Shown here piece by piece: positions 1 to 64,000 of a DNA stretch of 64,000 nucleotides. The notes under the pieces are model-generated. The model saw only the letters and a program-made list of their open reading frames with translations, was not told where the DNA came from and did no database searches. Position numbers and translations under genes: made by a program. The DNA is from Variovorax gossypii (GTDB lineage Bacteria; Pseudomonadota; Gammaproteobacteria; Burkholderiales; Burkholderiaceae_C): NCBI RefSeq assembly GCF_003965815.1, contig NZ_RXOE01000001.1:1426001-1490000 (forward strand). The letters run 5' to 3'. Within the stretch, counting starts at the first letter, position 1; the number at the start of each line of letters is the position of its first letter.

Positions 1-273
1 GCCGATCGAGTAGTTGCACTGGTCGCCCAGGATCGCGGCCGCGATCAGGATGCCGCAGGCCAGCGGATAGTTCATGAGGCCCGCGCCGCACAGCGCGCCG
101 ACGATGAAGAGCAGCGAGTCGCCCGGAAGGAACGGCATCACCACCGCGCCGGTCTCGACGAAGACGATGAGGAACAGCAATGCATAGACCCAGGGGCCGT
201 AGGCGATGACGAATTGCTGGAGGTGCTTGTCGACGTGAAGAACGAAGTCGACGAGAAAGCTGATGATTTCCAT
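1..273 (-). CDS. DedA family membrane protein, N-terminal part
   Basis: The reading frame starts at the ATG at 273 and runs off the left edge, so 91 residues are visible. They begin MEIISFLVDFVLHV and contain the hydrophobic segment around WVYALLFLIVFVETG and the family signature PFLPGDSLLF, followed by a second hydrophobic stretch ending in GDQCNYSIG. DedA proteins are inner-membrane proteins linked to membrane homeostasis, and some members flip undecaprenyl phosphate or phosphatidylethanolamine; the exact substrate cannot be told here. The gene is divergent from the acetyltransferase at 322, so the 48 bases between them must hold both promoters. Confidence 0.88.
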   Translation of the reverse strand, partial: MEIISFLVDFVLHVDKHLQQFVIAYGPWVYALLFLIVFVETGAVVMPFLPGDSLLFIVGALCGAGLMNYPLACGILIAAAILGDQCNYSIG

Positions 274-321
274 GGCCGCGGATTATCCTTGCTGAAACCG
301 AACGCCCTCGTGAATCACCCC

Positions 322-825
322 ATGCTGCACATACGCGCCGCCACCGATGCGGACTGGCCGGCCATCTGGTCCGTTCTCGAACCCACCTTCCGGCGCGCCG
401 ACACCTACACCTATCCGCCCGACGTCCCCGAGGAACAGGCACGCCATTCGTGGACGAAAGTTCCCACTGCAACCTTCGTGGCCTGCGACGACGAAGGCAA
501 GGTGCTCGGCACCTACGTCATCCGCCCCAACCAGCCCGGCCAGGGCTCGCACGTAAGCAATTGCGGCTACGTGGTGTCCGATGCAGCGCGCGGCATGGGC
601 GTGGCGTCGGCGCTGTGCGAACACTCGCAGCAGGAGGCCCTGCGCATGGGCTTTCGCGCGATGCAGTTCAACTTCGTGGTGTCGACCAACGAGGGCGCGG
701 TGCGCCTGTGGCGCAAGATGGGCTTCGCCATCGTCGGTACGCTGCCCGGTGCGTTCAGGCATCCGAAGCACGGCTACGTCGATGCCTACGTCATGTTCAA
801 GCAGTTGCAACAGCAACAGCAGTGA
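322..825 (+). CDS. GNAT family N-acetyltransferase
   Basis: A 167-residue single-domain GNAT protein that would transfer an acetyl group from acetyl-CoA to an amine. The acetyl-CoA pyrophosphate loop is visible as RGMGVA at residues 90-95, after the strand CGYVVSDAA, and the C-terminal half carries the usual NEGAVRLWRKMGF helix. I chose the ATG at 322 (MLHIRAATDADW) because it is where family similarity begins; the in-frame GTG at 310 is possible, and longer forms would run into the divergent dedA gene. The protein ends in a short glutamine run encoded by a CAA/CAG repeat. The substrate is unknown. The next gene starts 43 bases downstream and may be co-transcribed. Confidence 0.85.
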   Translation: MLHIRAATDADWPAIWSVLEPTFRRADTYTYPPDVPEEQARHSWTKVPTATFVACDDEGKVLGTYVIRPNQPGQGSHVSNCGYVVSDAARGMGVASALCEHSQQEALRMGFRAMQFNFVVSTNEGAVRLWRKMGFAIVGTLPGAFRHPKHGYVDAYVMFKQLQQQQQ

Positions 826-868
826 CAGCGCTCTCACATACACAAACCCTCGACAGGAGAAACACACG

Positions 869-2086
869 ATGACAGGCCAGTACATCCAGATGCAAGCCAA
901 GGACGGCAGCGGCACTTTCCGCGGCTATCTCGCACTGCCCGGAGCCGGTACCGGCCCGGGCCTTGTGATTGCGCAGGAAATCTTCGGCATCAACCACACG
1001 ATGCGCGAGGTGGCTGACTACTACGCCGAAGAAGGCTACGTGGTGCTGGTGCCTGATCTGTTCTGGCGGCAGGAGCCGAACGTGGAACTCGGCTACAGCG
1101 AAGCCGACTGGCAACGCGCCTTCGCGCTCTACGGCGGCTTCGACGAAGCCAAGGGCATGGAAGACATGCAGACCGCCATCGACACGCTGCGCGGCCGCGC
1201 GGAGGTGCCCGACAAGAAGGTCGGCGTGCTCGGCTTCTGCCTGGGTGGCAAGCTCGCCTACCTCAGCGCCTGCCGCACCGACGCGGACGTCGCCGTCGGC
1301 TACTACGGCGTGGGCATCGACGCCGCCCTCGACGAGGCCGACAACATCAAGCGCCCCCTCACGCTGCACATCGCCGAGCTCGACAAGTTCTGCCTGCCCG
1401 AGGCGCGCGATCGCATCGTCTCCGCGCTCAAGGGCCGACCCGGCGTATCGCTGCACGTCTACCCCGGCATGGACCACGCCTTCGCCCGCCTGGGCGGCGA
1501 ACACTTCCACAAACCCTCGGCCCTGATGGCCCACGAGCGCAGCATCGCCACGCTGAAAGGTGCCATCGGCCCGCACTACGACCTGCCGGCCCTCTGGGAC
1601 AAGCATTGCGAGTACGAGTTCGCCACCCGCAACGTCGACGACACCATGTCCACCATGGTGGCCGAGCCCTACGTCAACCACATCCCGACCATGACCGGCG
1701 GGGTGGGCTACAAGGCGCTGCACGCGTTCTATACGAACCACTTCGTCAACAGCAACCCGCCCGACACCTCGCTGGTGCCGATCTCGCGCACCGTGGGCGC
1801 CACGCAGGTGGTCGACGAGATGCTGTTCTGCTTCACCCACACCACCGAGATCCCGTGGATGCTGCCGGGCGTGGCACCGACCGGAAAGCGCGTGGAGATC
1901 CCACTGCTGGCGGTGATCAAGTTCCGCGGCGACAAGCTCTACCACGAGCACATCTACTGGGACCAGGCCAGCGTGCTGGTGCAGGTGGGGCTGCTCGATG
2001 CGAAGCTGCTGCCGGTGGCGGGCATCGAGACGGCGCGCAAGCTGCTGGACGAGACACTGCCTTCGAATACGCTGATGAAGCGCTGA
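869..2086 (+). CDS. Dienelactone hydrolase fused to NTF2/SnoaL-like domain
   Basis: A 405-residue two-domain protein. Residues 1 to about 240 are an alpha/beta hydrolase of the dienelactone hydrolase family: the nucleophile Cys124 lies in GFCLGG, with Asp172 and His203 completing the triad, nearly the numbering of the classical enzyme. This family hydrolyses dienelactone to maleylacetate in chlorocatechol and related aromatic pathways. The remaining 165 or so residues look like an NTF2/SnoaL-type domain (conserved HIYWDQASVLVQVG) of unknown role. A GGAG ribosome site lies just before the ATG at 869. No other aromatic-degradation genes are nearby, so the true substrate is open. Classical dienelactone hydrolases have about 235 residues, so the C-terminal extension is the odd part. 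Confidence 0.82.
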   Translation: MTGQYIQMQAKDGSGTFRGYLALPGAGTGPGLVIAQEIFGINHTMREVADYYAEEGYVVLVPDLFWRQEPNVELGYSEADWQRAFALYGGFDEAKGMEDMQTAIDTLRGRAEVPDKKVGVLGFCLGGKLAYLSACRTDADVAVGYYGVGIDAALDEADNIKRPLTLHIAELDKFCLPEARDRIVSALKGRPGVSLHVYPGMDHAFARLGGEHFHKPSALMAHERSIATLKGAIGPHYDLPALWDKHCEYEFATRNVDDTMSTMVAEPYVNHIPTMTGGVGYKALHAFYTNHFVNSNPPDTSLVPISRTVGATQVVDEMLFCFTHTTEIPWMLPGVAPTGKRVEIPLLAVIKFRGDKLYHEHIYWDQASVLVQVGLLDAKLLPVAGIETARKLLDETLPSNTLMKR

Positions 2087-2113
2087 GAACTGCACGGCTT
2101 TTAGAATGCCCCG

Positions 2114-4021
2114 GTGAGCGCCCTCCCCACCTCCATCTCCCCTGCCGAACGCCGCCCCATCCGCGAACTCCCCGACGAGCTGATCAGCCAGATCGCCGCC
2201 GGTGAAGTCGTCGAGCGCCCGGCCTCGGTGGTGCGCGAGTTGCTGGACAACGCGCTCGATGCTGGCGCAAGCCAGATCACCTTGCGGCTGGCCTCGGGCG
2301 GCGTGCGGCTGATCTCTGTGGAAGACGATGGCCTGGGCATTCCGCGCGAAGAGCTCACGGTGGCGCTGCGCCGCCATGCGACCAGCAAGATCGCCAGCCT
2401 CGTCGACCTCGAGACGGTCGGCACGATGGGCTTTCGCGGCGAGGCGCTGGCCGCCATCAACTCGATTGCCGAGCTCAGCATTCTTTCGCGCTTCGCCGGC
2501 GCCGACACCGCCTTCGCGCTCGACGGACGCACCGGCGAGCTGCGCCCCGTGGCCCGCTCCACCGGCACCACGGTCGAGGTGCGCGAGCTGTTCTTCGCCA
2601 CGCCGGCGCGCCGCAAGTTCCTGAAGACCGACGCCACCGAGCTGGCCCATTGCATCGAGGCGGTGCGCCGCCATGCGCTGGCGCGGCCGGAGGTGGGCTT
2701 CTCGATCTGGCACGACGGCAAGCTGGTCGAACAGTGGCGCGCGGCCTCCACGCGCGAACAGCGGCTGGCCGATGCGCTCAGCGACGAGTTCGTGGCGCAG
2801 AGCGTGGCGGTCGACCACGAAGGCGGTCCGGTGCGCGTGATCGGTCGCGCGGGCATTCCCGACGCGGCACGCTCGCGCGGCGACCAGCAGTTCTTCTACG
2901 TCAATGGCCGCTTCGTGCGCGACAAGGTGCTGTCGCACGCGGTGCGCAGCGCCTACGAAGACGTGCTGCACGGCCAGCGCCAGCCCATCTACGCGCTGTA
3001 TCTCGAGATCGATCCGTCGCGGGTCGACGTGAACGTGCACCCGACCAAGATCGAAGTGCGCTTTCGCGACGGACGCGAGGTGCACCAGGCGGTGCGCCAT
3101 GCCGTGGAAGACGCGCTGGCCGCGCCCCGCTCCAGCGACGCGGTGGCACCTTCCGGCACGGCGCCGCAGCCGTTCTTCAAGCCGGCCCCGCTGCCGTCGA
3201 ACGCCAGCTGGTCGCAGCCTGCTATCAATTTCACAACGCGCGAACGCGGTACCGGCGATTTCGAGGCGATGTGGCCGCGGCAAGACGAACAGCCGGCACC
3301 GGCCCGAGCCGCGGAACCGGCCTCACCGTCGCTCTGGCCGCAGGCCGGCGCAGCGCCGGCGACGTTCCAGCCCCCGGTCGGGCTGCCCATCACCGCCGCG
3401 AACACGAACGCCGCGCCGCTCGCCACCAACGAACAGGCCTGGCCGCTGGGCCGCGCGCTGGCCCAGCTGCAGGGCATCTACATCCTGGCCGAGAACAGCC
3501 AGGGCCTGGTGATCGTCGACATGCACGCGGCGCACGAGCGCATCGTCTACGAGCGCCTGAAGACGCAGCTCGACGGCGCGGCCATCACCAGCCAGCCGCT
3601 GCTGATCCCGGCCACTTTCGCGGCCACGCCACAGGAGGTGGCCACGGCCGAGGCCTGCGCCGAGGTGCTGCCGACGCTGGGCCTGGAAATCACGCCCTTC
3701 TCGGCGCGCACGCTCGCGGTGCGCGCCGTGCCCGGAACGCTGGCGGACGGCGATCCGGTAGAACTGGCGCGCAGCGTGCTCGCCGAACTGGGCCAGCACG
3801 ACGCGAGCACCGTCGTGCAGCGCGCCCAGAACGAGCTGCTGTCCACCATGGCCTGCCACGGGGCGGTGCGGGCCAACCGCAAGCTCACCATCGACGAGAT
3901 GAACGCCCTCTTGCGCCAGATGGAAGAAACAGAACGTTCGGACCAGTGCAACCACGGCCGGCCGACCTGGCGCCAGCTTTCGGTGCGCGAGCTCGACTCG
4001 CTCTTCATGCGTGGCCGATAA
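2114..4021 (+). CDS. mutL: DNA mismatch repair protein MutL
   Basis: MutL couples mismatch recognition by MutS to strand incision. The 635-residue protein has an N-terminal GHKL ATPase (ELLDNALDAG, DDGLGI, GFRGEAL), a second conserved domain through RVDVNVHPTKIEVRF, a Pro/Ala-rich linker at about residues 340-440, and a C-terminal dimerisation domain. The C-terminal domain carries DMHAAHERIVYE at residues 469-480, matching the DxHAxxExxxxE metal-binding endonuclease motif, plus ACHGAVRA and CNHGRPT near the end. This is therefore the nicking type of MutL found in bacteria without MutH. Translation starts at GTG 2114; no better upstream start fits in the 27-base gap. Confidence 0.95.
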   Translation: MSALPTSISPAERRPIRELPDELISQIAAGEVVERPASVVRELLDNALDAGASQITLRLASGGVRLISVEDDGLGIPREELTVALRRHATSKIASLVDLETVGTMGFRGEALAAINSIAELSILSRFAGADTAFALDGRTGELRPVARSTGTTVEVRELFFATPARRKFLKTDATELAHCIEAVRRHALARPEVGFSIWHDGKLVEQWRAASTREQRLADALSDEFVAQSVAVDHEGGPVRVIGRAGIPDAARSRGDQQFFYVNGRFVRDKVLSHAVRSAYEDVLHGQRQPIYALYLEIDPSRVDVNVHPTKIEVRFRDGREVHQAVRHAVEDALAAPRSSDAVAPSGTAPQPFFKPAPLPSNASWSQPAINFTTRERGTGDFEAMWPRQDEQPAPARAAEPASPSLWPQAGAAPATFQPPVGLPITAANTNAAPLATNEQAWPLGRALAQLQGIYILAENSQGLVIVDMHAAHERIVYERLKTQLDGAAITSQPLLIPATFAATPQEVATAEACAEVLPTLGLEITPFSARTLAVRAVPGTLADGDPVELARSVLAELGQHDASTVVQRAQNELLSTMACHGAVRANRKLTIDEMNALLRQMEETERSDQCNHGRPTWRQLSVRELDSLFMRGR

Positions 4022-4232
4022 CCGGGGTAGACGGGGCCGATCAGCGGTTTTCGGACTTTTTAAGCCTTTTTTCTAGGGTTTTCCTCAGTCGGCGGAACCG
4101 CGGGCACATACGTTGCATGTGTTCTGTAAAGCGCCAGTGAGCGCTGTTTCGGGGGGTTACCAAGGTGCTGTGTCGGCGCATCAAGGTGAAAGCAGGTGAA
4201 CTTTCCGGCCGACTTCGCTGTCCCTCAACCCC

Positions 4233-5213
4233 ATGATGAAACGCTGGACCCTCCTCGCGTCTGTCTTATCGCTGTGTGCCCTGCTCGCCGCCGGTTGCTC
4301 GACGCTCGACGAACAGCAACGCGAATGGATCTTCCAGCCCAGTGACCGCAGTTGGGGCAACACCGCCTCCATGGCCCAGGGCATGGAAGACGTGTGGATC
4401 GACTTCCAGTCCTCCATCACCGGCGAGCCGGCGCGGCTGCACGGCCTGTGGCTGGGCGGCGCCCCCGAGACCACCGACACGCCCGTGATGCTGTACCTGC
4501 ACGGCGCCCGCTACAACGTGGCGGGCTCGGCCCCTCGGATCCAGCGCATGCACGAGCTGGGCTTCTCGGTGCTGGCCATCGACTACCGCGGCTTCGGGAA
4601 GAGCTCCAAGGGCCTGCCCTCGGAGGAATCGGCCCGCGAGGACGCCCGCGCCGCCTGGACCTGGCTCGCCGCGCGCCACCCCAGGCAGCACCGTTACATC
4701 TTCGGCCACTCCCTCGGCGGCGCCATCGGTATCGATCTGGCGGCCCACGTGAAGGACGAGAGCGGCACCATCGTCGAGAGCACCTTCACCTCCATCGCCG
4801 ACGTGGTCAGCAGCTTCAAGTGGGGCTGGCTGCCTTTCGGCCCCTTCATCACGCAGCGCTTCGAGGCGATCAACACGGTCAAGGACATCGGCGCGCCGCT
4901 GCTGGTGGTGCACGGCACCGCCGACAGCCTCATCAACCCGACGCTGGGCCGCAAGCTCTACAACGCTGCCACCGTGCCGAAGATGTTCGTGCTGGTCGAG
5001 GGCGGCTCGCACCACAACACCAACTCGGTCGGCGAGGCGCAGTACCGCGCGGCGCTGACGCAACTGTTCCGCATGAAGCCGGAGAACATGGTCGCCAGCA
5101 ATGCCGGCGTTCAGCGCCCGACGCCGCGCCTCGCGCCGCCGGCCGCCGGCCGCGCGCCTACCCCGCAGGACGTGAGCGGCAAGCTGGAGCAGCCCGCGCC
5201 CGCGGCGATCTGA
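4233..5213 (+). CDS. Alpha/beta hydrolase, probable lipoprotein
   Basis: A 326-residue hydrolase of the S33/BEM46-like type. An N-terminal signal ends in LLAAGC, so Cys22 is probably lipidated. The catalytic core shows the oxyanion-loop LHGARYN, the nucleophile elbow GHSLGG with Ser160, the acid region [10 protein letters not shown] and the histidine in GGSHHN. The last 40 residues are Pro/Ala-rich and look disordered. It probably sits in the membrane facing the periplasm and cleaves an ester or amide; the substrate is unknown. The 211 bases upstream (4022-4232) contain an AT-rich patch with runs of T at about 4056-4082 but no clear terminator. The alternative start at 4236 changes little. 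Confidence 0.82.
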
Positions 5214-5280
5214 CCTGAGGCCACGCCACCAAGCCCCGCCGTCCGGCCGGGCTCGCGCCATTTGCTACCCTCGGCGCACC

Positions 5281-6320
5281 ATGTCTCCCAGTTCCGTCGC
5301 GGCCGCAAAGGCCGCCTCCTCGGCCTCCCCGGCCTCGCCGGCCCAGCCGGGCACCCCGCCCCGACTTCCACCGCGTTATGTCGCCCTCGCCGGCCCCACC
5401 GCCTCGGGCAAGACGGCCGCCGCGCTGGCGCTCGCGCGCCTGCTGCCGGTGGAGATCGTCTCGGTCGATTCCGCGCTGGTCTACCGCGGCATGGACATCG
5501 GCACGGCCAAGCCCACGGCCGCCGAGCAGGCCGCCGTGCCGCACCACCTGATCGACATCCTCGATCCGCGCGAGAGCTACAGCGCGGCAGCCTTCGTGGC
5601 CGATGCCACGCGGCTCATCGACGAGATCGGCGCACGCGGCGCGCTGCCGCTGCTGGTGGGCGGCACCATGCTGTACTTCAAGGCGCTGTTCGACGGCATC
5701 GATGCCATGCCCGCCGCCGATGCCGCGGTGCGCGCGCGCATCGACGCCGACGCTGCAACGCACGGCTGGCCCGCCATGCACGCGCGGCTCGCGCAGGTCG
5801 ATCCGGTCACGGCCGCGCGGCTGGCGCCGCAGGACAGCCAGCGCATCCAGCGCGCGCTCGAAGTCTGGGAAAGCAGCGGCCGGCCGCTGTCGAGCTTTCA
5901 TGCGAGCGACAACAAGACCGCCAGCGCGGTCGAAGGCGGCGCGCTGTTCTCGCTCGAACCCACCGACCGCGCCTGGCTGCATGGCCGCATCGCCGAACGC
6001 TTCGACGCCATGCTGGCCTCGGGCTTTCTCGACGAGGTGCGTGCCCTGCGCGCGCGCGGCGATCTTTCGACCGACCTGCCCTCGATGCGCTGCGTCGGCT
6101 ACCGGCAGGCCTGGGAAACGCTCGATGCCTGCGGCAATACGGCGCCCGACGCCAAGGCCATGGCCGACCTGCGCGAACGCGGCATCGCCGCCACGCGCCA
6201 GCTCGCCAAGCGGCAGATCACCTGGCTGCGCAGCATGCCGCAGCGCACCGTGATCGCCTGCGACGCACCCGATGCCGTGCAGACCGCCGTTCAACTGATC
6301 GCCAGGACCGTCGCTCAAAG

Positions 6321-6324
<4 letters not shown>
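5281..6324 (+). CDS. miaA: tRNA dimethylallyltransferase MiaA
   Basis: MiaA adds a dimethylallyl group to N6 of A37 in tRNAs that read codons starting with U. The P-loop GPTASGKT is at residues 38-45, followed by [19 protein letters not shown] and the substrate region DPRESYSA. The C-terminal half has the signature [13 protein letters not shown] and a terminal KRQITWLR motif. At 347 residues it is slightly long because of an Ala/Ser/Pro-rich leader of about 30 residues, so a later start is possible although no other ATG precedes the P-loop. The stop overlaps the start of the ABC ATPase by 4 bases, showing translational coupling. MutL lies two genes upstream, a common neighbourhood for miaA. 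Confidence 0.95.
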
Positions 6325-6974
<650 letters not shown>

Positions 6975-6990
6975 GCCCGCGGCTGCGGGA

Positions 6991-7953
6991 TTACTGCGGC
7001 GCGATCAGCGCCGCGAAGCGCGACAGGTCGACGTTGCCGCCGCTGATCAGCACGCCCACGCGCTTGCCGGTGATGGCCTTGCCCGCCGCGATCGCGCCGG
7101 CGAAGGCGAGGCAGCCGGTGGGCTCCACCACCATCTTCATGCGCTCGGCAAAGAAGCGCATCGCGTCGACGAGCTGCTCGTCGGTGACGGTGAAGATGTC
7201 GTCCACGTCGCGGCGAATGATGCCGAAGGTGTATTCGCCCAGGTGCTGCGTCTGCGCGCCGTCGGCGATGGTCTTGGGCGTTTCGATGTGCACGATCTTC
7301 CCCGCGCGGAACGACTGCTGGCCGTCGTTGCCCGCCTCGGGCTCCACGCCGTAGACCTTGCACTGCGGCGACAGGGCGCGCGCCGACAGCGCCGAGCCCG
7401 AGAGCAGCCCGCCGCCGCCCAGGCACACGAACAGATGGTCGAGCGGGCCGGTTTCCTCGATCAGCTCCTTCACCGCCGTGCCCTGGCCGGTGAGCACGTC
7501 GGGGTGGTCGTAGGGCGGGATCATCGTCATGCCGCGTTCCTGCGCGAGCCGCTTCGTCAGCGCCTCGCGGTCTTCGGTGAAGCGGTCGTACATCACGACT
7601 TCGGCGCCGTAGCCCTTGGTGGCCGCGACCTTGGCGGCCGGCGCGTCCTTGGGCATGACGATCACGGCGGGCATCTCCAGCAGGCGCGCCGACAGCGCGA
7701 TGGCCTGCGCGTGGTTGCCCGACGAGAAGGCGATCACGCCGCCCTTGCGCTGCGCGGCATCGAACTTCGACAGCGCGTTGAACGCGCCGCGGAACTTGAA
7801 CGCGCCCATGCGCTGGAAGTTCTCGCACTTGAAGAAGAACTCGGCGCCCCAGCGCTCGTTGGCGGTGGTGGAGCGCAGCACCGGCGTGCGGTGGGCGTGG
7901 CCTTCGAGCCGCGCGGCCGCGGCGATGACGTCGTCGTAGATAGGTAGTTGCAT
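6991..7953 (-). CDS. PLP-dependent serine/threonine dehydratase family
   Basis: A 320-residue fold-type II PLP enzyme that would deaminate threonine, serine or a hydroxyaspartate, or racemise serine. The Schiff-base lysine is Lys53 in AFKFRG, the asparagine-bearing strand FSSGNHAQA is intact, and the phosphate-binding loop GGGGLLSG is present. There is no C-terminal ACT-like regulatory domain, so it is of the short catabolic or racemase type and not the biosynthetic IlvA. I start it at ATG 7953; a TTG at 7980 is possible but no ribosome site decides between them. It is divergent from the GntR gene, and the dyad at 8037 lies between them. Confidence 0.87.
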   Translation of the reverse strand: MQLPIYDDVIAAAARLEGHAHRTPVLRSTTANERWGAEFFFKCENFQRMGAFKFRGAFNALSKFDAAQRKGGVIAFSSGNHAQAIALSARLLEMPAVIVMPKDAPAAKVAATKGYGAEVVMYDRFTEDREALTKRLAQERGMTMIPPYDHPDVLTGQGTAVKELIEETGPLDHLFVCLGGGGLLSGSALSARALSPQCKVYGVEPEAGNDGQQSFRAGKIVHIETPKTIADGAQTQHLGEYTFGIIRRDVDDIFTVTDEQLVDAMRFFAERMKMVVEPTGCLAFAGAIAAGKAITGKRVGVLISGGNVDLSRFAALIAPQ

Positions 7954-8036
7954 GTGTTCGAGCTTAGCGGCGGCTTGCAATTTTTTGCAGCCCCGATGGG
8001 TAAAAACCCGGTATGTGGGGCACCTCCGAACTCCGT

Positions 8037-8052
8037 ACTCTGTATACAGAGT
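8037..8052. promoter_or_regulatory. Perfect 16-bp palindrome, likely GntR operator
   Basis: ACTCTGTATACAGAGT reads the same on both strands. Its core GTATAC fits the GTnnAC-type half-sites used by FadR/FCD-subfamily GntR repressors. It lies 26 bases before the GntR start codon and 83 bases from the start of the divergent dehydratase, so it could serve autoregulation and possibly both genes. Binding is inferred, not shown. Confidence 0.6.
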
Positions 8053-8078
8053 TCAAAAACCGGCGCAAGGAGACAACC

Positions 8079-8789
8079 ATGCCCGCGCAGCTCGTCAGCA
8101 TCGAAGTCGCTCCCGACCTCGTCGACCAGGTCTATCGCGCGCTGCTCGGCGCCATCAGCAGCGGCACGCTCGCGCCCGGCGAGCGCATCACTCAGGAAGA
8201 CATCGCGCAGCGCCTCTCGGTGTCGCGCCAACCGGTGCTGCAAGCGCTTCGCCTGCTGAAGAAAGACGGCTTCGTGCTCGACGCGCCCGGCCGCGGCGTG
8301 CTGGTGGCGCCGCTGGAGGCCGAAGCGATGCGCAAGGTCTACCAGGTGCGTGGCGCGCTCGACGCACTGGCCGCACGGCTGGCGGCGCAGCAGCGCTTTC
8401 GCATCGACCCGAAGCTCATCGAACGCGGCCGGCGCGCCGCGCGCGGGCGCAATGTCGAAGCCATGCTCGACGCCGACGTCGCCTTCCACCAGGCCATCTA
8501 CGAAGCCTCGGGCAATCCGCTGATCGGCCAGAGCGCCGATCCGCACTGGCGCCACCTGCGCCGCGCGATGGGCGCGGTGCTGCAGGCCGAGCCGCAGCGC
8601 GAGACGCTGTGGGACGAGCACGAGGCCATTGCCGACGCCATCGCAGCGGGCAATGCCGATCGCGCCGCGCGCCTGAGCGAGGAACACGTCTCGCGGGCCA
8701 GCGAGGCATTGAGCGAGCGGCTGCGGGCACATGCCGCGTCCGCCCATACCACCACGGCCACACCCGCAAGAAAAGGAGACAAGGCATGA
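8079..8789 (+). CDS. GntR-family regulator, FCD subfamily
   Basis: A 236-residue transcription factor. The N-terminal winged helix covers about residues 10-75, with the recognition region ITQEDIAQRLSVSRQPVLQAL. It is followed by an all-helical FCD ligand-binding domain with the metal-ligand pattern DADVAFHQAIYEASGNP. FCD regulators usually bind small carboxylic acids. The start at 8079 follows a strong AAGGAG at 8067. The stop overlaps the next start in ATGA, so it heads a three-gene operon with the dioxygenase and the SAF oxidoreductase and probably controls it from the palindrome at 8037. Confidence 0.9.
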   Translation: MPAQLVSIEVAPDLVDQVYRALLGAISSGTLAPGERITQEDIAQRLSVSRQPVLQALRLLKKDGFVLDAPGRGVLVAPLEAEAMRKVYQVRGALDALAARLAAQQRFRIDPKLIERGRRAARGRNVEAMLDADVAFHQAIYEASGNPLIGQSADPHWRHLRRAMGAVLQAEPQRETLWDEHEAIADAIAAGNADRAARLSEEHVSRASEALSERLRAHAASAHTTTATPARKGDKA

Positions 8790-9661
8790 AACTGACATCC
8801 GAGCAGCGCGCGCAGTTCGAGCGCGACGGCTATCTGTTCTTCCCCGGCCACTTCTCGGCCGAAGAAACCAAGGCGCTGACCGACGCGGTGCCCGAGCTCT
8901 ACGCCAGGCGCGAGGCCTTCAACGTGCGCGAGAAAGGCTCCGACGCCGTGCGCACGAACTTCGCCGCGCACCTCGTGAGCGAGCCCTTCGCCCGGCTCGC
9001 GCGCCACCCTCGCATGGTCGAGCCGGTGACCGATCTCTTCGGCGAAGAGGTCTACATGCACCAGTTCAAGATCAACGGAAAGATGGCCTTCGAAGGCGAC
9101 GTGTGGCAGTGGCACCAGGACTACGGCACCTGGCTCAACGACGACCTGATGCCCACCGAGCGCGCGATGAACGTCGCGATCTTTCTCGACGACGTGAACG
9201 AGCACAACGGCCCGCTGATGTTCATCCCGGGCAGCCACCGCAAGGGCGTGGTCGATGCCAGGCACGACCTCACGACCACCAGCTACCCGCTGTGGACCGT
9301 GGACAACGACCTGATCCGCCAGCTGGTGGATCGCGCCGGCGGCAAGCACGGCGGCATCGTCTCGCCCAAGGGGCCGGCCGGCTCGATGATCCTGTTCCAC
9401 AGCTGTCTCGTGCATGCCTCGGGCAGCAATCTCTCGCCCTTCAACCGCGTGGCTGTGTACCTGAGCCTGTGCGCGGTCAGCAACCACATCCGCCGCCACA
9501 AGCGGCCCGAGTACATCGCGCACCGCGACTTCACGCCCATCGAGCTGCTGCCCGACGACTGCCTGCTGAAGCCCTACCCGGTGGAAGTGCCATGGAAGAA
9601 CGGCCTGCCCGAGAGCGCGCTGCGCACCTCGCCCGATGTCCTCGACACGGTGGAGGCCTGA
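8786..9661 (+). CDS. Phytanoyl-CoA dioxygenase (PhyH) family protein
   Basis: A 291-residue Fe(II)/2-oxoglutarate oxygenase. The iron ligands are visible as His110 and Asp112 in WHQDYGTW and the distal His210 in LVHASGSN, with the 2-oxoglutarate arginine expected shortly after in SPFNRVAVYLS. The block NVAIFLDDVNEHNGPL followed by MFIPGSH resembles ectoine and proline hydroxylases within the PhyH family, which suggests a small polar substrate and not a lipid, but there are no ectoine genes here. It is translated in overlap with the GntR gene and followed after 5 bases by the oxidoreductase, so the three likely act in one catabolic pathway whose substrate I cannot name. Confidence 0.85.
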   Translation: MKLTSEQRAQFERDGYLFFPGHFSAEETKALTDAVPELYARREAFNVREKGSDAVRTNFAAHLVSEPFARLARHPRMVEPVTDLFGEEVYMHQFKINGKMAFEGDVWQWHQDYGTWLNDDLMPTERAMNVAIFLDDVNEHNGPLMFIPGSHRKGVVDARHDLTTTSYPLWTVDNDLIRQLVDRAGGKHGGIVSPKGPAGSMILFHSCLVHASGSNLSPFNRVAVYLSLCAVSNHIRRHKRPEYIAHRDFTPIELLPDDCLLKPYPVEVPWKNGLPESALRTSPDVLDTVEA

Positions 9662-9666
9662 GCGAC

Positions 9667-11046
9667 ATGAGCCTCCATTCCCGCCTGCAGCAGCGCGCCG
9701 CCGAAGGCCGCCCCATCCGCGTCGGCCTGATCGGCGCCGGCAAGTTCGGCGCGATGTATCTCGCGCAGATTCCGCGCACGCCCGGCGTGCAGCTGGTGGC
9801 GATAGCCGACCTGTCGCCGGACGCGGCCCGCGTCAACCTCGAGCGCGTAGGCTGGCAGCGCGAACGCGCCGCAGCCGCCTCGGTGCATGAGGCGCTGAAG
9901 CTCGGCACCACCTGGATCACCGACGACTGGCAGGCCGTGACGCGCGAGCCTTCCATCGACATCGTGGTCGAGTGCACGGGCAACCCCATCGCCGCCGTGG
10001 ACCACTGCCTCGACGCGTTCGCGCACGGCAAGCACGTGGTGAACGTGACCGTGGAGGCCGACGCTTTCTGCGGCCCGCTGCTCGCGCGCAAGGCGCAGCA
10101 GGCCGGCGTTGTCTATTCGCTGGCCTTCGGCGACCAGCCGGCGCTGATCTGCGACCTGGTCGACTGGGCACGCACCTGCGGCTTTCCGGTGGTGGCGGCC
10201 GGGCGCGGCCACAAGTGGCTGCCGCACTTCACCGAATCGACGCCCGAGACGGTATGGGGCAACTACGGCCTCACGCCCGAGCAGGCGAAGCGCGGCGGGC
10301 TCAACCCCAAGATGTTCAACAGCTTCCTCGACGGCTCCAAGCCTTCGATCGAAAGCTCGGCGGTGGCCAACGCCACCGGGCTCACGGTGCCCTCGGACGG
10401 CCTGCTCTACCCGCCCGCCAGCGTGGAGGACATTCCCTTCGTCACGCGGCCGAAGAGCGAAGGCGGCGTGCTCGAGCGCAAGGGCATGGTCGAGGTGATC
10501 TCCTCGCTGGAAGCCGACGGCCGGAAGATCCCGTACGACATCCGCATGGGCGTGTGGGTCACGGTCGAGGCCGAGACCGACTACATCAGGAACTGCTTCG
10601 AGGAGTACAACGCCCACACCGATCCGAGCGGGCGCTACTTCACGCTCTACAAGCGCTGGCACCTGATCGGGCTCGAAGTGGGCATGTCGGTGGCCAGCGT
10701 CGCTCTGCGCGGCGAGCCCACCGGCGTGGCCACCTGCTGGAATGCCGACGTGGTCGCCACCGCCAAGCGCGACCTCGCCGCCGGCGAGATGCTCGACGGC
10801 GAAGGCGGCTACACCGTCTGGGGCAAGCTGCTGCCGGCCGACCGCTCGCTGCGGCTGGGCGGCCTGCCGCTGGGGCTGGCGCACAACGTCAGGCTGGCGC
10901 GCCCGGTGAAGAAGGGCCAGAGCCTGAGCTGGGCCGACGTGGCCATCGACACCACCACTGCCGCCTACAAGGTACGCAGCGAGATGGAGGCGCTGTTCGC
11001 GCCCCAGGCCCCGGTGCGGGCCCAGACCCAGGCCCAGGCCGCCTGA
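9667..11046 (+). CDS. NAD(P)-dependent oxidoreductase with SAF domain
   Basis: A 459-residue protein. The N-terminal half is a Rossmann domain with GLIGAGKFG at residues 20-28 and a homoserine-dehydrogenase-like layout (VVECTGNP, EADAFCGPLL). The C-terminal part, from about residue 360, resembles an SAF domain (ATAKRDLAAGEMLDGEGG, then VKKGQSLSWADV). Proteins of this build are annotated as SAF oxidoreductases or FlgA-like proteins, and the reaction is generally unknown. A likely role is oxidation of the product of the neighbouring dioxygenase, but that is inferred from the operon only. It is the last gene of the GntR operon; 169 bases separate it from the DGPF gene. Confidence 0.8.
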   Translation: MSLHSRLQQRAAEGRPIRVGLIGAGKFGAMYLAQIPRTPGVQLVAIADLSPDAARVNLERVGWQRERAAAASVHEALKLGTTWITDDWQAVTREPSIDIVVECTGNPIAAVDHCLDAFAHGKHVVNVTVEADAFCGPLLARKAQQAGVVYSLAFGDQPALICDLVDWARTCGFPVVAAGRGHKWLPHFTESTPETVWGNYGLTPEQAKRGGLNPKMFNSFLDGSKPSIESSAVANATGLTVPSDGLLYPPASVEDIPFVTRPKSEGGVLERKGMVEVISSLEADGRKIPYDIRMGVWVTVEAETDYIRNCFEEYNAHTDPSGRYFTLYKRWHLIGLEVGMSVASVALRGEPTGVATCWNADVVATAKRDLAAGEMLDGEGGYTVWGKLLPADRSLRLGGLPLGLAHNVRLARPVKKGQSLSWADVAIDTTTAAYKVRSEMEALFAPQAPVRAQTQAQAA

Positions 11047-11137
11047 CCGCCAGCTGAGAACCCGCCCGTCTCGGTGCAGCCACCGTTGCGCCGGCGGGCG
11101 TTCGCGTAAAAAATATTCTGCTCGGCACGAAAGCCCG

Positions 11138-11164
11138 TGTCGAAATGACCGCCGGCGGGCCGTC
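11138..11164 (+). promoter_or_regulatory. Candidate ECF42-type promoter
   Basis: TGTCGA at 11138-11143 is followed after exactly 17 bases by CGTC at 11161-11164. These words match the -35 TGTCGA and -10 CG(A/T)C reported for ECF42 promoters. It sits 52 bases before the DGPF gene, which is co-transcribed with an ECF42-like sigma gene, so it fits an autoregulated sigma circuit. The spacer contains the palindrome CCGCCGGCGG. Confidence 0.6.
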
Positions 11165-11215
11165 ATTGTGGTGAGCGATCTTGCTCAGCAAGCTTTTCCA
11201 CGACGGAGAAACACC

Positions 11216-11581
11216 ATGCAGTACATGTTGATGTTCTATCAGCCCGCGGCCGAATTCGAGCAACGCGAGGACGCGTCCGCGCAGGCCTACCGGGCCAGCT
11301 GGGTCGCGTATGCCGACGCCGTGCGCCAGTCGGGCATCTCGCTCGGCGGCCACGGCCTCTTCCCTCCCATGACCGGCACCACGCTGCGCGTGCGCGGCGA
11401 CAAGCGCCAGGTGCAGGACGGCCCCTTCGCCGACACCAAGGAACAGCTCGGCGGCTACTTCGTGATCGACGTGCCCGACCTCGACGCCGCGCTCGAATGG
11501 GCGGCGCGCGCGCCCTGCGCGACCAGCGGCGGGGTGGAGGTGCGGCCCGTCTTCGTCGCCACGGCCCTGGCTGCCGCATGA
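11216..11581 (+). CDS. DGPF (YCII-related) domain protein
   Basis: A 121-residue protein with the DGPF signature in VQDGPFADTKEQLGGYFVI and the following helix DLDAALEWAARAP. This YCII-related fold is small and usually dimeric; enzyme activity has not been established for the DGPF group. In many bacteria DGPF genes travel with ECF42 sigma factors and are their main targets, exactly as here: the stop overlaps the sigma start in ATGA. The ATG at 11216 follows a GGAG site, and the predicted ECF42 promoter lies directly upstream. Confidence 0.88.
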   Translation: MQYMLMFYQPAAEFEQREDASAQAYRASWVAYADAVRQSGISLGGHGLFPPMTGTTLRVRGDKRQVQDGPFADTKEQLGGYFVIDVPDLDAALEWAARAPCATSGGVEVRPVFVATALAAA

Positions 11582-12810
11582 ACGACCCGGCGGTCGGCAG
11601 GGCCGCCGAGCGGGCGGCGCGCGAGTCGTATGGCCGGCTGCTGGCCATCCTCTCGGCGCGCACCCATGACATCGCCGCATCGGAAGACGCGCTCGCCGAT
11701 GCCTTCGCCCGCGCGCTCGAACGCTGGCCCGCCGATGGCATTCCTGTGCAGCCCGACGCCTGGCTGCTGAGCGTGGCGCGACACCGCAAGCTCGACGCCT
11801 GGCGCCACAGCCGCGTGCAGGACCAGGCCACCCAGACCCTGCTGCTGCTCGCCGGCGAAGTCGACGACGCCGCCGACGGCAGCAGCGCCATTCCCGACGA
11901 GCGGCTGCGCCTGCTCTTCGTGTGCGCGCATCCTGCCGTCGACGCCGCGGCGCGCGCACCGCTCATGCTGCAGACCGTGCTCGGCCTCGATGCGGCGCGC
12001 ATGGCCGGCGCCTTCCTGACCGCGCCCTCCACGCTCGGCCAGCGGCTGGTGCGCGCCAAGGCCCGCATCCGCGCCGCCGGCGTTCCCTTCGAATACCCGC
12101 AGGCGCGCGACCTGCCGCAGCGGCTGCAGGACGTGCTCGACGGCATCTACGCGGCCTACGGCACGGGCTGGGACGACGTCGACGGCGCCGACGCCCTGCC
12201 CCGCGGCCTCACGACCGAGGCCATCGACCTCTGCCGCATCCTCTGCGGCCTGATGCCGGCCGAGCCCGAGCCGCTGGGCCTGCTGGCGCTGATGCTGTTC
12301 TGCGAGGCCCGCATGGCGGCACGCCGCAGCGACACCGGCGCCTACGTGCCGCTCGACCAACAAGACCCGCTGCGCTGGGACCCTGACCTGCTCGCGGAGG
12401 CGGAGTTCTGCCTGCGCCGTGCGTCGGAAATGAAATCGCTGGGCGCCTACCAGCTCGAGGCAGCGATTCAGTCGGCCCATTGCGAGCGCCGCGTGGGCGC
12501 GCCGGTGCCGCCCGAGGCGCTGGTGTCGCTGTACGAAGGACTGCTGGCGCTGCGCTCCAGCATCGGCGCGCAGGTCAGCCTTGCTTGCGCGCTCGCGAAC
12601 GCGCGCGGCCCCGAGATCGGCCTTCGAGCGCTCGAAGCCATTCCCGCGCAGGACGTGGCGAACTACCAGCCGTATTGGGCGGCGCGCGCCCATCTGCTCG
12701 CGGCCGGCGGTGCACGCTCCGCCGCGCGCCAGGCATTCGACAGGGCCATCGGCCTGAGCACGAACGCCGCCGTGCGCGCGTACCTGCACGCGATGTCGGA
12801 CCGGCTCTGA
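11578..12810 (+). CDS. ECF42-type RNA polymerase sigma factor with TPR-like tail
   Basis: A 410-residue sigma factor. Region 2 covers about residues 10-80 (SYGRLLAILSARTHDIAASE, then DAWLLSVARHRKLDAWR) and region 4 about residues 105-165, ending in the helix-turn-helix GAFLTAPSTLGQRLVRAK. The C-terminal 230 residues are a helical, TPR-like extension (DUF6596 style) typical of the ECF42 group, which has no anti-sigma gene and is thought to be controlled through this tail. Ordinary ECF factors have only about 190 residues. No anti-sigma gene is present here. It is translationally coupled to the DGPF gene and likely drives its own promoter at 11138. The inducing signal is unknown. Confidence 0.9.
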   Translation: MNDPAVGRAAERAARESYGRLLAILSARTHDIAASEDALADAFARALERWPADGIPVQPDAWLLSVARHRKLDAWRHSRVQDQATQTLLLLAGEVDDAADGSSAIPDERLRLLFVCAHPAVDAAARAPLMLQTVLGLDAARMAGAFLTAPSTLGQRLVRAKARIRAAGVPFEYPQARDLPQRLQDVLDGIYAAYGTGWDDVDGADALPRGLTTEAIDLCRILCGLMPAEPEPLGLLALMLFCEARMAARRSDTGAYVPLDQQDPLRWDPDLLAEAEFCLRRASEMKSLGAYQLEAAIQSAHCERRVGAPVPPEALVSLYEGLLALRSSIGAQVSLACALANARGPEIGLRALEAIPAQDVANYQPYWAARAHLLAAGGARSAARQAFDRAIGLSTNAAVRAYLHAMSDRL

Positions 12811-12819
12811 AGCCCGGAC

Positions 12820-13545
12820 CTACTTCGTCGCGTTGAAGGTGCGCGGGAACAGCGCGGCCTGCGATCGGTCGCGCAGCCGATAGCTCATGGCCGGCCGGCC
12901 GAGACTGCCGGTGACCATGCCGGCCTCTTCCATGAAACCACCGTCGAGCATGCGCTTTCGGAAGGCGCTCTTGTCGATGTCGCGGCCCAGCACGACTTCG
13001 TAGGTGTGTTGCAGCGCCGGCAACGTGAACGGCTCCTCCAGCAGGAAGGCCGGCAGCGAGGTGTATTCGACCTTGCTGCGCAGCCGCGCGACCGCCGCAT
13101 CGAGCAGCTCGCCATGATCGAAGGCCAGCCGCTTGCGCGAAGCCGCATCGACCGCGAACCACGCCACCTCGGCCGCATTGGCGCCGCTGCGCAGCTGCAT
13201 CGCCTGCGCGGGGATCAGTGCATAGAAGCAGTGCGTGGCAGACCAGCCCCGAGGGTCGCGCTGCGCTCCGCCCCAACTGCCGAGTTGCTCGAGATAAGGC
13301 GTGATCACGCCGGTCTTCTCGCGCAGCTTGCGCAGCGCGCAGTCGAGCAGCGTCGCGTCCTCGTCGATGTTCACGAAGCCGCCCGGCAATGCCCACTTGC
13401 CGGGAAACGGCTCCTCGCTGTCGGCCGGCCGCTTCACCAGCAGGACCTGCAGGGCTTCGTCGAGCACGGTGAACATCACCACGTCGACCGTGACCAGCGG
13501 ACGCGGGAAGGTCAGTGGCGGGAACTTCGAAGAAGGCTGGTTCAC
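12820..13545 (-). CDS. NrtR-like Nudix-related transcriptional regulator
   Basis: A 241-residue protein with an N-terminal Nudix-like domain (VTVDVVMFTV, then KWALPGGFVN) and a C-terminal winged helix (about residues 150-225), the architecture of NrtR, an NAD-metabolism repressor that senses ADP-ribose or NAD. The Nudix box is degraded: the helix reads RKLREKTG where enzymes have RExxEExG, so two catalytic glutamates are lysines, and the spacing from the Gly-Gly-Phe is two residues longer. It is thus probably a sensor and not a hydrolase. I start it at GTG 13545; a TTG at 13584 would put one operator-like dyad inside the gene. It is divergent from the ADP-ribose operon. Confidence 0.8.
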   Translation of the reverse strand: MNQPSSKFPPLTFPRPLVTVDVVMFTVLDEALQVLLVKRPADSEEPFPGKWALPGGFVNIDEDATLLDCALRKLREKTGVITPYLEQLGSWGGAQRDPRGWSATHCFYALIPAQAMQLRSGANAAEVAWFAVDAASRKRLAFDHGELLDAAVARLRSKVEYTSLPAFLLEEPFTLPALQHTYEVVLGRDIDKSAFRKRMLDGGFMEEAGMVTGSLGRPAMSYRLRDRSQAALFPRTFNATK

Positions 13546-13566
13546 AGGTTGCTTGACTCGCGGTTT

Positions 13567-13610
13567 ATTAGTTGCACTATACAACCCTCAATTAGTTGCA
13601 CAGAGCAACT
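13567..13610. promoter_or_regulatory. Two operator-like dyads 24 bp apart
   Basis: The word ATTAGTTGCAC occurs twice, at 13567 and 13591. The right copy forms a perfect dyad AGTTGC-ACAGA-GCAACT (13594-13610). The left copy forms a weaker one, GTTG-CACTATA-CAAC (13571-13585). Their centres are 24 bp apart, just over two helical turns, inside the divergent promoter between the NrtR-like gene and DUF4291. They are the obvious candidates for binding by the NrtR-like protein, which could repress in both directions. Confidence 0.6.
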
Positions 13611-13661
13611 CTCGTCAGAATACGAGCCGAGCCACAAGAACTACAAGGAAAGAAGAACGAA

Positions 13662-14279
13662 ATGCACGACGCTGTCACACCCCTGCCCACCGAAGGGCAC
13701 CTCACCCAGCGCGCACGCTGGCCCCAAAGCGGCAGGCACATCCTCGCCCATCACGACGAGTCGTCGGTCATCGTCTACCAGGCCTATCGCCCCGCGATCG
13801 GCGAGTACGCCATTCGCCACGGCCGGCTCGACGGTCCGGACTTCAGTCTCTCGCGCATGAGCTGGATCAAGCCGAACTTCCTCTGGATGATGTACCGCTC
13901 GGGCTGGGGCACCAAGGAAGGCCAGGAGGTCACGCTGGGCCTGCGGTTGCGCCGCGCGTTCTTCGAGCGCGTGGTGCGCGAGGCGGTGCCGTCGACCTTC
14001 GATGCGGCGAGCTACCCGAGCCCCGAAGCGTGGCAGGAGGCCGTGGAGCGGTCCGAGGTCCGCCTGCAATGGGACCCGGACCACTCGCCGAAGGGCGGCA
14101 AGCTGGAACGCCGCGCGATTCAGCTCGGACTGCGCGGCCACACGCTGGCCGCATTCGCGCACGAAGAGCTGCTGGAGGTCATCGACATGCGTCCCTTCGT
14201 GGACGCACAGCGCCCGCTGGCACAGGATGACAACCCCGAACTGGAACTGCCGGTCGAGCACCCGCTCGTCATCGGCTGA
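13662..14279 (+). CDS. DUF4291 family protein
   Basis: A 205-residue cytoplasmic protein of a conserved but uncharacterised family. Family hallmarks that I recognise are VYQAYRPAIGEYA (38-50), RMSWIKPNFLWMMYRSGW (65-82), QWDPDHSP (136-143) and RRAIQLGL (150-157). No membrane segment or signal peptide is seen. The function is not known. Its position as first gene of an operon with two ADP-ribose-removing enzyme families, under an NrtR-like regulator, suggests that it handles NAD or an ADP-ribosylated molecule, possibly as a transferase, but no catalytic motif of ADP-ribosyltransferases is certain. The ATG at 13662 follows an AAGGAAAG site, and 17 bases separate it from NADAR. Confidence 0.85.
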   Translation: MHDAVTPLPTEGHLTQRARWPQSGRHILAHHDESSVIVYQAYRPAIGEYAIRHGRLDGPDFSLSRMSWIKPNFLWMMYRSGWGTKEGQEVTLGLRLRRAFFERVVREAVPSTFDAASYPSPEAWQEAVERSEVRLQWDPDHSPKGGKLERRAIQLGLRGHTLAAFAHEELLEVIDMRPFVDAQRPLAQDDNPELELPVEHPLVIG

Positions 14280-14296
14280 GAAGGAGAAAAGAAGAA

Positions 14297-14857
14297 ATGA
14301 CGACCGTACCCCGCAGCACCCGCGACCTGCCCGCCTACTTCGCGCAGGGCCATCGCCCCGAGTACCTGCTGTTCTGGGGCCATCAGGCGCCCAAGACCGG
14401 CGTGAACAAGAGCTGCTTCAGCCAGTGGTTCGAGGCGGCCTTCACCGTAGACGGCGTCCGGTACCGCACGGCCGAGCATTTCATGATGGCCGGCAAGGCA
14501 CGCCTGTTCGACGACCAGGAAACCTGCGAGCGCATCCTCGCCGCGCGCACGCCCGGCGAGGCGAAGAAGCTGGGCCGGCAGATCCGCGGCTTCGACGAGG
14601 CCGCGTGGGTTGCCGCGCGGCTGGACATCGTGACGCAGGGCAACATCGCCAAGTTCGCGCAGAACGCGGAGCTCGGTGCCTTCCTGCTCGGCACCGGACA
14701 TCAGGTGCTGGTGGAAGCCAGCCCGGTCGACCCGATCTGGGGCATCGGGCTTGCGGCCAACAGCCCTTCGGCGCAGGACCCGCGCGAATGGAAGGGCCTC
14801 AACCTGCTGGGCTTCGCGCTCATGGCCGCGCGCGAAGCGCTGAGGCACCCGCAATGA
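14297..14857 (+). CDS. NADAR family protein (YbiA-like)
   Basis: A 186-residue NADAR-domain protein. Landmarks are LLFWGHQAP (24-32), the catalytic-region helix TAEHFMMAGKARLF (58-71), then DIVTQGNIAKFAQN and the C-terminal DPIWGIGLAA. NADAR proteins act on ADP-ribose-linked or related N-glycosidic substrates; some reverse ADP-ribosylation of guanosine and are antitoxins to DarT1-type enzymes, and the YbiA branch acts on riboflavin intermediates. No darT gene is present here. It follows a strong AAGGAG site and overlaps the ADP-ribosylglycohydrolase in ATGA, so the pair is translationally coupled. Confidence 0.9.
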   Translation: MTTVPRSTRDLPAYFAQGHRPEYLLFWGHQAPKTGVNKSCFSQWFEAAFTVDGVRYRTAEHFMMAGKARLFDDQETCERILAARTPGEAKKLGRQIRGFDEAAWVAARLDIVTQGNIAKFAQNAELGAFLLGTGHQVLVEASPVDPIWGIGLAANSPSAQDPREWKGLNLLGFALMAAREALRHPQ

Positions 14858-15756
14858 GCGCCATCGAACGCTACCAGGGCTGCCTGCTCGGCCTGGCCTG
14901 CGGCGACGCGGTGGGCACCACGGTCGAGTTCCGCTCGCGCGGCAGCTTCGCTCCGGTCACCGGCATGCACGGCGGCGGCCCCTTCGGGCTGATCGCCGGC
15001 GAATGGACCGACGACACCTCGATGGCCCTGTGCCTGGCGGCGAGCCTGATCCACTGCAAGGGCTTCGACGCGGTCGACCAGATGAACCGGTATTGCAACT
15101 GGCGCAGCGTGGGCTACATGAGCAGCACCGGCAACTGCTTCGACATCGGCCTGACGGTGTCGGGCGCACTCACCCGCTACCTCGCATCGGGCGACCCCTT
15201 CGCCGGCGACCCCGATCCGCGCACCGCCGGCAACGGCGCGTTGATGCGCCTCGCCCCGGTGCCGATGTTCTACGCAGCCAGCGCGGAGGCCACCTGGAAG
15301 CAGGCCGGTGAAAGCACCCGCACCACGCACGGCGCGCAGGAGGCCATCGAATGCTCGCAGCTCTTCGCGCTGCAACTGCGTTCGGCACTGCGCGGCGAAG
15401 ACAAGGCCGCGATCCTCTCGACCGAACCGCTGGCGCCGCTGAGCGCGAAGGTCGCGGCGCTGGCGGGCGGCGCCTACGCCTCGAAGCCCGTCGAGCAGAT
15501 CAAGGGATCGGGCTACTGCGTCGAGTCGCTCGAAGCAGCGTGCTGGTGCTTCGCGAACACCGACTCCTTCGAAGAGGCCGTGCTCGCCGCAACCAACCTC
15601 GGCGACGACGCGGACACCACGGCAGCCATCTGCGGCCAGCTCGCGGGCGCCTTCTACGGTGTCGACGCCATTCCGCGCGACTGGCTCGACAAGCTCGTGA
15701 TGCGCGACGACATCGAACGGATGGCCGGCGAGCTGCTGGCGCTGTCGACGGGCTGA
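14854..15756 (+). CDS. ADP-ribosylglycohydrolase family protein
   Basis: A 300-residue hydrolase of the DraG/ARH family, which removes ADP-ribose from modified residues using two magnesium ions. The N-terminal GCLLGLACGDAVG, the metal ligands TDDT at residues 52-55 and the second set DDADT at 251-255 are all intact, so it should be active. There is no dinitrogenase-regulating context (no nif or draT genes), so a broader role in protein or nucleic-acid de-ADP-ribosylation is more likely. It ends the three-gene operon and converges with the serine hydrolase at 15766, leaving only 9 bases between stop codons. Confidence 0.92.
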   Translation: MSAIERYQGCLLGLACGDAVGTTVEFRSRGSFAPVTGMHGGGPFGLIAGEWTDDTSMALCLAASLIHCKGFDAVDQMNRYCNWRSVGYMSSTGNCFDIGLTVSGALTRYLASGDPFAGDPDPRTAGNGALMRLAPVPMFYAASAEATWKQAGESTRTTHGAQEAIECSQLFALQLRSALRGEDKAAILSTEPLAPLSAKVAALAGGAYASKPVEQIKGSGYCVESLEAACWCFANTDSFEEAVLAATNLGDDADTTAAICGQLAGAFYGVDAIPRDWLDKLVMRDDIERMAGELLALSTG

Positions 15757-15765
15757 GCCTGTCGG

Positions 15766-17223
15766 TCACTCCTGCGTGACGGCGGCCGCCTCGCCCACCC
15801 GGCGACCGTCGAGCTGGCTGCCCCCCTGCATCAGCGACACGGCGACCACCGCATTCGACGCGTCCCGACGGAACACGACCTGCGCCCCGATGGCGGTCAC
15901 GGCGAAACGGTCGGCGCCCGTGGGCGTGAGCGCGCTGTAGCCGCGCCCCGTCTCGCGCACCAGCAGCCTGCCGCTGCGCACGGCGAAGCTCAGCGACTTG
16001 GACTTCGTCACGCGGTACTCGCCCTTGTAGTCGTCGAGCCGCTTCGGGTCGAGGGGCACTTCCGTCGTCGGCACCGGGTAGCGGCTCTTGCCGATGGCCA
16101 GCATCACCGACTGCATCGGCGCGCGCGCGTTGCTGCTGAGAACGATCATCGCCTCGCCCGTGTCGGGCGCGAGCAGCCACAGCGTGCGGTAGCCCTCGGT
16201 GACGCCAGCGTGGTAGTAGGTGCGCCGGCCGCCCTCGGGGCCGCGCACCATCACCGCGTAGCCAATCTCGGCGCCCTCGTAGCGCGCCAGCGGCGTGAGC
16301 ATGCGCGCGGCGGCCGGGCCCAGGGGGCCATTGGCTCCCGCGAGGACGGCGCGGCTGAAGGTCATCATGTCGGCTGCCGTGGAGCGCAATGCGCTGGCGG
16401 GCGCGTAGGCCTGCATGTCGAACAGCGGCTGGCGGCGGTCGCCGGCGAAGGCCGGCGCCATGCGCGAGGCCTTGTCGCCGAGCGTGATGACGGTGTCGTT
16501 CATGCCCAGCGGCTCGGTGATGCGCGCGCGCACCAGTTCGCCCCACGAGGTTTCGTAGTGCTCGGCGAGCAGCTGGCCGAGCAGCGCCATGCCGAAGTTG
16601 CTGTACGCGCCCTCGCACGGCGGCGCCGCTGCCGTGAGCCTGATGCGCGCGAGCGCGGCCCAGAACAGGGGCTTGTCGAAGGAGTGGAACTGCTCGACGA
16701 GCGGTGCGCCGCCGGTCACGCCGTCGGCCATCACGGGCATGCAGCCGGTGTGGGTGACGAGCTGGCGCAGCGTGACCGAAGCCACCGCCGGCGACAGGCC
16801 CTCGACCTTGCCGGCGAGCAGCTTGCCCACGGTGTCCTCGAGCTTCAGGTCGCCGCGCTGCACCGCCTGCGCGAGCAGCAGGCCGGTGAACACCTTGGTG
16901 ACGGAGCCGATCTCGAACATCGGCTGCTCGGCGCTGCCGGCCGCGATGGCGCGCGGGGCCGAAGGCGGTTCGGGGTTGTAGGCCGCGCCGTAGGCCGCCT
17001 GCCCGTTGCGCAGCGTGCCGACGACCAGCGTGCCGCGCTCCGCCCCGAGCGCGGCCCTGGCCAGGACTGCCGGATCGCTCGCCAGCGTCAGGGGCTGTTG
17101 TAGCTGTTGCTGCTGCGGCGGCTGCAGTTGCGCGACGGCATTGCCGGCCACCAGCAGCGGTACGAGAAGCGAGGCCGCGAGCCAGGAACGGTACAGCAGC
17201 GGGGCATGGGGCAGGAGCCGCAT
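15766..17223 (-). CDS. Secreted serine hydrolase, class C beta-lactamase family
   Basis: A 485-residue protein with a signal peptide (hydrophobic residues 14-30, cleavage near AVAQ). A short Gln-rich stretch follows at residues 33-43. The beta-lactamase/PBP-like domain shows SVTK with the nucleophile Ser107 and Lys110, YSN at 207-209 and HAG in place of the KTG box. The last 100 residues form a separate beta-rich domain (LDDYKGEYRV) as in many serine hydrolases of this family. Likely roles are a peptidase or esterase in the periplasm; true beta-lactamase activity is doubtful. The start ATG 17223 is divergent from the permease at 17297, with 73 bases shared as promoter. Confidence 0.85.
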   Translation of the reverse strand: MRLLPHAPLLYRSWLAASLLVPLLVAGNAVAQLQPPQQQQLQQPLTLASDPAVLARAALGAERGTLVVGTLRNGQAAYGAAYNPEPPSAPRAIAAGSAEQPMFEIGSVTKVFTGLLLAQAVQRGDLKLEDTVGKLLAGKVEGLSPAVASVTLRQLVTHTGCMPVMADGVTGGAPLVEQFHSFDKPLFWAALARIRLTAAAPPCEGAYSNFGMALLGQLLAEHYETSWGELVRARITEPLGMNDTVITLGDKASRMAPAFAGDRRQPLFDMQAYAPASALRSTAADMMTFSRAVLAGANGPLGPAAARMLTPLARYEGAEIGYAVMVRGPEGGRRTYYHAGVTEGYRTLWLLAPDTGEAMIVLSSNARAPMQSVMLAIGKSRYPVPTTEVPLDPKRLDDYKGEYRVTKSKSLSFAVRSGRLLVRETGRGYSALTPTGADRFAVTAIGAQVVFRRDASNAVVAVSLMQGGSQLDGRRVGEAAAVTQE

Positions 17224-17296
17224 CGTCGGAATCCTCAGGCGTCGTCGAAGAGCCGCCATCGTGCCATGCCCCGAGCGCCACGACGACAATGGCCCG

Positions 17297-19888
17297 ATGC
17301 GCGCATTGCTCACCACCTTCTCCTGGCAGGAACTCCGCCACCATCCATGGCGCAACGCGGCCGCCGTGCTCGCGGTGATGCTGGGCGTGGCGCTGGCCTT
17401 CTCGGTGCAGCTGATCAACGCTTCTGCGCTCGACGAATTCTCCAGCGCGGTGCGCTCGGTCAACGGCGAGCCCGACCTCGAGGTGCGCGCCGTGCAGGGC
17501 GGCTTCGACGAAGCGGTGTTCGCGCAACTGGCCCGGCACCCCCAGGTGGCGCTGGCGAGTCCGGTGTTCGAGTTCCAGGGATTGGCGCTGGCCGGCGAAC
17601 GACAGGTGCCGATCCGCGTGATCGGCATCGACGCACTGGTGCTGCCGACCATCGCGCCCGCGCTGATGCCGCAGGTGGCCGCGGGCGCCGACCGCTTCGC
17701 GCTCTTCGCGCCGGGCCGCGTGTTCCTCAACCTCGCGGCGCGCGACGCGCTGGGCCTGCCTGCACAGGCACCTGGCGAAGGCGCCACGGAAACAGTGCAA
17801 CTGCGCAGCGGCGACGCCTGGCACCCGCTCACGGTCGACGGCCACGTGGCCGCCGGCGGCAAGGCGCTCGCGGTGATGGACATCGCGGCCGCGCAGGAAC
17901 TCTTCGGCCACATCGGCCAGCTGAGCCGCATCGATCTGCGGCTGGCGCCCGGCACCGACCGGGCGGCCTTCATGGCTTCGCTGCAGAAGTCGCCCGACTG
18001 GCCCGCGGGCGTGCAGTTCGCCGAGCCCGGCGATGCGGCGCAGCGCGTGAGCAACCTGTCGCGCGCCTACCGCGTGAACCTCACGGTGCTGGCGCTGGTG
18101 GCCCTCTTCACGGGCGCCTTCCTGGTGTTCTCGGTGCTGGCGCTCAGCGTGGCCAAGCGGGCGCAGCAGTTCGCGCTGCTCGGCGTGCTCGGACTCACGC
18201 CGCGCGAGCGGCTGCGGCTGGTGCTGGCCGAGTCGCTGGTGCTGGGCCTGATCGGCAGCGCGGCCGGTCTCGCGCTGGGCACGGCGCTGGCGGCCTTCGC
18301 GCTGCGCGTGCTGGGCGGCGACCTGGGCGGCGGGTATTTCGAGGGCGTGGCGCCCACACTTCACTGGAGCGCGGGCGCCGCCCTGCTCTACGGCGGGCTC
18401 GGCGTGCTGGCCGCGCTGGTCGGCGGCTGGTGGCCCGCGCGCGCGGCGCAGGCGCTGCCCGAGGCGCAGACGCTCAAGGGCCTGGGCGCGGCGCCCACGC
18501 AGGGCAACGGCCACTGGCTCGCGCTGGGACTGATCGCGCTGGGCGCGGTGCTGGCCAGGCTGCCCGCCATCGGCGGCATTCCGGTGGCGGCCTACCTCTC
18601 GGTGGCATGCCTGCTGGTGGGCGGCATCACCGCCCTGCCCTGGCTGATCGCGCTGCTGTACGACCGCGTCGCGCCGCTGTTCGCGCAGCGCGTGCTGCCG
18701 ATGCTGGCCGTGGAACGCGCGCGGCGCATGCGCGGCACGGCGGCGGTGGCGGTCAGCGGCGTGGTCGCGAGTCTGAGCCTTGCCGTGGCGCTCACGGTGA
18801 TGGTGGCGAGCTTTCGCGATTCGGTGACGCAATGGCTCGACGTGGTGCTGCCCGCCGACCTGTACGTGCGCGCCACCTCGGGCGGGCGCGGCAGCAACAG
18901 CGGCGGTGCCAGCAGTACCGACACCGCGACCTTTTCCCCGGCCTTCGTGCAGTCGCTGGCGCAGCTGCCCGGCGTGGCGCGCACCGGCACGCTGCGCACG
19001 CAGTCGCTGCAACTGGATGCGACGCGGCCCGCGGTGACGCTGATCGCGCGCAGTCTGGAAGGCGGCGCCGCGCAATCGCTGCCGCTCGTGGGCTCCGCGC
19101 TGCCAGTGCCCGAAGGACAGGTCGGCATCTACGTGAGCGAGCCGATGGAGGAGCTCTACGGCGCGAAGCCGGGCACTACGTTCTCGCCGCTGTCGGGAGC
19201 CATGGGCAAGGCGCAGGTGTCGTTCTTCGTGGCCGGCGTGTGGCGCGACTACGCGCGGCAGTTCGGCGCCATCACCATGGACGCGCGCGATTTCGAGCGC
19301 ATCACCGGCGAGCGCAACGTGAGCGACGTCGCGCTGTGGCTCGCGCCCGGCGCATCGGAGGGCGCCGTCCAGAACTCCGTGCGCGAACTCGCCGCGCGCC
19401 AGGACGACAGCTCGGCCGGGTCGGTGGAGATCGCGTCGGTGGGACAGATCCGTACGACCTCGCTGCGCATCTTCGACCGCAGCTTCGCCGTGACCTACTG
19501 GCTGCAGGCGGTGGCCATCGCCATCGGCCTGTTCGGCATCGCCGCGAGCTTCAGTGCGCAGGTGCTGGCGCGGCGCAAGGAGTTCGGGCTGCTCGCGCAC
19601 CTGGGCTTCACGCGGCGGCAGGTGCTGGCTGTGGTGGCGGGCGAAGGCGCGGCGTGGACCGCGATCGGCGCCGTGGCGGGGCTGGGCCTCGGGCTCGCGG
19701 TGTCGGTGGTGCTCGTGAAGGTGGTGAACCCGCAGAGTTTCCACTGGACCATGGACCTGCTGGTGCCATGGGAGCGCCTGCTGGCGCTGTGCGGCGCGGT
19801 GGTGGCCGCGGGCACGGTCACGGCCTGGCTGGCCGGCCGGGCCGCCGCGGGCAAGGACGTGGTGCTGGCGGTGAAGGAAGACTGGTAG
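17297..19888 (+). CDS. FtsX-type ABC transporter permease
   Basis: An 863-residue inner-membrane permease with two FtsX repeats. One membrane anchor lies at about residues 22-42 (AAAVLAVMLGVALAFSV), then a periplasmic domain, a first three-helix FtsX unit at about 255-400 (LTVLALVALFTGAFLVFSV), a central pair of segments, a second large periplasmic domain and a final FtsX unit. The C-terminus ends in GKDVVLAVKEDW. Such double permeases work with a LolD-like ATPase and export or extract molecules at the membrane. There is no ATPase next to it; the one at 6321 on the same strand is the best partner, and the AttH-like protein at 23695 may complete the system. Confidence 0.9.
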   Translation: MRALLTTFSWQELRHHPWRNAAAVLAVMLGVALAFSVQLINASALDEFSSAVRSVNGEPDLEVRAVQGGFDEAVFAQLARHPQVALASPVFEFQGLALAGERQVPIRVIGIDALVLPTIAPALMPQVAAGADRFALFAPGRVFLNLAARDALGLPAQAPGEGATETVQLRSGDAWHPLTVDGHVAAGGKALAVMDIAAAQELFGHIGQLSRIDLRLAPGTDRAAFMASLQKSPDWPAGVQFAEPGDAAQRVSNLSRAYRVNLTVLALVALFTGAFLVFSVLALSVAKRAQQFALLGVLGLTPRERLRLVLAESLVLGLIGSAAGLALGTALAAFALRVLGGDLGGGYFEGVAPTLHWSAGAALLYGGLGVLAALVGGWWPARAAQALPEAQTLKGLGAAPTQGNGHWLALGLIALGAVLARLPAIGGIPVAAYLSVACLLVGGITALPWLIALLYDRVAPLFAQRVLPMLAVERARRMRGTAAVAVSGVVASLSLAVALTVMVASFRDSVTQWLDVVLPADLYVRATSGGRGSNSGGASSTDTATFSPAFVQSLAQLPGVARTGTLRTQSLQLDATRPAVTLIARSLEGGAAQSLPLVGSALPVPEGQVGIYVSEPMEELYGAKPGTTFSPLSGAMGKAQVSFFVAGVWRDYARQFGAITMDARDFERITGERNVSDVALWLAPGASEGAVQNSVRELAARQDDSSAGSVEIASVGQIRTTSLRIFDRSFAVTYWLQAVAIAIGLFGIAASFSAQVLARRKEFGLLAHLGFTRRQVLAVVAGEGAAWTAIGAVAGLGLGLAVSVVLVKVVNPQSFHWTMDLLVPWERLLALCGAVVAAGTVTAWLAGRAAAGKDVVLAVKEDW

Positions 19889-19915
19889 TCGGGACAAGCC
19901 CCGCGGCACCTCAGC

Positions 19916-20965
19916 TCAAGGGAGCCCGCAGATGTACCCGCGATACCAGCTCGCGAGCTTGCTCCAAGGAATCTCGACGTCCGCCGCACTTTCCCTGCCC
20001 CAGGTAACGAGGCCGAAGGTCGCGCCGGTCTGGCTGATCTGGACGGACAGGGCCAGCATGAAGTGGCCGCCGAAGACGCGCATCAGCGCTGACTGGCTGT
20101 AGTCCCTGCCGAGCGACATCTCGCCCAGGCTGCCTGCGGCGACCAGCATGACGGTGTTGCCGCCAGCCAGCCGTAGCCGCAGTGTCCGCAAGTGCGGCTC
20201 GATGATGCTCTGGCCGACTCTGGTGCGGTCGGCCTTCCTGAGCAGGCCGGCCAGGCGCCACCCGTTGTGGATGTGATCCTCCACGTTCCGGAAGCCGGCA
20301 TCGCGCATCCACTGCTTCATGGTGGAGGCCGTCGACATGCCTTCGAGCGTCCTGTTGGTGGAGGCGCTGCGATAGGCAAGCAGGTTGCTTCCTTCGCGCA
20401 GGCTGGCCAGCGCGATGTAGTCGGCCTCGCGGATCTGGTCCGCTCCATTGGCCCTGGGACGCTTGCCCAGCAGGTTCGAGCCCGACTTGACTTTCACCGT
20501 GTTGGGCCCGAGGTCGCCCCTGCGGATCTCGGCCAGGCCCGTCACGTACAGCACGTATTCCTCGATATTGCGCCGCGCGATGCCGTGCATGAACGTGACC
20601 GGTCCGCAAAGCGGGTGTTCCTTCTGCTCGATGTACTTGTAGTGGGCGATCCTCACGACCAACTGCAGTGCGATCAGCTCGCGGGAAAAGTGGCGCCAGG
20701 GCAGCGCGGCCTGCCCCTGCAGGAAGCCGCCGCCATGGCCCTGCGGCCCATACGCACCGATCACCCTGTCCAGCGCACGCTGCTGCGCGGCATCGGGCGC
20801 CCAGTAGTTTGTCAACATCGTGGCGAGGGCGCAAACCTGGTTGATCGTGGGGATCTGGTCGACGTTGTTGGCCTGGTCCAGCAGCGCGGCCAGCTTTTCC
20901 GCATTCGAGTTGAACGCCCACAAGGTGTTGTGGTCAGGGTCCAGGGTGTCGGCGAGCGTGGGCAT
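19916..20965 (-). CDS. Unknown protein, possible papain-like cysteine hydrolase
   Basis: A 349-residue protein that I cannot assign to a named family. It starts at ATG 20965 after GAGGAAC and has no signal peptide. The segment LCGPVTFMHGIARRN places Cys120 at the head of a helix, and near the C-terminus GGHFMLALSVQI places His301 in a strand followed by GLVTWGRE and WYRGYICGLP. This Cys-Gly-Pro helix plus late His and a terminal TWG...YxGY pattern resembles papain/C39-like fold proteins often found as predicted secreted effectors. That reading is my inference; enzymatic activity is unproven. It sits alone between two opposite-facing units, downstream of the terminator at 21023. Confidence 0.6.
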   Translation of the reverse strand: MPTLADTLDPDHNTLWAFNSNAEKLAALLDQANNVDQIPTINQVCALATMLTNYWAPDAAQQRALDRVIGAYGPQGHGGGFLQGQAALPWRHFSRELIALQLVVRIAHYKYIEQKEHPLCGPVTFMHGIARRNIEEYVLYVTGLAEIRRGDLGPNTVKVKSGSNLLGKRPRANGADQIREADYIALASLREGSNLLAYRSASTNRTLEGMSTASTMKQWMRDAGFRNVEDHIHNGWRLAGLLRKADRTRVGQSIIEPHLRTLRLRLAGGNTVMLVAAGSLGEMSLGRDYSQSALMRVFGGHFMLALSVQISQTGATFGLVTWGRESAADVEIPWSKLASWYRGYICGLP

Positions 20966-21022
20966 GGCGGCCTGTTCCTCGGGGAGTGGTCGACGGACGA
21001 CTCTAGCCTCGGCGCCATGAAT

Positions 21023-21050
21023 GAAAAATCCCCAGGATCGGGGATTTTTC
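21023..21050. terminator. Bidirectional intrinsic terminator
   Basis: GAAAAATCCCC (21023-21033) and GGGGATTTTTC (21040-21050) form a perfect 11-bp stem with a 6-base loop and an A tract on one side and a T tract on the other. It lies 22 bases past the acylase stop codon and should end that transcript, isolating it from the gene at 20965. Confidence 0.85.
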
Positions 21051-21071
21051 GTCGTCACATCCGGGAAGAGC

Positions 21072-23585
21072 TCACTTCCCCGGCGTGAGCTGGATCCGCT
21101 CCAGCGTCTCCTTTTCCACTGCGGCACGGCTGTAGACCAGCGGCACGTACCTGCCCTCCAGCCACAGCGGCGCGAGGTCGCGGTAGTTCGGGCTCTCGGG
21201 GTTGCCCGACTGGCCCGGCGCGTTGATGACGCGCGAGGCGTCCCAGTTGCCCACGTCCAGCACCATGCGGAACGACGCACCGGAGGTCAGCTTGTAGTCG
21301 CTGGCCCGGTAGGTCGCGGCCATCGGAGTGAAGGAAGAGCCGGACATCGGCCAATCGCCCACGTCGAGCTTCTTGCGCGTGGAGGCATCGACCACGCCGC
21401 CAAGCGGATGGCGGAACTCGGCGCGGTGCAGCGCCCCCCACTTCCAGACGGCAGGGTCGGGGCCGAGCTTGGCTGTGAGCTCCTGCATTGCAGCAGGCAG
21501 CGTCTTGAGCAGCAGCGCGTCGCGCTGTTCGTTCGTGACCCAGCCGAAAGGGTTCTCCAGCAGCAGCACCATGCGCGTGTTGTCGCCGGGCGCGGCCAGC
21601 GCCGTACCGGCATCGCCCGCGCCGGCCTTGAGCACGGCGGCGCGCAGCGGCTTGCTGCTCCACACCTCGTAGAGCGCGGCGGCGGCGCTGTCGCGGTCCA
21701 TGGTGCCGTCCCAGCCCTGCAGCATGCGCAGTGCGGTCGCCGTCTGCGCATCGTCGCTGCGCAGGCCCGACAGCAGCTTCAGCAGCCGCTGCGCGGGCGT
21801 GGCGACGATGTCGTTCTGCATGCGCTCCGAATCCTCGACGGAGAAGCGCGAGCCCGCCGCCACCTTGGCCGCGAACAGCTCCTTGAGCCGACGGGCGCGC
21901 GCCGCGTCGCTCCACTCGTAGCCCACGCCCTTCTTCGCCGCGGGATGGTCGGGCGGAATGTTGTTCTCGTTGGCGGTCACCACATAGCCGCGCGCGGGGT
22001 TGAACTCCGAAGGCAGCTCGTCGCCGTTGCGAAAGCCCGACCACTCGTAGCGGCCGTCGCCCGGCACGGGCATCAGCCCGTCCCAGTTGGGGCGGATGGG
22101 CGTGAGGCCGCCGGGAATCCAGCCGACGTTGCCGCCGGTGTCGGCATAGACCTGGTTCTCTCCCGGCGCGCCCCAGCGGTTCATGGCCGCGCGGAACTGG
22201 TCCCAGTTGCGCGCGCGCATGTAGTCCATCGAGCCGAAGTACGGCGCCATGCCGGGCTCCAGCCACGCGGCGCGCAGCGCGAACGCGCGCTGCTTTCCCG
22301 GCTCCGACAGCAGCACCGGCCCGTGGCGCGTGAAGGTGTTGACCACCTCGCGCGGCGCGCTCTCGCCCTTGACCGCGATGCGCTCGGTGACGCGCACCAT
22401 CGGCTCCCAACGGCCCTGGTAGCGGTACTCGTTGGGGTTGCGCGGGTTGAGCTGGTACACGTACAGGTCTTCCTGGTCCATGTAGAAGCGCGTGAGGCCG
22501 AAGGCGATGGTGCCGTTGTGCCCGATCGAAAGGCCCGGCAGGAAAGGTTCGCCCGCGCCGATGACGTCCATGCCCGGCGCGCTCAGGTGCGCCATGTAGC
22601 GAAGGCTCGGCGCGCCGTGCGCGCGGTGCGGGTCGTTGGCCAGGATGGGCCGGCCGGTGGAAGTGAGCTTCGGCGAGATCACCCAGTTGTTGCTGCCGTA
22701 GGCGCCGGTGGGGTCGCCTTGCGAAGCCTGCTGCTGGTCCGTCGAACCGGCATCGGGCCGCAGGCTCGCGGTGGTCGCGACGAGCTTCGTGTTGGTCTTG
22801 CTGAACTGCGGCGCCTCGGTGGCCCGCATGTAGGCCGCGCGCAGTTCGGCCGCCGGGATGGTGCACGGGTCGAGCCCCTGCGGCACGCGCGGGTTGACCG
22901 GCGGATCGAGCTCGCGGCGCAGCCAGTCGGCCTTGATGCCGGGCCCCCCTGCGCAGAAGGCGCGCGCGCGGTCGATCTCCGATGTGAAGTTGAGCGTGAG
23001 GCCATGGTGGCGGATGCGCACCACGTCCTCGGGCGACCACGTCGCAGGCTGGTAGCCCAGCAGCGCGAACTCCGGCGGCAGCAGCGAAGGCTGCGCACGT
23101 ACCTGCGCCACGTAGGCGTTCACGCCGGCGGTGAAGGCCTCGGCCACGCGCTTGGCATCGGAGCCGTAGGCCAGCCATTCGCGGTACATGTCGCCGCGAT
23201 AGAGCACGGCACGCGCGGCGCGGTCGTTCTCGACCCAGGCGGGACCGAAGTCCTTCGCCATCTCGCCGAGGCCGCGCTTGCGCCAGAGGTCCATCTGCCA
23301 GAGACGATCGCGCGCGGCGATGAAGCCCTGCGCCACGAAGGCGTCGTAGAGCGTGCCCGCGTACAGGTGCGGCACGCCCCAGCGGTCCACCAGCACCTCT
23401 GCCGGCTTCTCGAGGCCGGGCACCGCGAAGGACGAGGAAGGTCGCGTCGGCGTCTTCGCATCGGGAGGCCCCGAGGCACAGCCCGCGAGCACGAGAACGG
23501 TGAGGGATGCGAGCACAGTCGCGCGAAAGGAATGCCTTTGACCTAACGAGCGCCGCGATGCCGGGCGCAGGTTTGTTCTTTTCAT
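21072..23585 (-). CDS. Penicillin acylase family lipoprotein (Ntn hydrolase)
   Basis: An 837-residue precursor of the S45 family. A lipoprotein signal ends in LVLAGC with Cys36 as the lipidation site, so it should be anchored in the periplasm or outer membrane. The family matures by cutting itself before a serine that becomes the new N-terminal nucleophile; here that is Ser298 in GSNNWVI. The alpha part begins with DRWGVPHLYA and AARDRLWQMD, and the beta part contains NDPHRAHGAPS and LTRFYMDQEDLY. Members cleave penicillin G, acyl-homoserine lactones or other acyl amides; the substrate cannot be chosen from sequence. ATG 23585 follows GGAG. It is divergent from the AttH-like gene. Confidence 0.92.
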   Translation of the reverse strand: MKRTNLRPASRRSLGQRHSFRATVLASLTVLVLAGCASGPPDAKTPTRPSSSFAVPGLEKPAEVLVDRWGVPHLYAGTLYDAFVAQGFIAARDRLWQMDLWRKRGLGEMAKDFGPAWVENDRAARAVLYRGDMYREWLAYGSDAKRVAEAFTAGVNAYVAQVRAQPSLLPPEFALLGYQPATWSPEDVVRIRHHGLTLNFTSEIDRARAFCAGGPGIKADWLRRELDPPVNPRVPQGLDPCTIPAAELRAAYMRATEAPQFSKTNTKLVATTASLRPDAGSTDQQQASQGDPTGAYGSNNWVISPKLTSTGRPILANDPHRAHGAPSLRYMAHLSAPGMDVIGAGEPFLPGLSIGHNGTIAFGLTRFYMDQEDLYVYQLNPRNPNEYRYQGRWEPMVRVTERIAVKGESAPREVVNTFTRHGPVLLSEPGKQRAFALRAAWLEPGMAPYFGSMDYMRARNWDQFRAAMNRWGAPGENQVYADTGGNVGWIPGGLTPIRPNWDGLMPVPGDGRYEWSGFRNGDELPSEFNPARGYVVTANENNIPPDHPAAKKGVGYEWSDAARARRLKELFAAKVAAGSRFSVEDSERMQNDIVATPAQRLLKLLSGLRSDDAQTATALRMLQGWDGTMDRDSAAAALYEVWSSKPLRAAVLKAGAGDAGTALAAPGDNTRMVLLLENPFGWVTNEQRDALLLKTLPAAMQELTAKLGPDPAVWKWGALHRAEFRHPLGGVVDASTRKKLDVGDWPMSGSSFTPMAATYRASDYKLTSGASFRMVLDVGNWDASRVINAPGQSGNPESPNYRDLAPLWLEGRYVPLVYSRAAVEKETLERIQLTPGK

Positions 23586-23694
23586 GAGCCTCGTCTCCTG
23601 CCTTGTCTTGTTCGTTGATGGATGGCAGCGAACAGTATCCCGATTTGCGCGCCTCGTGGGCGTTACAAGGCGCGACTTGTAGACTGGCGCACCC

Positions 23695-24771
23695 ATGCAG
23701 CAAGCACCTTCTTCTTTCTCTCTTTCGCGCCGAGGCCTGCTGCTGGCCGCGCTCGCATCGGGGCCGCTGGCCGCATGGGCATTGCCCGAGCGTCGCCTGG
23801 AGTTCCCGCGCGACTTCGGCAGCCACCCCGAGCTGCGCACCGAGTGGTGGTACATCACCGGCCACGCGAAGACATCGGCCGGGCGTGAATTCGGCTTTCA
23901 GGTGACCTTCTTCCGTTCGCGCGTGGAGGCCACGCAGGACATGCGCTCGGCCTTCGCAGCGAAGCATCTCGTGTTCGCCCACGCGGCGATCACCGACCTC
24001 GAAGGCCGCGTGCTGCTGCACGACCAGCGCATCGCGCGCGCGGGCTTCGGCGTTGCGGAGGCGAGCACGAGCGATACCGACGTACGCATCCGCGACTGGT
24101 CGCTGGTGCGCGAGAACGGCCTCTACCTCGCGCGCATTCCGGCGGGAGAGTTTGCGCTTGAGTTGCGCTTCACGCCCACGCAGCCGGTGCTGCTGCAGGG
24201 CAGCGCCGGTCTCTCGCGAAAAGGGCCGGAGGAATCGCAGGCCAGCTACTACTACAGCGAGCCGCAGCTCAAGACGCAGGGCAGGCTCACGCTCAAGGGA
24301 CAGGCCTTCGACATCGCAGGCACCGCGTGGCTGGACCACGAATGGAGCGAGGCGCTGATGCACCCCGAGGCCGTGGGCTGGGACTGGATCGGCATGAACC
24401 TCGACGACGGCAGCGCCCTCACCGCCTTCCATCTGCGGCGCAGCGACGGCAGCGCGCTGTGGGCCGGTGGCTCGTTCCGCCCGCGCGACGGCACGGCCCG
24501 CATCTTCAGGAACGACGAAGTGCGCTTCGAAGGCCTCAAGACCTGGAACAGCCCCCGCACGCAGGCGAAGTACCCGACCCGATGGCGCGTGCAAACACCA
24601 GCCGGCAGCTTCGAGGTGCGCGCCCTGCTCGACGACCAGGAGCTGGACAGTCGCGGCTCCACCGGCGGTGTCTACTGGGAAGGCGTGAGCGACCTGCTCG
24701 ACGCACAGGGGCGCCGCGTAGGACGCGGCTACCTGGAGATGACAGGCTACGCCTCGCCGCTGAAGCTGTAA
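23695..24771 (+). CDS. AttH/CrtC-like lipocalin-type protein, Tat signal
   Basis: A 358-residue protein of the AttH/hydroxyneurosporene-hydratase-like family, two linked lipocalin-type barrels. The N-terminus has a twin-arginine signal (SLSRRGLLLAALA), so it is probably folded in the cytoplasm and exported by Tat. Family motifs are TEWWYITGH (about 50-58), the central GTAWLDHEWS and the C-terminal GVYWEGVSDL. True carotenoid hydratase activity is unlikely because no carotenoid genes are present. In other bacteria such genes stand beside an FtsX-type permease and a LolD-like ATPase (the Att arrangement), and both occur elsewhere in this window on the same strand. It shares a 109-base promoter region with the acylase. 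Confidence 0.85.
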   Translation: MQQAPSSFSLSRRGLLLAALASGPLAAWALPERRLEFPRDFGSHPELRTEWWYITGHAKTSAGREFGFQVTFFRSRVEATQDMRSAFAAKHLVFAHAAITDLEGRVLLHDQRIARAGFGVAEASTSDTDVRIRDWSLVRENGLYLARIPAGEFALELRFTPTQPVLLQGSAGLSRKGPEESQASYYYSEPQLKTQGRLTLKGQAFDIAGTAWLDHEWSEALMHPEAVGWDWIGMNLDDGSALTAFHLRRSDGSALWAGGSFRPRDGTARIFRNDEVRFEGLKTWNSPRTQAKYPTRWRVQTPAGSFEVRALLDDQELDSRGSTGGVYWEGVSDLLDAQGRRVGRGYLEMTGYASPLKL

Positions 24772-24773
24772 AT

Positions 24774-24801
24774 GTTGTCACCACGCTCGGGGGCTGACAA
24801 C
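24774..24801. promoter_or_regulatory. Inverted repeat GTTGTCA / TGACAAC
   Basis: Perfect 7-bp arms at 24774-24780 and 24795-24801 are separated by 14 bases, just past the AttH-like stop codon and 65 bases before the YXWGXW gene. It could be an operator or -35 region for that gene. It lacks a T tract, so it is not a terminator. Confidence 0.35.
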
Positions 24802-24866
24802 CGAACACCGCCTACATGCGTTGGGAAAATTTCCCATAAATAATCAACCAACTCAGAGGAGCCCCC

Positions 24867-25325
24867 ATGAAAACCCGAATCGCAATGCTGGCCGCGGCCG
24901 GCGCGCTCTCCATCCTAGCGAGCCCACTGGCCGCCAACGCGCAGGTCTCGGTCAACATCAATGTCCCCGGACTGGTGATGACGGCCCCGCCCCCGCCGCG
25001 CTACGAGCCCCTGCCCCCGCCGCGCGGCGGCTTCGTCTGGGTGCCGGGCCGCTGGGTCTGGGACGGCCGTGCCTATGCATGGCACGCGGGCGGCTGGCAA
25101 CCGGCGCGCGCGGGCTACGTGTATGCACCGGGCCGCTGGATCGAGGACCGCGGCGGCTGGCGCTGGAACGACGGCGACTGGCGCCGCGAAGCCCGCCGCG
25201 AGGCACGCCGCGAACGCGAATGGGAAGAAGACCGCCGCCACGACCGCTACGAGCGCGATCACCGGCACGGCCATGACCGCGGCGATTTCTGCCCGCCCGG
25301 CCAGGCCAAGAAGGGCAACTGCTGA
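24867..25325 (+). CDS. YXWGXW-repeat exported protein
   Basis: A 152-residue exported protein with a clear signal peptide (cleavage near AANAQ). The mature part has a Pro-rich segment (APPPPRYEPLPPPR), then repeated Trp/Gly turns of the YXWGXW kind: FVWVPGRWVW, YAWHAGGWQP, YVYAPGRWIE and WRWNDGDW. The tail is highly charged (Arg/Glu/His) and ends in two cysteines in CPPGQAKKGNC. Proteins of this type are common in Burkholderiales as small envelope proteins of unknown function. A GAGGAG site precedes the ATG. It is followed by a bidirectional terminator. Confidence 0.85.
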   Translation: MKTRIAMLAAAGALSILASPLAANAQVSVNINVPGLVMTAPPPPRYEPLPPPRGGFVWVPGRWVWDGRAYAWHAGGWQPARAGYVYAPGRWIEDRGGWRWNDGDWRREARREARREREWEEDRRHDRYERDHRHGHDRGDFCPPGQAKKGNC

Positions 25326-25351
25326 GGCGCAGGCCCACAGAGCCCTCAACG

Positions 25352-25379
25352 AAAAAGGGAGCCGGAAGGCTCCCTTTTT
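25352..25379. terminator. Bidirectional intrinsic terminator
   Basis: AAAAAGGGAGCC (25352-25363), a GGAA tetraloop and GGCTCCCTTTTT (25368-25379) form a 12-bp hairpin with A and T tracts on both flanks. It lies between the convergent YXWGXW and livM-like genes and should stop both transcripts. Confidence 0.92.
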
Positions 25380-25392
25380 GTTTGTCCGCGTC

Positions 25393-26379
25393 CTACTTCG
25401 CCCGTCGCCGGTCGATGAACGCGATGATCTCGCCCATGATCCCCTTGCGGAAGGCCAGCACGCAGATCACGAAGATCAGGCCCGTGACCATGGTCACCGA
25501 CTCGCCCAGCGTGTTGAACCAGTCCACCGTCGTGATGCGCGCGAGGAAGTTGCCGAGTTCGCCGATCTTGTTCTCCAGCAGCACCACCACCGCCGAGCCC
25601 ACCAGCGGACCCGAGAGCGTGCCGAGGCCGCCCACCAGCGTCATCAGGATGACCTGGCCCGAGGCGGTCCAGTGCACGTCCGACAACGTGGCGAAGCCCA
25701 GCACCAGCGTCTTGAGCGAGCCGGCCAGCCCCGACAGCGCCGCCGAGATCACGAAGGCCAGCAGCTTGAAGCGGCTCACGTCGTAGCCCAGCGAGAGCGC
25801 GCGGGGCTCGTTCTCCTTGATGCCCTTGAGCACCTGGCCGAAGGGCGAATGGATGGTGCGCACGATCAGCAGGAAGGCCGCGACCACGATGAGCAGCGCG
25901 ACGTAGTACATCGTGAGGTCGTTCGACAGGTCGATCACGCCGAAGAGCTTGCCGCGCGGCACGCCCTGCAGGCCGTCTTCGCCGCCCGTGAACTTGGCCT
26001 GCAGCGCGACGAAGAACATCATCTGCGCGAGCGCCAGCGTGATCATCGCGAAGTAGATGCCCTGCCGGCGGATCGCCAGCACGCCGAAGATCCAGCCGAG
26101 GAAAGCACCGGTGAGCGTGCCCGCGATCAGGCCCAGCTCGGGCGTGAGGCCCCAGACCTTGATCGCATGCCCCGCCACGTAGGCCGAGCCGCCGAGGAAG
26201 GCCGCGTGCCCAAAGGACAGCAGCCCCGTGAAGCCCAGCAGCAGGTTGAAGGCAGCCGCGAAGAGCGCGAAGCACATGAGCTTCATCACGAACACCGGAT
26301 AGGCGCCGAAGAACGGGGCCAGCACCAGTGCGAGCAGCAACAGCGCGTAGACGACGGTGGAGATTTTTTTCTTGTTCAT
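25393..26379 (-). CDS. livM: Branched-chain amino acid-type ABC permease, LivM
   Basis: A 328-residue inner-membrane permease with about nine hydrophobic segments and the LivM motif LGFTGLLSFGHAAFLGGSAY near residue 50, plus the cytoplasmic EAA-like loop GIKENEPRALSLGYDV. It pairs with LivH to form the channel of a Liv/HAAT importer. It is the last gene of a six-gene operon (livG, livF, two binding proteins, livH, livM) and is followed by a strong terminator. The gap to livH is 13 bases. The substrate is set by the binding proteins and is not certain to be a branched-chain amino acid, since this family also carries aromatic acids, amides and urea. Confidence 0.92.
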   Translation of the reverse strand: MNKKKISTVVYALLLLALVLAPFFGAYPVFVMKLMCFALFAAAFNLLLGFTGLLSFGHAAFLGGSAYVAGHAIKVWGLTPELGLIAGTLTGAFLGWIFGVLAIRRQGIYFAMITLALAQMMFFVALQAKFTGGEDGLQGVPRGKLFGVIDLSNDLTMYYVALLIVVAAFLLIVRTIHSPFGQVLKGIKENEPRALSLGYDVSRFKLLAFVISAALSGLAGSLKTLVLGFATLSDVHWTASGQVILMTLVGGLGTLSGPLVGSAVVVLLENKIGELGNFLARITTVDWFNTLGESVTMVTGLIFVICVLAFRKGIMGEIIAFIDRRRAK

Positions 26380-26392
26380 GCCGCTCGCCTCT

Positions 26393-27268
26393 TCATTTCT
26401 CTTTGCCGAACAGGCCGGCGGGGCGGATGAGCAGCACGATGACCATGATCACGAACACAACCGTCGAGGACGCCTCCGGATAGAAAACCTTGGTGAGCCC
26501 TTCGATCACGCCGAGCCCGAGGCCCGTGAGGATGGCGCCCATGATCGAGCCCATGCCGCCGATCACGACCACGGCGAACACCACGATGATGAGGTTCTGC
26601 CCCATCAGCGGCGAGACCTGGATCACCGGCGCGGCGAGCACGCCGGCGAAGGCGGCCAGGCCGGCGCCGAAGGCGTAGGTCAGCGTGATCATCAGCGGCA
26701 CGTTGACGCCGAAGGCTTCCACGAGGCGCGGGTTCTCGGTGCCGGCGCGCAGGTAGGCGCCGATGCGCGTCTTCTCGATCACGTACCAGGTGGCGAAGCA
26801 CACCACCAGCGATGCAACAACCACCCAGGCGCGGTAGTTGGGCAGCACCATGAAGCCGAGGTCGGTGGCGCTCGACAGCGCGTCGGGCGCGTCGTAGGGC
26901 AGCCCCGAGACGCCGTAGATCGAGCGGAACACGCCCTCGATCAGCAGCGTGAGGCCCAGCGTGAGCAGCAGGCCGTAGAGGTGGTCGAGCTTGTAGATCC
27001 AACGCAGCAGCAGCCGCTCGATGACCACACCGAAGATGCCGATGACCACGGGCGCCGCGATCAGCATCACCCAGTAGTTGATGCCGAAATACTCCATGGC
27101 CATCCACGTCAGGACGGCGCCGAGCATGAACAGCGCGCCGTGCGCGAAGTTGATGACGTTGAGCAAACCGAAGATCACCGCCAGCCCGAGGCTCAGGATG
27201 GCGTAGAAGGAGCCGTTGACCAGCCCCAGCAGGAGCTGGCTCAGCAAGGCGGGAAGGGAAATGTTCAT
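26393..27268 (-). CDS. livH: Branched-chain amino acid-type ABC permease, LivH
   Basis: A 291-residue permease with eight or so membrane segments and the LivH signature NGSFYAILSLGLAVIFGLLN close to the N-terminus, followed by VINFAHGALFMLGA and the conserved loop RAGTENPRLVEAFGV. It forms the transport channel together with LivM. The start at 27268 is supported by the family N-terminus MNISLPALLSQ. Between it and the upstream binding-protein gene lie 135 bases containing a repeated palindromic element (27348-27403), so livHM may be expressed at a lower level than the binding protein. Confidence 0.92.
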   Translation of the reverse strand: MNISLPALLSQLLLGLVNGSFYAILSLGLAVIFGLLNVINFAHGALFMLGAVLTWMAMEYFGINYWVMLIAAPVVIGIFGVVIERLLLRWIYKLDHLYGLLLTLGLTLLIEGVFRSIYGVSGLPYDAPDALSSATDLGFMVLPNYRAWVVVASLVVCFATWYVIEKTRIGAYLRAGTENPRLVEAFGVNVPLMITLTYAFGAGLAAFAGVLAAPVIQVSPLMGQNLIIVVFAVVVIGGMGSIMGAILTGLGLGVIEGLTKVFYPEASSTVVFVIMVIVLLIRPAGLFGKEK

Positions 27269-27347
27269 AGAAAGTTCAGGACGCCACTGGCCGTTTCTTC
27301 TTTTTCGCGGGGGCCGCCGCGCACGGCCGCCCGAAGCGGCCGGCCCG

Positions 27348-27403
27348 CCCCCCTCGCAAAGGGGGTTGGCGAAGCGACACGCAGTGCGCGCAGCCCTGGG
27401 GGG
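27348..27403 (-). repeat. Dispersed intergenic repeat, copy 1
   Basis: This element runs from a C6 run to a G6 run immediately behind the stop codon of the binding-protein gene. Its 35-base core (27361-27395, from GGGGGTTGGCG to GTGCGCGCAGCC) matches 34267-34301 with only two differences. Both copies sit directly 3' of a minus-strand gene in the same orientation, as expected for a REP-like element. Confidence 0.8.
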
Positions 27404-28597
27404 TTACTTCCACAGCGCGCACTTGCTCTCGGCCTTGGTCGTGAAGACCTCTTCGCCCTTCAGCTTCTGGACCACCTTGTAGTAGTCCCACGGCTGCTTC
27501 GACTCGGCCGGCGACTTCACCTGCACCAGGTACATGTCGTGCACGAAGCGGCCGTCCTCGCGCACGAAGCCCTTGGCGTAGAAGTCGTCGATCGGCGTCT
27601 TCTTGATCTGCGCCATCACCGTGTCGGCATCGGTGCTCTTGGCGGCCTGCACGGCCTTCAGGTAGGTCATGGTGGCCGAGTAGTCGGCGGCCTGGATGTC
27701 GGTGGGCATGCGCTTGGTCTTCTCGAAGAAGCGCTTGCCGAAGGCGCGCGTCTTGTCGTCGAGGTTCCAGTCCCAGCTGGTGGTCAGCAGCAGGCCCTCG
27801 GTGTTCTTCAGGCCCAGGCTGTGCACGTCGGTCACGAACACCAGCAGGCCGACCATCTTCATGGTCTTGGTGATGCCGAATTCGCGCGCCGCCTTGATCG
27901 CGTTCTGCGTGTCGCCGCCCGCGTTCGCGAGCGCCAGCACCTGCGCCTTGGAGTTCTGCGCCTGCAGCAGGAACGAGGAGAAGTCGGAGGTGTTGAGCGG
28001 ATGCTTCACGCTGCCGAGCACGGTGCCGCCCTTTTCCTTCACGACCTTGGTCGCGTCGGCTTCGAGGGCCTGGCCGAAGGCATAGTCGGCCGTCAGGAAA
28101 TACCAGCTCTTGTCGCCGCGCGCGATGACGGCGCTGCCCGTGCCCTTGGCCAGCGCCACGGTGTCGTAGGCGTAGTGCACGGTGTAGGGGCTGCACTGTT
28201 CGTTGGTGAGCGCCGAGCTGCCCGCGCCGTTCACGATGAACACGCGCTTCTTCTCCTGCGCCACCTTGGCCATGGCCAGGCCGGTGCCCGAGCTGGTGCC
28301 GCCGAACAGCATCGTCAGGCCCTGCGTATCGATCCACTCGCGTGCCTTGGAAGCGGCGATGTCGGCCTTGTTCTGGTGGTCGGCCTGCAGCAGCTCGATG
28401 GGCATGCCGTTGACCTTGCCGCCGAAGTCGTCGATGGCCATCTGGATCGCCAGGGCGCCGTTCTTGCCCTCCACGTCCGCATAGAGGCTGGACATGTCGG
28501 TGATGAAACCGATCTTGACCTTCTCCTGGGCCTGCGCGGCGCCGGCGGCCAACGCAACGGCAAGGGACAGGCCGGAAAGCACGAACGTCTTTTTCAT
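27404..28597 (-). CDS. ABC substrate-binding protein, Liv type (copy 1)
   Basis: A 397-residue periplasmic binding protein of the Peripla_BP_6 type with a signal peptide cut near AQAQE. It is a close paralogue of the protein encoded at 28644-29840: long blocks such as MAIDDFGGK, ADHQNKADIAASKAREWID, HYAYDTVALAKGTG and DFSSFLLQAQNSKAQ are the same or nearly so in both. Differences cluster in GTSSGTGLAMAK versus GTNSGVALATAK and IVNGAGSSA versus FNNGAGSSV, near where ligands usually bind, so the two may bind different molecules. Both end in KAESKCA(L/F)WK. It feeds the LivHMGF transporter encoded around it. Confidence 0.92.
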   Translation of the reverse strand: MKKTFVLSGLSLAVALAAGAAQAQEKVKIGFITDMSSLYADVEGKNGALAIQMAIDDFGGKVNGMPIELLQADHQNKADIAASKAREWIDTQGLTMLFGGTSSGTGLAMAKVAQEKKRVFIVNGAGSSALTNEQCSPYTVHYAYDTVALAKGTGSAVIARGDKSWYFLTADYAFGQALEADATKVVKEKGGTVLGSVKHPLNTSDFSSFLLQAQNSKAQVLALANAGGDTQNAIKAAREFGITKTMKMVGLLVFVTDVHSLGLKNTEGLLLTTSWDWNLDDKTRAFGKRFFEKTKRMPTDIQAADYSATMTYLKAVQAAKSTDADTVMAQIKKTPIDDFYAKGFVREDGRFVHDMYLVQVKSPAESKQPWDYYKVVQKLKGEEVFTTKAESKCALWK

Positions 28598-28643
28598 GGT
28601 CAGGATCTCCTGGTTGAGGAACGAAGAATCGTGGGAACGGGCA

Positions 28644-29840
28644 TCACTTCCAGAACGCGCACTTGCTCTCGGCCTTGGTCGTGAAGACCTGGTCGCCCGG
28701 CAGCGTCTTGAGCACCTTCAGGTAGTCCCAGGGCTTCTTCGACTCGGCGGGCGACTTCACCTCGACCAGGTACATGTCGTGGATGAAGCTGCCGTCGGCG
28801 CGGATCTGGCCCTTGCCGTAGAAGTCGTCGATCTTCATGCTCTTGAGCTGTGCCATCACCTTGTCGGAGTCGGTGGTCTTGGCGGCGGCCACCGCCTTCA
28901 GGTAGGTCATGGTGGCCGAGTAGTCGGCGGCCTGCACGTCGGTGGGCATGCGCTTGGTCTTCTCGAAGAAGCGGTTGGCGAACTTGCGCGTCTCGTCGTT
29001 CAGGTCCCAGTACCAGCTGGTGGTGTGCAGCAGGCCTTCGGTGTTCTTCAGGCCCAGGCTGTGGATGTCGCTCAGGAAGACCAGCAGGCCCGCCGTCTTC
29101 ATCGTCTTGTTGATGCCGAATTCCTTGGCGGCCTTGATCGAGTTGATGGTGTCGCCGCCCGCGTTGGCCAGGCCCAGGATCTGCGCCTTGGAGTTCTGCG
29201 CCTGCAGCAGGAACGACGAGAAGTCGGATGCATTCAGCGGATGGCGCACCGCGCCCACCACCGTGCCGCCCTTCTCCTTCACCACCTTGGTGGTGTCTGC
29301 CTCGAGCGCGTGGCCGAAGGCGTAGTCGGCCGTCAGGAAGAACCAGCTCTTGCCGCCGCGGTCCACGACCGCCGCGCCGGTGCCCTTGGCCAGTGCCACG
29401 GTGTCGTAGGCGTAGTGGATGGTGTAGGGGCTGCACTGCTCGTTGGTGAGCACCGAGCTGCCGGCGCCGTTGTTGAAGTACACGCGCTTCTTCTCTTCGG
29501 CCACCTTCGCGGTGGCCAGCGCCACGCCCGAGTTGGTGCCGCCGAAGACCATGGTCACGCCTGCGGTGTCGATCCATTCGCGGGCCTTGGAGGCGGCGAT
29601 GTCGGCCTTGTTCTGGTGGTCGGCGGTCAGCAGCTCGATGGGCTGGCCCAGCGCCTTGCCGCCGAAGTCGTCAATGGCCATCTGGATGGCGGTGGCGCCG
29701 CCCTTGCCTTCGAGGTCGGCGTACAGGCTCGACAGGTCGGTGACGAAGCCGATCTTCACCTTTTCCTGCGCCTGCGCGGCGCCAGCACCCAGCGCGAGGA
29801 TGCCGATGGCGGTAGCGATGAGACCGAGTTTCTTGATCAT
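28644..29840 (-). CDS. ABC substrate-binding protein, Liv type (copy 2)
   Basis: A 398-residue periplasmic binding protein with a signal peptide (MIKKLGLIATAIGIL, cleavage near AQAQE). It lies 46 bases before its paralogue at 27404 and 68 bases after livF, so it is inside the operon. The pair arose by tandem duplication, and I judge them about three-quarters identical by eye. Family knowledge places such proteins with branched-chain amino acids, but aromatic acids or amides are equally possible. The ATG at 29840 follows GGAGACAAC, a good ribosome site. Confidence 0.92.
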   Translation of the reverse strand: MIKKLGLIATAIGILALGAGAAQAQEKVKIGFVTDLSSLYADLEGKGGATAIQMAIDDFGGKALGQPIELLTADHQNKADIAASKAREWIDTAGVTMVFGGTNSGVALATAKVAEEKKRVYFNNGAGSSVLTNEQCSPYTIHYAYDTVALAKGTGAAVVDRGGKSWFFLTADYAFGHALEADTTKVVKEKGGTVVGAVRHPLNASDFSSFLLQAQNSKAQILGLANAGGDTINSIKAAKEFGINKTMKTAGLLVFLSDIHSLGLKNTEGLLHTTSWYWDLNDETRKFANRFFEKTKRMPTDVQAADYSATMTYLKAVAAAKTTDSDKVMAQLKSMKIDDFYGKGQIRADGSFIHDMYLVEVKSPAESKKPWDYLKVLKTLPGDQVFTTKAESKCAFWK

Positions 29841-29908
29841 GGCGTGTTGTCTCCTGGAGGAATCTTTGTGGGATTGAAAAAGGTCTGTCTTGTGGACGCG
29901 TGCCCGTG

Positions 29909-30616
29909 TCAGACGCCCAGCAGCTCGGTGAGCACGGGCATCTTGGCTTCGAGTTCGGAGGCGCCGAACTTCTCGACGATGCGGCCGTGCTCCATGACGT
30001 AGAAGCGGTCGGCCAGCGGCGCGGCGAAGCGGAAGTTCTGCTCCACCATCACGATGGTGTAGCCCTTGGCCCGCAGCGTGGTGATCATGCGGGCCAGCGC
30101 CTGCACGATGACCGGCGCGAGGCCTTCGGAAATCTCGTCGAGCAGCAAGAGCCGCGCGCCGGTGCGCAGGATGCGTGCGACGGCCAGCATCTGCTGCTCG
30201 CCGCCCGACAGGCGCGTGCCCTGGCTGTGGCGGCGCTCGGCGAGGTTGGGGAACATGGCGTAGATCTCTTCGACCGACATGCCCTGTCCCACGCCCTTCA
30301 GCTCGGGCGGCAGCATCAGGTTTTCCTCGCACGAGAGGCTCGCGAAGATGCCGCGTTCCTCGGGGCAGTAGCCGATGCCGAGGTGCGCGATGCGGTGCGT
30401 CGGCATGCCGATGGTCTCGCGGCCGTTGACCTCGATGCTGCCCTTGCGTGCGCCGGTGAGCCCCATGATGGCGCGCAGCGTGGTGGTGCGGCCCGCGCCG
30501 TTGCGGCCCAGCAGCGTGACGACCTCGCCCGGCTGCACGACCATGTCGACGCCGTGCAGCACGTGCGATTCGCCGTACCAGGCTTGCAGGCCCTTGATTT
30601 CGAGTGCGGCGGTCAT
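29909..30616 (-). CDS. livF: Liv-type ABC ATP-binding protein, LivF
   Basis: A 235-residue ATPase that pairs with LivG to power the importer. It has the LivF-type sequence IGYCPEERGIFASLSCEENL, signature LSGGEQQ and Walker B LLLLDEISEGLAP. The Walker A reads GRNGAGRT at residues 37-44: the usually invariant lysine is Arg43, encoded by an unambiguous CGC. LivG has the normal lysine, so the transporter would have one standard and one altered ATP site. I recall similar Arg variants in LivF proteins of related bacteria, so this may be a lineage trait and not a defect. It starts 2 bases after livG ends. Confidence 0.92.
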   Translation of the reverse strand: MTAALEIKGLQAWYGESHVLHGVDMVVQPGEVVTLLGRNGAGRTTTLRAIMGLTGARKGSIEVNGRETIGMPTHRIAHLGIGYCPEERGIFASLSCEENLMLPPELKGVGQGMSVEEIYAMFPNLAERRHSQGTRLSGGEQQMLAVARILRTGARLLLLDEISEGLAPVIVQALARMITTLRAKGYTIVMVEQNFRFAAPLADRFYVMEHGRIVEKFGASELEAKMPVLTELLGV

Positions 30617-30618
30617 GG

Positions 30619-31389
30619 TCAGTGAGCCCCTTGCAGTTGGCCTTCGGTGGTGCCCATGTAGGCTTCCATCACCTGCGGATTCTTCGAGACTTCCGCGTAC
30701 GGCCCTTCGGCCAGTACCGCACCGCGCTGCAGCACGGTGATGGTGTCGGCGATGGTCGACACCACGCTCATGTTGTGCTCCACCATCAGGATGGTGCGTC
30801 CAGCCGACACGCGCTTGATGAGCTCGGCCACGCGGTGCACGTCTTCATGGCCCATGCCCTGCGTGGGTTCGTCGAGCAGCATCAGCTCGGGCTCCATGGC
30901 CAGCGTGGTGGCGATCTCCAGCGCGCGCTTGCGGCCGTAGGGAAGGTTCACCGTCTGTTCGTCGGCGAGCTCTTCGAGGCCGACTTCAGCCAGCAGTTCG
31001 CGGGCTCTGGCATCCAGCGGCTTGAGCGACTTCTCGCTCTTCCAGAAGTGATACGAGGTGCCGAGGCGGCGCTGCAGGCCCAGCCGCACGTTCTCGAGCA
31101 GCGTGAGGTGCGGGAACACGGCCGAGATCTGGAACGACCGGATGATGCCGCGCCGCGCGATCTGCGCGGGGCGCTCGCCAGTGATGTCGTGTCCGTTGAA
31201 CAGGATCGTGCCGGTGGTGGGCTCGAGGAACTTGGTGAGCAGGTTGAAGCAGGTCGTCTTGCCGGCACCGTTCGGCCCGATGAGCGCGTGGATGGAACCG
31301 CGCGCCACGGACAGGTCGACCTTGCTGACCGCAGTGAACCCCTTGAATTCCTTGGTGAGCTGGCGTGTTTCGAGAATGACGTCGCTCAT
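30619..31389 (-). CDS. livG: Liv-type ABC ATP-binding protein, LivG
   Basis: A 256-residue ATPase of the LivG branch, recognised by its extra C-terminal helix and the block FNLLTKFLEPTTGTILFNG. Walker A is GPNGAGKT (residues 38-45), the signature region is LPYGRKRALEIATTLA, in which the usual LSGGQ is replaced as is typical of LivG, and Walker B ends LMLLDEP. It is the first gene of the minus-strand operon livG-livF-SBP-SBP-livH-livM. The promoter must lie in the 321-base gap upstream. Confidence 0.93.
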   Translation of the reverse strand: MSDVILETRQLTKEFKGFTAVSKVDLSVARGSIHALIGPNGAGKTTCFNLLTKFLEPTTGTILFNGHDITGERPAQIARRGIIRSFQISAVFPHLTLLENVRLGLQRRLGTSYHFWKSEKSLKPLDARARELLAEVGLEELADEQTVNLPYGRKRALEIATTLAMEPELMLLDEPTQGMGHEDVHRVAELIKRVSAGRTILMVEHNMSVVSTIADTITVLQRGAVLAEGPYAEVSKNPQVMEAYMGTTEGQLQGAH

Positions 31390-31710
31390 CTCGCGAAGTC
31401 GCCCGGGTTCGTGGAAAGAAAGTCGGTCATGCGCTCCATCTCAATGCGCCACCATCGAGCGCGGACCGATTGTTCGTGCGCGTCTCCCGCTTGCATACTG
31501 GGGCAAATGCCTATGCTGCAGTGCAACCATTTCACGGTCTTGCCGGGCTTGTGCGGCACGACTGTCGTCTCGACGACAAAGGAGGCATTCGAGGTGCGAC
31601 GAAGGCCCGCCGCTTGTTGCGCTCGCAGCGCCGACTTTCGTTGGGGAAAGCACAGCGCGCCGCGTCGCGGAGGCCAACCTAAACTGCCCCGGACTCATAC
31701 GCCAAGTCCC
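31390..31710. other. Divergent intergenic region without a gene
   Basis: These 321 bases separate the liv operon (leftward) from the DUF1479 gene (rightward) and must hold both promoters. Open frames here continue from neighbouring frames and have no family features. The only clear structure is the short dyad at 31563-31578. Confidence 0.6.
31563..31578. promoter_or_regulatory. Dyad TGTCGTC-TC-GACGACA
   Basis: Perfect 7-bp arms around a 2-base centre, 133 bases before the DUF1479 start and 174 bases from livG. It is a candidate operator for either operon; no regulator gene is next to it. Confidence 0.4.
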
Positions 31711-32988
31711 ATGCACGCCCCGAAGAACGACCTGCCGCAAGACTGGATGAAGGACATACCCCGCGCCGTCGCGCAGGCCCAGCGCTCGCTGCGCACCAGT
31801 GTTCCGGATTTGCAGTGGCGCTTCCTGCGCGAGAACGAGTGGTTGCGCGACGAAGTTGCACTGGTGCACGCCGAAGAGGCCGCAGGCGGCGCGGTGCCCG
31901 AGATCGCCCACGACGACATCGTGCACGGCCGCGTGTCGCGGCGGCAGATCGAGCGCATCCGCCGGCGCGGCTGCGTCGTGGTGCGGCGCGTGTTCGACCC
32001 GGCCCAGGTGCTCGAGTGGAACGAGGAGATCCGCCGCTACATCGACGACAACGGATACCTCGAGCGCGCGCGATCGAAGGCCGGGCTCGACAAGTACTTC
32101 AGCGCGCTGGCTTCGGGCCGTCCGCAGATCTTCGGGCTGTACTGGTCGCGTCCGCAGATGCAGGCGCGCCAGGCCGAAGCCATGAACAGCACGCGTTCGT
32201 TCCTCAACCGGCTCTGGACGTACGAGAAAAACGGCGTGCGCTTCTTCGACCCCGACCGACAGGCGAACTACGCCGACCGCATCCGTCGCCGCGAGCCCGG
32301 CGACGCGACGCTGGGCCTGTCGCCGCACTCCGACGGCGGCTCGGTCGAGCGCTGGTGCGAGTCGAGCTTCCGCCCCGTCTACCGCGAAGTCTTCGAAGGC
32401 GATCTCGCGCGCTTCGGTCCCTTCGATGCCGAAGGCCGCACCGGAACCCGAGAGATCCCCTCGCCTGCCGTGTGCTCCGCCTTCCGCACCTTCCAGGGCT
32501 GGACCGCGCTGTCGCGCCAGGGGCCGGGCGACGGCACGCTGCGCCTCGTGCCGGTGGCGCGCACCGCGCCCTGGATGCTGCTGCGCGCGCTGATGCCCGA
32601 CGTGCCCGAAGGCGACCTCTGCGGCGCGCAACCCGGCCGCGCTCTCGGCGCCACGCCCGAATGGCATGCGGCGCTGCGCGAGGGACTGGTCTCCATTCCG
32701 CTGATGGAGCCGGGCGACACCGTGTGGTGGCACCCCGACGTGATCCACGCGGTGGAAGACCGGCACAAGGGCAGCGAGCACAGCAGCGTCATCTACATTG
32801 CCGCCGCGCCCTGGTGCGACAAGAATCGCGACTTCATGGCACGGCAGGCGCCCGCCTTCCTGGCCGGCCGCAGCAGCCCCGACTTCGCGCCCGAAGACCA
32901 CGAAACGGACTTCAAGGGCCGAGCCACCATCGACGACCTCACGGCCCTCGGCAAATGCCAGATGGGGCTGCGTCCCTGGGACCAATGA
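31711..32988 (+). CDS. DUF1479 family protein (YbiU-like dioxygenase)
   Basis: A 425-residue protein of the DUF1479/YbiU family, which has the double-stranded beta-helix fold of Fe(II)/2-oxoglutarate oxygenases. His206 and Asp208 in SPHSDGGS form the facial HxD motif, and His346 in WWHPDVIHAVEDRH is the likely third ligand. Substrates are not established for the family. ATG 31711 is chosen because the protein then begins just before the conserved block; upstream sequence lacks family features. It is followed after 10 bases by an AGE-type epimerase, so a role in sugar or sugar-acid metabolism is suggested by context only. Confidence 0.85.
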   Translation: MHAPKNDLPQDWMKDIPRAVAQAQRSLRTSVPDLQWRFLRENEWLRDEVALVHAEEAAGGAVPEIAHDDIVHGRVSRRQIERIRRRGCVVVRRVFDPAQVLEWNEEIRRYIDDNGYLERARSKAGLDKYFSALASGRPQIFGLYWSRPQMQARQAEAMNSTRSFLNRLWTYEKNGVRFFDPDRQANYADRIRRREPGDATLGLSPHSDGGSVERWCESSFRPVYREVFEGDLARFGPFDAEGRTGTREIPSPAVCSAFRTFQGWTALSRQGPGDGTLRLVPVARTAPWMLLRALMPDVPEGDLCGAQPGRALGATPEWHAALREGLVSIPLMEPGDTVWWHPDVIHAVEDRHKGSEHSSVIYIAAAPWCDKNRDFMARQAPAFLAGRSSPDFAPEDHETDFKGRATIDDLTALGKCQMGLRPWDQ

Positions 32989-32998
32989 CACCCCTCAC

Positions 32999-34198
32999 AT
33001 GCCGAACTTCCGCTCTCCCGACTTCCTGACCGACCACATCCTGCACACGCTGGCCTTCTACGAGCCGCGCAGCCTCGACGCCACCGGCGGCTTCTTCCAT
33101 TTCTTCAAGGACGACGGCACCGTGTACGACCGGCGCACGCGCCACCTCGTGAGCAGCACGCGCTTCGTCTTCAACCACGCGATGGCCTACCGGCGCTTCG
33201 GCACCCCCGCGCATCTCACGGCCGCACGGCACGGCCTCGCGTTCATCGAGCGTGCCCATAGGCAGCAGGGTGGCGGCTATGCATGGCAGATCGACTGGCA
33301 CCAGCGGCGCGCCAGCGTGCAGGACGACACCAACCGCTGCTACGGGCTGGACTTCGTCCTGCTCGCGCAGGCGCATGCGCTCATGGCCGGCATCGAGGAG
33401 GCGTACCCGGGGCTCGACCACACCTGGCAGCTGATGGAAAGGCATTTCTGGGAGCCGGGGCACCAGCTCTATGCCGACGAAGCCACCGTCGACTGGCACG
33501 TGGGCGCCTATCGCGGGCAGAACGCCAACATGCACGCCTGCGAGGCCCTGATGGCCGCCTTCGAGGCCACGCAGGAGAAGCGCTACCTCGACCGCGCGCT
33601 CGCGGTGGCCGAATCCGTGACCGGCCGGCTGGCCGCGCTGGCCAACGGGCTGGTCTGGGAGCACTACCGGAAGGACTGGTCGGTCGACTGGGACTTCAAC
33701 CGCGACGACAAGTCCGACATCTTCAGGCCCTGGGGTTTCCAGACCGGACACCTCACCGAATGGGCCAAGCTGCTGCTGCAGCTGGAGAGCCATCTCGCCG
33801 CCGAGGACCGCACGGCCGACTGGGCGCTGCCGCGCGCGCGCCACTTCTTCGAGACCGCCATGTTCCGCGGCTGGGACGTGGACAACGGCGGCCTGATCTA
33901 TGGCTTCGCCCCCGACGGCGCGGCGTACGACGGCGACAAGTATTTCTGGGTGCAGGCCGAGAGCTTCGCCGCGGCCGCCCTGCTCGCGGTGCGGACCGGC
34001 GAGACCGGCTACTGGGACTGGTACGACAGCATCTGGACCTACAGCTGGACGCACTTCGTCGATCACCGCCACGGCGCCTGGTACCGCATCCTCACGCCGG
34101 AGAACCGGAAGCTCAGCGACGAGAAGAGCCCCGCCGGCAAGACCGATTACCACACGATGGGCGCCTGCTACGACGTGCTCAAGGCGCTGCGCGCCTGA
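32999..34198 (+). CDS. AGE family epimerase/isomerase
   Basis: A 399-residue (alpha/alpha)6-barrel protein of the N-acylglucosamine 2-epimerase family, which interconverts sugars such as mannose and fructose, or N-acetylglucosamine and N-acetylmannosamine. Characteristic blocks are GGFFHFF, STRFVFNHAMAY, GQNANMHACEALM, RPWGFQTGHLTEWAKLL and the C-terminal KTDYHTMGACYDVL, which carry the expected barrel arginine and histidines. Length and motifs fit the mannose-isomerase branch slightly better than the GlcNAc branch, but no ATP-binding or sialic-acid genes help to decide. It is co-transcribed with the DUF1479 gene. Confidence 0.88.
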   Translation: MPNFRSPDFLTDHILHTLAFYEPRSLDATGGFFHFFKDDGTVYDRRTRHLVSSTRFVFNHAMAYRRFGTPAHLTAARHGLAFIERAHRQQGGGYAWQIDWHQRRASVQDDTNRCYGLDFVLLAQAHALMAGIEEAYPGLDHTWQLMERHFWEPGHQLYADEATVDWHVGAYRGQNANMHACEALMAAFEATQEKRYLDRALAVAESVTGRLAALANGLVWEHYRKDWSVDWDFNRDDKSDIFRPWGFQTGHLTEWAKLLLQLESHLAAEDRTADWALPRARHFFETAMFRGWDVDNGGLIYGFAPDGAAYDGDKYFWVQAESFAAAALLAVRTGETGYWDWYDSIWTYSWTHFVDHRHGAWYRILTPENRKLSDEKSPAGKTDYHTMGACYDVLKALRA

Positions 34199-34257
34199 AG
34201 AAAGTCTGCTCTTTCGTGGAACACCGCGGAACCGGCTCTGCCGGGCCGCAGGTGTTG

Positions 34258-34307
34258 CCCCCGGAAGGGGGTTGGCGTAGCGACACGAAGTGCGCGCAGC
34301 CTGGGGG
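34258..34307 (-). repeat. Dispersed intergenic repeat, copy 2
   Basis: A second copy of the element at 27348-27403, running from CCCCC to GGGGG with the 35-base core at 34267-34301. It lies in the convergent gap between the epimerase and the emrB-like gene, directly behind the latter's stop codon, in the same orientation relative to the gene as copy 1. Confidence 0.8.
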
Positions 34308-34312
34308 AGAGC

Positions 34313-35875
34313 CTAGTGCGCGCCGGCGGCGGCATCGCCACCTGCTCCACCCTTCTGAGGCCTCGCCAGCCACACCAGCGGGATCAGCAACAGGAACAGG
34401 ATCGCCGACGCATAGAAGATGTCGTTGGTCGCCAGCATGTAGGACTGCTGGTCGACGATGCGATTGATCTGCCCCATCACCTGGTCGGTGCCGAAGCCGT
34501 TGGCGTTGAGCCCGGCCATCGCGCTCGTAGCCGCGTTGTTGCCCTGGTTGACCGTTTCGGCCAGCTGGGCGTGGTGCAGTGTCGCGCGGTTGTCCCACAG
34601 CGTGGTCGTGATCGAGGTGCCCATCGCGCCCGCGGTGATCCGCAGGAAGTTCGACAGCCCCGAGGCGGCCGGGATGCGGTCGGGCGTGAGGCCCGACAGC
34701 GTGATCGTCACCAGCGGGATGAAGAAGAACGCCATCGCGATGCCCTGGATGATCGTCGGGATGATGATCGTCACGAAGTCGGCCTGCGTGTTGAAGTTCG
34801 AACGCATCCAAAGCACCAGCGCGAACACCAGGAACGAGAAGGTCGCGTAGCGGCGCGGGTCGATCTTGGCCACCGTGAGCCCAACCACCGGCGAGAAGAA
34901 GATGGCCAGCAGCCCCACGGGCGCCATGATCATCCCCGCCTGCGTGGCGGTGTATCCCATCCACTGCTGAAGCCACAGCGGCAGCAGCACCACGTTGCCG
35001 AAGAAGAGGCCGTAGGCCACCGCCGTCGCCACCGCGCCCGACCAGAAGTTGCGGCGCTTGAAGAGCGACAGGTCGACCACCGGATGCTTGTCGGTCAGCT
35101 CCCAGACGAGGAAGAACGCGAAGCCGACGACCGACACCACAGCCAGCGTGACGATCTGCGCGGAGTGGAACCAGTCGAGCTCCTTGCCCTTGTCGAGCAT
35201 GAGCTGCAGCGAGCCCACCCACAGCACCAGCAGCGCAAGGCCGACGGCGTCGATGGGCACCTTGTGCGTGGCGCTCTCGCGCTTGTGGTACAGCGCCCAG
35301 GTGATGGCGGCCGCGACGATGCCCACCGGGATGTTGATGTAGAAGATCCACGGCCACGAGATGTTGTCGGTGATCCAGCCGCCGAGCAGCGGCCCCATCA
35401 CCGGCGCGACCAGCGTGGTCATGGACCACATGGCCATCGCGAGGCCCGCCTTGGCGCGCGGATAGCTCGACAGCAGCAGCGCCTGCGACAGCGGGATCAT
35501 CGGCCCCGCGACGAAGCCCTGCAGCGCGCGGAAGGCGATGAGCGTCGTCATGTTCGGCGCGAGGCCGCACAGCAGCGAGCTGATCATGAACAGGATCACG
35601 CTGGCCATGAACAGGCGTACCTGTCCGAAGCGCTGCGTCATGAAGCCCGTGAGCGGCACCGCGATGGCGTTGGCCACCGCGAAGCTCGTGATGACCCAGG
35701 TGCCCTGCGTGGTGCTCACGCCCAGGTCGCCCGAGATGGCGGGCAGCGACACGTTCGCGATCGACGAGTCGAGCACGTTCATGAAGGTTGCCGCGGAGAG
35801 TGCAACCGTGCCCCAGACGCGGGCTGCGCCCTCGAGCGGCGGATGCGCAACGTATGCAGGAGCAGCGGTGGCCAT
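34313..35875 (-). CDS. emrB: DHA2-family multidrug efflux transporter, EmrB type
   Basis: A 520-residue major-facilitator protein of the 14-helix DHA2 family. The N-terminal part has the family motif LDSSIANVSLPAISGDLG, followed by TWVITSFAVANAIAVPLTG, and motif A and C regions are recognisable (FGQVRLFMASV, GPLLGGWITD). With the EmrA-like adaptor and the NodT-like outer-membrane factor encoded just upstream it would form a tripartite pump that expels hydrophobic toxins, uncouplers or phenolics to the outside. It is the last gene of the marR-nodT-emrA-emrB operon, 53 bases behind emrA. Confidence 0.92.
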   Translation of the reverse strand: MATAAPAYVAHPPLEGAARVWGTVALSAATFMNVLDSSIANVSLPAISGDLGVSTTQGTWVITSFAVANAIAVPLTGFMTQRFGQVRLFMASVILFMISSLLCGLAPNMTTLIAFRALQGFVAGPMIPLSQALLLSSYPRAKAGLAMAMWSMTTLVAPVMGPLLGGWITDNISWPWIFYINIPVGIVAAAITWALYHKRESATHKVPIDAVGLALLVLWVGSLQLMLDKGKELDWFHSAQIVTLAVVSVVGFAFFLVWELTDKHPVVDLSLFKRRNFWSGAVATAVAYGLFFGNVVLLPLWLQQWMGYTATQAGMIMAPVGLLAIFFSPVVGLTVAKIDPRRYATFSFLVFALVLWMRSNFNTQADFVTIIIPTIIQGIAMAFFFIPLVTITLSGLTPDRIPAASGLSNFLRITAGAMGTSITTTLWDNRATLHHAQLAETVNQGNNAATSAMAGLNANGFGTDQVMGQINRIVDQQSYMLATNDIFYASAILFLLLIPLVWLARPQKGGAGGDAAAGAH

Positions 35876-35928
35876 GGGCGGAGCTGTTTACCTGTAAGAC
35901 AAGAAGCGGAGGAAGGACGCGCGGGCGA

Positions 35929-37254
35929 TCAGCCCGGCTGTCCCTGCACTGCCACCGAAGCGCCGCCCGCGGACGACGCGGGACCCTTGGTCGCGGCAGC
36001 GGCGGTGGCCGGCGCGTTGCGTCCGAGGTTGGCGGCGATGATGCGTTCCACCTCGGCATCGGCGCCGCGGTCAAGCTGGCTGTAGACCTGCGTCTGCGTC
36101 AGCGCGGTGGCGCGCGGCGCGTCGGCGAGCATCTTGCCGGTCTTCTGCGAGATGTCGACCTCGGCATCCATCGACAGGCCGATGCGCAGCGGGTTCGCCT
36201 TGAGCTGCTCGGGGTCGAGCGCGATGCGCACGGGCACGCGCTGCACCACCTTGATCCAGTTGCCGGTGGCGTTCTGCGCGGGCAGCAGCGCGAACGCACT
36301 GCCGGTGCCCACGCCCAGGCCGGCGACCTTGCCGGAGTATTCGACCTTCTTGCCGTAGACGTCGGCCGTGAGCTTCACGGGCTGGTCGATGCGGATGTTG
36401 CGCAGCTGCACTTCCTTGAAGTTGGCGTCGACCCACAGCTGGTTGAGCGGCACGATCGACATCATCGGCGTGCCGGCCGAGACGCGCTGGCCGAGCTGCA
36501 CCGTGCGCTTGGCGACGTAGCCGTCGACCGGCGCGGGCATGGCCACGCGCTGGGTGGCGAGGTAGGCCTCGCGCACCTTGGCGGCGGCGGCCAGCACGCT
36601 CGGGTGCTGGGACACGCTGGTGCCTTCGGTCAGCGACTGGTTGCTGACCAGCGCCTCGCGCGCCGCCGTCACGCCGGCCTGCGCGGCGGCGAGCTGGCTC
36701 TTGGCCGTGTCGAGCTGCGTCTCGGCGTGGTTGAGTTCTTCCTTCGACACGGCGCCGTTGCCCGACAGCGCGCGGCGGCGTTGCAGGTCGTCCTGCGCCT
36801 TGGCGATGTCGCTCTGCGCCTTGACGATGTCGGCCTGGCGCAGCGCGACCTGCGCGGCCAGCGAGCCGTTGTTGGCGTACAGCGTGCGCGTCTGGCGCAC
36901 GGTCTGCGCGAGTGCGGCCTCGGCCTGCTCCAGCGCCACCTTGGCGTCGGCCGGGTCGAGCTGCACCAGCGGTTGGCCGGCCTTCACGAAGTCGGTGTCG
37001 TCGGCGTTGATGGCCATCACCGTGCCGCCGATCTGCGGGGTGATCTGGATGACGTTGCCCTGCACGTAGGCGTTGTCGGTGTCCTCGTAGTGGCTGGCCA
37101 CCAGCCATTCGTAGAGACCCCAGCCGCCGCCGGCGACGATCACCACCGCGGCGAGCGCGGTGAGTGCGCGGCGGCGCTTGCCGTTGCCGGCGGGCGCCTC
37201 GGGGGCGGCGGAAGCTGCGGCTGCAGCGGGCGTCGGAGTGTTGTTGTCGCTCAT
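35929..37254 (-). CDS. emrA: EmrA-like membrane fusion protein
   Basis: A 441-residue periplasmic adaptor (HlyD/EmrA family). A single membrane anchor near residues 29-50 (ALTALAAVVIVAGGGWGLYEW) is followed by TDNAYVQGNVIQITPQIGG, the hallmark of the EmrA barrel and lipoyl domain, then a long helical hairpin at about residues 90-215 rich in Ala and Gln, and the closing beta barrel (YVAKRTVQLGQRVSAGTPM). It bridges EmrB and the outer-membrane channel. The N- and C-termini are Ala/Pro-rich and look flexible. Confidence 0.92.
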   Translation of the reverse strand: MSDNNTPTPAAAAASAAPEAPAGNGKRRRALTALAAVVIVAGGGWGLYEWLVASHYEDTDNAYVQGNVIQITPQIGGTVMAINADDTDFVKAGQPLVQLDPADAKVALEQAEAALAQTVRQTRTLYANNGSLAAQVALRQADIVKAQSDIAKAQDDLQRRRALSGNGAVSKEELNHAETQLDTAKSQLAAAQAGVTAAREALVSNQSLTEGTSVSQHPSVLAAAAKVREAYLATQRVAMPAPVDGYVAKRTVQLGQRVSAGTPMMSIVPLNQLWVDANFKEVQLRNIRIDQPVKLTADVYGKKVEYSGKVAGLGVGTGSAFALLPAQNATGNWIKVVQRVPVRIALDPEQLKANPLRIGLSMDAEVDISQKTGKMLADAPRATALTQTQVYSQLDRGADAEVERIIAANLGRNAPATAAAATKGPASSAGGASVAVQGQPG

Positions 37255-37312
37255 GATGAAGTTCTTTCCGAAGACGAAGGGGTCGGGCCGGGCTGTACCT
37301 GGGCTGTGCCGG

Positions 37313-38788
37313 TCAGTTCAGCGGGGCCGAGGGAGCCGATGCCGTGGCGGTGGCCGGGGGCTGCCAGCCGCCGCCCAGCGCGCGCGCCAGGCCCACCTGG
37401 GTGTCGAGCGCGCGGGCGGCGAGATCGACGGCCAGGCGGCGCTGCGCCAGCACGGAGGTTTCGGCGGTCAGCACGTTGAGGTAGTTGCCGAGGCCCGCGC
37501 GGTAGCGCTGCACGGCGATGTCGTAGGCACCTTCGGCGGCCGTCTGCGCGGCGCGCTGCTCGGCCTGCTGGCGGGTGATCGACTGCGCGCTCGTGACCTG
37601 GTCGGCCGCGTCGCGCACCGCGTCGATCACGGTGGCGTTGTAGCTTTCGATGGCCACATCGAGGTCGGCCGACTTGCCGCGCAGGTTGGCGCGCAGCTTG
37701 CCGCCTTCGAAGATCGGCAGGCTGATGGCCGGGCCCACGCCCCACTGCTCGCTGCCCGACTTCAGCAGCTTGCCGAAGCCCAGGCTCTGGAAGCCTGCGA
37801 AGGCCGTGAGATTCACGTTGGGATAGAAGAGCGTCTTCGCGTTGGCTACGTCGCTCGCGGCGGCCTCGACGCGCCAGCGCGCGGCGGCGATGTCGGCGCG
37901 GCGGCCGAGCAGGTCGGCCGGGATGTTCGCCTGCAGCGCCATCGGCTTCACGCCCGCCAGCACCGGCGGCTTGAGCGAGGCGGTCACGTTCGGCTGGGCG
38001 ACGAGCGCGTCGAGCGCGTGCTGCTGCAGCGCGATCTGCTCGTTGAGCGATTCGATCTGCTGGCGTGCCTCGGGCAGGCCGCCCTCGCTCTGGCGCAGTT
38101 CGAGGCGGGTGTCGAGGCCGGCGGAAACGCGGTCGCGCACCAGCTTCAGCGTTTCGTCGCGCTGAGCGAGCGTGCGCTGGGCAACGGTGAGCTGGTCGTT
38201 CAGGCGCGCCCACTGGAAGTAGCTGCGTGCCACGTTGCTCGCGAGCAGCACGCGGGCCGCGTCGGCGTCGGCGGCGGCGGCATTGGCGGCGCCGATGGCG
38301 GTGTCGAGCGCAGTGCGGTTCTTGCCGAAGAAGTCGAGCTCCCAGCTGGCGCTCAGCTGCAGCAGGCCGATGTTCTGCGTGGAGCCGCCCAGCGGTGCCG
38401 GGTAGATGTAGTTGCTGTTGAACTTCTGGCGGTTCAGGTCGAGGTCGCCCTTGACCTGCGGCTTGAGCGCCGCGCCCGCGATGTCGGCCGAAGCTTGCGC
38501 GCGCGCGAGGCGGGCTTGCGCGACCTGCAGGTTGGGATTGCCGGCCACCGCTTGGTCGATGAGCGAGTTGAGCTGCGAATCGCCGAAGGCGAGCCACCAC
38601 TGGCCATCCAGGCGGGACACCGGGACTGCGGCGCTGTCGGGCGCGATGCCCAGCGACGACGCGTCGCGCAGCCTGGCCTGCGAGCCGATGCCGGCCATGT
38701 CGGCGCAGCCGGCGAGTGCGACCACCAGCAGTGCGGCGGCCACGACGGGAGTGCGACGCACGGCGCGCACGGCGAGGGAATCAGTCAT
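37313..38788 (-). CDS. NodT-family outer membrane efflux lipoprotein
   Basis: A 491-residue outer-membrane factor. The signal ends in VALAGC with lipid-attachment Cys28. Two outer-membrane-efflux repeats follow (WWLAFGDSQLNSLIDQAV, and the later GKLRANLRGKSADLDVAIESYN), giving the TolC-like barrel and tunnel. It completes the tripartite pump with the EmrA- and EmrB-like proteins. The start codon ATG 38788 lies 8 bases inside the end of the marR gene, so translation is coupled. Confidence 0.92.
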   Translation of the reverse strand: MTDSLAVRAVRRTPVVAAALLVVALAGCADMAGIGSQARLRDASSLGIAPDSAAVPVSRLDGQWWLAFGDSQLNSLIDQAVAGNPNLQVAQARLARAQASADIAGAALKPQVKGDLDLNRQKFNSNYIYPAPLGGSTQNIGLLQLSASWELDFFGKNRTALDTAIGAANAAAADADAARVLLASNVARSYFQWARLNDQLTVAQRTLAQRDETLKLVRDRVSAGLDTRLELRQSEGGLPEARQQIESLNEQIALQQHALDALVAQPNVTASLKPPVLAGVKPMALQANIPADLLGRRADIAAARWRVEAAASDVANAKTLFYPNVNLTAFAGFQSLGFGKLLKSGSEQWGVGPAISLPIFEGGKLRANLRGKSADLDVAIESYNATVIDAVRDAADQVTSAQSITRQQAEQRAAQTAAEGAYDIAVQRYRAGLGNYLNVLTAETSVLAQRRLAVDLAARALDTQVGLARALGGGWQPPATATASAPSAPLN

Positions 38789-39320
38789 TTTTATCTCCAC
38801 GGGCCGCGAGGGCCTGGGCGTTGTCGAGGATGCGGCGCAGATAACCCTTGAGCTGCTCCCACTCCTCCATGGTGAAACCTGCGAGGTGCTCGTTCTGCAC
38901 CCTGCTGAGCACGTGCGGCACTTCCTTGGCGGCAGCACGGCCTTCGTCGGTGAGCTCGATGTTGACCACGCGACGGTCTTCGAGCGAGCGCACGCGGCGG
39001 CACAGGCCCTTGGCCTCGAGGCGGTCGAGCAGGCGCGTCATGGCGCCGGTGTCGAGCTCGCAGGCACGGGCCAGCTCGGCCACTGTGGTGGCGGCGCCGA
39101 CGTGCAGCTTGTAGAGAGGCACCCACTGCGGATAGGTAGGACTGCCCGGCTCGCACATGCGGGTTTCGACCGACTGGCCGACCGCCGTGACGATGCGGCG
39201 CATCAGGTAGCCGATGCTGTCCTCTGCCCGGTAGGTCTCGGGGCTATAGAAAGCGACGGACGCACGACGCTCCTCGCCGGCGGGAACCGACGGGTCTTGA
39301 GGGGTGTTGGCATCGCTCAT
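38781..39320 (-). CDS. MarR family regulator of the efflux operon
   Basis: A 179-residue winged-helix repressor. The DNA-binding core covers about residues 70-130: TTVAELARACELDTGAMTRL is the helix-turn-helix and RVRSLEDRRVVNIELTDEG the wing. MarR repressors release DNA when they bind phenolic or other toxic ligands. It is first in the operon with nodT, emrA and emrB and faces a MarR-like operator at 39332, so it should repress its own operon and perhaps the divergent ABC exporter. A single cysteine is visible (Cys56 in RMCEPGS), so thiol control is possible but not evident. Confidence 0.93.
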   Translation of the reverse strand: MSDANTPQDPSVPAGEERRASVAFYSPETYRAEDSIGYLMRRIVTAVGQSVETRMCEPGSPTYPQWVPLYKLHVGAATTVAELARACELDTGAMTRLLDRLEAKGLCRRVRSLEDRRVVNIELTDEGRAAAKEVPHVLSRVQNEHLAGFTMEEWEQLKGYLRRILDNAQALAARGDKND

Positions 39321-39331
39321 GGACCAAATAT

Positions 39332-39349
39332 TAGTTGCCTCGGCAATTA
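39332..39349. promoter_or_regulatory. MarR-type operator
   Basis: TAGTTGCCTCGGCAATTA is an 18-base dyad (TTGCC-TC-GGCAA core, one mismatch in the outer arms) of the TAGTTGCC..GGCAACTA form common before MarR-emrAB operons. It lies 12 bases from the marR start and 48 bases from the divergent ABC exporter. Confidence 0.65.
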
Positions 39350-39396
39350 TTGTCAAGGCTACCTTTGTAGAGGCAAGGGATCGGTAGAATCGGCGC

Positions 39397-41181
39397 ATGG
39401 CTTCCACCCCACCGTCTTCCATGGCCAAGGGCTCGCCCCGATCGCTCTCGGGCCTGAGCCCTTTTCTTCGCCCGTACCGTGTGCAGATCGTGCTGGCGGG
39501 CCTGTTTCTGGTGCTGGCGGCGGTCACCACGCTGGCTTTTCCTATCGCCCTGCGCAGCCTGATTGACAACGGTCTCATCAGCTCCGACAAGGGCGCGCAG
39601 ACCATGGCGCTGCGCGAGCACTTCGGCGCCCTCTTCGCCGTGGCCGTGGCGCTGGGCGTCTTCTCGGCGGCGCGCTTCTATACGGTGAGCTGGCTGGGCG
39701 AGCGCGTGACGGCCGACATCCGCAACGCCGTCTACGGCCACGTGCTCAAGCAGAGCCCCGTTTTCTTCGAGACCACGCAGACCGGCGAGGTGCTGTCGCG
39801 CCTGACGGCCGACACCACGCTGGTGCAGACGGTCGTCGGCTCCTCGCTGAGCATGGGCCTGCGCAATGCGGTGATGGGCGTGGGCGCCCTGGCCGTGCTG
39901 ATCTGGACCAACCCCTACGTGATGGTGCAGGTGCTGGGCATCCTCGTGCTGGTGGTGCTGCCCAGCATGGTGTTCGGCCGCCGCGTGCGCAAGCTCTCGC
40001 GCGCCAGCCAGGATCGCGTGGCCGACTCGAGTGCCATTGCCGCCGAGGTGCTGAATGCCATTCCGGTGGTGCAGAGCTACACCGCCGAAGGCCGCGAGGC
40101 CGCGCGCTTCAGCGGCTCGACAGAGAACGCCTTCCGCACCGCCGTTCGCCGCACACGGGCGCGATCGGTGCTGGTGGCGTTCATCATCATCGCGACCTCG
40201 GCGGCGCTGCTCTGGGGCCTCTACCAGGGCACGCAGGCCGTCCTGCGCGGCGACATCACCGCCGGCCACCTGGGCCAGACCGTCGTCTATGTCGCCATCC
40301 TCGCCAGCGCGACCGCCGTGCTCGGCGAGGTATACGGCGACCTGCTGCGCGCGGCCGGCGCGACCGAGCGGTTGATGGAGCTGCTGCATGCGCCCGCGGC
40401 CATCGTTTCACCCGCGAACCCGGCGATTGCCCCCGTGCCGGTCGCGGGCAGTGCCATCAGGTTCGACGCGGTGACCTTCCACTACCCTTCCCGCCCCGGC
40501 ACTCCGGCCTTGCGCGACTTCAGCCTCGACATCGCGCCGGGCGAAACCGTGGCGCTGGTCGGTTCGAGCGGCGCGGGCAAGAGCACCGTGTTCCAGCTGC
40601 TGCTGCGCTACTACGACCCGCAATCGGGCCGCTTGCTGCTCGACGGCGCGCCGCTGGCGTCCCTTGCCCTGCCCGAGCTGCGCACCCGCATCGGCTTGGT
40701 TCCGCAGGATGCCGTGATCTTCTCGGCCAGCGCGCTGGACAACATCCGCTACGGCCGCCCCGAAGCCACGACGGAAGAAGTGCAGGCCGCGGCTCGCGCC
40801 GCCTTCGCCCACGACTTCCTGCAGGCACTGCCCGAGGGCTACGACACCTTCCTCGGCGAGCGAGGCGTGCGCCTGTCGGGCGGCCAGCGCCAGCGCATCG
40901 CGATCGCGCGCGCGATCCTGAAGAACCCGCCGCTGCTGCTGCTCGACGAAGCCACGAGCGCGCTCGACGCGGAGAGCGAGCGCATGGTGCAGGCCGCACT
41001 CGAATCGGCGATGGAGAACCGGACCACGCTGGTGATCGCGCACCGCCTGGCGACGGTGCAGAAGGCCGACCGCATCGTGGTGCTGGACCACGGCGGGATC
41101 GTCGAACAGGGAACGCACGCGACGCTGGTCGCGCAGGGCGGCGTGTATGCGCGGCTGGCCGCGCTCCAATTCACGGCCTGA
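39397..41181 (+). CDS. ABCB-type ABC exporter (fused membrane and ATPase domains)
   Basis: A 594-residue half-transporter: six membrane helices in residues 25-320 (LAAVTTLAFPIALRSLID near the start) and a C-terminal ATPase. Walker A GSSGAGKST begins at residue 389, the signature is LSGGQRQR, and Walker B ends LLLLDEA with Asp517; the H-loop is IAHRLATV. It would work as a homodimer and export lipids, peptides or drugs; it resembles MsbA-like and TAP-like exporters, but the essential MsbA is not implied. It is divergent from marR with a 76-base shared region containing the MarR-type operator, so it may belong to the same stress response. Confidence 0.92.
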   Translation: MASTPPSSMAKGSPRSLSGLSPFLRPYRVQIVLAGLFLVLAAVTTLAFPIALRSLIDNGLISSDKGAQTMALREHFGALFAVAVALGVFSAARFYTVSWLGERVTADIRNAVYGHVLKQSPVFFETTQTGEVLSRLTADTTLVQTVVGSSLSMGLRNAVMGVGALAVLIWTNPYVMVQVLGILVLVVLPSMVFGRRVRKLSRASQDRVADSSAIAAEVLNAIPVVQSYTAEGREAARFSGSTENAFRTAVRRTRARSVLVAFIIIATSAALLWGLYQGTQAVLRGDITAGHLGQTVVYVAILASATAVLGEVYGDLLRAAGATERLMELLHAPAAIVSPANPAIAPVPVAGSAIRFDAVTFHYPSRPGTPALRDFSLDIAPGETVALVGSSGAGKSTVFQLLLRYYDPQSGRLLLDGAPLASLALPELRTRIGLVPQDAVIFSASALDNIRYGRPEATTEEVQAAARAAFAHDFLQALPEGYDTFLGERGVRLSGGQRQRIAIARAILKNPPLLLLDEATSALDAESERMVQAALESAMENRTTLVIAHRLATVQKADRIVVLDHGGIVEQGTHATLVAQGGVYARLAALQFTA

Positions 41182-41202
41182 ACGGCCCCGCCCCTGGCCG
41201 GA

Positions 41203-41670
41203 TTACTGCAGGGTTTCCTTCAGCCCGGCCGGAATCGGCAGCGCCATCACCGGAATGCCTTCGTCGAGCAGCGCTTCCGTCTGCTCGGGCGTCGCCTGGC
41301 CTCGAATGCCGCGCTCCTTGGTCTCGCCGTAGTGCATCTTCCGGGCCTCGTCCGCGAAACGGTCGCCGACGTCCTCGGTCTTCGCCAGCACCTCGCGCAC
41401 GGCGCGCATCCAGCGAGCTTCGGGCGAGATGTCGGCGGGAACGTTGGAAGAAGCAGTTGCTGCCGCGGGCGCAGGCGCGGCGGCCTCCTGCGGCGCCTTG
41501 GCGTTGCCCAGGTTGAGGCGCGGCGCGCTCAGCAGCTTGACGATGCCGGTGTCGCCGCAGACCGGGCACTCGACCAGGCCTGAAGCCAGCTGGGTCTCGA
41601 AATCCTCGCTCGAGGCGAACCAGCCTTCGAAGCCATGGCCGTGGGTGCAGCGGAGATCGAGAACCTTCAT
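41203..41670 (-). CDS. DUF1178 family protein
   Basis: A 155-residue protein of a family widespread in proteobacteria and of unknown function. The N-terminus MKVLDLRCTHGHGFEGWF and the later ECPVCGDTG give two cysteine pairs suitable for a zinc ribbon. A low-complexity Ala linker (about residues 63-76) leads to a conserved C-terminal helical segment with GETKERGIRGQATPEQ. It is the last gene of a short run behind nuoN and converges with the ABC exporter, 21 bases away. Confidence 0.9.
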   Translation of the reverse strand: MKVLDLRCTHGHGFEGWFASSEDFETQLASGLVECPVCGDTGIVKLLSAPRLNLGNAKAPQEAAAPAPAAATASSNVPADISPEARWMRAVREVLAKTEDVGDRFADEARKMHYGETKERGIRGQATPEQTEALLDEGIPVMALPIPAGLKETLQ

Positions 41671-41677
41671 GCGCGGA

Positions 41678-42292
41678 TTATCCCGCGCTGCCTTGAGCAG
41701 GCGCGGGCTGCCAATCCAGAGCCCATGCGCCTGAAAGGACGTTCTGCAGCCAGAGCGTGCAGGTCAGGGTCTTGGCGTCGGTGACCTTGCCTTCGCGGCA
41801 CCAGCCGGCCAGTTCGTCGGGAGTGGCCGTGAAAACGTCGAGGAACTCGCCGTGGTCGAGCTGCCGCTCACCGAGCGAAAGGCCCCGCGCGAAGTAGATA
41901 TGGATGATCTCGGTCGAGTAGGCCACCGCGAGGTGCATGGCACCGGCGTAAGCCCATTCGCGTGCCGTGTAGCCGGTCTCCTCGATCAGCTCGCGCCGGC
42001 CGCAGTCGAACGGGTCTTCACCCGCATCGAGCTTGCCCGCGGGAAACTCGATCATCACGTGGTCGACCGGGTAGCGGAACTGCCGCTCCAGCACGATGCG
42101 GCCGTCGTCCAGCAGCGGAATCACGACCACGGCACCGGGATGCACTACGTACTCCCGCGTAGCGCTGTGGCCGTCGGGCAGGCGGATGGTGTCGCGCCGG
42201 GCCCGCAGGAACTTGCCCTCGAACAGCTCCTCGCGGCTCAAGAGCTCTTCCTTCAGGTGCGAATCGGTGGCGTCGGTGGGCTTGGTGGTCAT
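41678..42292 (-). CDS. NUDIX hydrolase, ADP-ribose pyrophosphatase type
   Basis: A 204-residue Nudix enzyme. The Nudix box is intact: Gly at the start of GKLDAGE and then RELIEETGY, matching Gx5Ex7REUxEExGU, so it should be catalytically active, in contrast to the NrtR-like protein at 12820. The upstream proline-rich strand VVVIPLLDDGRIVLERQFRYP and the length fit ADP-ribose pyrophosphatases of the NudF type, which hydrolyse ADP-ribose to AMP and ribose phosphate. It lies 10 bases behind the DUF2818 gene in the tail of the nuo gene run. Confidence 0.9.
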   Translation of the reverse strand: MTTKPTDATDSHLKEELLSREELFEGKFLRARRDTIRLPDGHSATREYVVHPGAVVVIPLLDDGRIVLERQFRYPVDHVMIEFPAGKLDAGEDPFDCGRRELIEETGYTAREWAYAGAMHLAVAYSTEIIHIYFARGLSLGERQLDHGEFLDVFTATPDELAGWCREGKVTDAKTLTCTLWLQNVLSGAWALDWQPAPAQGSAG

Positions 42293-42302
42293 GAGATCGT
42301 CT

Positions 42303-42608
42303 TCAGTGCCTGTGCTTCATCAGGTAGCGCCAGGTGAACCCCGGAAAGGCCAGCACGATGAACAGCGCGCCGGTCACCGCGTAGAACTCCCAGCCCTGAG
42401 CGGCGATCTGCCCTGCCCTGCGCTCGAACAGCAACCCGATGCCGCCGGCCAGAAAGTACAAGACCACCAGCTCGGCGAGGCGCACCGCGAGCGACTTGGG
42501 AGCAGTCGCCAGCGGCACGACGCCGAACAGGCGGTCGTTGAAGAACGGCAGGTTGGCGGCCACCAGGGCCACCAGCAATACGACCCAGACCGACGCGGTT
42601 TGCGACAC
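42303..42608 (-). CDS. DUF2818 family small membrane protein
   Basis: A 101-residue membrane protein with three hydrophobic segments (VWVVLLVALVAANLPFF, LAVRLAELVVLYFLAGGIGLL, and the region around GALFIVLAFPGFTWRYL). The family is typically found directly behind nuoN in Burkholderiales, as here (15 bases), and may support complex I assembly, though this is not shown. Translation starts at GTG 42608. Confidence 0.88.
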   Translation of the reverse strand: MSQTASVWVVLLVALVAANLPFFNDRLFGVVPLATAPKSLAVRLAELVVLYFLAGGIGLLFERRAGQIAAQGWEFYAVTGALFIVLAFPGFTWRYLMKHRH

Positions 42609-42623
42609 CCGAGGCCGGCCGCG

Positions 42624-44111
42624 TCAGTGGGCCAGGGTTGCCACGATCGCGTCGTAGCAGAGCGTCATCAGGCCGCCGGGCACGATGCCCAGGATCAGGA
42701 TCAGCGCGCCGTTGATCGTGAGCACCGTACGCACGTCGCGCGGCGCCGACACGGTGGTGGCCGTGACGGGTGCGTCGAAGTACATGACCTTGACCACGCG
42801 CAGGTAGTAGAAGGCGCCGATCAGCGACATCATCACCGCGAACACGGCCAAGCCGATGTAGATGGCATGGCCCGAGGCGATCAGCGCCTGCAGCACGGCC
42901 AGCTTCGCGTAGAAGCCGACGAGCGGCGGCAGACCGGCCAGCGAGAACATCGCGATCGACATCACGCCGGCGTACAGCGGGCTGCGCTGGTTCAGGCCGG
43001 CCAGGTCGGTGATCTCCTCGCTCTCGAAGCCTTCGCGCGCCAGCAGCAGGATGATGCCGAAGCTCGCCAGCGTCGTCAGCACGTAGGTCACGATGTAGAA
43101 CATCGCGGCGCTGTAGGCGTACTGGGCGTTGTAGGTGCCCTGCTGGTCCGAGCCGGCGACCAGGCCGAGGAGCATGAAGCCCATCTGCGAGATCGTCGAG
43201 TAGGCCAGCATGCGCTTCAGGTTGCTCTGCGCGATGGCGGCCAGGTTGCCGACCAGCAGCGAGGCGATGGCCAGCACGGCGAGCATCTGCTGCCAGTCGA
43301 TGGCCAGCGGCTGCAGTGCATCGACCAGCAGGCGGATGATGATCGCGAAGGCGGCCAGTTCGGGCGCCGCGCCGATCAGCAGCGTGACCGCCGTCGGTGC
43401 GCCCTGGTAGACGTCGGGCACCCACATATGGAACGGAGCTGCGCCCACCTTGAAGGCCAGGCCGGCAACGATGAACACGAGGCCGAACACCAGCACCTGG
43501 TGATTCACCTTGCCGCTCGCGATGGTCTTGAACACTTCGTTCACGTCGAGCGAGCCGGTCGCGCCGTACATCATCGACAGGCCGTACAGCAGGAAGCCGC
43601 TGGCCATGGCGCCGAGCACGAAGTACTTCATGGCCGCTTCGCTGGCCACCGCGTTGTCGCGGCGCAGCGCCACCAGCGCGTAGCTCGACAGCGTCAGCAG
43701 TTCGAGGCCCAGGTAGATCAGCAGGAAGTTGCTGCCCGAGATCATCACGAACATGCCCAGCAGCGCGAACATGCTGATGGTGAACAGTTCGCCGCCGCGC
43801 AGCATCTCGCGGTCGGCCGCGTAGGGACGACCGTAGACCAGCGTGACCATCAGGGCGACGGTGGCGAAGCACTTGAGCCAGTTGCCCATCGGGTCGCTGA
43901 CGACCATGCCGCCGAAGCCGTAGATGGTCTTGGCTTCCGCGGCCTGCAGGCCCGACAGCACGGCGACCACGGCCAGCGTGAGCAGCGTGAGCACATAGGT
44001 GCGGGTACGGCGGGCGCTCGTGTCCGACAGGTCGACCAGCGCAATGATGCAGGCCATGACCAGCAACACGATTTCGGGGTAGATCGTGACCCAGCTGAGT
44101 TTGTCAATCAT
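42624..44111 (-). CDS. nuoN: NADH-quinone oxidoreductase subunit N
   Basis: A 495-residue antiporter-like membrane subunit of complex I with about 14 helices. The conserved TM7 region and proton-channel lysines lie in [21 protein letters not shown] and the next helix, and the N-terminal glutamate-bearing helix has [19 protein letters not shown]. It carries part of the proton-pumping machinery. It is the last nuo gene, 24 bases behind nuoM. Confidence 0.96.
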
Positions 44112-44135
44112 CTCGTTCTCTTCTTCAGCGTGGCA

Positions 44136-45614
44136 TCAGGAAGGCAGCTTCGAAACTGCCACGTGGCGCAGGAGCTCGGTCACGGAAGCGTCCATCGCGT
44201 CGGTGAACGGCTTCGGGAACAGGCCCATCCACAGCACGGCGATGGCCAGCAGTGCCAGCATCAGGAATTCGCGCGAATTGATGTCGCTGAGTTCCTTCAC
44301 GTGGTCGTTGCCGACCGGGCCCAGATACACGCGCTTGTACATCCACAGGGTATAGGCGGCGCCGAAGATCAGTGCGGTCGCTGCACCGAGGCCGATCCAG
44401 AAATTGGCCTTCACGGCACCCAGGATCACCATCCACTCGCCCACGAAACCGGCGGTGCCCGGCAGGCCGCAGTTGGCCATGGCGAACAGCAGCGCGAACG
44501 CGGCGAACTTGGGCATGGTGTTCACCACGCCGCCGTAGTCGGCGATCTGGCGCGAGTGCACGCGGTCGTACAGCACGCCGATGCCCAGGAACATGGCGCC
44601 CGACACGAAGCCGTGCGCAATCATCTGCACGATGCCGCCGGACACGCCGAGCTCGTTGAAGATGAAGAAGCCGAGCGTCACGAAGCCCATGTGGGCGACC
44701 GACGAGTAGGCCACCAGCTTCTTCATGTCCTGCTGCACCAGCGCCACCAGGCCGACGTAGATCACGGCGATCAGCGACAGCGCGATCATGAGCCAGGCCC
44801 ATTCGTGCGAGGCGTCGGGTGCGATCGGCATCGAGAAGCGCAGGAAGCCGTAGGCACCCAGCTTCAGCATGATCGCGGCCAGCACGGCGGAGCCGCCCGT
44901 GGGCGCCTCGACGTGCACGTCGGGCAGCCAGGTGTGCACTGGCCACATCGGCACCTTCACCGCGAAGGCCGCGAAGAAGGCGAAGAACAGGAAGGTCTGC
45001 GCGGTCGAACCCAGCGGCAGCTTGTGCCACGACAGGATGTCGAAGCTGCCGCCCGACTTGTTGTACAGGTAGATCAGCGCCACCAGCATCAGCAGCGAGC
45101 CGAGCAAGGTGTAGAGGAAGAACTTGAAGGCCGCGTAGATCTTGTTCGGACCGCCCCAGATACCGATGATCAGGTACATCGGGATCAGCGTGGCTTCGAA
45201 GAACACGTAGAACAGCACGCCGTCGAGCGCGGCGAACACGCCGATCATGAAGCCCGACAGGATCAGGAACGCGCCCATGTACTGGTTCACGCGCTCCGTG
45301 ATCACTTCCCAGGCCGAGATCACCACGATGACCGTGATGAACGACGTCAGCAGCACCAGCCAGAGCGACAGACCGTCGATCCCGAGGTGATAGTTGACGT
45401 TGAAGCGCGAGATCCAGCCCGTCTTCTCGACGAACTGCATCGCGGCGGTGCCGTTCTGGAAGCGCGTGAACAGCGGCACCGTGACCAGGAAGCTCACGAT
45501 GGCACCGACGAGCGCGACCCAGCGCACGCCCTTGGCGTGCTCGTCACGGCCAAACGCCAGCAGCACGGCGCCGAATGCGATCGGCACCCAGATGGCAAGG
45601 CTCAACAAACCCAT
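44136..45614 (-). CDS. nuoM: NADH-quinone oxidoreductase subunit M
   Basis: A 492-residue antiporter-like proton-pumping subunit of complex I. Typical motifs are FFEATLIPMYLIIGIWGG with the key TM5 glutamate, and KVPMWPVHTWLPDVHVEAPT with the TM7-8 lysine and histidine region. The N-terminal MGLLSLAIWVPIAFG fits the family. It lies 24 bases behind nuoL. Confidence 0.97.
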   Translation of the reverse strand: MGLLSLAIWVPIAFGAVLLAFGRDEHAKGVRWVALVGAIVSFLVTVPLFTRFQNGTAAMQFVEKTGWISRFNVNYHLGIDGLSLWLVLLTSFITVIVVISAWEVITERVNQYMGAFLILSGFMIGVFAALDGVLFYVFFEATLIPMYLIIGIWGGPNKIYAAFKFFLYTLLGSLLMLVALIYLYNKSGGSFDILSWHKLPLGSTAQTFLFFAFFAAFAVKVPMWPVHTWLPDVHVEAPTGGSAVLAAIMLKLGAYGFLRFSMPIAPDASHEWAWLMIALSLIAVIYVGLVALVQQDMKKLVAYSSVAHMGFVTLGFFIFNELGVSGGIVQMIAHGFVSGAMFLGIGVLYDRVHSRQIADYGGVVNTMPKFAAFALLFAMANCGLPGTAGFVGEWMVILGAVKANFWIGLGAATALIFGAAYTLWMYKRVYLGPVGNDHVKELSDINSREFLMLALLAIAVLWMGLFPKPFTDAMDASVTELLRHVAVSKLPS

Positions 45615-45638
45615 TTTTCTTTTTCTCCAGCGCTAGGC

Positions 45639-47672
<2,034 letters not shown>

Positions 47673-47679
47673 GTTGCTG

Positions 47680-47988
47680 TCAACCCTTGAGCGAGTTGAG
47701 TTCGTCGACGTTGATGTTCGACCTGTTGCGGAACAGCAGGACCAGCAGTGCCAGCCCGATGGCCGACTCGGCCGCGGCCACCGTCAGGATGAAGAACACG
47801 AAGATCTGGCCGTGCATGTCGCCCAGGAAGTGCGAGAAGGCCACGAAGTTCATGTTGACGGCGAGGAGCATCAGCTCGATGGCCATCAGCAGGACGATCA
47901 GGTTCTTGCGGTTCAGGAAGATGCCGATCACGGACAGCGCGAAAAGCATCGCGCCGAGCGAAAGAAAGTGTCCGAGCGTGAGCGTCAT
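47680..47988 (-). CDS. nuoK: NADH-quinone oxidoreductase subunit K
   Basis: A 102-residue, three-helix membrane subunit. It contains the conserved glutamates in [20 protein letters not shown] and in the last helix [14 protein letters not shown], both part of the E-channel of complex I. Its start overlaps the nuoJ stop by 4 bases, and 7 bases separate it from nuoL. Confidence 0.97.
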
Positions 47989-48644
47989 GCCTTGTTTTCC
48001 TTTGCAGCGTCCGCAGCTGCTGCTTCAGCCGCAACGGGTTCGGCCGCACGCGTCGCCGGCATCTGCACGATGCGCACGCGGTCGCGGGCCTTCACGCGAA
48101 CCTGGTCGGCCGGGTTGACGTACTTGCTGTCCTTGCGGGTGCGCAGCGTCAGGGCGATGGCGGCCACGATGGCCACGAGCAGGATGACCGCGGCGATTTC
48201 CAGCGGGTAGAGATATTCGGAGTAGAGCAGCTTGCCCAGTTCGAGCGTATTGGAAGTGTTGGCCGCCGCACCGGCAACGGCGCGCGGTGCCTCGCCCAGG
48301 CGGAAGCCGCCCATGAGCACGGCCGCCATCTCGAGCGCGATCAGCGCACCCACGCCCGCCGCCAGCGGGAAGTGCTTCCAGAAGCCCTCCCGCAAGCTGT
48401 CGACGTTTATGTCCAGCATCATCACCACGAACAGGAACAGCACCATCACGGCGCCCACATACACGAGCACGAGCGAGATCGCGAGGAACTCGGCGCGCAG
48501 CAGCAGCCAGATGGCCGATGCCTGGAAGAAGGCCAGAACCAGGTACAGCGCGGCGTACACGGGGTTGCGGGCGGTGATGACGCGGAATGCTGCGAACAGC
48601 AGCACCACGGCAAACAGATAGAACAGACCGGTCTTGACGTCCAT
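47985..48644 (-). CDS. nuoJ: NADH-quinone oxidoreductase subunit J
   Basis: A 219-residue five-helix membrane subunit of complex I with the conserved helix [22 protein letters not shown]. The C-terminal tail beyond residue 170 is charged and then Ala/Glu-rich ([15 protein letters not shown]) and probably disordered. I start at ATG 48644 ([11 protein letters not shown]). The stop overlaps nuoK. Confidence 0.95.
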
Positions 48645-48682
48645 TGGAATTCGAATTGGTACGGGTTTCGGGCTGAACCGGG

Positions 48683-49204
48683 TCAGCGGTACTTGGCGTC
48701 GGCCGCCTTGTTCGCTGCGATTTCCTTCTCGTAGCGGTCGCCAACGGCCAGCAGCATGTCCTTGGTGAAGTACAGGTCGCCGCGCTTTTCGCCGTGGTAC
48801 TCGAAGATGTGCGTCTCGACGATCGAGTCGACCGGGCAGCTTTCTTCGCAGAAGCCGCAGAAGATGCACTTGGTCAGGTCGATGTCGTAGCGCGTCGTGC
48901 GGCGCGAGCCGTCGTCGCGCACGTCCGATTCGATGGTGATGGCCAGCGCCGGGCAGACGGCCTCGCAGAGCTTGCAGGCGATGCAGCGTTCTTCGCCGTT
49001 CTCATAGCGGCGCAGAGCGTGCAGGCCGCGGAAGCGCGGCGACAGCGGCGTCTTCTCTTCGGGGAACTGCACCGTGATCTTGCGGGCGAAGGCGTACTTG
49101 CCGGTGATGGCCAGGCCCTTGAACAGCTCGAACAGCATGAAGCTGCTCAGGAAGTCCTTGAGCGAGAAAGGCGCAGATGGTGTTGCGGTGTGCGCGGCAG
49201 ACAT
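48683..49204 (-). CDS. nuoI: NADH-quinone oxidoreductase subunit I
   Basis: A 173-residue ferredoxin-like subunit holding two 4Fe-4S clusters (N6a and N6b), which pass electrons toward N2. The motifs [12 protein letters not shown] and [12 protein letters not shown] are both complete. An N-terminal amphipathic region ([19 protein letters not shown]) contacts the membrane arm. The start is ATG 49204; longer frames lack family similarity. Confidence 0.97.
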
Positions 49205-49221
49205 GATGTTGGCGCTCCCTG

Positions 49222-50301
49222 TTATTTCCAGATGTTGAACGGCGTCTGCATCCAGCCACCGACCACGACCAGCCACACGAGCGTGACGGGAATGAAGATC
49301 TTCCAGCCCAGACGCATGATCTGGTCATAGCGGAAGCGCGGGAACGTCGAACGCACCCACAGGAACATGGTGACCACGCAGAAGGTCTTGAGGCCCAGCC
49401 AGATCCAGCCCGGGATGAAGCTCAGGAACTCGAACGGCGGCAGCCATCCGCCAAGGAACAGCACCACGGTCAGGATCGAGACGAGCCACATGTTGGCGTA
49501 CTCGGCCAGGAAGAACATCGCGAAGCTCATGCCCGAGTACTCGATCATGTGGCCGGCCACGATTTCGGATTCGCCTTCCACCACGTCGAAGGGGTGGCGG
49601 TTGGTTTCGGCAAGGCCCGAAATGAAGTAGACGACGAAGATCGGCAGCAGCGGCAGCCAGTTCCACGACAGGAAGCCGACGCCCATGTTGGCGAACATGC
49701 CCTTGCCCTGCACGTTGACGATTTCCGTCATGTTCAGGCTGCCGGTGACCATCAGCACCACGACGAAGCAGAAGCCCATCGCGATTTCGTAGCTCACCAT
49801 CTGTGCCGAGGCGCGCAGCGCGCCCAGGAAGGCGTACTTCGAGTTCGATGCCCAGCCGGCGATGATCACGCCGTACACCTCGAGCGAGGTGATGGCCATC
49901 ACGAACAGCAGGCCGGCGTTGATGTTCGCCAGCGCCACATCGGGACCGAAGGGAATCACGGCCCACGCGGCCAGCGCCGGCATGATGGTCATGATCGGGC
50001 CGAGCAGGAACAGGCCCTTGTTGGCGACCGTCGGAAGAATGATTTCCTTGGTCATCAGCTTGAGCGCGTCGGCGATCGGCTGGAGCAGGCCAAGCGGTCC
50101 GATGCGGTTCGGGCCGATGCGGATCTGCGTGAAGCCGATGGCCTTGCGCTCCCACAGCGTGAGGTACGCCACGGCCAGCATCAGCGGAATGACGACGACG
50201 ATGATCTTGATCAGCGTCCAGACCACCGGCCAGACCACGCCGGTCCACCAGCCTGCGGCAACCAGCCCTTGGCCGAAGCCATGAATGGTGTCGACGATCA
50301 T
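49222..50301 (-). CDS. nuoH: NADH-quinone oxidoreductase subunit H
   Basis: A 359-residue membrane subunit that lines the quinone tunnel. Typical blocks are [21 protein letters not shown] with its charged loop and [19 protein letters not shown] followed by the helix with EYSGM. Start ATG 50301 overlaps the nuoG stop by 4 bases. Confidence 0.97.
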
Positions 50302-52469
50302 GCCAGTGCCTCCTCGGCACGAGCCGACACGTTCGAACCGGCCGATGCGTTGCGTGCGTCGGCGGTCAGTTGCAGCGACGGTGCGCGACGCACGATCGAA
50401 TCCAGTTGGTAGATGCTCGCGACCACGGGTGCGGCAACCGCGCCGTTCGAAGCGGCGGCATTCGCGGACGTGGCATTGCTCAGCGCATTCGCCGGCACCG
50501 CGCCCTTGTCACCCACGGTGGCCAGCACTTCGGCGGTCGATTCGAACGCGAAGCCGGGCAGGCCCAGCAGGTTGGCCAGCACGCGCAGCACCTTCCAGGC
50601 CGGACGCGTTTCGCCCTGCGGCTTCACGACGGCGTGGAAACCTTGCAGGCGGCCTTCGGCATTGACGAAGGTGCCAGGGGTTTCGGTGAACGGTGCGATC
50701 GGCAGCAGCACGTCGCTGAATTCGAGGTTGGCCTTGAAGGGGCTCAGCGTGACGACCATCTGCGCATTGCCGATGACATCGGCGGCGGCAGTACCTGCGG
50801 CCGAGTCGAACACCGGCTCGGTGTTCAGCAGCAGCACGGCCTTCAGGCCGGAGCCGGCGGCGAGCATGCGGCCGGCATCGAGGCCGCCGTTCTTCGGGAA
50901 TGCGCCGACGATCTGCGCGCCCACGGTGTTGGCGGCTTCGGTCAGGTAGCCGACGGTGGCGCCGGTCTGCGCGCCGATCCAGTTGGCCAGCGCCAGCAGG
51001 CTGCTCGCCTGGGCGTGGTGCGCGGCGGCGTTGCCGAGCAGGATGGCCTTGCGCTCGCCGCTCAGCAGCGAGGCGGCGATCGCCTTCGCGGTGGCATCAG
51101 GTGCGTTCTTCGGTGCCAGCGGCGCAGCTGCACCGTTGGTCTCGCCGATGGCGGCGGCCACTGCTGCGAGTGCTTCGACCCACTGGCCGGCTTCGACGAT
51201 GGACGACTGCGCCACGTTGATGGCCCAGGCGTCGCGGTCGGCCATCAGGCTTGCCGACGTGATCACCGACAGCGCGGCGCCCTTGCGCACGGCCTGGCGG
51301 ATGCGTTGCGCGAACAGCGGGTGTTCCTTGCGCAGGTTCGAGCCCACGACCAGCGCGCGCTGCACTTGCGTGAGCGAGGCGATCGAGGTGCCGAGCCAGC
51401 GCACGCCTTCGAAGGCCGAGAATTCGGCGTTGCGCAGGCGGTAGTCGATGTTGTCGCTGCCGAGCTCACGCGTGAGCATGGTGGCGAGCTGCAGCTCTTC
51501 GAGCGTGCTGTGCGGGCTGACCAGCGTACCGATGCTCTGCGCGCCGTGATCGGCCTTGATCTGCTTCAGGCCATTGGCGACGTACTCGAGCGCCGTCTGC
51601 CAGTCGACCTGCTGCCACTGGCCGCCCTGCTTCAGCATGGGCTGCGTCAGGCGTTCCGGGCCGTTGAGGGCTTCGTACGAGAAGCGGTCGCGGTCGGCGA
51701 TCCAGCATTCGTTGACGTCTTCGTTCTCGAGCGGCACCACGCGCATCACGCGGTTGTTCTTGACCTGGACGATCAGGTTGGCGCCGGTCGAATCGTGCGG
51801 GCTCACCGACTTGCGGCGCGACAGTTCCCAGGTGCGGGCACTGTAGCGGAAGGGCTTGCTCGTGAGCGCGCCGACCGGGCAGATGTCGATCATGTTGCCC
51901 GAGAGCTCGGAGTCGACCGAGTCGCCCACGAAGGTTTCGATTTCGGAGTGCTCGCCGCGGTTCGACATGCCGAGCTCCATCACGCCGGCCACTTCCTGGC
52001 CGAAGCGGACGCAGCGCGTGCAGTGGATGCAGCGGCTCATCTCTTCCATGCTGATCAACGGGCCGACGTCCTTGTGGAAGACGACGCGCTTTTCCTCTTC
52101 GTAGCGCGAAGAGGAACCGCCGTAGCCGACGGCCAGATCCTGCAGCTGGCATTCGCCGCCCTGGTCGCAGATCGGGCAATCCAGCGGGTGGTTGATCAGG
52201 AGGAACTCCATGACCGACTGCTGCGCCTTGATGGCCTTCTCGCTCTTGGTGCGGACGATCATGCCCTGCGTGACGGGCGTGGCGCAGGCCGGCATCGGCT
52301 TGGGCGCCTTTTCCACGTCCACGAGGCACATGCGGCAGTTGGCCGCGATGCTCAGTTTCTTGTGATAGCAGAAGTGCGGGATGTACGTGCCGGCCTTGTC
52401 GGCCGCATGCATGACCATGCTGCCTTCGGCGACTTCGACCTTCTTGCCGTCGAGTTCGATTTCAACCAT
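50298..52469 (-). CDS. nuoG: NADH-quinone oxidoreductase subunit G
   Basis: A 723-residue iron-sulfur subunit. The N-terminal ferredoxin domain holds the 2Fe-2S ligands ([15 protein letters not shown]), then the His-Cys ligated cluster ([14 protein letters not shown]) and the 4Fe-4S ligands ([10 protein letters not shown] and later DICPVGAL). The rest is a molybdopterin-oxidoreductase-like domain without cofactor role in complex I. I start at ATG 52469 ([13 protein letters not shown]). The C-terminal 50 residues are Ala/Asn-rich ([18 protein letters not shown]). Confidence 0.96.
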
Positions 52470-52486
52470 ATGTGTGTTTCTCGCGC

Positions 52487-53827
52487 TCAGGCCTTGACGG
52501 GCGCTTTCGGTACGTAGCCCGGGATCAGGGCCTCGAACTCGTGACGGAAATGCTTGATCATGGCGCGCACCGGCATCGCCGCCGCGTCGCCGAGGGCGCA
52601 GATCGTGCGACCCTGGATGTTGTCGGCCACCGAGTTCAGCAGGTCCATGTCGGACGCCCTGCCCTGCCCGTTGTGGATGCGGTCCACCACGCGGTAGAGC
52701 CAGCCCGTGCCTTCGCGGCAGGGCGTGCACTGGCCGCAGGACTCATGCATGTAGAAGTACGACAGGCGGCGCAGCGACTCGACCATCGAGCGGCTGTCGT
52801 CCATGACGATGACCGCGCCCGAGCCCAGCATCGAGCCGGCCTTGGAGATGGAGTCGTAGTCCATCGTGCAGTCCATCATGATCGACGCAGGCAGCACCGG
52901 GGCAGACGAACCACCGGGAATCACCGCCTTCAGCGTGCGGCCCTTGCGCACGCCACCGGCCAGCTCGAGGAGCTTGGAGAACGGGGTGCCCATCGGGACT
53001 TCGTAGTTGCCGGGCAGCTCGACGTCACCGCTCACCGAGTAGATCTTGGTGCCGCCGTTGTTCGGCTTGCCGCACTCGAGGTAGGCCTGGCCGCCGTTGC
53101 GGATGATCCAGGGCACCGCCGCGAAGGTCTCGGTGTTGTTGATGGTGGTCGGCTTGCCGTACAGGCCGAAGCTCGCCGGGAACGGCGGCTTGAAGCGCGG
53201 CTGGCCCTTCTTGCCTTCGAGCGATTCGAGCAGCGCGGTTTCCTCGCCGCAGATGTAGGCGCCGAAGCCATGAGCCGCGTGCAACTGGAAGTTGTACGTG
53301 CTGCCCATGATCTTGTCGCCGAGGTAGCCGGCGGCGCGCGCTTCTTCAAGCGCTTCCTCGAAGCGATCGTAGGTCTGAAAGATCTCGCCGTGGATGTAGT
53401 TGTAGCCCACGCTGATGCCCATCGCGTATGCGGCGATGGCCATGCCTTCAATGACGATGTGCGGGTTGAACTGCAGGATGTCGCGGTCCTTGCACGTACC
53501 CGGCTCACCTTCGTCCGAATTGCAGACGAGGTACTTCTGGCCCGGAAACTGGCGGGGCATGAAGCTCCACTTCAGGCCCGTCGGGAAACCGGCGCCGCCG
53601 CGGCCGCGCAGGCCCGAGGCCTTGACTTCGGCAATCACCTGGTCGGGCGTGAGGCCCTCGGTGAGGATCTTGCGCAGGGCCTGGTAGCCGCCGCGCGCCT
53701 CGTAGTCGGCCAGGCGCCAGTTGGTGCCATCGAGGCCCGCGTAGATCTGCGGCTCGATGTGGCGGTCATGGAAACAGGTCTGGACACCCGTCGCCTGGAA
53801 CTGCTGGAGCACTTGTTCGGGTGACAT
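52487..53827 (-). CDS. nuoF: NADH-quinone oxidoreductase subunit F
   Basis: A 446-residue flavoprotein that binds NADH and FMN and a 4Fe-4S cluster. The glycine-rich sites [10 protein letters not shown] and [14 protein letters not shown] and the cluster ligands in [15 protein letters not shown] are intact. Its start codon overlaps the nuoE stop (TGATG). Confidence 0.97.
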
Positions 53828-54384
53828 CAGGAAGCCTCCCCCTTGGTGGCCGGCGCGGCGTTGCGCAGGCCGTCGACCAGCTGGTCGAGCTTCTCGTTGG
53901 TCATGAAGCTGCACATCGTGCGGTCGTTGACCAGCATCACGGGCGAATCGGCGCAGGCGCCGAGGCATTCGCTCTGCTGCAGCGTGAACAGGCCGTCGGC
54001 CGTGGTCTCGCCCATCTTGATGCCGAGCTTCTTCTCGAGATGCACGAGGGCGGTGACGCCATCGCGCAGCTGGCAAGGCAGGTTGGTGCACACGTTGAGC
54101 TTGAACTTGCCCACCGGATGCTGGTTGTACATGTTGTAGAAGGTCGTCACCTCGTGCACGGCGATGGGCGCCATGCCGAGGTACTCGGCGATCTCGCGCT
54201 CGCGCTGCAGGCTGACGTAGCCCTCGTCCTGCTGGACGATGGACAGGCAGGCCATCACGGCCGACTGCTTGCCCGCTTCGGGGTACTTCGCCACCTCGCG
54301 CGCAAAGCGCTCGAGGATCGCAGGCTCCAGAGGGGCAGAAGGCGCCGAGGGCGCCGTGTCATGGTGGTGGGTCGAGGAAGTCAT
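53827..54384 (-). CDS. nuoE: NADH-quinone oxidoreductase subunit E
   Basis: A 185-residue thioredoxin-like subunit with the 2Fe-2S cluster N1a. The ligands are CTNLPC and later ECLGAC. It is preceded by a His/Ser/Pro-rich leader of about 18 residues. It forms the NADH module together with NuoF and NuoG and lies 10 bases behind nuoD. Confidence 0.96.
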
Positions 54385-54394
54385 TCGCTCTTTC

Positions 54395-55648
54395 TCACCT
54401 GTCGATCTCGCCGAACACGATGTCCATCGTGCCGATCACCGCGACAGCGTCGGCGATCATGTGACCGCGCGACATTTCGTCGAGGGCGGCGAGGTGCGGG
54501 AAACCAGGGGCGCGGATCTTCAAGCGGTACGGCTTGTTGGCGCCGTCGCTCACGAGATAGATGCCGAACTCGCCCTTCGGATGCTCGACGGCGGCATACG
54601 CCTCGCCTTCGGGCACATGGAAGCCTTCGGTGAAGAGCTTGAAATGGTGGATCAGCTCCTCCATGTTCGCCTTCATCGATTCGCGCGCAGGCGCGGCGAC
54701 CTTGTGGTTGTCGGTGATGACAGGACCGGGGTTGGCACGCAGCCAGGCCGAGCACTGCTGGATGATCCGGTTGGCCTGGCGCATCTCTTCGACGCGAACC
54801 AGGTAGCGGTCGTAGCAGTCGCCGGTCTTGCCGACGGGCACGTCGAACTGCATGCGGTCGTAGACGTCGTAGGGCTGCTTCTTGCGCAGGTCCCATTCGA
54901 TGCCCGAGCCACGCAGCATGGGGCCGGTGAAGCCGAGGTTCAGCGCGCGCTCCGGCGAGACCACGCCGATGCCCACGGTGCGCTGCTTCCAGATGCGGTT
55001 GTCGGTGAGCAGCGTCTCGTACTCGTCGACCATCTTCGGGAAGCGCTTGCAGAAGTCGTCGACGAAGTCGAGCAGCGAGCCCTGGCGGTTCTCGTTGAGC
55101 TTCTCGATGGCCTTCGCGTTCTTGACCTTGCTGACCTTGTACTGCGGCATCGCATCCGGCAGGTCGCGGTACACGCCACCCGGACGGAAGTACGCCGCGT
55201 GCATGCGCGCGCCGGAAACGGCCTCGTACATGTCGAACAGGTCTTCACGCTCGCGGAAGCAGTAGATGAGCATGTTCATCGCACCGCAGTCCAGGCCGTG
55301 AGCACCGAGCCACAGCAGGTGATTCAGCAGGCGGGTGATCTCGGCGAACATCACGCGGATGTACTGCGCGCGCTCCGGCACCTCGAGGCCCAGCATCCGC
55401 TCGATGGCGAGGCAGTAGGCGTGCTCGTTGCTCATCATCGACACGTAGTCGAGACGGTCCATGTACGGCAGCGACTGGATGAAGGTACGCGATTCGGCGA
55501 GCTTCTCGGTGGCGCGGTGCAGCAGGCCGATGTGGGGGTCGGCACGCTGGATCACTTCGCCGTCCAGCTCGAGCACGAGGCGCAGCACGCCGTGCGCTGC
55601 CGGGTGCTGGGGACCGAAGTTGAGTGTGTAGTTCTTGATTTCGGCCAT
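54395..55648 (-). CDS. nuoD: NADH-quinone oxidoreductase subunit D
   Basis: A 417-residue 49-kDa subunit that forms the quinone pocket with NuoB. Recognisable blocks are [21 protein letters not shown] (about 11-31) with the quinone-site histidine, [14 protein letters not shown] and the C-terminal FGEIDR. It is separate from nuoC here, unlike the fused enterobacterial gene. It lies 5 bases behind nuoC. Confidence 0.97.
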
Positions 55649-55653
55649 ATCAG

Positions 55654-56265
55654 TCAGTGCAAACCGCCGCCGTAGTTGTCTTCGCGGATCACGCGCGGGG
55701 TGATTTCGCGCGGCTCGATGGAAACCGGCTGGTAGACCACGCGCTTCTGTTCTTCGTCGTAACGCATCTCGACGTGACCCGACACCGGGAAGTCCTTACG
55801 GAACGGATGACCGATGAAGCCGTAGTCGGTCAGGATGCGACGCAGGTCGTCGTGACCTTCGAACACGATGCCGTAGAGGTCGAAGGCCTCGCGCTCGAAC
55901 CAGGTGGCGGCATTCCAGACGGACTGCAGCGAGTCGACGACGGGGAAGTCATCGCTGTCCGCGAACACCTTGAGGCGTAGGCGCTGGTTGAGGCTCACAG
56001 ACATCAGGTGGGAAACGACACCATAGCGCGCACCCTGCCACTCGCCTTCGCGGTAGCTGGAGTAGTCCATGCCGCAGAGATCGATCAGTTGCTCGAAGCG
56101 GCAGCCGGGCGCATCGCGCAACAGCAAGGAGGCTTCGAGATAGTCGGCGGCGCCGACCACGACGGTCACTTCGCCGAGGGCAACGGTCACGCTCTTGGCC
56201 TTGGCGCCGAGAGTCTCGGCGACGGTGGCGCGCAGCACCTCCGGCGAAATTGCAAAGTCAGTCAT
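55654..56265 (-). CDS. nuoC: NADH-quinone oxidoreductase subunit C
   Basis: A 203-residue 30-kDa subunit. The family signature [20 protein letters not shown] followed by GHPFRKDFP is complete. I start at ATG 56265 ([11 protein letters not shown]); an upstream extension would run into nuoB. It links the peripheral-arm modules and contacts NuoD. Confidence 0.96.
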
Positions 56266-56278
56266 CGTCGGCAGTCCC

Positions 56279-56758
56279 TCAGGCGCGGGCAATGGTGTTG
56301 GTGCGGCGAATCTTCTGCTGCAACTGGATCACGCCGTAGAGCAAGGCCTCGGCGGTGGGCGGGCAACCCGGAACATAGACGTCGACCGGCACGATGCGGT
56401 CGCAGCCGCGCACGACCGAATAGCTGTAGTGGTAGTAGCCACCGCCATTCGCGCACGAACCCATGGAGAGAACCCAGCGCGGCTCGGGCATCTGGTCGTA
56501 GACCTTGCGCAGAGCCGGAGCCATCTTGTTGCACAGCGTACCGGCCACGATCATCAGATCGGACTGGCGCGGGCTGGGGCGGAACAGCATGCCGAAGCGG
56601 TCGATGTCGTAGCGGGCGGCGCCCGCATGCATCATCTCCACCGCACAGCATGCAAGGCCGAAGGTCATCGGCCAGAGAGAACCAGTCTTCGCCCAGTTGA
56701 CGACCGAATCGTAGGTCGTGGTGACGAAGCCTTCCTTGAGAACGCCTTCAATGGCCAT
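56279..56758 (-). CDS. nuoB: NADH-quinone oxidoreductase subunit B
   Basis: A 159-residue subunit holding cluster N2, the terminal electron donor to quinone. The adjacent ligands Cys37-Cys38 lie in [10 protein letters not shown]; the remaining two are in [14 protein letters not shown] and VPGCPPT. It is 15 bases behind nuoA. Confidence 0.98.
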
Positions 56759-56773
56759 CGTGTTTCTTCCTTG

Positions 56774-57133
56774 TCATTCCCAGTCGAGCGCACCCTTTTT
56801 CCACTCGTAGGCGAAGCCCACGACGAGGATGGCGAGAAAGATCATCATGGCCCAGAAGCCGACAGCACCGATCTCCTTGAGCGCAATGGCCCACGGAAAG
56901 AGAAAGGCAATCTCGAGATCGAACAGGATGAAGAGAATCGCGACGAGGTAATAGCGCACGTCGAACTTCATGCGCGCATCCTCGAAGGCTTCAAAGCCAC
57001 ACTCGTAGGGAGCGTTCTTTGCGGCGTCGGGCCTGTTGGGGCCGAGAATGTATCCGATGACCTGAGGGGCGACGCCTACGCCGACTCCGACCAGAATGAA
57101 CAAAAGGACGGGGAGGTAGGAGTCGAGATTCAT
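56774..57133 (-). CDS. nuoA: NADH-quinone oxidoreductase subunit A
   Basis: A 119-residue, three-helix membrane subunit and first gene of the 14-gene complex I operon. The central loop [21 protein letters not shown] is a strong family marker. I take ATG 57133; an in-frame start at 57157 would add eight residues. The tRNA-Leu gene ends 67 bases upstream. Confidence 0.96.
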
Positions 57134-57200
57134 CGAGAGTTTTTCACCGCTTGCCACCGGCAGGAAGAACCTCTGGATGAGGCTTTCTGCCGATGAGATT

Positions 57201-57285
57201 TGGTGCGGTCGGCGAGACTCGAACTCGCACAGCTTTCGCCACTACCCCCTCAAGATAGCGTGTCTACCAATTTCACCACGACCGC
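57201..57285 (-). tRNA. tRNA-Leu (GAG)
   Basis: On the minus strand the 85 bases fold as a class II tRNA. The acceptor stem GCGGTCG/CGACCGC is perfect, followed by A73 and an encoded CCA. The anticodon stem CTATC/GGTAG encloses TTGAGGG with anticodon GAG, which reads CUC and CUU leucine codons. There is a long variable arm, and the T arm contains GTTCGAGTC. It sits between secG and nuoA on their strand. Confidence 0.95.
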
Positions 57286-57360
57286 GGTTTTTTCTGTTCG
57301 GATGGCATGAGGTACCTGCAAGAGGAATTTGGCTTTCCGAACAGATTTAGAGTTTACCCT

Positions 57361-57403
57361 GAAATGGAGCCATTTCTCACGGGCAACTCATGAAAACGAG
57401 TTG
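57361..57403 (-). other. Inverted repeats behind secG
   Basis: Just past the secG stop the transcript can form CAACTC/GAGTTG (57384-57403, 8-base loop) and then GAAATGG-AG-CCATTTC (57361-57376). Neither is followed by a T tract, so they look more like RNA processing or stability structures upstream of the tRNA than a terminator. Confidence 0.4.
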
Positions 57404-57404
57404 A

Positions 57405-57806
57405 TTACTTGCTCGGAATCTGGCCCGCACCCGAAACAGGGGCTGCAGGAGCCGAAGCAGGAGCATTGGGAGCAGCAGCACCAGGAATTTCGTTGGCCGC
57501 ACCGGAGGTCGGCGCAGCAGGCGCACCCACCGTTGCACGCTCCAGAAGACTGCCGCCGCCAGCGGGACGCGCGTGGCTGAAATAGGCAAGCAGCAGCGTG
57601 CATGCGAAGAACACGGCAGCGAGCACCGCCGTTGTGCGCGAGAGGAAGTTGGCACTGCCGCTGGCACCGAACAGGCTGCCCGCGCTGCCGCTGCCGAAGG
57701 CCGCGCCCATGTCGGCACCCTTGCCGTGCTGGATCAGGATCAGGCCGATCATTGCGAGGGCAGCCAGCATCTGCACGCCGACCAGAAGGTTGAGGACCAG
57801 GTTCAT
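57405..57806 (-). CDS. secG: Preprotein translocase subunit SecG
   Basis: A 133-residue inner-membrane protein that assists SecYEG protein export. Two hydrophobic helices (VLNLLVGVQMLAALAMIGLIL and TTAVLAAVFFACTLLLAYF) flank the conserved loop QHGKGADMGAAFGSGSAGSLFG. The tail from about residue 80 is Ala/Pro-rich and longer than in E. coli SecG. It lies 37 bases behind tpiA, the usual arrangement. Confidence 0.95.
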   Translation of the reverse strand: MNLVLNLLVGVQMLAALAMIGLILIQHGKGADMGAAFGSGSAGSLFGASGSANFLSRTTAVLAAVFFACTLLLAYFSHARPAGGGSLLERATVGAPAAPTSGAANEIPGAAAPNAPASAPAAPVSGAGQIPSK

Positions 57807-57843
57807 TCGTTCTTACTCCTAATTTGATGCAGCCGTTGCGCGT

Positions 57844-58608
57844 TCAGCGCGCAGCGGCGGAAATGATCTGCAGAAAGTCGGGCGCCTTGAGCGATGCGCC
57901 ACCGATGAGGCCGCCATCGATGTCGGCCTGTGCCAGCAGCTCGGCGGCATTCGCCGCATTCATGCTGCCACCGTAGAGGATGCGGATGCCGGCGGCATGC
58001 TCGCTCGCCGCGTGATGCAGCTGTGCGCGCAGCACTGCGTGCACCGCCTGCGCCTGTTCAGGCGTAGCCGTCTTGCCCGTGCCGATGGCCCACACAGGCT
58101 CGTACGCCACGACGATCTCGCTGATGCAATGGCCGTTCACATGAATGACCGCAGCCAGCTGGCGCTTGACGACTTCTTCGGTCTGCCCTGCTTCGCGCTG
58201 TGCCAGCGTTTCGCCCACGCACACGATCGGCGTGATGCCGCCGGCCAGCGCCGCAGCCGTCTTGGCAGCGACCACATCGTCGGTCTCGCCGTGATACTGC
58301 CGGCGCTCCGAATGACCGACGATGGCATAGCGCACACCGAAGTCCTTCAGCATCGCGGCCGACTGCTCGCCGGTGAACGCACCTTGCGGATGCGCCGAAA
58401 TGTCCTGCGCACCGAGCCCCAGCGCCGGCGAACCCGCCAGCAGCGATTGCAGTTGCGCGAAGTAAGGCGCGGGCGCGCACAGGGCCACGTCGCAAGCCGC
58501 CGGGCTTGCGGCCAGGCCCTGCTGCAGGGCCTTCACCAGCGCCTCGTTGGCAGCCAGGCTGCCGTTCATCTTCCAGTTGCCGGCGATCAGCTTCTTCTTG
58601 GTTGTCAT
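57844..58608 (-). CDS. tpiA: Triosephosphate isomerase
   Basis: A 254-residue TIM-barrel enzyme interconverting glyceraldehyde 3-phosphate and dihydroxyacetone phosphate. Catalytic residues are Lys13 in GNWKMNG, the histidine in VGHSERR and the glutamate in [11 protein letters not shown]; the phosphate loop GGSMN is present. I choose ATG 58608 over an in-frame upstream start because it gives the standard N-terminus. Confidence 0.97.
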
Positions 58609-58628
58609 CGCGTTCGTCTTCTCGTCAC

Positions 58629-59627
58629 TCACCATGTCAGCACGATCTTGCCGATGTGCTGGTTCGATTCCATCAGCGCATGAGCCCGGGCCGCGCCGCT
58701 GGGCTCACCTGCTGCAGCAAAGGTGCTATGGATCACGGGCTTGATCGCGCCGCTTTCCAGCAGCGGCCAGACCTTCTCGCGCAACGCCTTGGCGATGGCA
58801 CCCTTGAACGCCACCGGCCGCGGACGCAGCGTCGAGCCGGTGATCGTGAGCCGCCTGCGCAGCACGAGGCCCGCATTGATCTCGCTCTTCACGCCGCCCT
58901 GCACCGCGATGATGACCAGACGACCGTCTTCGGCCAGGCATTCGACCTCGCGCGCCACGTAATCGCCCGCAACCATGTCGAGCACCACGTCCACGCCCTT
59001 GCCACCAGTGAGCTTCTTCGCCTCTTCGACGAAGTCGCTCGTGCGGTAGTTGATGGCGTGGTCGGCGCCGAGCTTGAGGCAGGCTTCGCACTTGTCGTCG
59101 CTGCCGGCCGTGACGATCACGATGGCGCCGAGCGCCTTGGCGATCTGGATCGCCGTGACGCCGATGCCGCTCGAGCCGCCCTGGATCAGCAGCGTCTCGC
59201 CCTTCTGCAGGCGGCCGCGCTCGAACACGTTGCTCCAGACGGTGAAGAAGGTCTCGGGCAGCGACGCCGCCTCGAGATCGCTCCACCCCTTGGGCACGGG
59301 CAGGCACTGCGCCACGGGCGCCACGCACAGCTCGGCATAGCCGCCGCCGGCGATCAGCGCGCAGACGCGGTCGCCGACCTTGAAGCCCGCCTCGGCCAGC
59401 GCCGCGGCGTCGCCCGAGACGATCTCGCCAGCCACTTCGAGGCCTGGCAGATCGGACGCGCCCGGCGGCACGGGATAGTGCCCCTTGCGCTGCAACACGT
59501 CCGGACGATTGACGCCACTCGCCGCGACGCGGATCAGCAGCTCGCCCGCGCCCGCCACAGGGTCGGGACGCTCGGCGACGCGCAGCACCTCGGGGGCGCC
59601 GTACGAAGTGATTTCAATGGCTTTCAT
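58629..59627 (-). CDS. NAD(P)H-quinone oxidoreductase, zinc-free MDR family
   Basis: A 332-residue medium-chain reductase of the QOR/PIG3 type. It has the N-terminal GroES-like fold ([20 protein letters not shown]) and a Rossmann domain with [12 protein letters not shown]. The zinc-binding cysteines of alcohol dehydrogenases are missing, as expected. It reduces quinones with NADPH. Its position between pnp and tpiA is typical of the order in Burkholderiales. Confidence 0.92.
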
Positions 59628-59718
59628 GGTCTTTCGGCCTCCAACGCCCGCAGATGGGGCGAAGCTTGACGTTCAAAAGATAGCAGCGGCAGCCACAGGG
59701 ACCGCCGTTGCGCCCTTC

Positions 59719-62034
59719 TTACTCCTGAGGCTCGCGCGGGGCCTGCTGCGGCTGCTCGCCGGCAGGGGCTTCGCTGCGCGGCTGCTGTTGCTGCTCGCCG
59801 TTGAAGCGCGGTGCGCGTTCGCCGCGGTCGCCGCGATCACCACCACGGTCACCGCGATCGCCACGGTCGCCGCGTTCACGACGCTCGCCGCGGTCACCAC
59901 GGTCTTCGCGGGGCGGGCGCTCGCTGTATTCCATGCCGGCCGGACGCTCGGTCAGGGCCTTCATGGACAGCTTGACGCGGCCCTTCTCATCCGTTTCCAG
60001 GACCTTGACCTTCACGATCTGGCCTTCGCTCAGGTAGTCGGTCACCTTCTCGACGCGCTCGTGCGCGATCTGGCTGATGTGCAGCAGGCCGTCCTTGCCG
60101 GGCAGCAGGTTGATGAGCGCGCCGAAGTCCAGGATCTTGGTGACCGGGCCTTCGTAGACCTTGCCGATTTCGACTTCGGCCGTGATCTGCTCGATGCGCT
60201 TCTTGGCCAGCTCGGCCTTTTCCGGATCGGTCGAGGCGATGGTGATGGTGCCGTCTTCGTCGATGTTGATCGTCGTGCCGGTCTCTTCCTGCAGGCCGCG
60301 GATGACGGCGCCGCCCTTGCCGATCACGTCGCGGATCTTCTCGGGGTTGATCTTCAGCGTGGTCAGGCGCGGAGCGAACTGCGACACGTCGGCCTTGGCC
60401 TCGCCCATCGCTTCCTGCATCTTGCCGAGGATGTGCATGCGCGCTTCCTTGGCCTGTGCCAGTGCGACCTGCATGATCTCCTTGGTGATGCCCTGGATCT
60501 TGATGTCCATCTGCAAGGCGGTGATGCCGTTGGTCGTGCCGGCCACCTTGAAGTCCATGTCACCCAGGTGATCTTCGTCGCCCAGGATGTCGGTCAGCAC
60601 CGCGAAGCGGTTGTCTTCCTTGATCAGGCCCATGGCGATGCCGGCCACGTGCGCCTTCATGGGCACGCCGGCGTCCATCATCGAGAGGCAGCCGCCACAC
60701 ACCGATGCCATCGACGACGAGCCGTTCGACTCGGTGATTTCCGACACCACGCGAACCGTGTACGGGAACTCTTCCTTGTTCGGCAGCACGGCGACGAGCG
60801 CGCGCTTGGCCAGGCGGCCGTGGCCGATTTCGCGGCGCTTGGTCGAGCCCATGCGGCCCACTTCGCCGGTGGCAAAAGGAGGCATGTTGTAGTGGAACAG
60901 GAAGCGGTCTTCGTACTCGCCGGCCAGCGCGTCGATGCGCTGCGCGTCGCGTTCGGTGCCGAGCGTGGTGATGACCAGCGCCTGCGTTTCGCCGCGCGTG
61001 AACAGGGCCGAACCGTGGGTGCGGGGCAGCACCGAGTTGCGGATCTCGATGGGGCGCACGGTGCGCGTGTCGCGGCCGTCGATGCGGGGTTCGCCCGACA
61101 GGATCTGGCTGCGCACGATCTTCGATTCGATGGCGAACAGCAGGTCGCTGACCTTGCCGGAGTCGAATTCGGCACCTTCGGCCTTCAGGGCCTCGAGAAC
61201 GCTGGCGTTGGCTTCGCGCAGGGCTTGCGTACGTGCCTGCTTGCTGCGGATCTGGTAGACGGCGCGCAGCTTGTCTTCGGCCAGGCCCTTGACCTTGGCG
61301 ACGAAGGCCTCGTCTTCGGCGGGCGCCTGCCAGTCCCACACGGGCTTGCCGGCGTCGCGCACGAGTTCATGGATCGCGTTGATGGCGATGTTGGCCTGCT
61401 CGTGGCCGAACACCACGCCGCCCAGCATGATTTCTTCGCTGAGCTGCAGGGCTTCGGATTCGACCATCAGCACGGCGGCTTGCGTACCGGCGACGACGAG
61501 GTCCATCTGCGAATCCTTGCGGGCGGTCTGGCCCGGATTCAGCACGTACTGGCCGTTGATGTAGCCCACGCGGGCGGCACCGATCGGGCCGTTGAACGGC
61601 ACGCCGGAGATCGACAGCGCGGCGCTCACGCCGATCATGGCGGCGATGTCGGCGTCGACTTCGGGGTTCAGCGAGATCGTGTGGATGACCACATGCACTT
61701 CGTTCAGGAAGCCTTCGGGGAACAGCGGGCGGATCGGGCGGTCGATCAGGCGGCTGGTCAGCGTTTCGTGTTCGCTGGGCTTGGCTTCGCGCTTGAAGAA
61801 GCTGCCGGGGATCTTGCCGGCGGCGTAGGTCTTCTCGATGTAGTCGACGGTCAGCGGGAAGAAGTCCTGGCCGGGCTTGGCCGACTTGGAGGCGACCACG
61901 GTCGCGAGGATGACGGTGCCGTCGATGTCGACGAGCACTGCACCGCTGGCCTGGCGGGCGATTTCGCCCGTTTCCATGACCACGGTCTTGTCGCCCCATT
62001 GGAACGACTTGGTGACTTTGTTGAAGAGGCTCAT
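59719..62034 (-). CDS. pnp: Polyribonucleotide nucleotidyltransferase (PNPase)
   Basis: A 771-residue exoribonuclease that degrades RNA 3' to 5' with phosphate and can add tails. Two RNase PH cores flank a helical domain; the active second core includes [19 protein letters not shown] and [18 protein letters not shown] ([17 protein letters not shown]) and S1 ([18 protein letters not shown]) domains follow. From residue 701 a tail rich in Arg-Gly-Asp repeats and then Gln/Pro extends about 70 residues beyond the S1 domain. It follows rpsO, with a hairpin-rich leader between, as in E. coli where PNPase controls its own mRNA. Confidence 0.98.
59815..59904. repeat. Low-complexity GDR-coding repeat in pnp
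   Basis: About 90 bases of degenerate 9-base units (GGTCACCGC-like) encode residues 711-740 of PNPase, a run of Arg, Gly, Asp and Glu. It is coding, with varied codons, and not a CRISPR array. Confidence 0.8.
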
Positions 62035-62240
62035 GTTTTGCTCCTGTTTTGATAGCGAACTACACGGAGTCCGCAGGTGACGGAGGCTTCTCAGAACACG
62101 ATGCCATTCCAGCGAAGCTCGGGGAGAACTTCATTGGAATGACACAGCTTCGCTCTGTTTGGGCACTCCGAAAGTGGATCGCGAAGTAAAAAACGCCTGA
62201 GCTAGCGGACTAACCCAGGCGTTTTTTCATGCGATTTGGA
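62035..62240 (-). promoter_or_regulatory. pnp leader with overlapping inverted repeats
   Basis: Between rpsO and pnp, CATTCCA (62105-62111) pairs with TGGAATG (62135-62141), while CGAAGCT (62113-62119) pairs with AGCTTCG (62145-62151). The two pairings interleave, so they exclude each other or form a pseudoknot. With the terminator hairpin at 62188 this fits a regulated leader, as known for pnp autocontrol in E. coli, though the mechanism here is not shown. Confidence 0.45.
62188..62227 (-). terminator. Intrinsic terminator behind rpsO
   Basis: AAAAAACGCCTG (62188-62199) and CAGGCGTTTTTT (62216-62227) form a 12-bp stem with a 16-base loop and a T tract on the minus strand, 13 bases past the rpsO stop. 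It should end or attenuate transcription before pnp. Confidence 0.88.
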
Positions 62241-62507
62241 TTACTTGCGCAGACCCAGCTTGGCGATCAGCGCGGTGTAACGGTCGGCATCCTTGGACTT
62301 GAGGTAGTCGAGGAGCTTGCGACGGCGGCTCACCATGCGCAGCAGGCCGCGACGACCGTGGTGGTCCTTGGCGTGCGTCTTGAAGTGAGGGGTGAGCTCG
62401 TTGATGCGGGCGGTCAGCAGTGCGACTTGCACTTCGGGGCTGCCGGTGTCGTTGGCGGCGCGGGCGTTGTCCTTGACAACTTCGGCCTTGATGGAGGCTG
62501 CGATCAT
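62241..62507 (-). CDS. rpsO: 30S ribosomal protein S15
   Basis: An 88-residue ribosomal protein that binds 16S rRNA early in 30S assembly. The conserved [19 protein letters not shown] and [21 protein letters not shown] are complete. Start ATG 62507; one upstream in-frame extension lacks similarity. It is followed by a terminator and pnp. Confidence 0.98.
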
Positions 62508-62595
62508 GTTGATTTCCTTGTTCCGGGATGTTTGACTTGCGGCGGGGACTGGAACTGCCCTCGCCGTGCGCCTTGCGGCATGCAAAGCCTTGGAA

Positions 62596-63543
62596 TTATA
62601 GCCCGACCGCCCTTCCCGGGCTTTTCGCCCCCTTGGAAGGCCCGGAAGGCCTTCCGTCGAGCGACGCCAGCCCCACCGCACCCAGCACGCAGGCGGCCCC
62701 GCCGATCTGGCCCGGGCTGATGCTTTCGCCCAGCCAGAGCGCCGCCAGCACCAGCGCCGAAACCGGCAGCACGGCGGTGAAAAGCGCCGCCTCGGCCCCA
62801 TTCAGCCGGGAAGATCCGGCGAACCACAGCACGAAGCCCAGCACCGTGGGCACCAGCGCGTAGTAGGCGACACCGGCCAGGGCGTCCGCAGGCAGGGGCT
62901 GCACCCAGGCCCGCTCGAACAGGGCGGGCACCAGCGACAGCAGCAGCCCGAAAGCCGTCATCAGCGTGGACAGCGCGAGCGGACTCACCGGCACCCGCAG
63001 CCGCTTGTTGAGCAGGATGAACATCGCCTCGCAGACCACGGCGCCCAGCACCAGCAGGTTGCCGATCAGCGCCGCAGGGGATTTCGAGTCCCCTGCCGAA
63101 ACCGCCCCCGCCCCAGGCCAGCTGATCGCCAGCACCCCGGCCGTCGCCAGCACGATGCTGCCCACCAGATACCGCCCCGGCCGCTCGCGCAGCGCGATCA
63201 CCGCCACCAGCGCCGCCACCGCCGGCAAGGTGCCCGCCACCACGCCCGCGCTGGCAGCCGGCGCCCAGCGCACGCCGAGGATCAACAGCACGGTGTAGCC
63301 CACGCTTCCCAGCCCGGCCTGGCACACCAGCAGCGCCAGGTCGCGCCGATCGGGCCTCGGCCACGGCGCTCGGGTCAGCCGCAGCAGCACCAGGAACACC
63401 GGCAGCGCCAGCGCGAAGCGCAGCGCGGTCGCGGTGAAAGGCGGCAGCCCCGCCGCGATGACCTTGCTGGCCACCACCGTGCTCCCGACCGTGACCATTG
63501 CCAGCGCGCAAAGCGCCATGCCTTTCAACCGTTGCGACGACAT
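62596..63543 (-). CDS. EamA/DMT family transporter
   Basis: A 315-residue inner-membrane protein with ten hydrophobic segments in two EamA repeats (first [20 protein letters not shown], second about residues 165-295 with the glycine-rich [22 protein letters not shown]). Members export amino acids or metabolites; the substrate is unknown. A short charged tail ([14 protein letters not shown]) follows the last helix. It stands between rpsO and the aminotransferase on the same strand, 88 bases before rpsO. Confidence 0.88.
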
Positions 63544-63621
63544 CTCGGGCCTTTCCGAAAAGAAAACCCGAGCTTCGCGGCCCCTGCGCGCCGCGTATTG
63601 AACGAAATTGCAGCCGGCGTG

Positions 63622-64000
63622 CTACTTCTGCCGCGCCAGCCAGTCGCGCAGCCGCTCCACGCCCTTCTCCAGCCGCTGCGGGTCCTTCGAAGCGAAGCAC
63701 CAGCGCAGCCAGCCCTGCGCCTCGGGCGCGAAGGCATTGCCCGGCGCGAGGCCCAGGCCGGCCTCGGCCACCAGCCGCTTGGCCACCTCGAGCGAATCGC
63801 CGAAGCCTTCCAGACGGAAGAAGGCGTACATGCCGCCCTTGGCCGGCGCCACCTGCACGCCCGGCAGCGCAGCCAGCAGCGGCACCAGCGTGTCGCGGCA
63901 CTGCTTGAGGTGCGCCACCACGCGCGGCGTGATCTCGGCCGTGTGCTCGATGGCGGCGATGGCGGCGCGTTGCGTGAACACGCTGGCGCACGAGGTGTTG
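63622..64000 (-). CDS. Class I/II aminotransferase, C-terminal part
   Basis: The frame enters from the right edge; 125 residues to the stop at 63622 are visible. It begins NTSCASVFTQRAA and contains APAKGGMYAFFRLEG, then GLAPGNAFAPEAQGWLRWCFA, in which the arginine that binds the substrate carboxylate (RWCFA) is conserved. This is a fold-type I PLP aminotransferase of the aspartate or branched-chain type; the PLP lysine lies outside the window. The DMT gene follows after 78 bases. Confidence 0.9.
   Translation of the reverse strand, partial: NTSCASVFTQRAAIAAIEHTAEITPRVVAHLKQCRDTLVPLLAALPGVQVAPAKGGMYAFFRLEGFGDSLEVAKRLVAEAGLGLAPGNAFAPEAQGWLRWCFASKDPQRLEKGVERLRDWLARQK

Follow-up and report, generated by a model that had tools for sequence, protein, structure and literature searches.

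A probable self-driven ECF42 sigma factor operon in Variovorax gossypii and a recurrent hairpin at the predicted start of its transcript

In the window, i.e., the stretch of 64,000 nucleotides of Variovorax gossypii DNA that we analyzed, a gene for a DGPF/YCII-domain protein runs directly into a gene for a sigma factor with a long C-terminal extension. The features of this locus are as follows.

11138 to 11143, forward strand: −35 element TGTCGA, read directly; followed by AA in nearly all orthologues
11144 to 11160, forward strand: 17-nt spacer, read directly
11161 to 11164, forward strand: −10 element CGTC, read directly
11172 to 11187, forward strand: leader hairpin TGAGCG-ATCT-TGCTCA, where the transcript is predicted to begin
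11173, forward strand: predicted transcription start, the ninth base after CGTC, by analogy with SMc01149 of Sinorhizobium meliloti
11204 to 11209, forward strand: probable ribosome-binding site CGGAGA, from the sequence, 6 nt before the ATG
11216 to 11581, forward strand: DGPF/YCII-domain protein, 121 amino acids, with its ATG at 11216 (Pfam YCII, 2.4e-19)
11578 to 12810, forward strand: ECF42-type sigma factor, 410 amino acids (Pfam and homologue comparison)
11626 to 11811, forward strand: sigma region 2, residues 17 to 78 (Pfam Sigma70_r2, 6e-07, above cut-off)
12025 to 12078, forward strand: putative sigma-4 recognition helix, residues 150 to 167 (a helix in the AlphaFold2 model; the recognition role is our reading)
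12103 to 12807, forward strand: DUF6596 and TPR-like C-terminal extension, residues 176 to 410 (Pfam DUF6596, 1.4e-27, and model)

The stop codon of the DGPF gene and the start codon of the sigma gene share the ATGA at 11578-11581, as read directly from the sequence. A single solved relative of the DGPF protein was found, namely 1s7i (PA1349, 1.5e-18), and the sigma protein is 98% identical to a protein of Variovorax sp. 679. The upstream neighbor is a DRL-type oxidoreductase with a SAF domain (about 9667-11046, forward strand), and the downstream neighbor, convergent with the sigma gene, is an NrtR-type NUDIX protein (about 12820-13545, reverse strand). An anti-sigma gene was sought in these two flanking genes only, and neither is one. 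A sigma-70 promoter scan gave a single weak site, on the opposite strand. About 25 to 30 nt 5′ of the −35 element there is an A-tract (11108-11113), possibly an UP-like element; its columns show mostly A, which 23 to 31 of 45 relatives have per column.

Pfam gave no sigma-4 match in the sigma factor, and the NCBIfam sigma models spanning residues 14 to 166, a stretch in which helices are modeled, were weak and all far below cut-off. A PDB sequence search returned a single weak sigma-2 match. The tail forms a TPR-like helical array in the AlphaFold2 model, and its structural matches in the PDB were mostly TPR proteins, the best with a Z of 13.9 over 201 residues, which is close to the level of about 13 below which this tool can be unspecific for helical repeats. 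A YCII/DGPF gene lies on the same strand in 153 of 159 ECF42-type loci of at least 5 kb, a redundant set that leaves out five DGPF-less relatives on loci of less than 5 kb. According to section 15 of PMC8999054, ECF42 factors combine a long TPR extension with a YCII neighbor, as in the window locus. This locus is an ECF42 locus, i.e., one of a known kind, and an earlier sequence-only reading, which had named the ECF42 identity, the coupling to a DGPF gene, and the TPR-like tail, was borne out on all three by Sigma70_r2, DUF6596, YCII, the ATGA overlap, and the AlphaFold2 model. The features of ECF41 were not found. The −35 element in ECF41 is TGTCACA, with a spacer of 16 ± 1 (PMC3426412), not TGTCGA. 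ECF41 factors are also described in PMC9023288 as having a SnoaL-like tail, unlike the TPR-like tail found here, and Pfam gave no SnoaL match in the sigma factor up to E = 1, with DUF6596 found there instead.

The same reading had placed TGTCGA-N17-CGTC ahead of the DGPF gene and matched these words to the ECF42 form TGTCGA/CGWC. Direct reading at 11138-11164 confirmed the former, and the sequence, other ECF42 loci, and the orthologues agree with the latter; the Streptomyces ECF42 consensus is TGTCGA with CGAC or CGTC. The bare pattern is not rare, its loose form (N15-19) occurring 8 times in the window versus 2.4 expected, and it is conservation that lifts the promoter above chance. Among 100 sampled genomes of the same genus we found 77 orthologous sigma genes (matches at at least 67% identity), and 76 of them have TGTCGAAA-N15-CGTC upstream. 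The sole exception, genome G018 (locus L053), carries TGTCGAAG. The word was likewise present in 45/45 loci of a further comparison (L034 and L064-L107; L098 and L099 are metagenome-assembled genomes labeled only Proteobacteria), with AT after CGTC in 45/45, and the 40 bases 5′ of it agreed in only 12 to 31 of 45 per column. The invariance of TGTCGAA/CGTC in these 45 loci is partly built in, because they were found by searching that word; the informative part is that none of the 45 lacks it and that in L064-L107 it lies 70 to 94 nt before the DGPF start.

The spacer length was nearly constant in a larger set of 287 ECF42 loci, which is redundant in that L034-L063 and L064-L107 overlap in genomes. 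With spacers of 14 to 20 allowed, it was 17 in 224 of the 236 candidate sites, and the reversed control words yielded 10 scattered sites. A hold-out set from another order of the same phylum, outside the window's class, was drawn from 30 given loci and 60 fetched places, with L347 dropped as already used; in these 89 loci, 88 with a sigma gene, the spacer was 17 in 71 of 78 candidate sites versus 5 for the control. The searched stretch held no N17 site in 66/287 loci and in 25/88 hold-out sigma loci, in some of them because the fetched DNA was short. The 221 loci with an N17 site came down to 195 unique ones and, at 85% sigma identity, to 111 representatives, in which the base at −31 was A in 78, G in 25, and C or T in 4 each; a few had another base at −32. 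G at −31 occurred only with CGTC (25/25), and A with either CGTC (52) or CGAC (26).

The promoter words had also been put forward as a means of finding the other members of the regulon, and this use failed. A scan of the genome, which is 6.3 Mb at 86% completeness, with TGTCGA-N16-18-CGWC returned 310 matches versus 143 for the reversed control. The strict word TGTCGAAA-N15-CGTC has one site in this genome, that of its own operon, and 0 in the control. Across the 100 same-genus genomes it gave 126 matches versus 65 for the reversed control, and these consist of the 76 orthologous promoters, one promoter fossil (see below), and 49 others, so that the 49 matches outside the operon do not rise above the 65 of the control. 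Since the strict word matches only its own operon above control, the regulon is, by this measure, the operon itself, although weaker sites may exist elsewhere in the genome.

The intermediate pattern TGTCGA-N17-CGTC had eight sites in the genome versus 5 in the control, i.e., seven besides the operon. Five of these (L014, L158, L161, L162, and L163) were rejected as regulon sites, since by computed placement each falls within the Pfam domain of some coding frame. The other two may be further sites of the sigma factor; L159 is antisense to the N-terminal region of a gene for a binding protein, before its domain, and L160 is antisense to a hydrolase/PhaC-like frame, at its extreme end. An open frame over a site proves nothing by itself, because the operon's own promoter also lies under long frames. 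Another site of the strict word, common to 11 genomes of the genus (in 2 of them with one change), was also rejected; in the one of the 11 that was inspected (L165), it lies antisense inside the C-terminal domain of an NAD kinase.

The genome has three ECF42 loci, the window locus included. The second (L263, C1:1621500-1627500) has one copy of TGTCGG-N17-CGTCCTTGG upstream of its sigma gene and another upstream of a gene for a short-chain dehydrogenase (adh_short, 6.9e-26), and the third (L174, on C7) carries TGTCGATCC-N14-CGAC ahead of two DGPF genes and a sigma gene. With three such factors in one cell, and with TGTCGA common to the window word and to the TGTCGATCC..CGAC of the C7 locus, one or both of the other factors might also read the window promoter, which would make the loop cross-regulated rather than private. 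We consider this unlikely, as TGTCGAAA-N15-CGTC occurs once in the genome and TGTCGG-N17-CGTCCTTGG at exactly two sites (C1:1623840-1623871 and 1625616-1625647), both at its own locus. The sigma proteins point the same way, in that among the 111 representatives every Glu at this protein position (residue 154) is paired with G at −31 (21/21) and the window protein has Gly there (12037-12039), a pairing of which phylogeny may be the cause. A private promoter is thus the preferred reading, and, as the strict word separates the window circuit from the two related ones in the same cell, cross-talk between them can be tested.

Residue 154 presumably corresponds to K170 of SigW. Among the 111 representatives, Lys at this position went with C at −31 in 4/4, A was paired with mostly small residues, and G was found, besides Glu, with Arg, Gln, Gly, and Ala once each. 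In the hold-out set, Glu went with G in 23 of 24 cases, the exception being one TGTCGC, and Ala or Ser accompanied TGTCAG at two sites. A tree test of residue 154 versus base −31 found only 3 independent pairs and no significance, and among distant relatives only, the column ranked 10th and 43rd of 396 in two rankings, in the first of which it was outranked by position 158 (3rd). K170 of SigW contacts the template base at −31 (PMC6713349, section 11). A specificity code at residue 154 may be regarded as a lead from sequence comparison, not a result.

The transcription start was predicted from the S. meliloti ECF42 factor RpoE10. The mapped start of its target SMc01149 is the ninth base after CGTC (PMC6180224, Table 1 and footnote), the printed SMb20475 sequence ends at the same distance after CGTC, and two RpoE10 targets have the N17 geometry by our own count from the sequences printed in that paper. 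The start here was accordingly put at about 11173.

The relatives in Variovorax suggest what this promoter is kept for. In four genomes (G004, G042, G071, and G073; loci L166, L168, L169, and L170), the DGPF gene is cut to a frame of 14 codons, as read by eye, whose stop overlaps the GTG start of the sigma gene, with the promoter and leader kept. In a fifth (G014), only the first 22 aligned DGPF residues remain, and the promoter and sigma gene are again kept; this stub, with a changed hairpin arm, is represented by L167, in one genome. The first four resemble a single shared event, making probably two events in 5/77 genomes. In G099, a deletion has removed almost the entire operon, so that the beginning of the DGPF gene is fused to the last part of the sigma gene, and the −35 and −10 words survive as a promoter fossil. 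This fossil lies at about 1977-2189 of L164 (G099:C1:4242500-4247500), and its hairpin core is altered.

That the promoter and sigma gene persist in genomes that have lost DGPF (5/77) favors autoregulation. It also speaks against DGPF as a partner that the sigma factor cannot do without, provided that no other DGPF protein fills its place; section 15 of PMC8999054 suggests a role for the YCII-domain protein in ECF42 regulation. The proposal of an autoregulated circuit thus gained comparative support, from promoter conservation and from the promoter and sigma gene outlasting DGPF, and on these grounds such a circuit may be assumed. Autoregulation is not universal in ECF42, since overexpressed RpoE10 raised six genes in S. 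meliloti, with its own operon's first gene not among them (PMC6180224, section 12). The window factor might in the same way not drive its own operon in vivo, with the words used under special conditions or by another factor. We regard this as quite improbable, because the ATG of the DGPF gene lies 51 nt from CGTC and because of the DGPF-less loci just described, and the S. meliloti authors give as a possible reason for their result that the motif predicted ahead of that operon and the operon's mapped start overlap (same section). Drive of its own operon is therefore the reading that we prefer for the window factor.

At the predicted start, the window transcript would read GAGCG-AUCU-UGCUC. The whole leader folds with a z of −1.74, and 12 of 200 shuffles folded just as stably. 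Within the window's own group, GAGC-N5/6-GCTC was found in 42 of 44 distinct leaders (83/85 loci), with its first base 8 or 9 nt after CGTC. Only the G099 fossil, with GAAC for GAGC, and G014, with a changed 3′ arm, depart from it; both are damaged-DGPF loci, and the other four DGPF-less loci keep the hairpin. Shifted pairings left 28 to 54% of cells paired versus 84%. No covariation was shown within the own-group hairpin (33 of the 44 distinct leaders), where the core is invariant and covariation therefore cannot be judged. Rfam gave no match that reached a gathering score.

Outside the own group, we counted stems of at least 6 starting 5 to 14 nt after the −10 word, with loops of 3 to 8, a criterion set on the first set of loci and written down before any hold-out locus was analyzed and before the later ones among them were fetched. 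Such a stem was found in 21 of 65 leaders with A at −31, versus a mean of 3.0 and a maximum of 9 in shuffles and 4 in an upstream control, and stem starts peaked at 5 to 14 nt after the −10 word, with 6 and 15 per 5-nt bin and at most 6 in the other bins. The excess persisted with distance: 14/31 loci with a sigma factor less than 60% identical (shuffle mean 1.63, maximum 5; one row of this set is from the window's own group) and 8/14 at less than 50% (mean 0.56, maximum 3). It was also found in the hold-out, with 14/35 (mean 1.78, maximum 5) and, at falling identity, 8/25 and 5/18, counts that were never reached in 200 shuffles, the upstream control giving 1 each. With G at −31, the hairpin was found in 1/25 leaders of the first set (shuffles 0.7, upstream 2) and in 0/17 of the hold-out (shuffles 0.6, upstream 4), and these leaders are mostly too short to hold it. 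With C or T, 2/8 leaders had a stem (shuffle mean 0.2), too few to use.

For +9 to +44, RNAfold gave a z below −1.5 for 19/65 A-type leaders outside the group (upstream control, 3), for only 1/13 own-group representatives (control, 1), and for 3/25 leaders with G at −31 (control, 6). The start-site hairpin is a recurrent part of TGTCGA-type ECF42 operons but far from a universal one, as the majority of leaders from other genera do not pass the strict criterion.

Alternatively, this palindrome could be a DNA operator for a repressor. As in a binding site, its core GAGC..GCTC is the same in 42/44 own-group leaders with no covariation in the 33 tested, but in other lineages the stems differ and the loop varies while the start stays nearly the same, which is easier to reconcile with RNA than with a dimer site of fixed spacing; this argument is only suggestive, because the loop range of 3 to 8 was set by the search. 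We therefore hold the operator to be possible yet rather doubtful, and a role as an RNA hairpin, in message stability or early elongation, to be the likeliest reading.

Taken together, we consider it likely that the window locus is a self-driven ECF42 one-component sigma circuit with its operon as the sole recognizable strict target and with a leader hairpin. In the mechanism that we propose, the tail of the sigma factor would sense a signal, and this fused TPR-like tail, not a neighboring anti-sigma factor, would control the sigma factor. The latter would then guide RNA polymerase to TGTCGAAA-N15-CGTC at 11138-11164. One coupled transcript, probably beginning at about 11173 with a short hairpin, would encode both the DGPF protein and the sigma factor and so close a positive loop, and the hairpin would most likely protect or tune the 5′ end of the message.

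More generally, there may be an even chance that, across lineages, ECF42 transcripts with A at −31 open with a hairpin conserved in place rather than in sequence, as a functional part of the loop, and that DGPF is not an obligatory partner. If so, the hairpin would set the gain of the positive loop through message lifetime or early elongation, the TGTCGG branch, with mostly short leaders, would do without it, and the Variovorax loop could outlive its DGPF gene. The Variovorax series amounts to a set of natural deletion mutants, with the intact operon, the promoter and sigma gene without DGPF, and the promoter fossil, and it bears on what ECF42 factors sense and on whether DGPF is a partner. 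Should the start-site hairpin prove functional, it would add a new common element to a large bacterial family of one-component sigma circuits. A literature search found no paper on hairpins in ECF42 leaders within its coverage, mostly outside subscription journals, and the hairpin and the DGPF-less derivatives go beyond the descriptions found there.

Stem-loops at the 5′ terminus of an mRNA can slow its decay, the ompA leader being an example. The window hairpin resembles them in its predicted position at or near the first transcribed nucleotide and differs from them in recurring, with differing sequences, at a single promoter class in several lineages. Known ECF42 factors are Sven_0747, Sven_4377, and Sven_7131 of Streptomyces venezuelae, ECF-10 of Pseudomonas putida, and RpoE10 of S. 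meliloti. Compared to these, the window word is sharpened to TGTCGAAA..CGTC-AT with one strict genomic site, and some Variovorax relatives keep the circuit without DGPF. According to section 12 of PMC6180224, ECF42 factors have no identifiable anti-sigma factor nearby. The targets of RpoE10 carry TGTCGG-N17-CGTC (same paper), whereas the window word has TGTCGA, and RpoE10 did not raise its own operon. Similar to ECF41, the window factor has a fused C-terminal domain that would serve in its control. ECF41 neighbors encode a carboxymuconolactone decarboxylase, an oxidoreductase, or an epimerase (PMC3426412), and the window neighbor is DGPF. According to the same paper, the only known and detectable targets of ECF41 are the genes next to it, which have a conserved promoter of their own, and the strict regulon of the window sigma factor is likewise its own operon.
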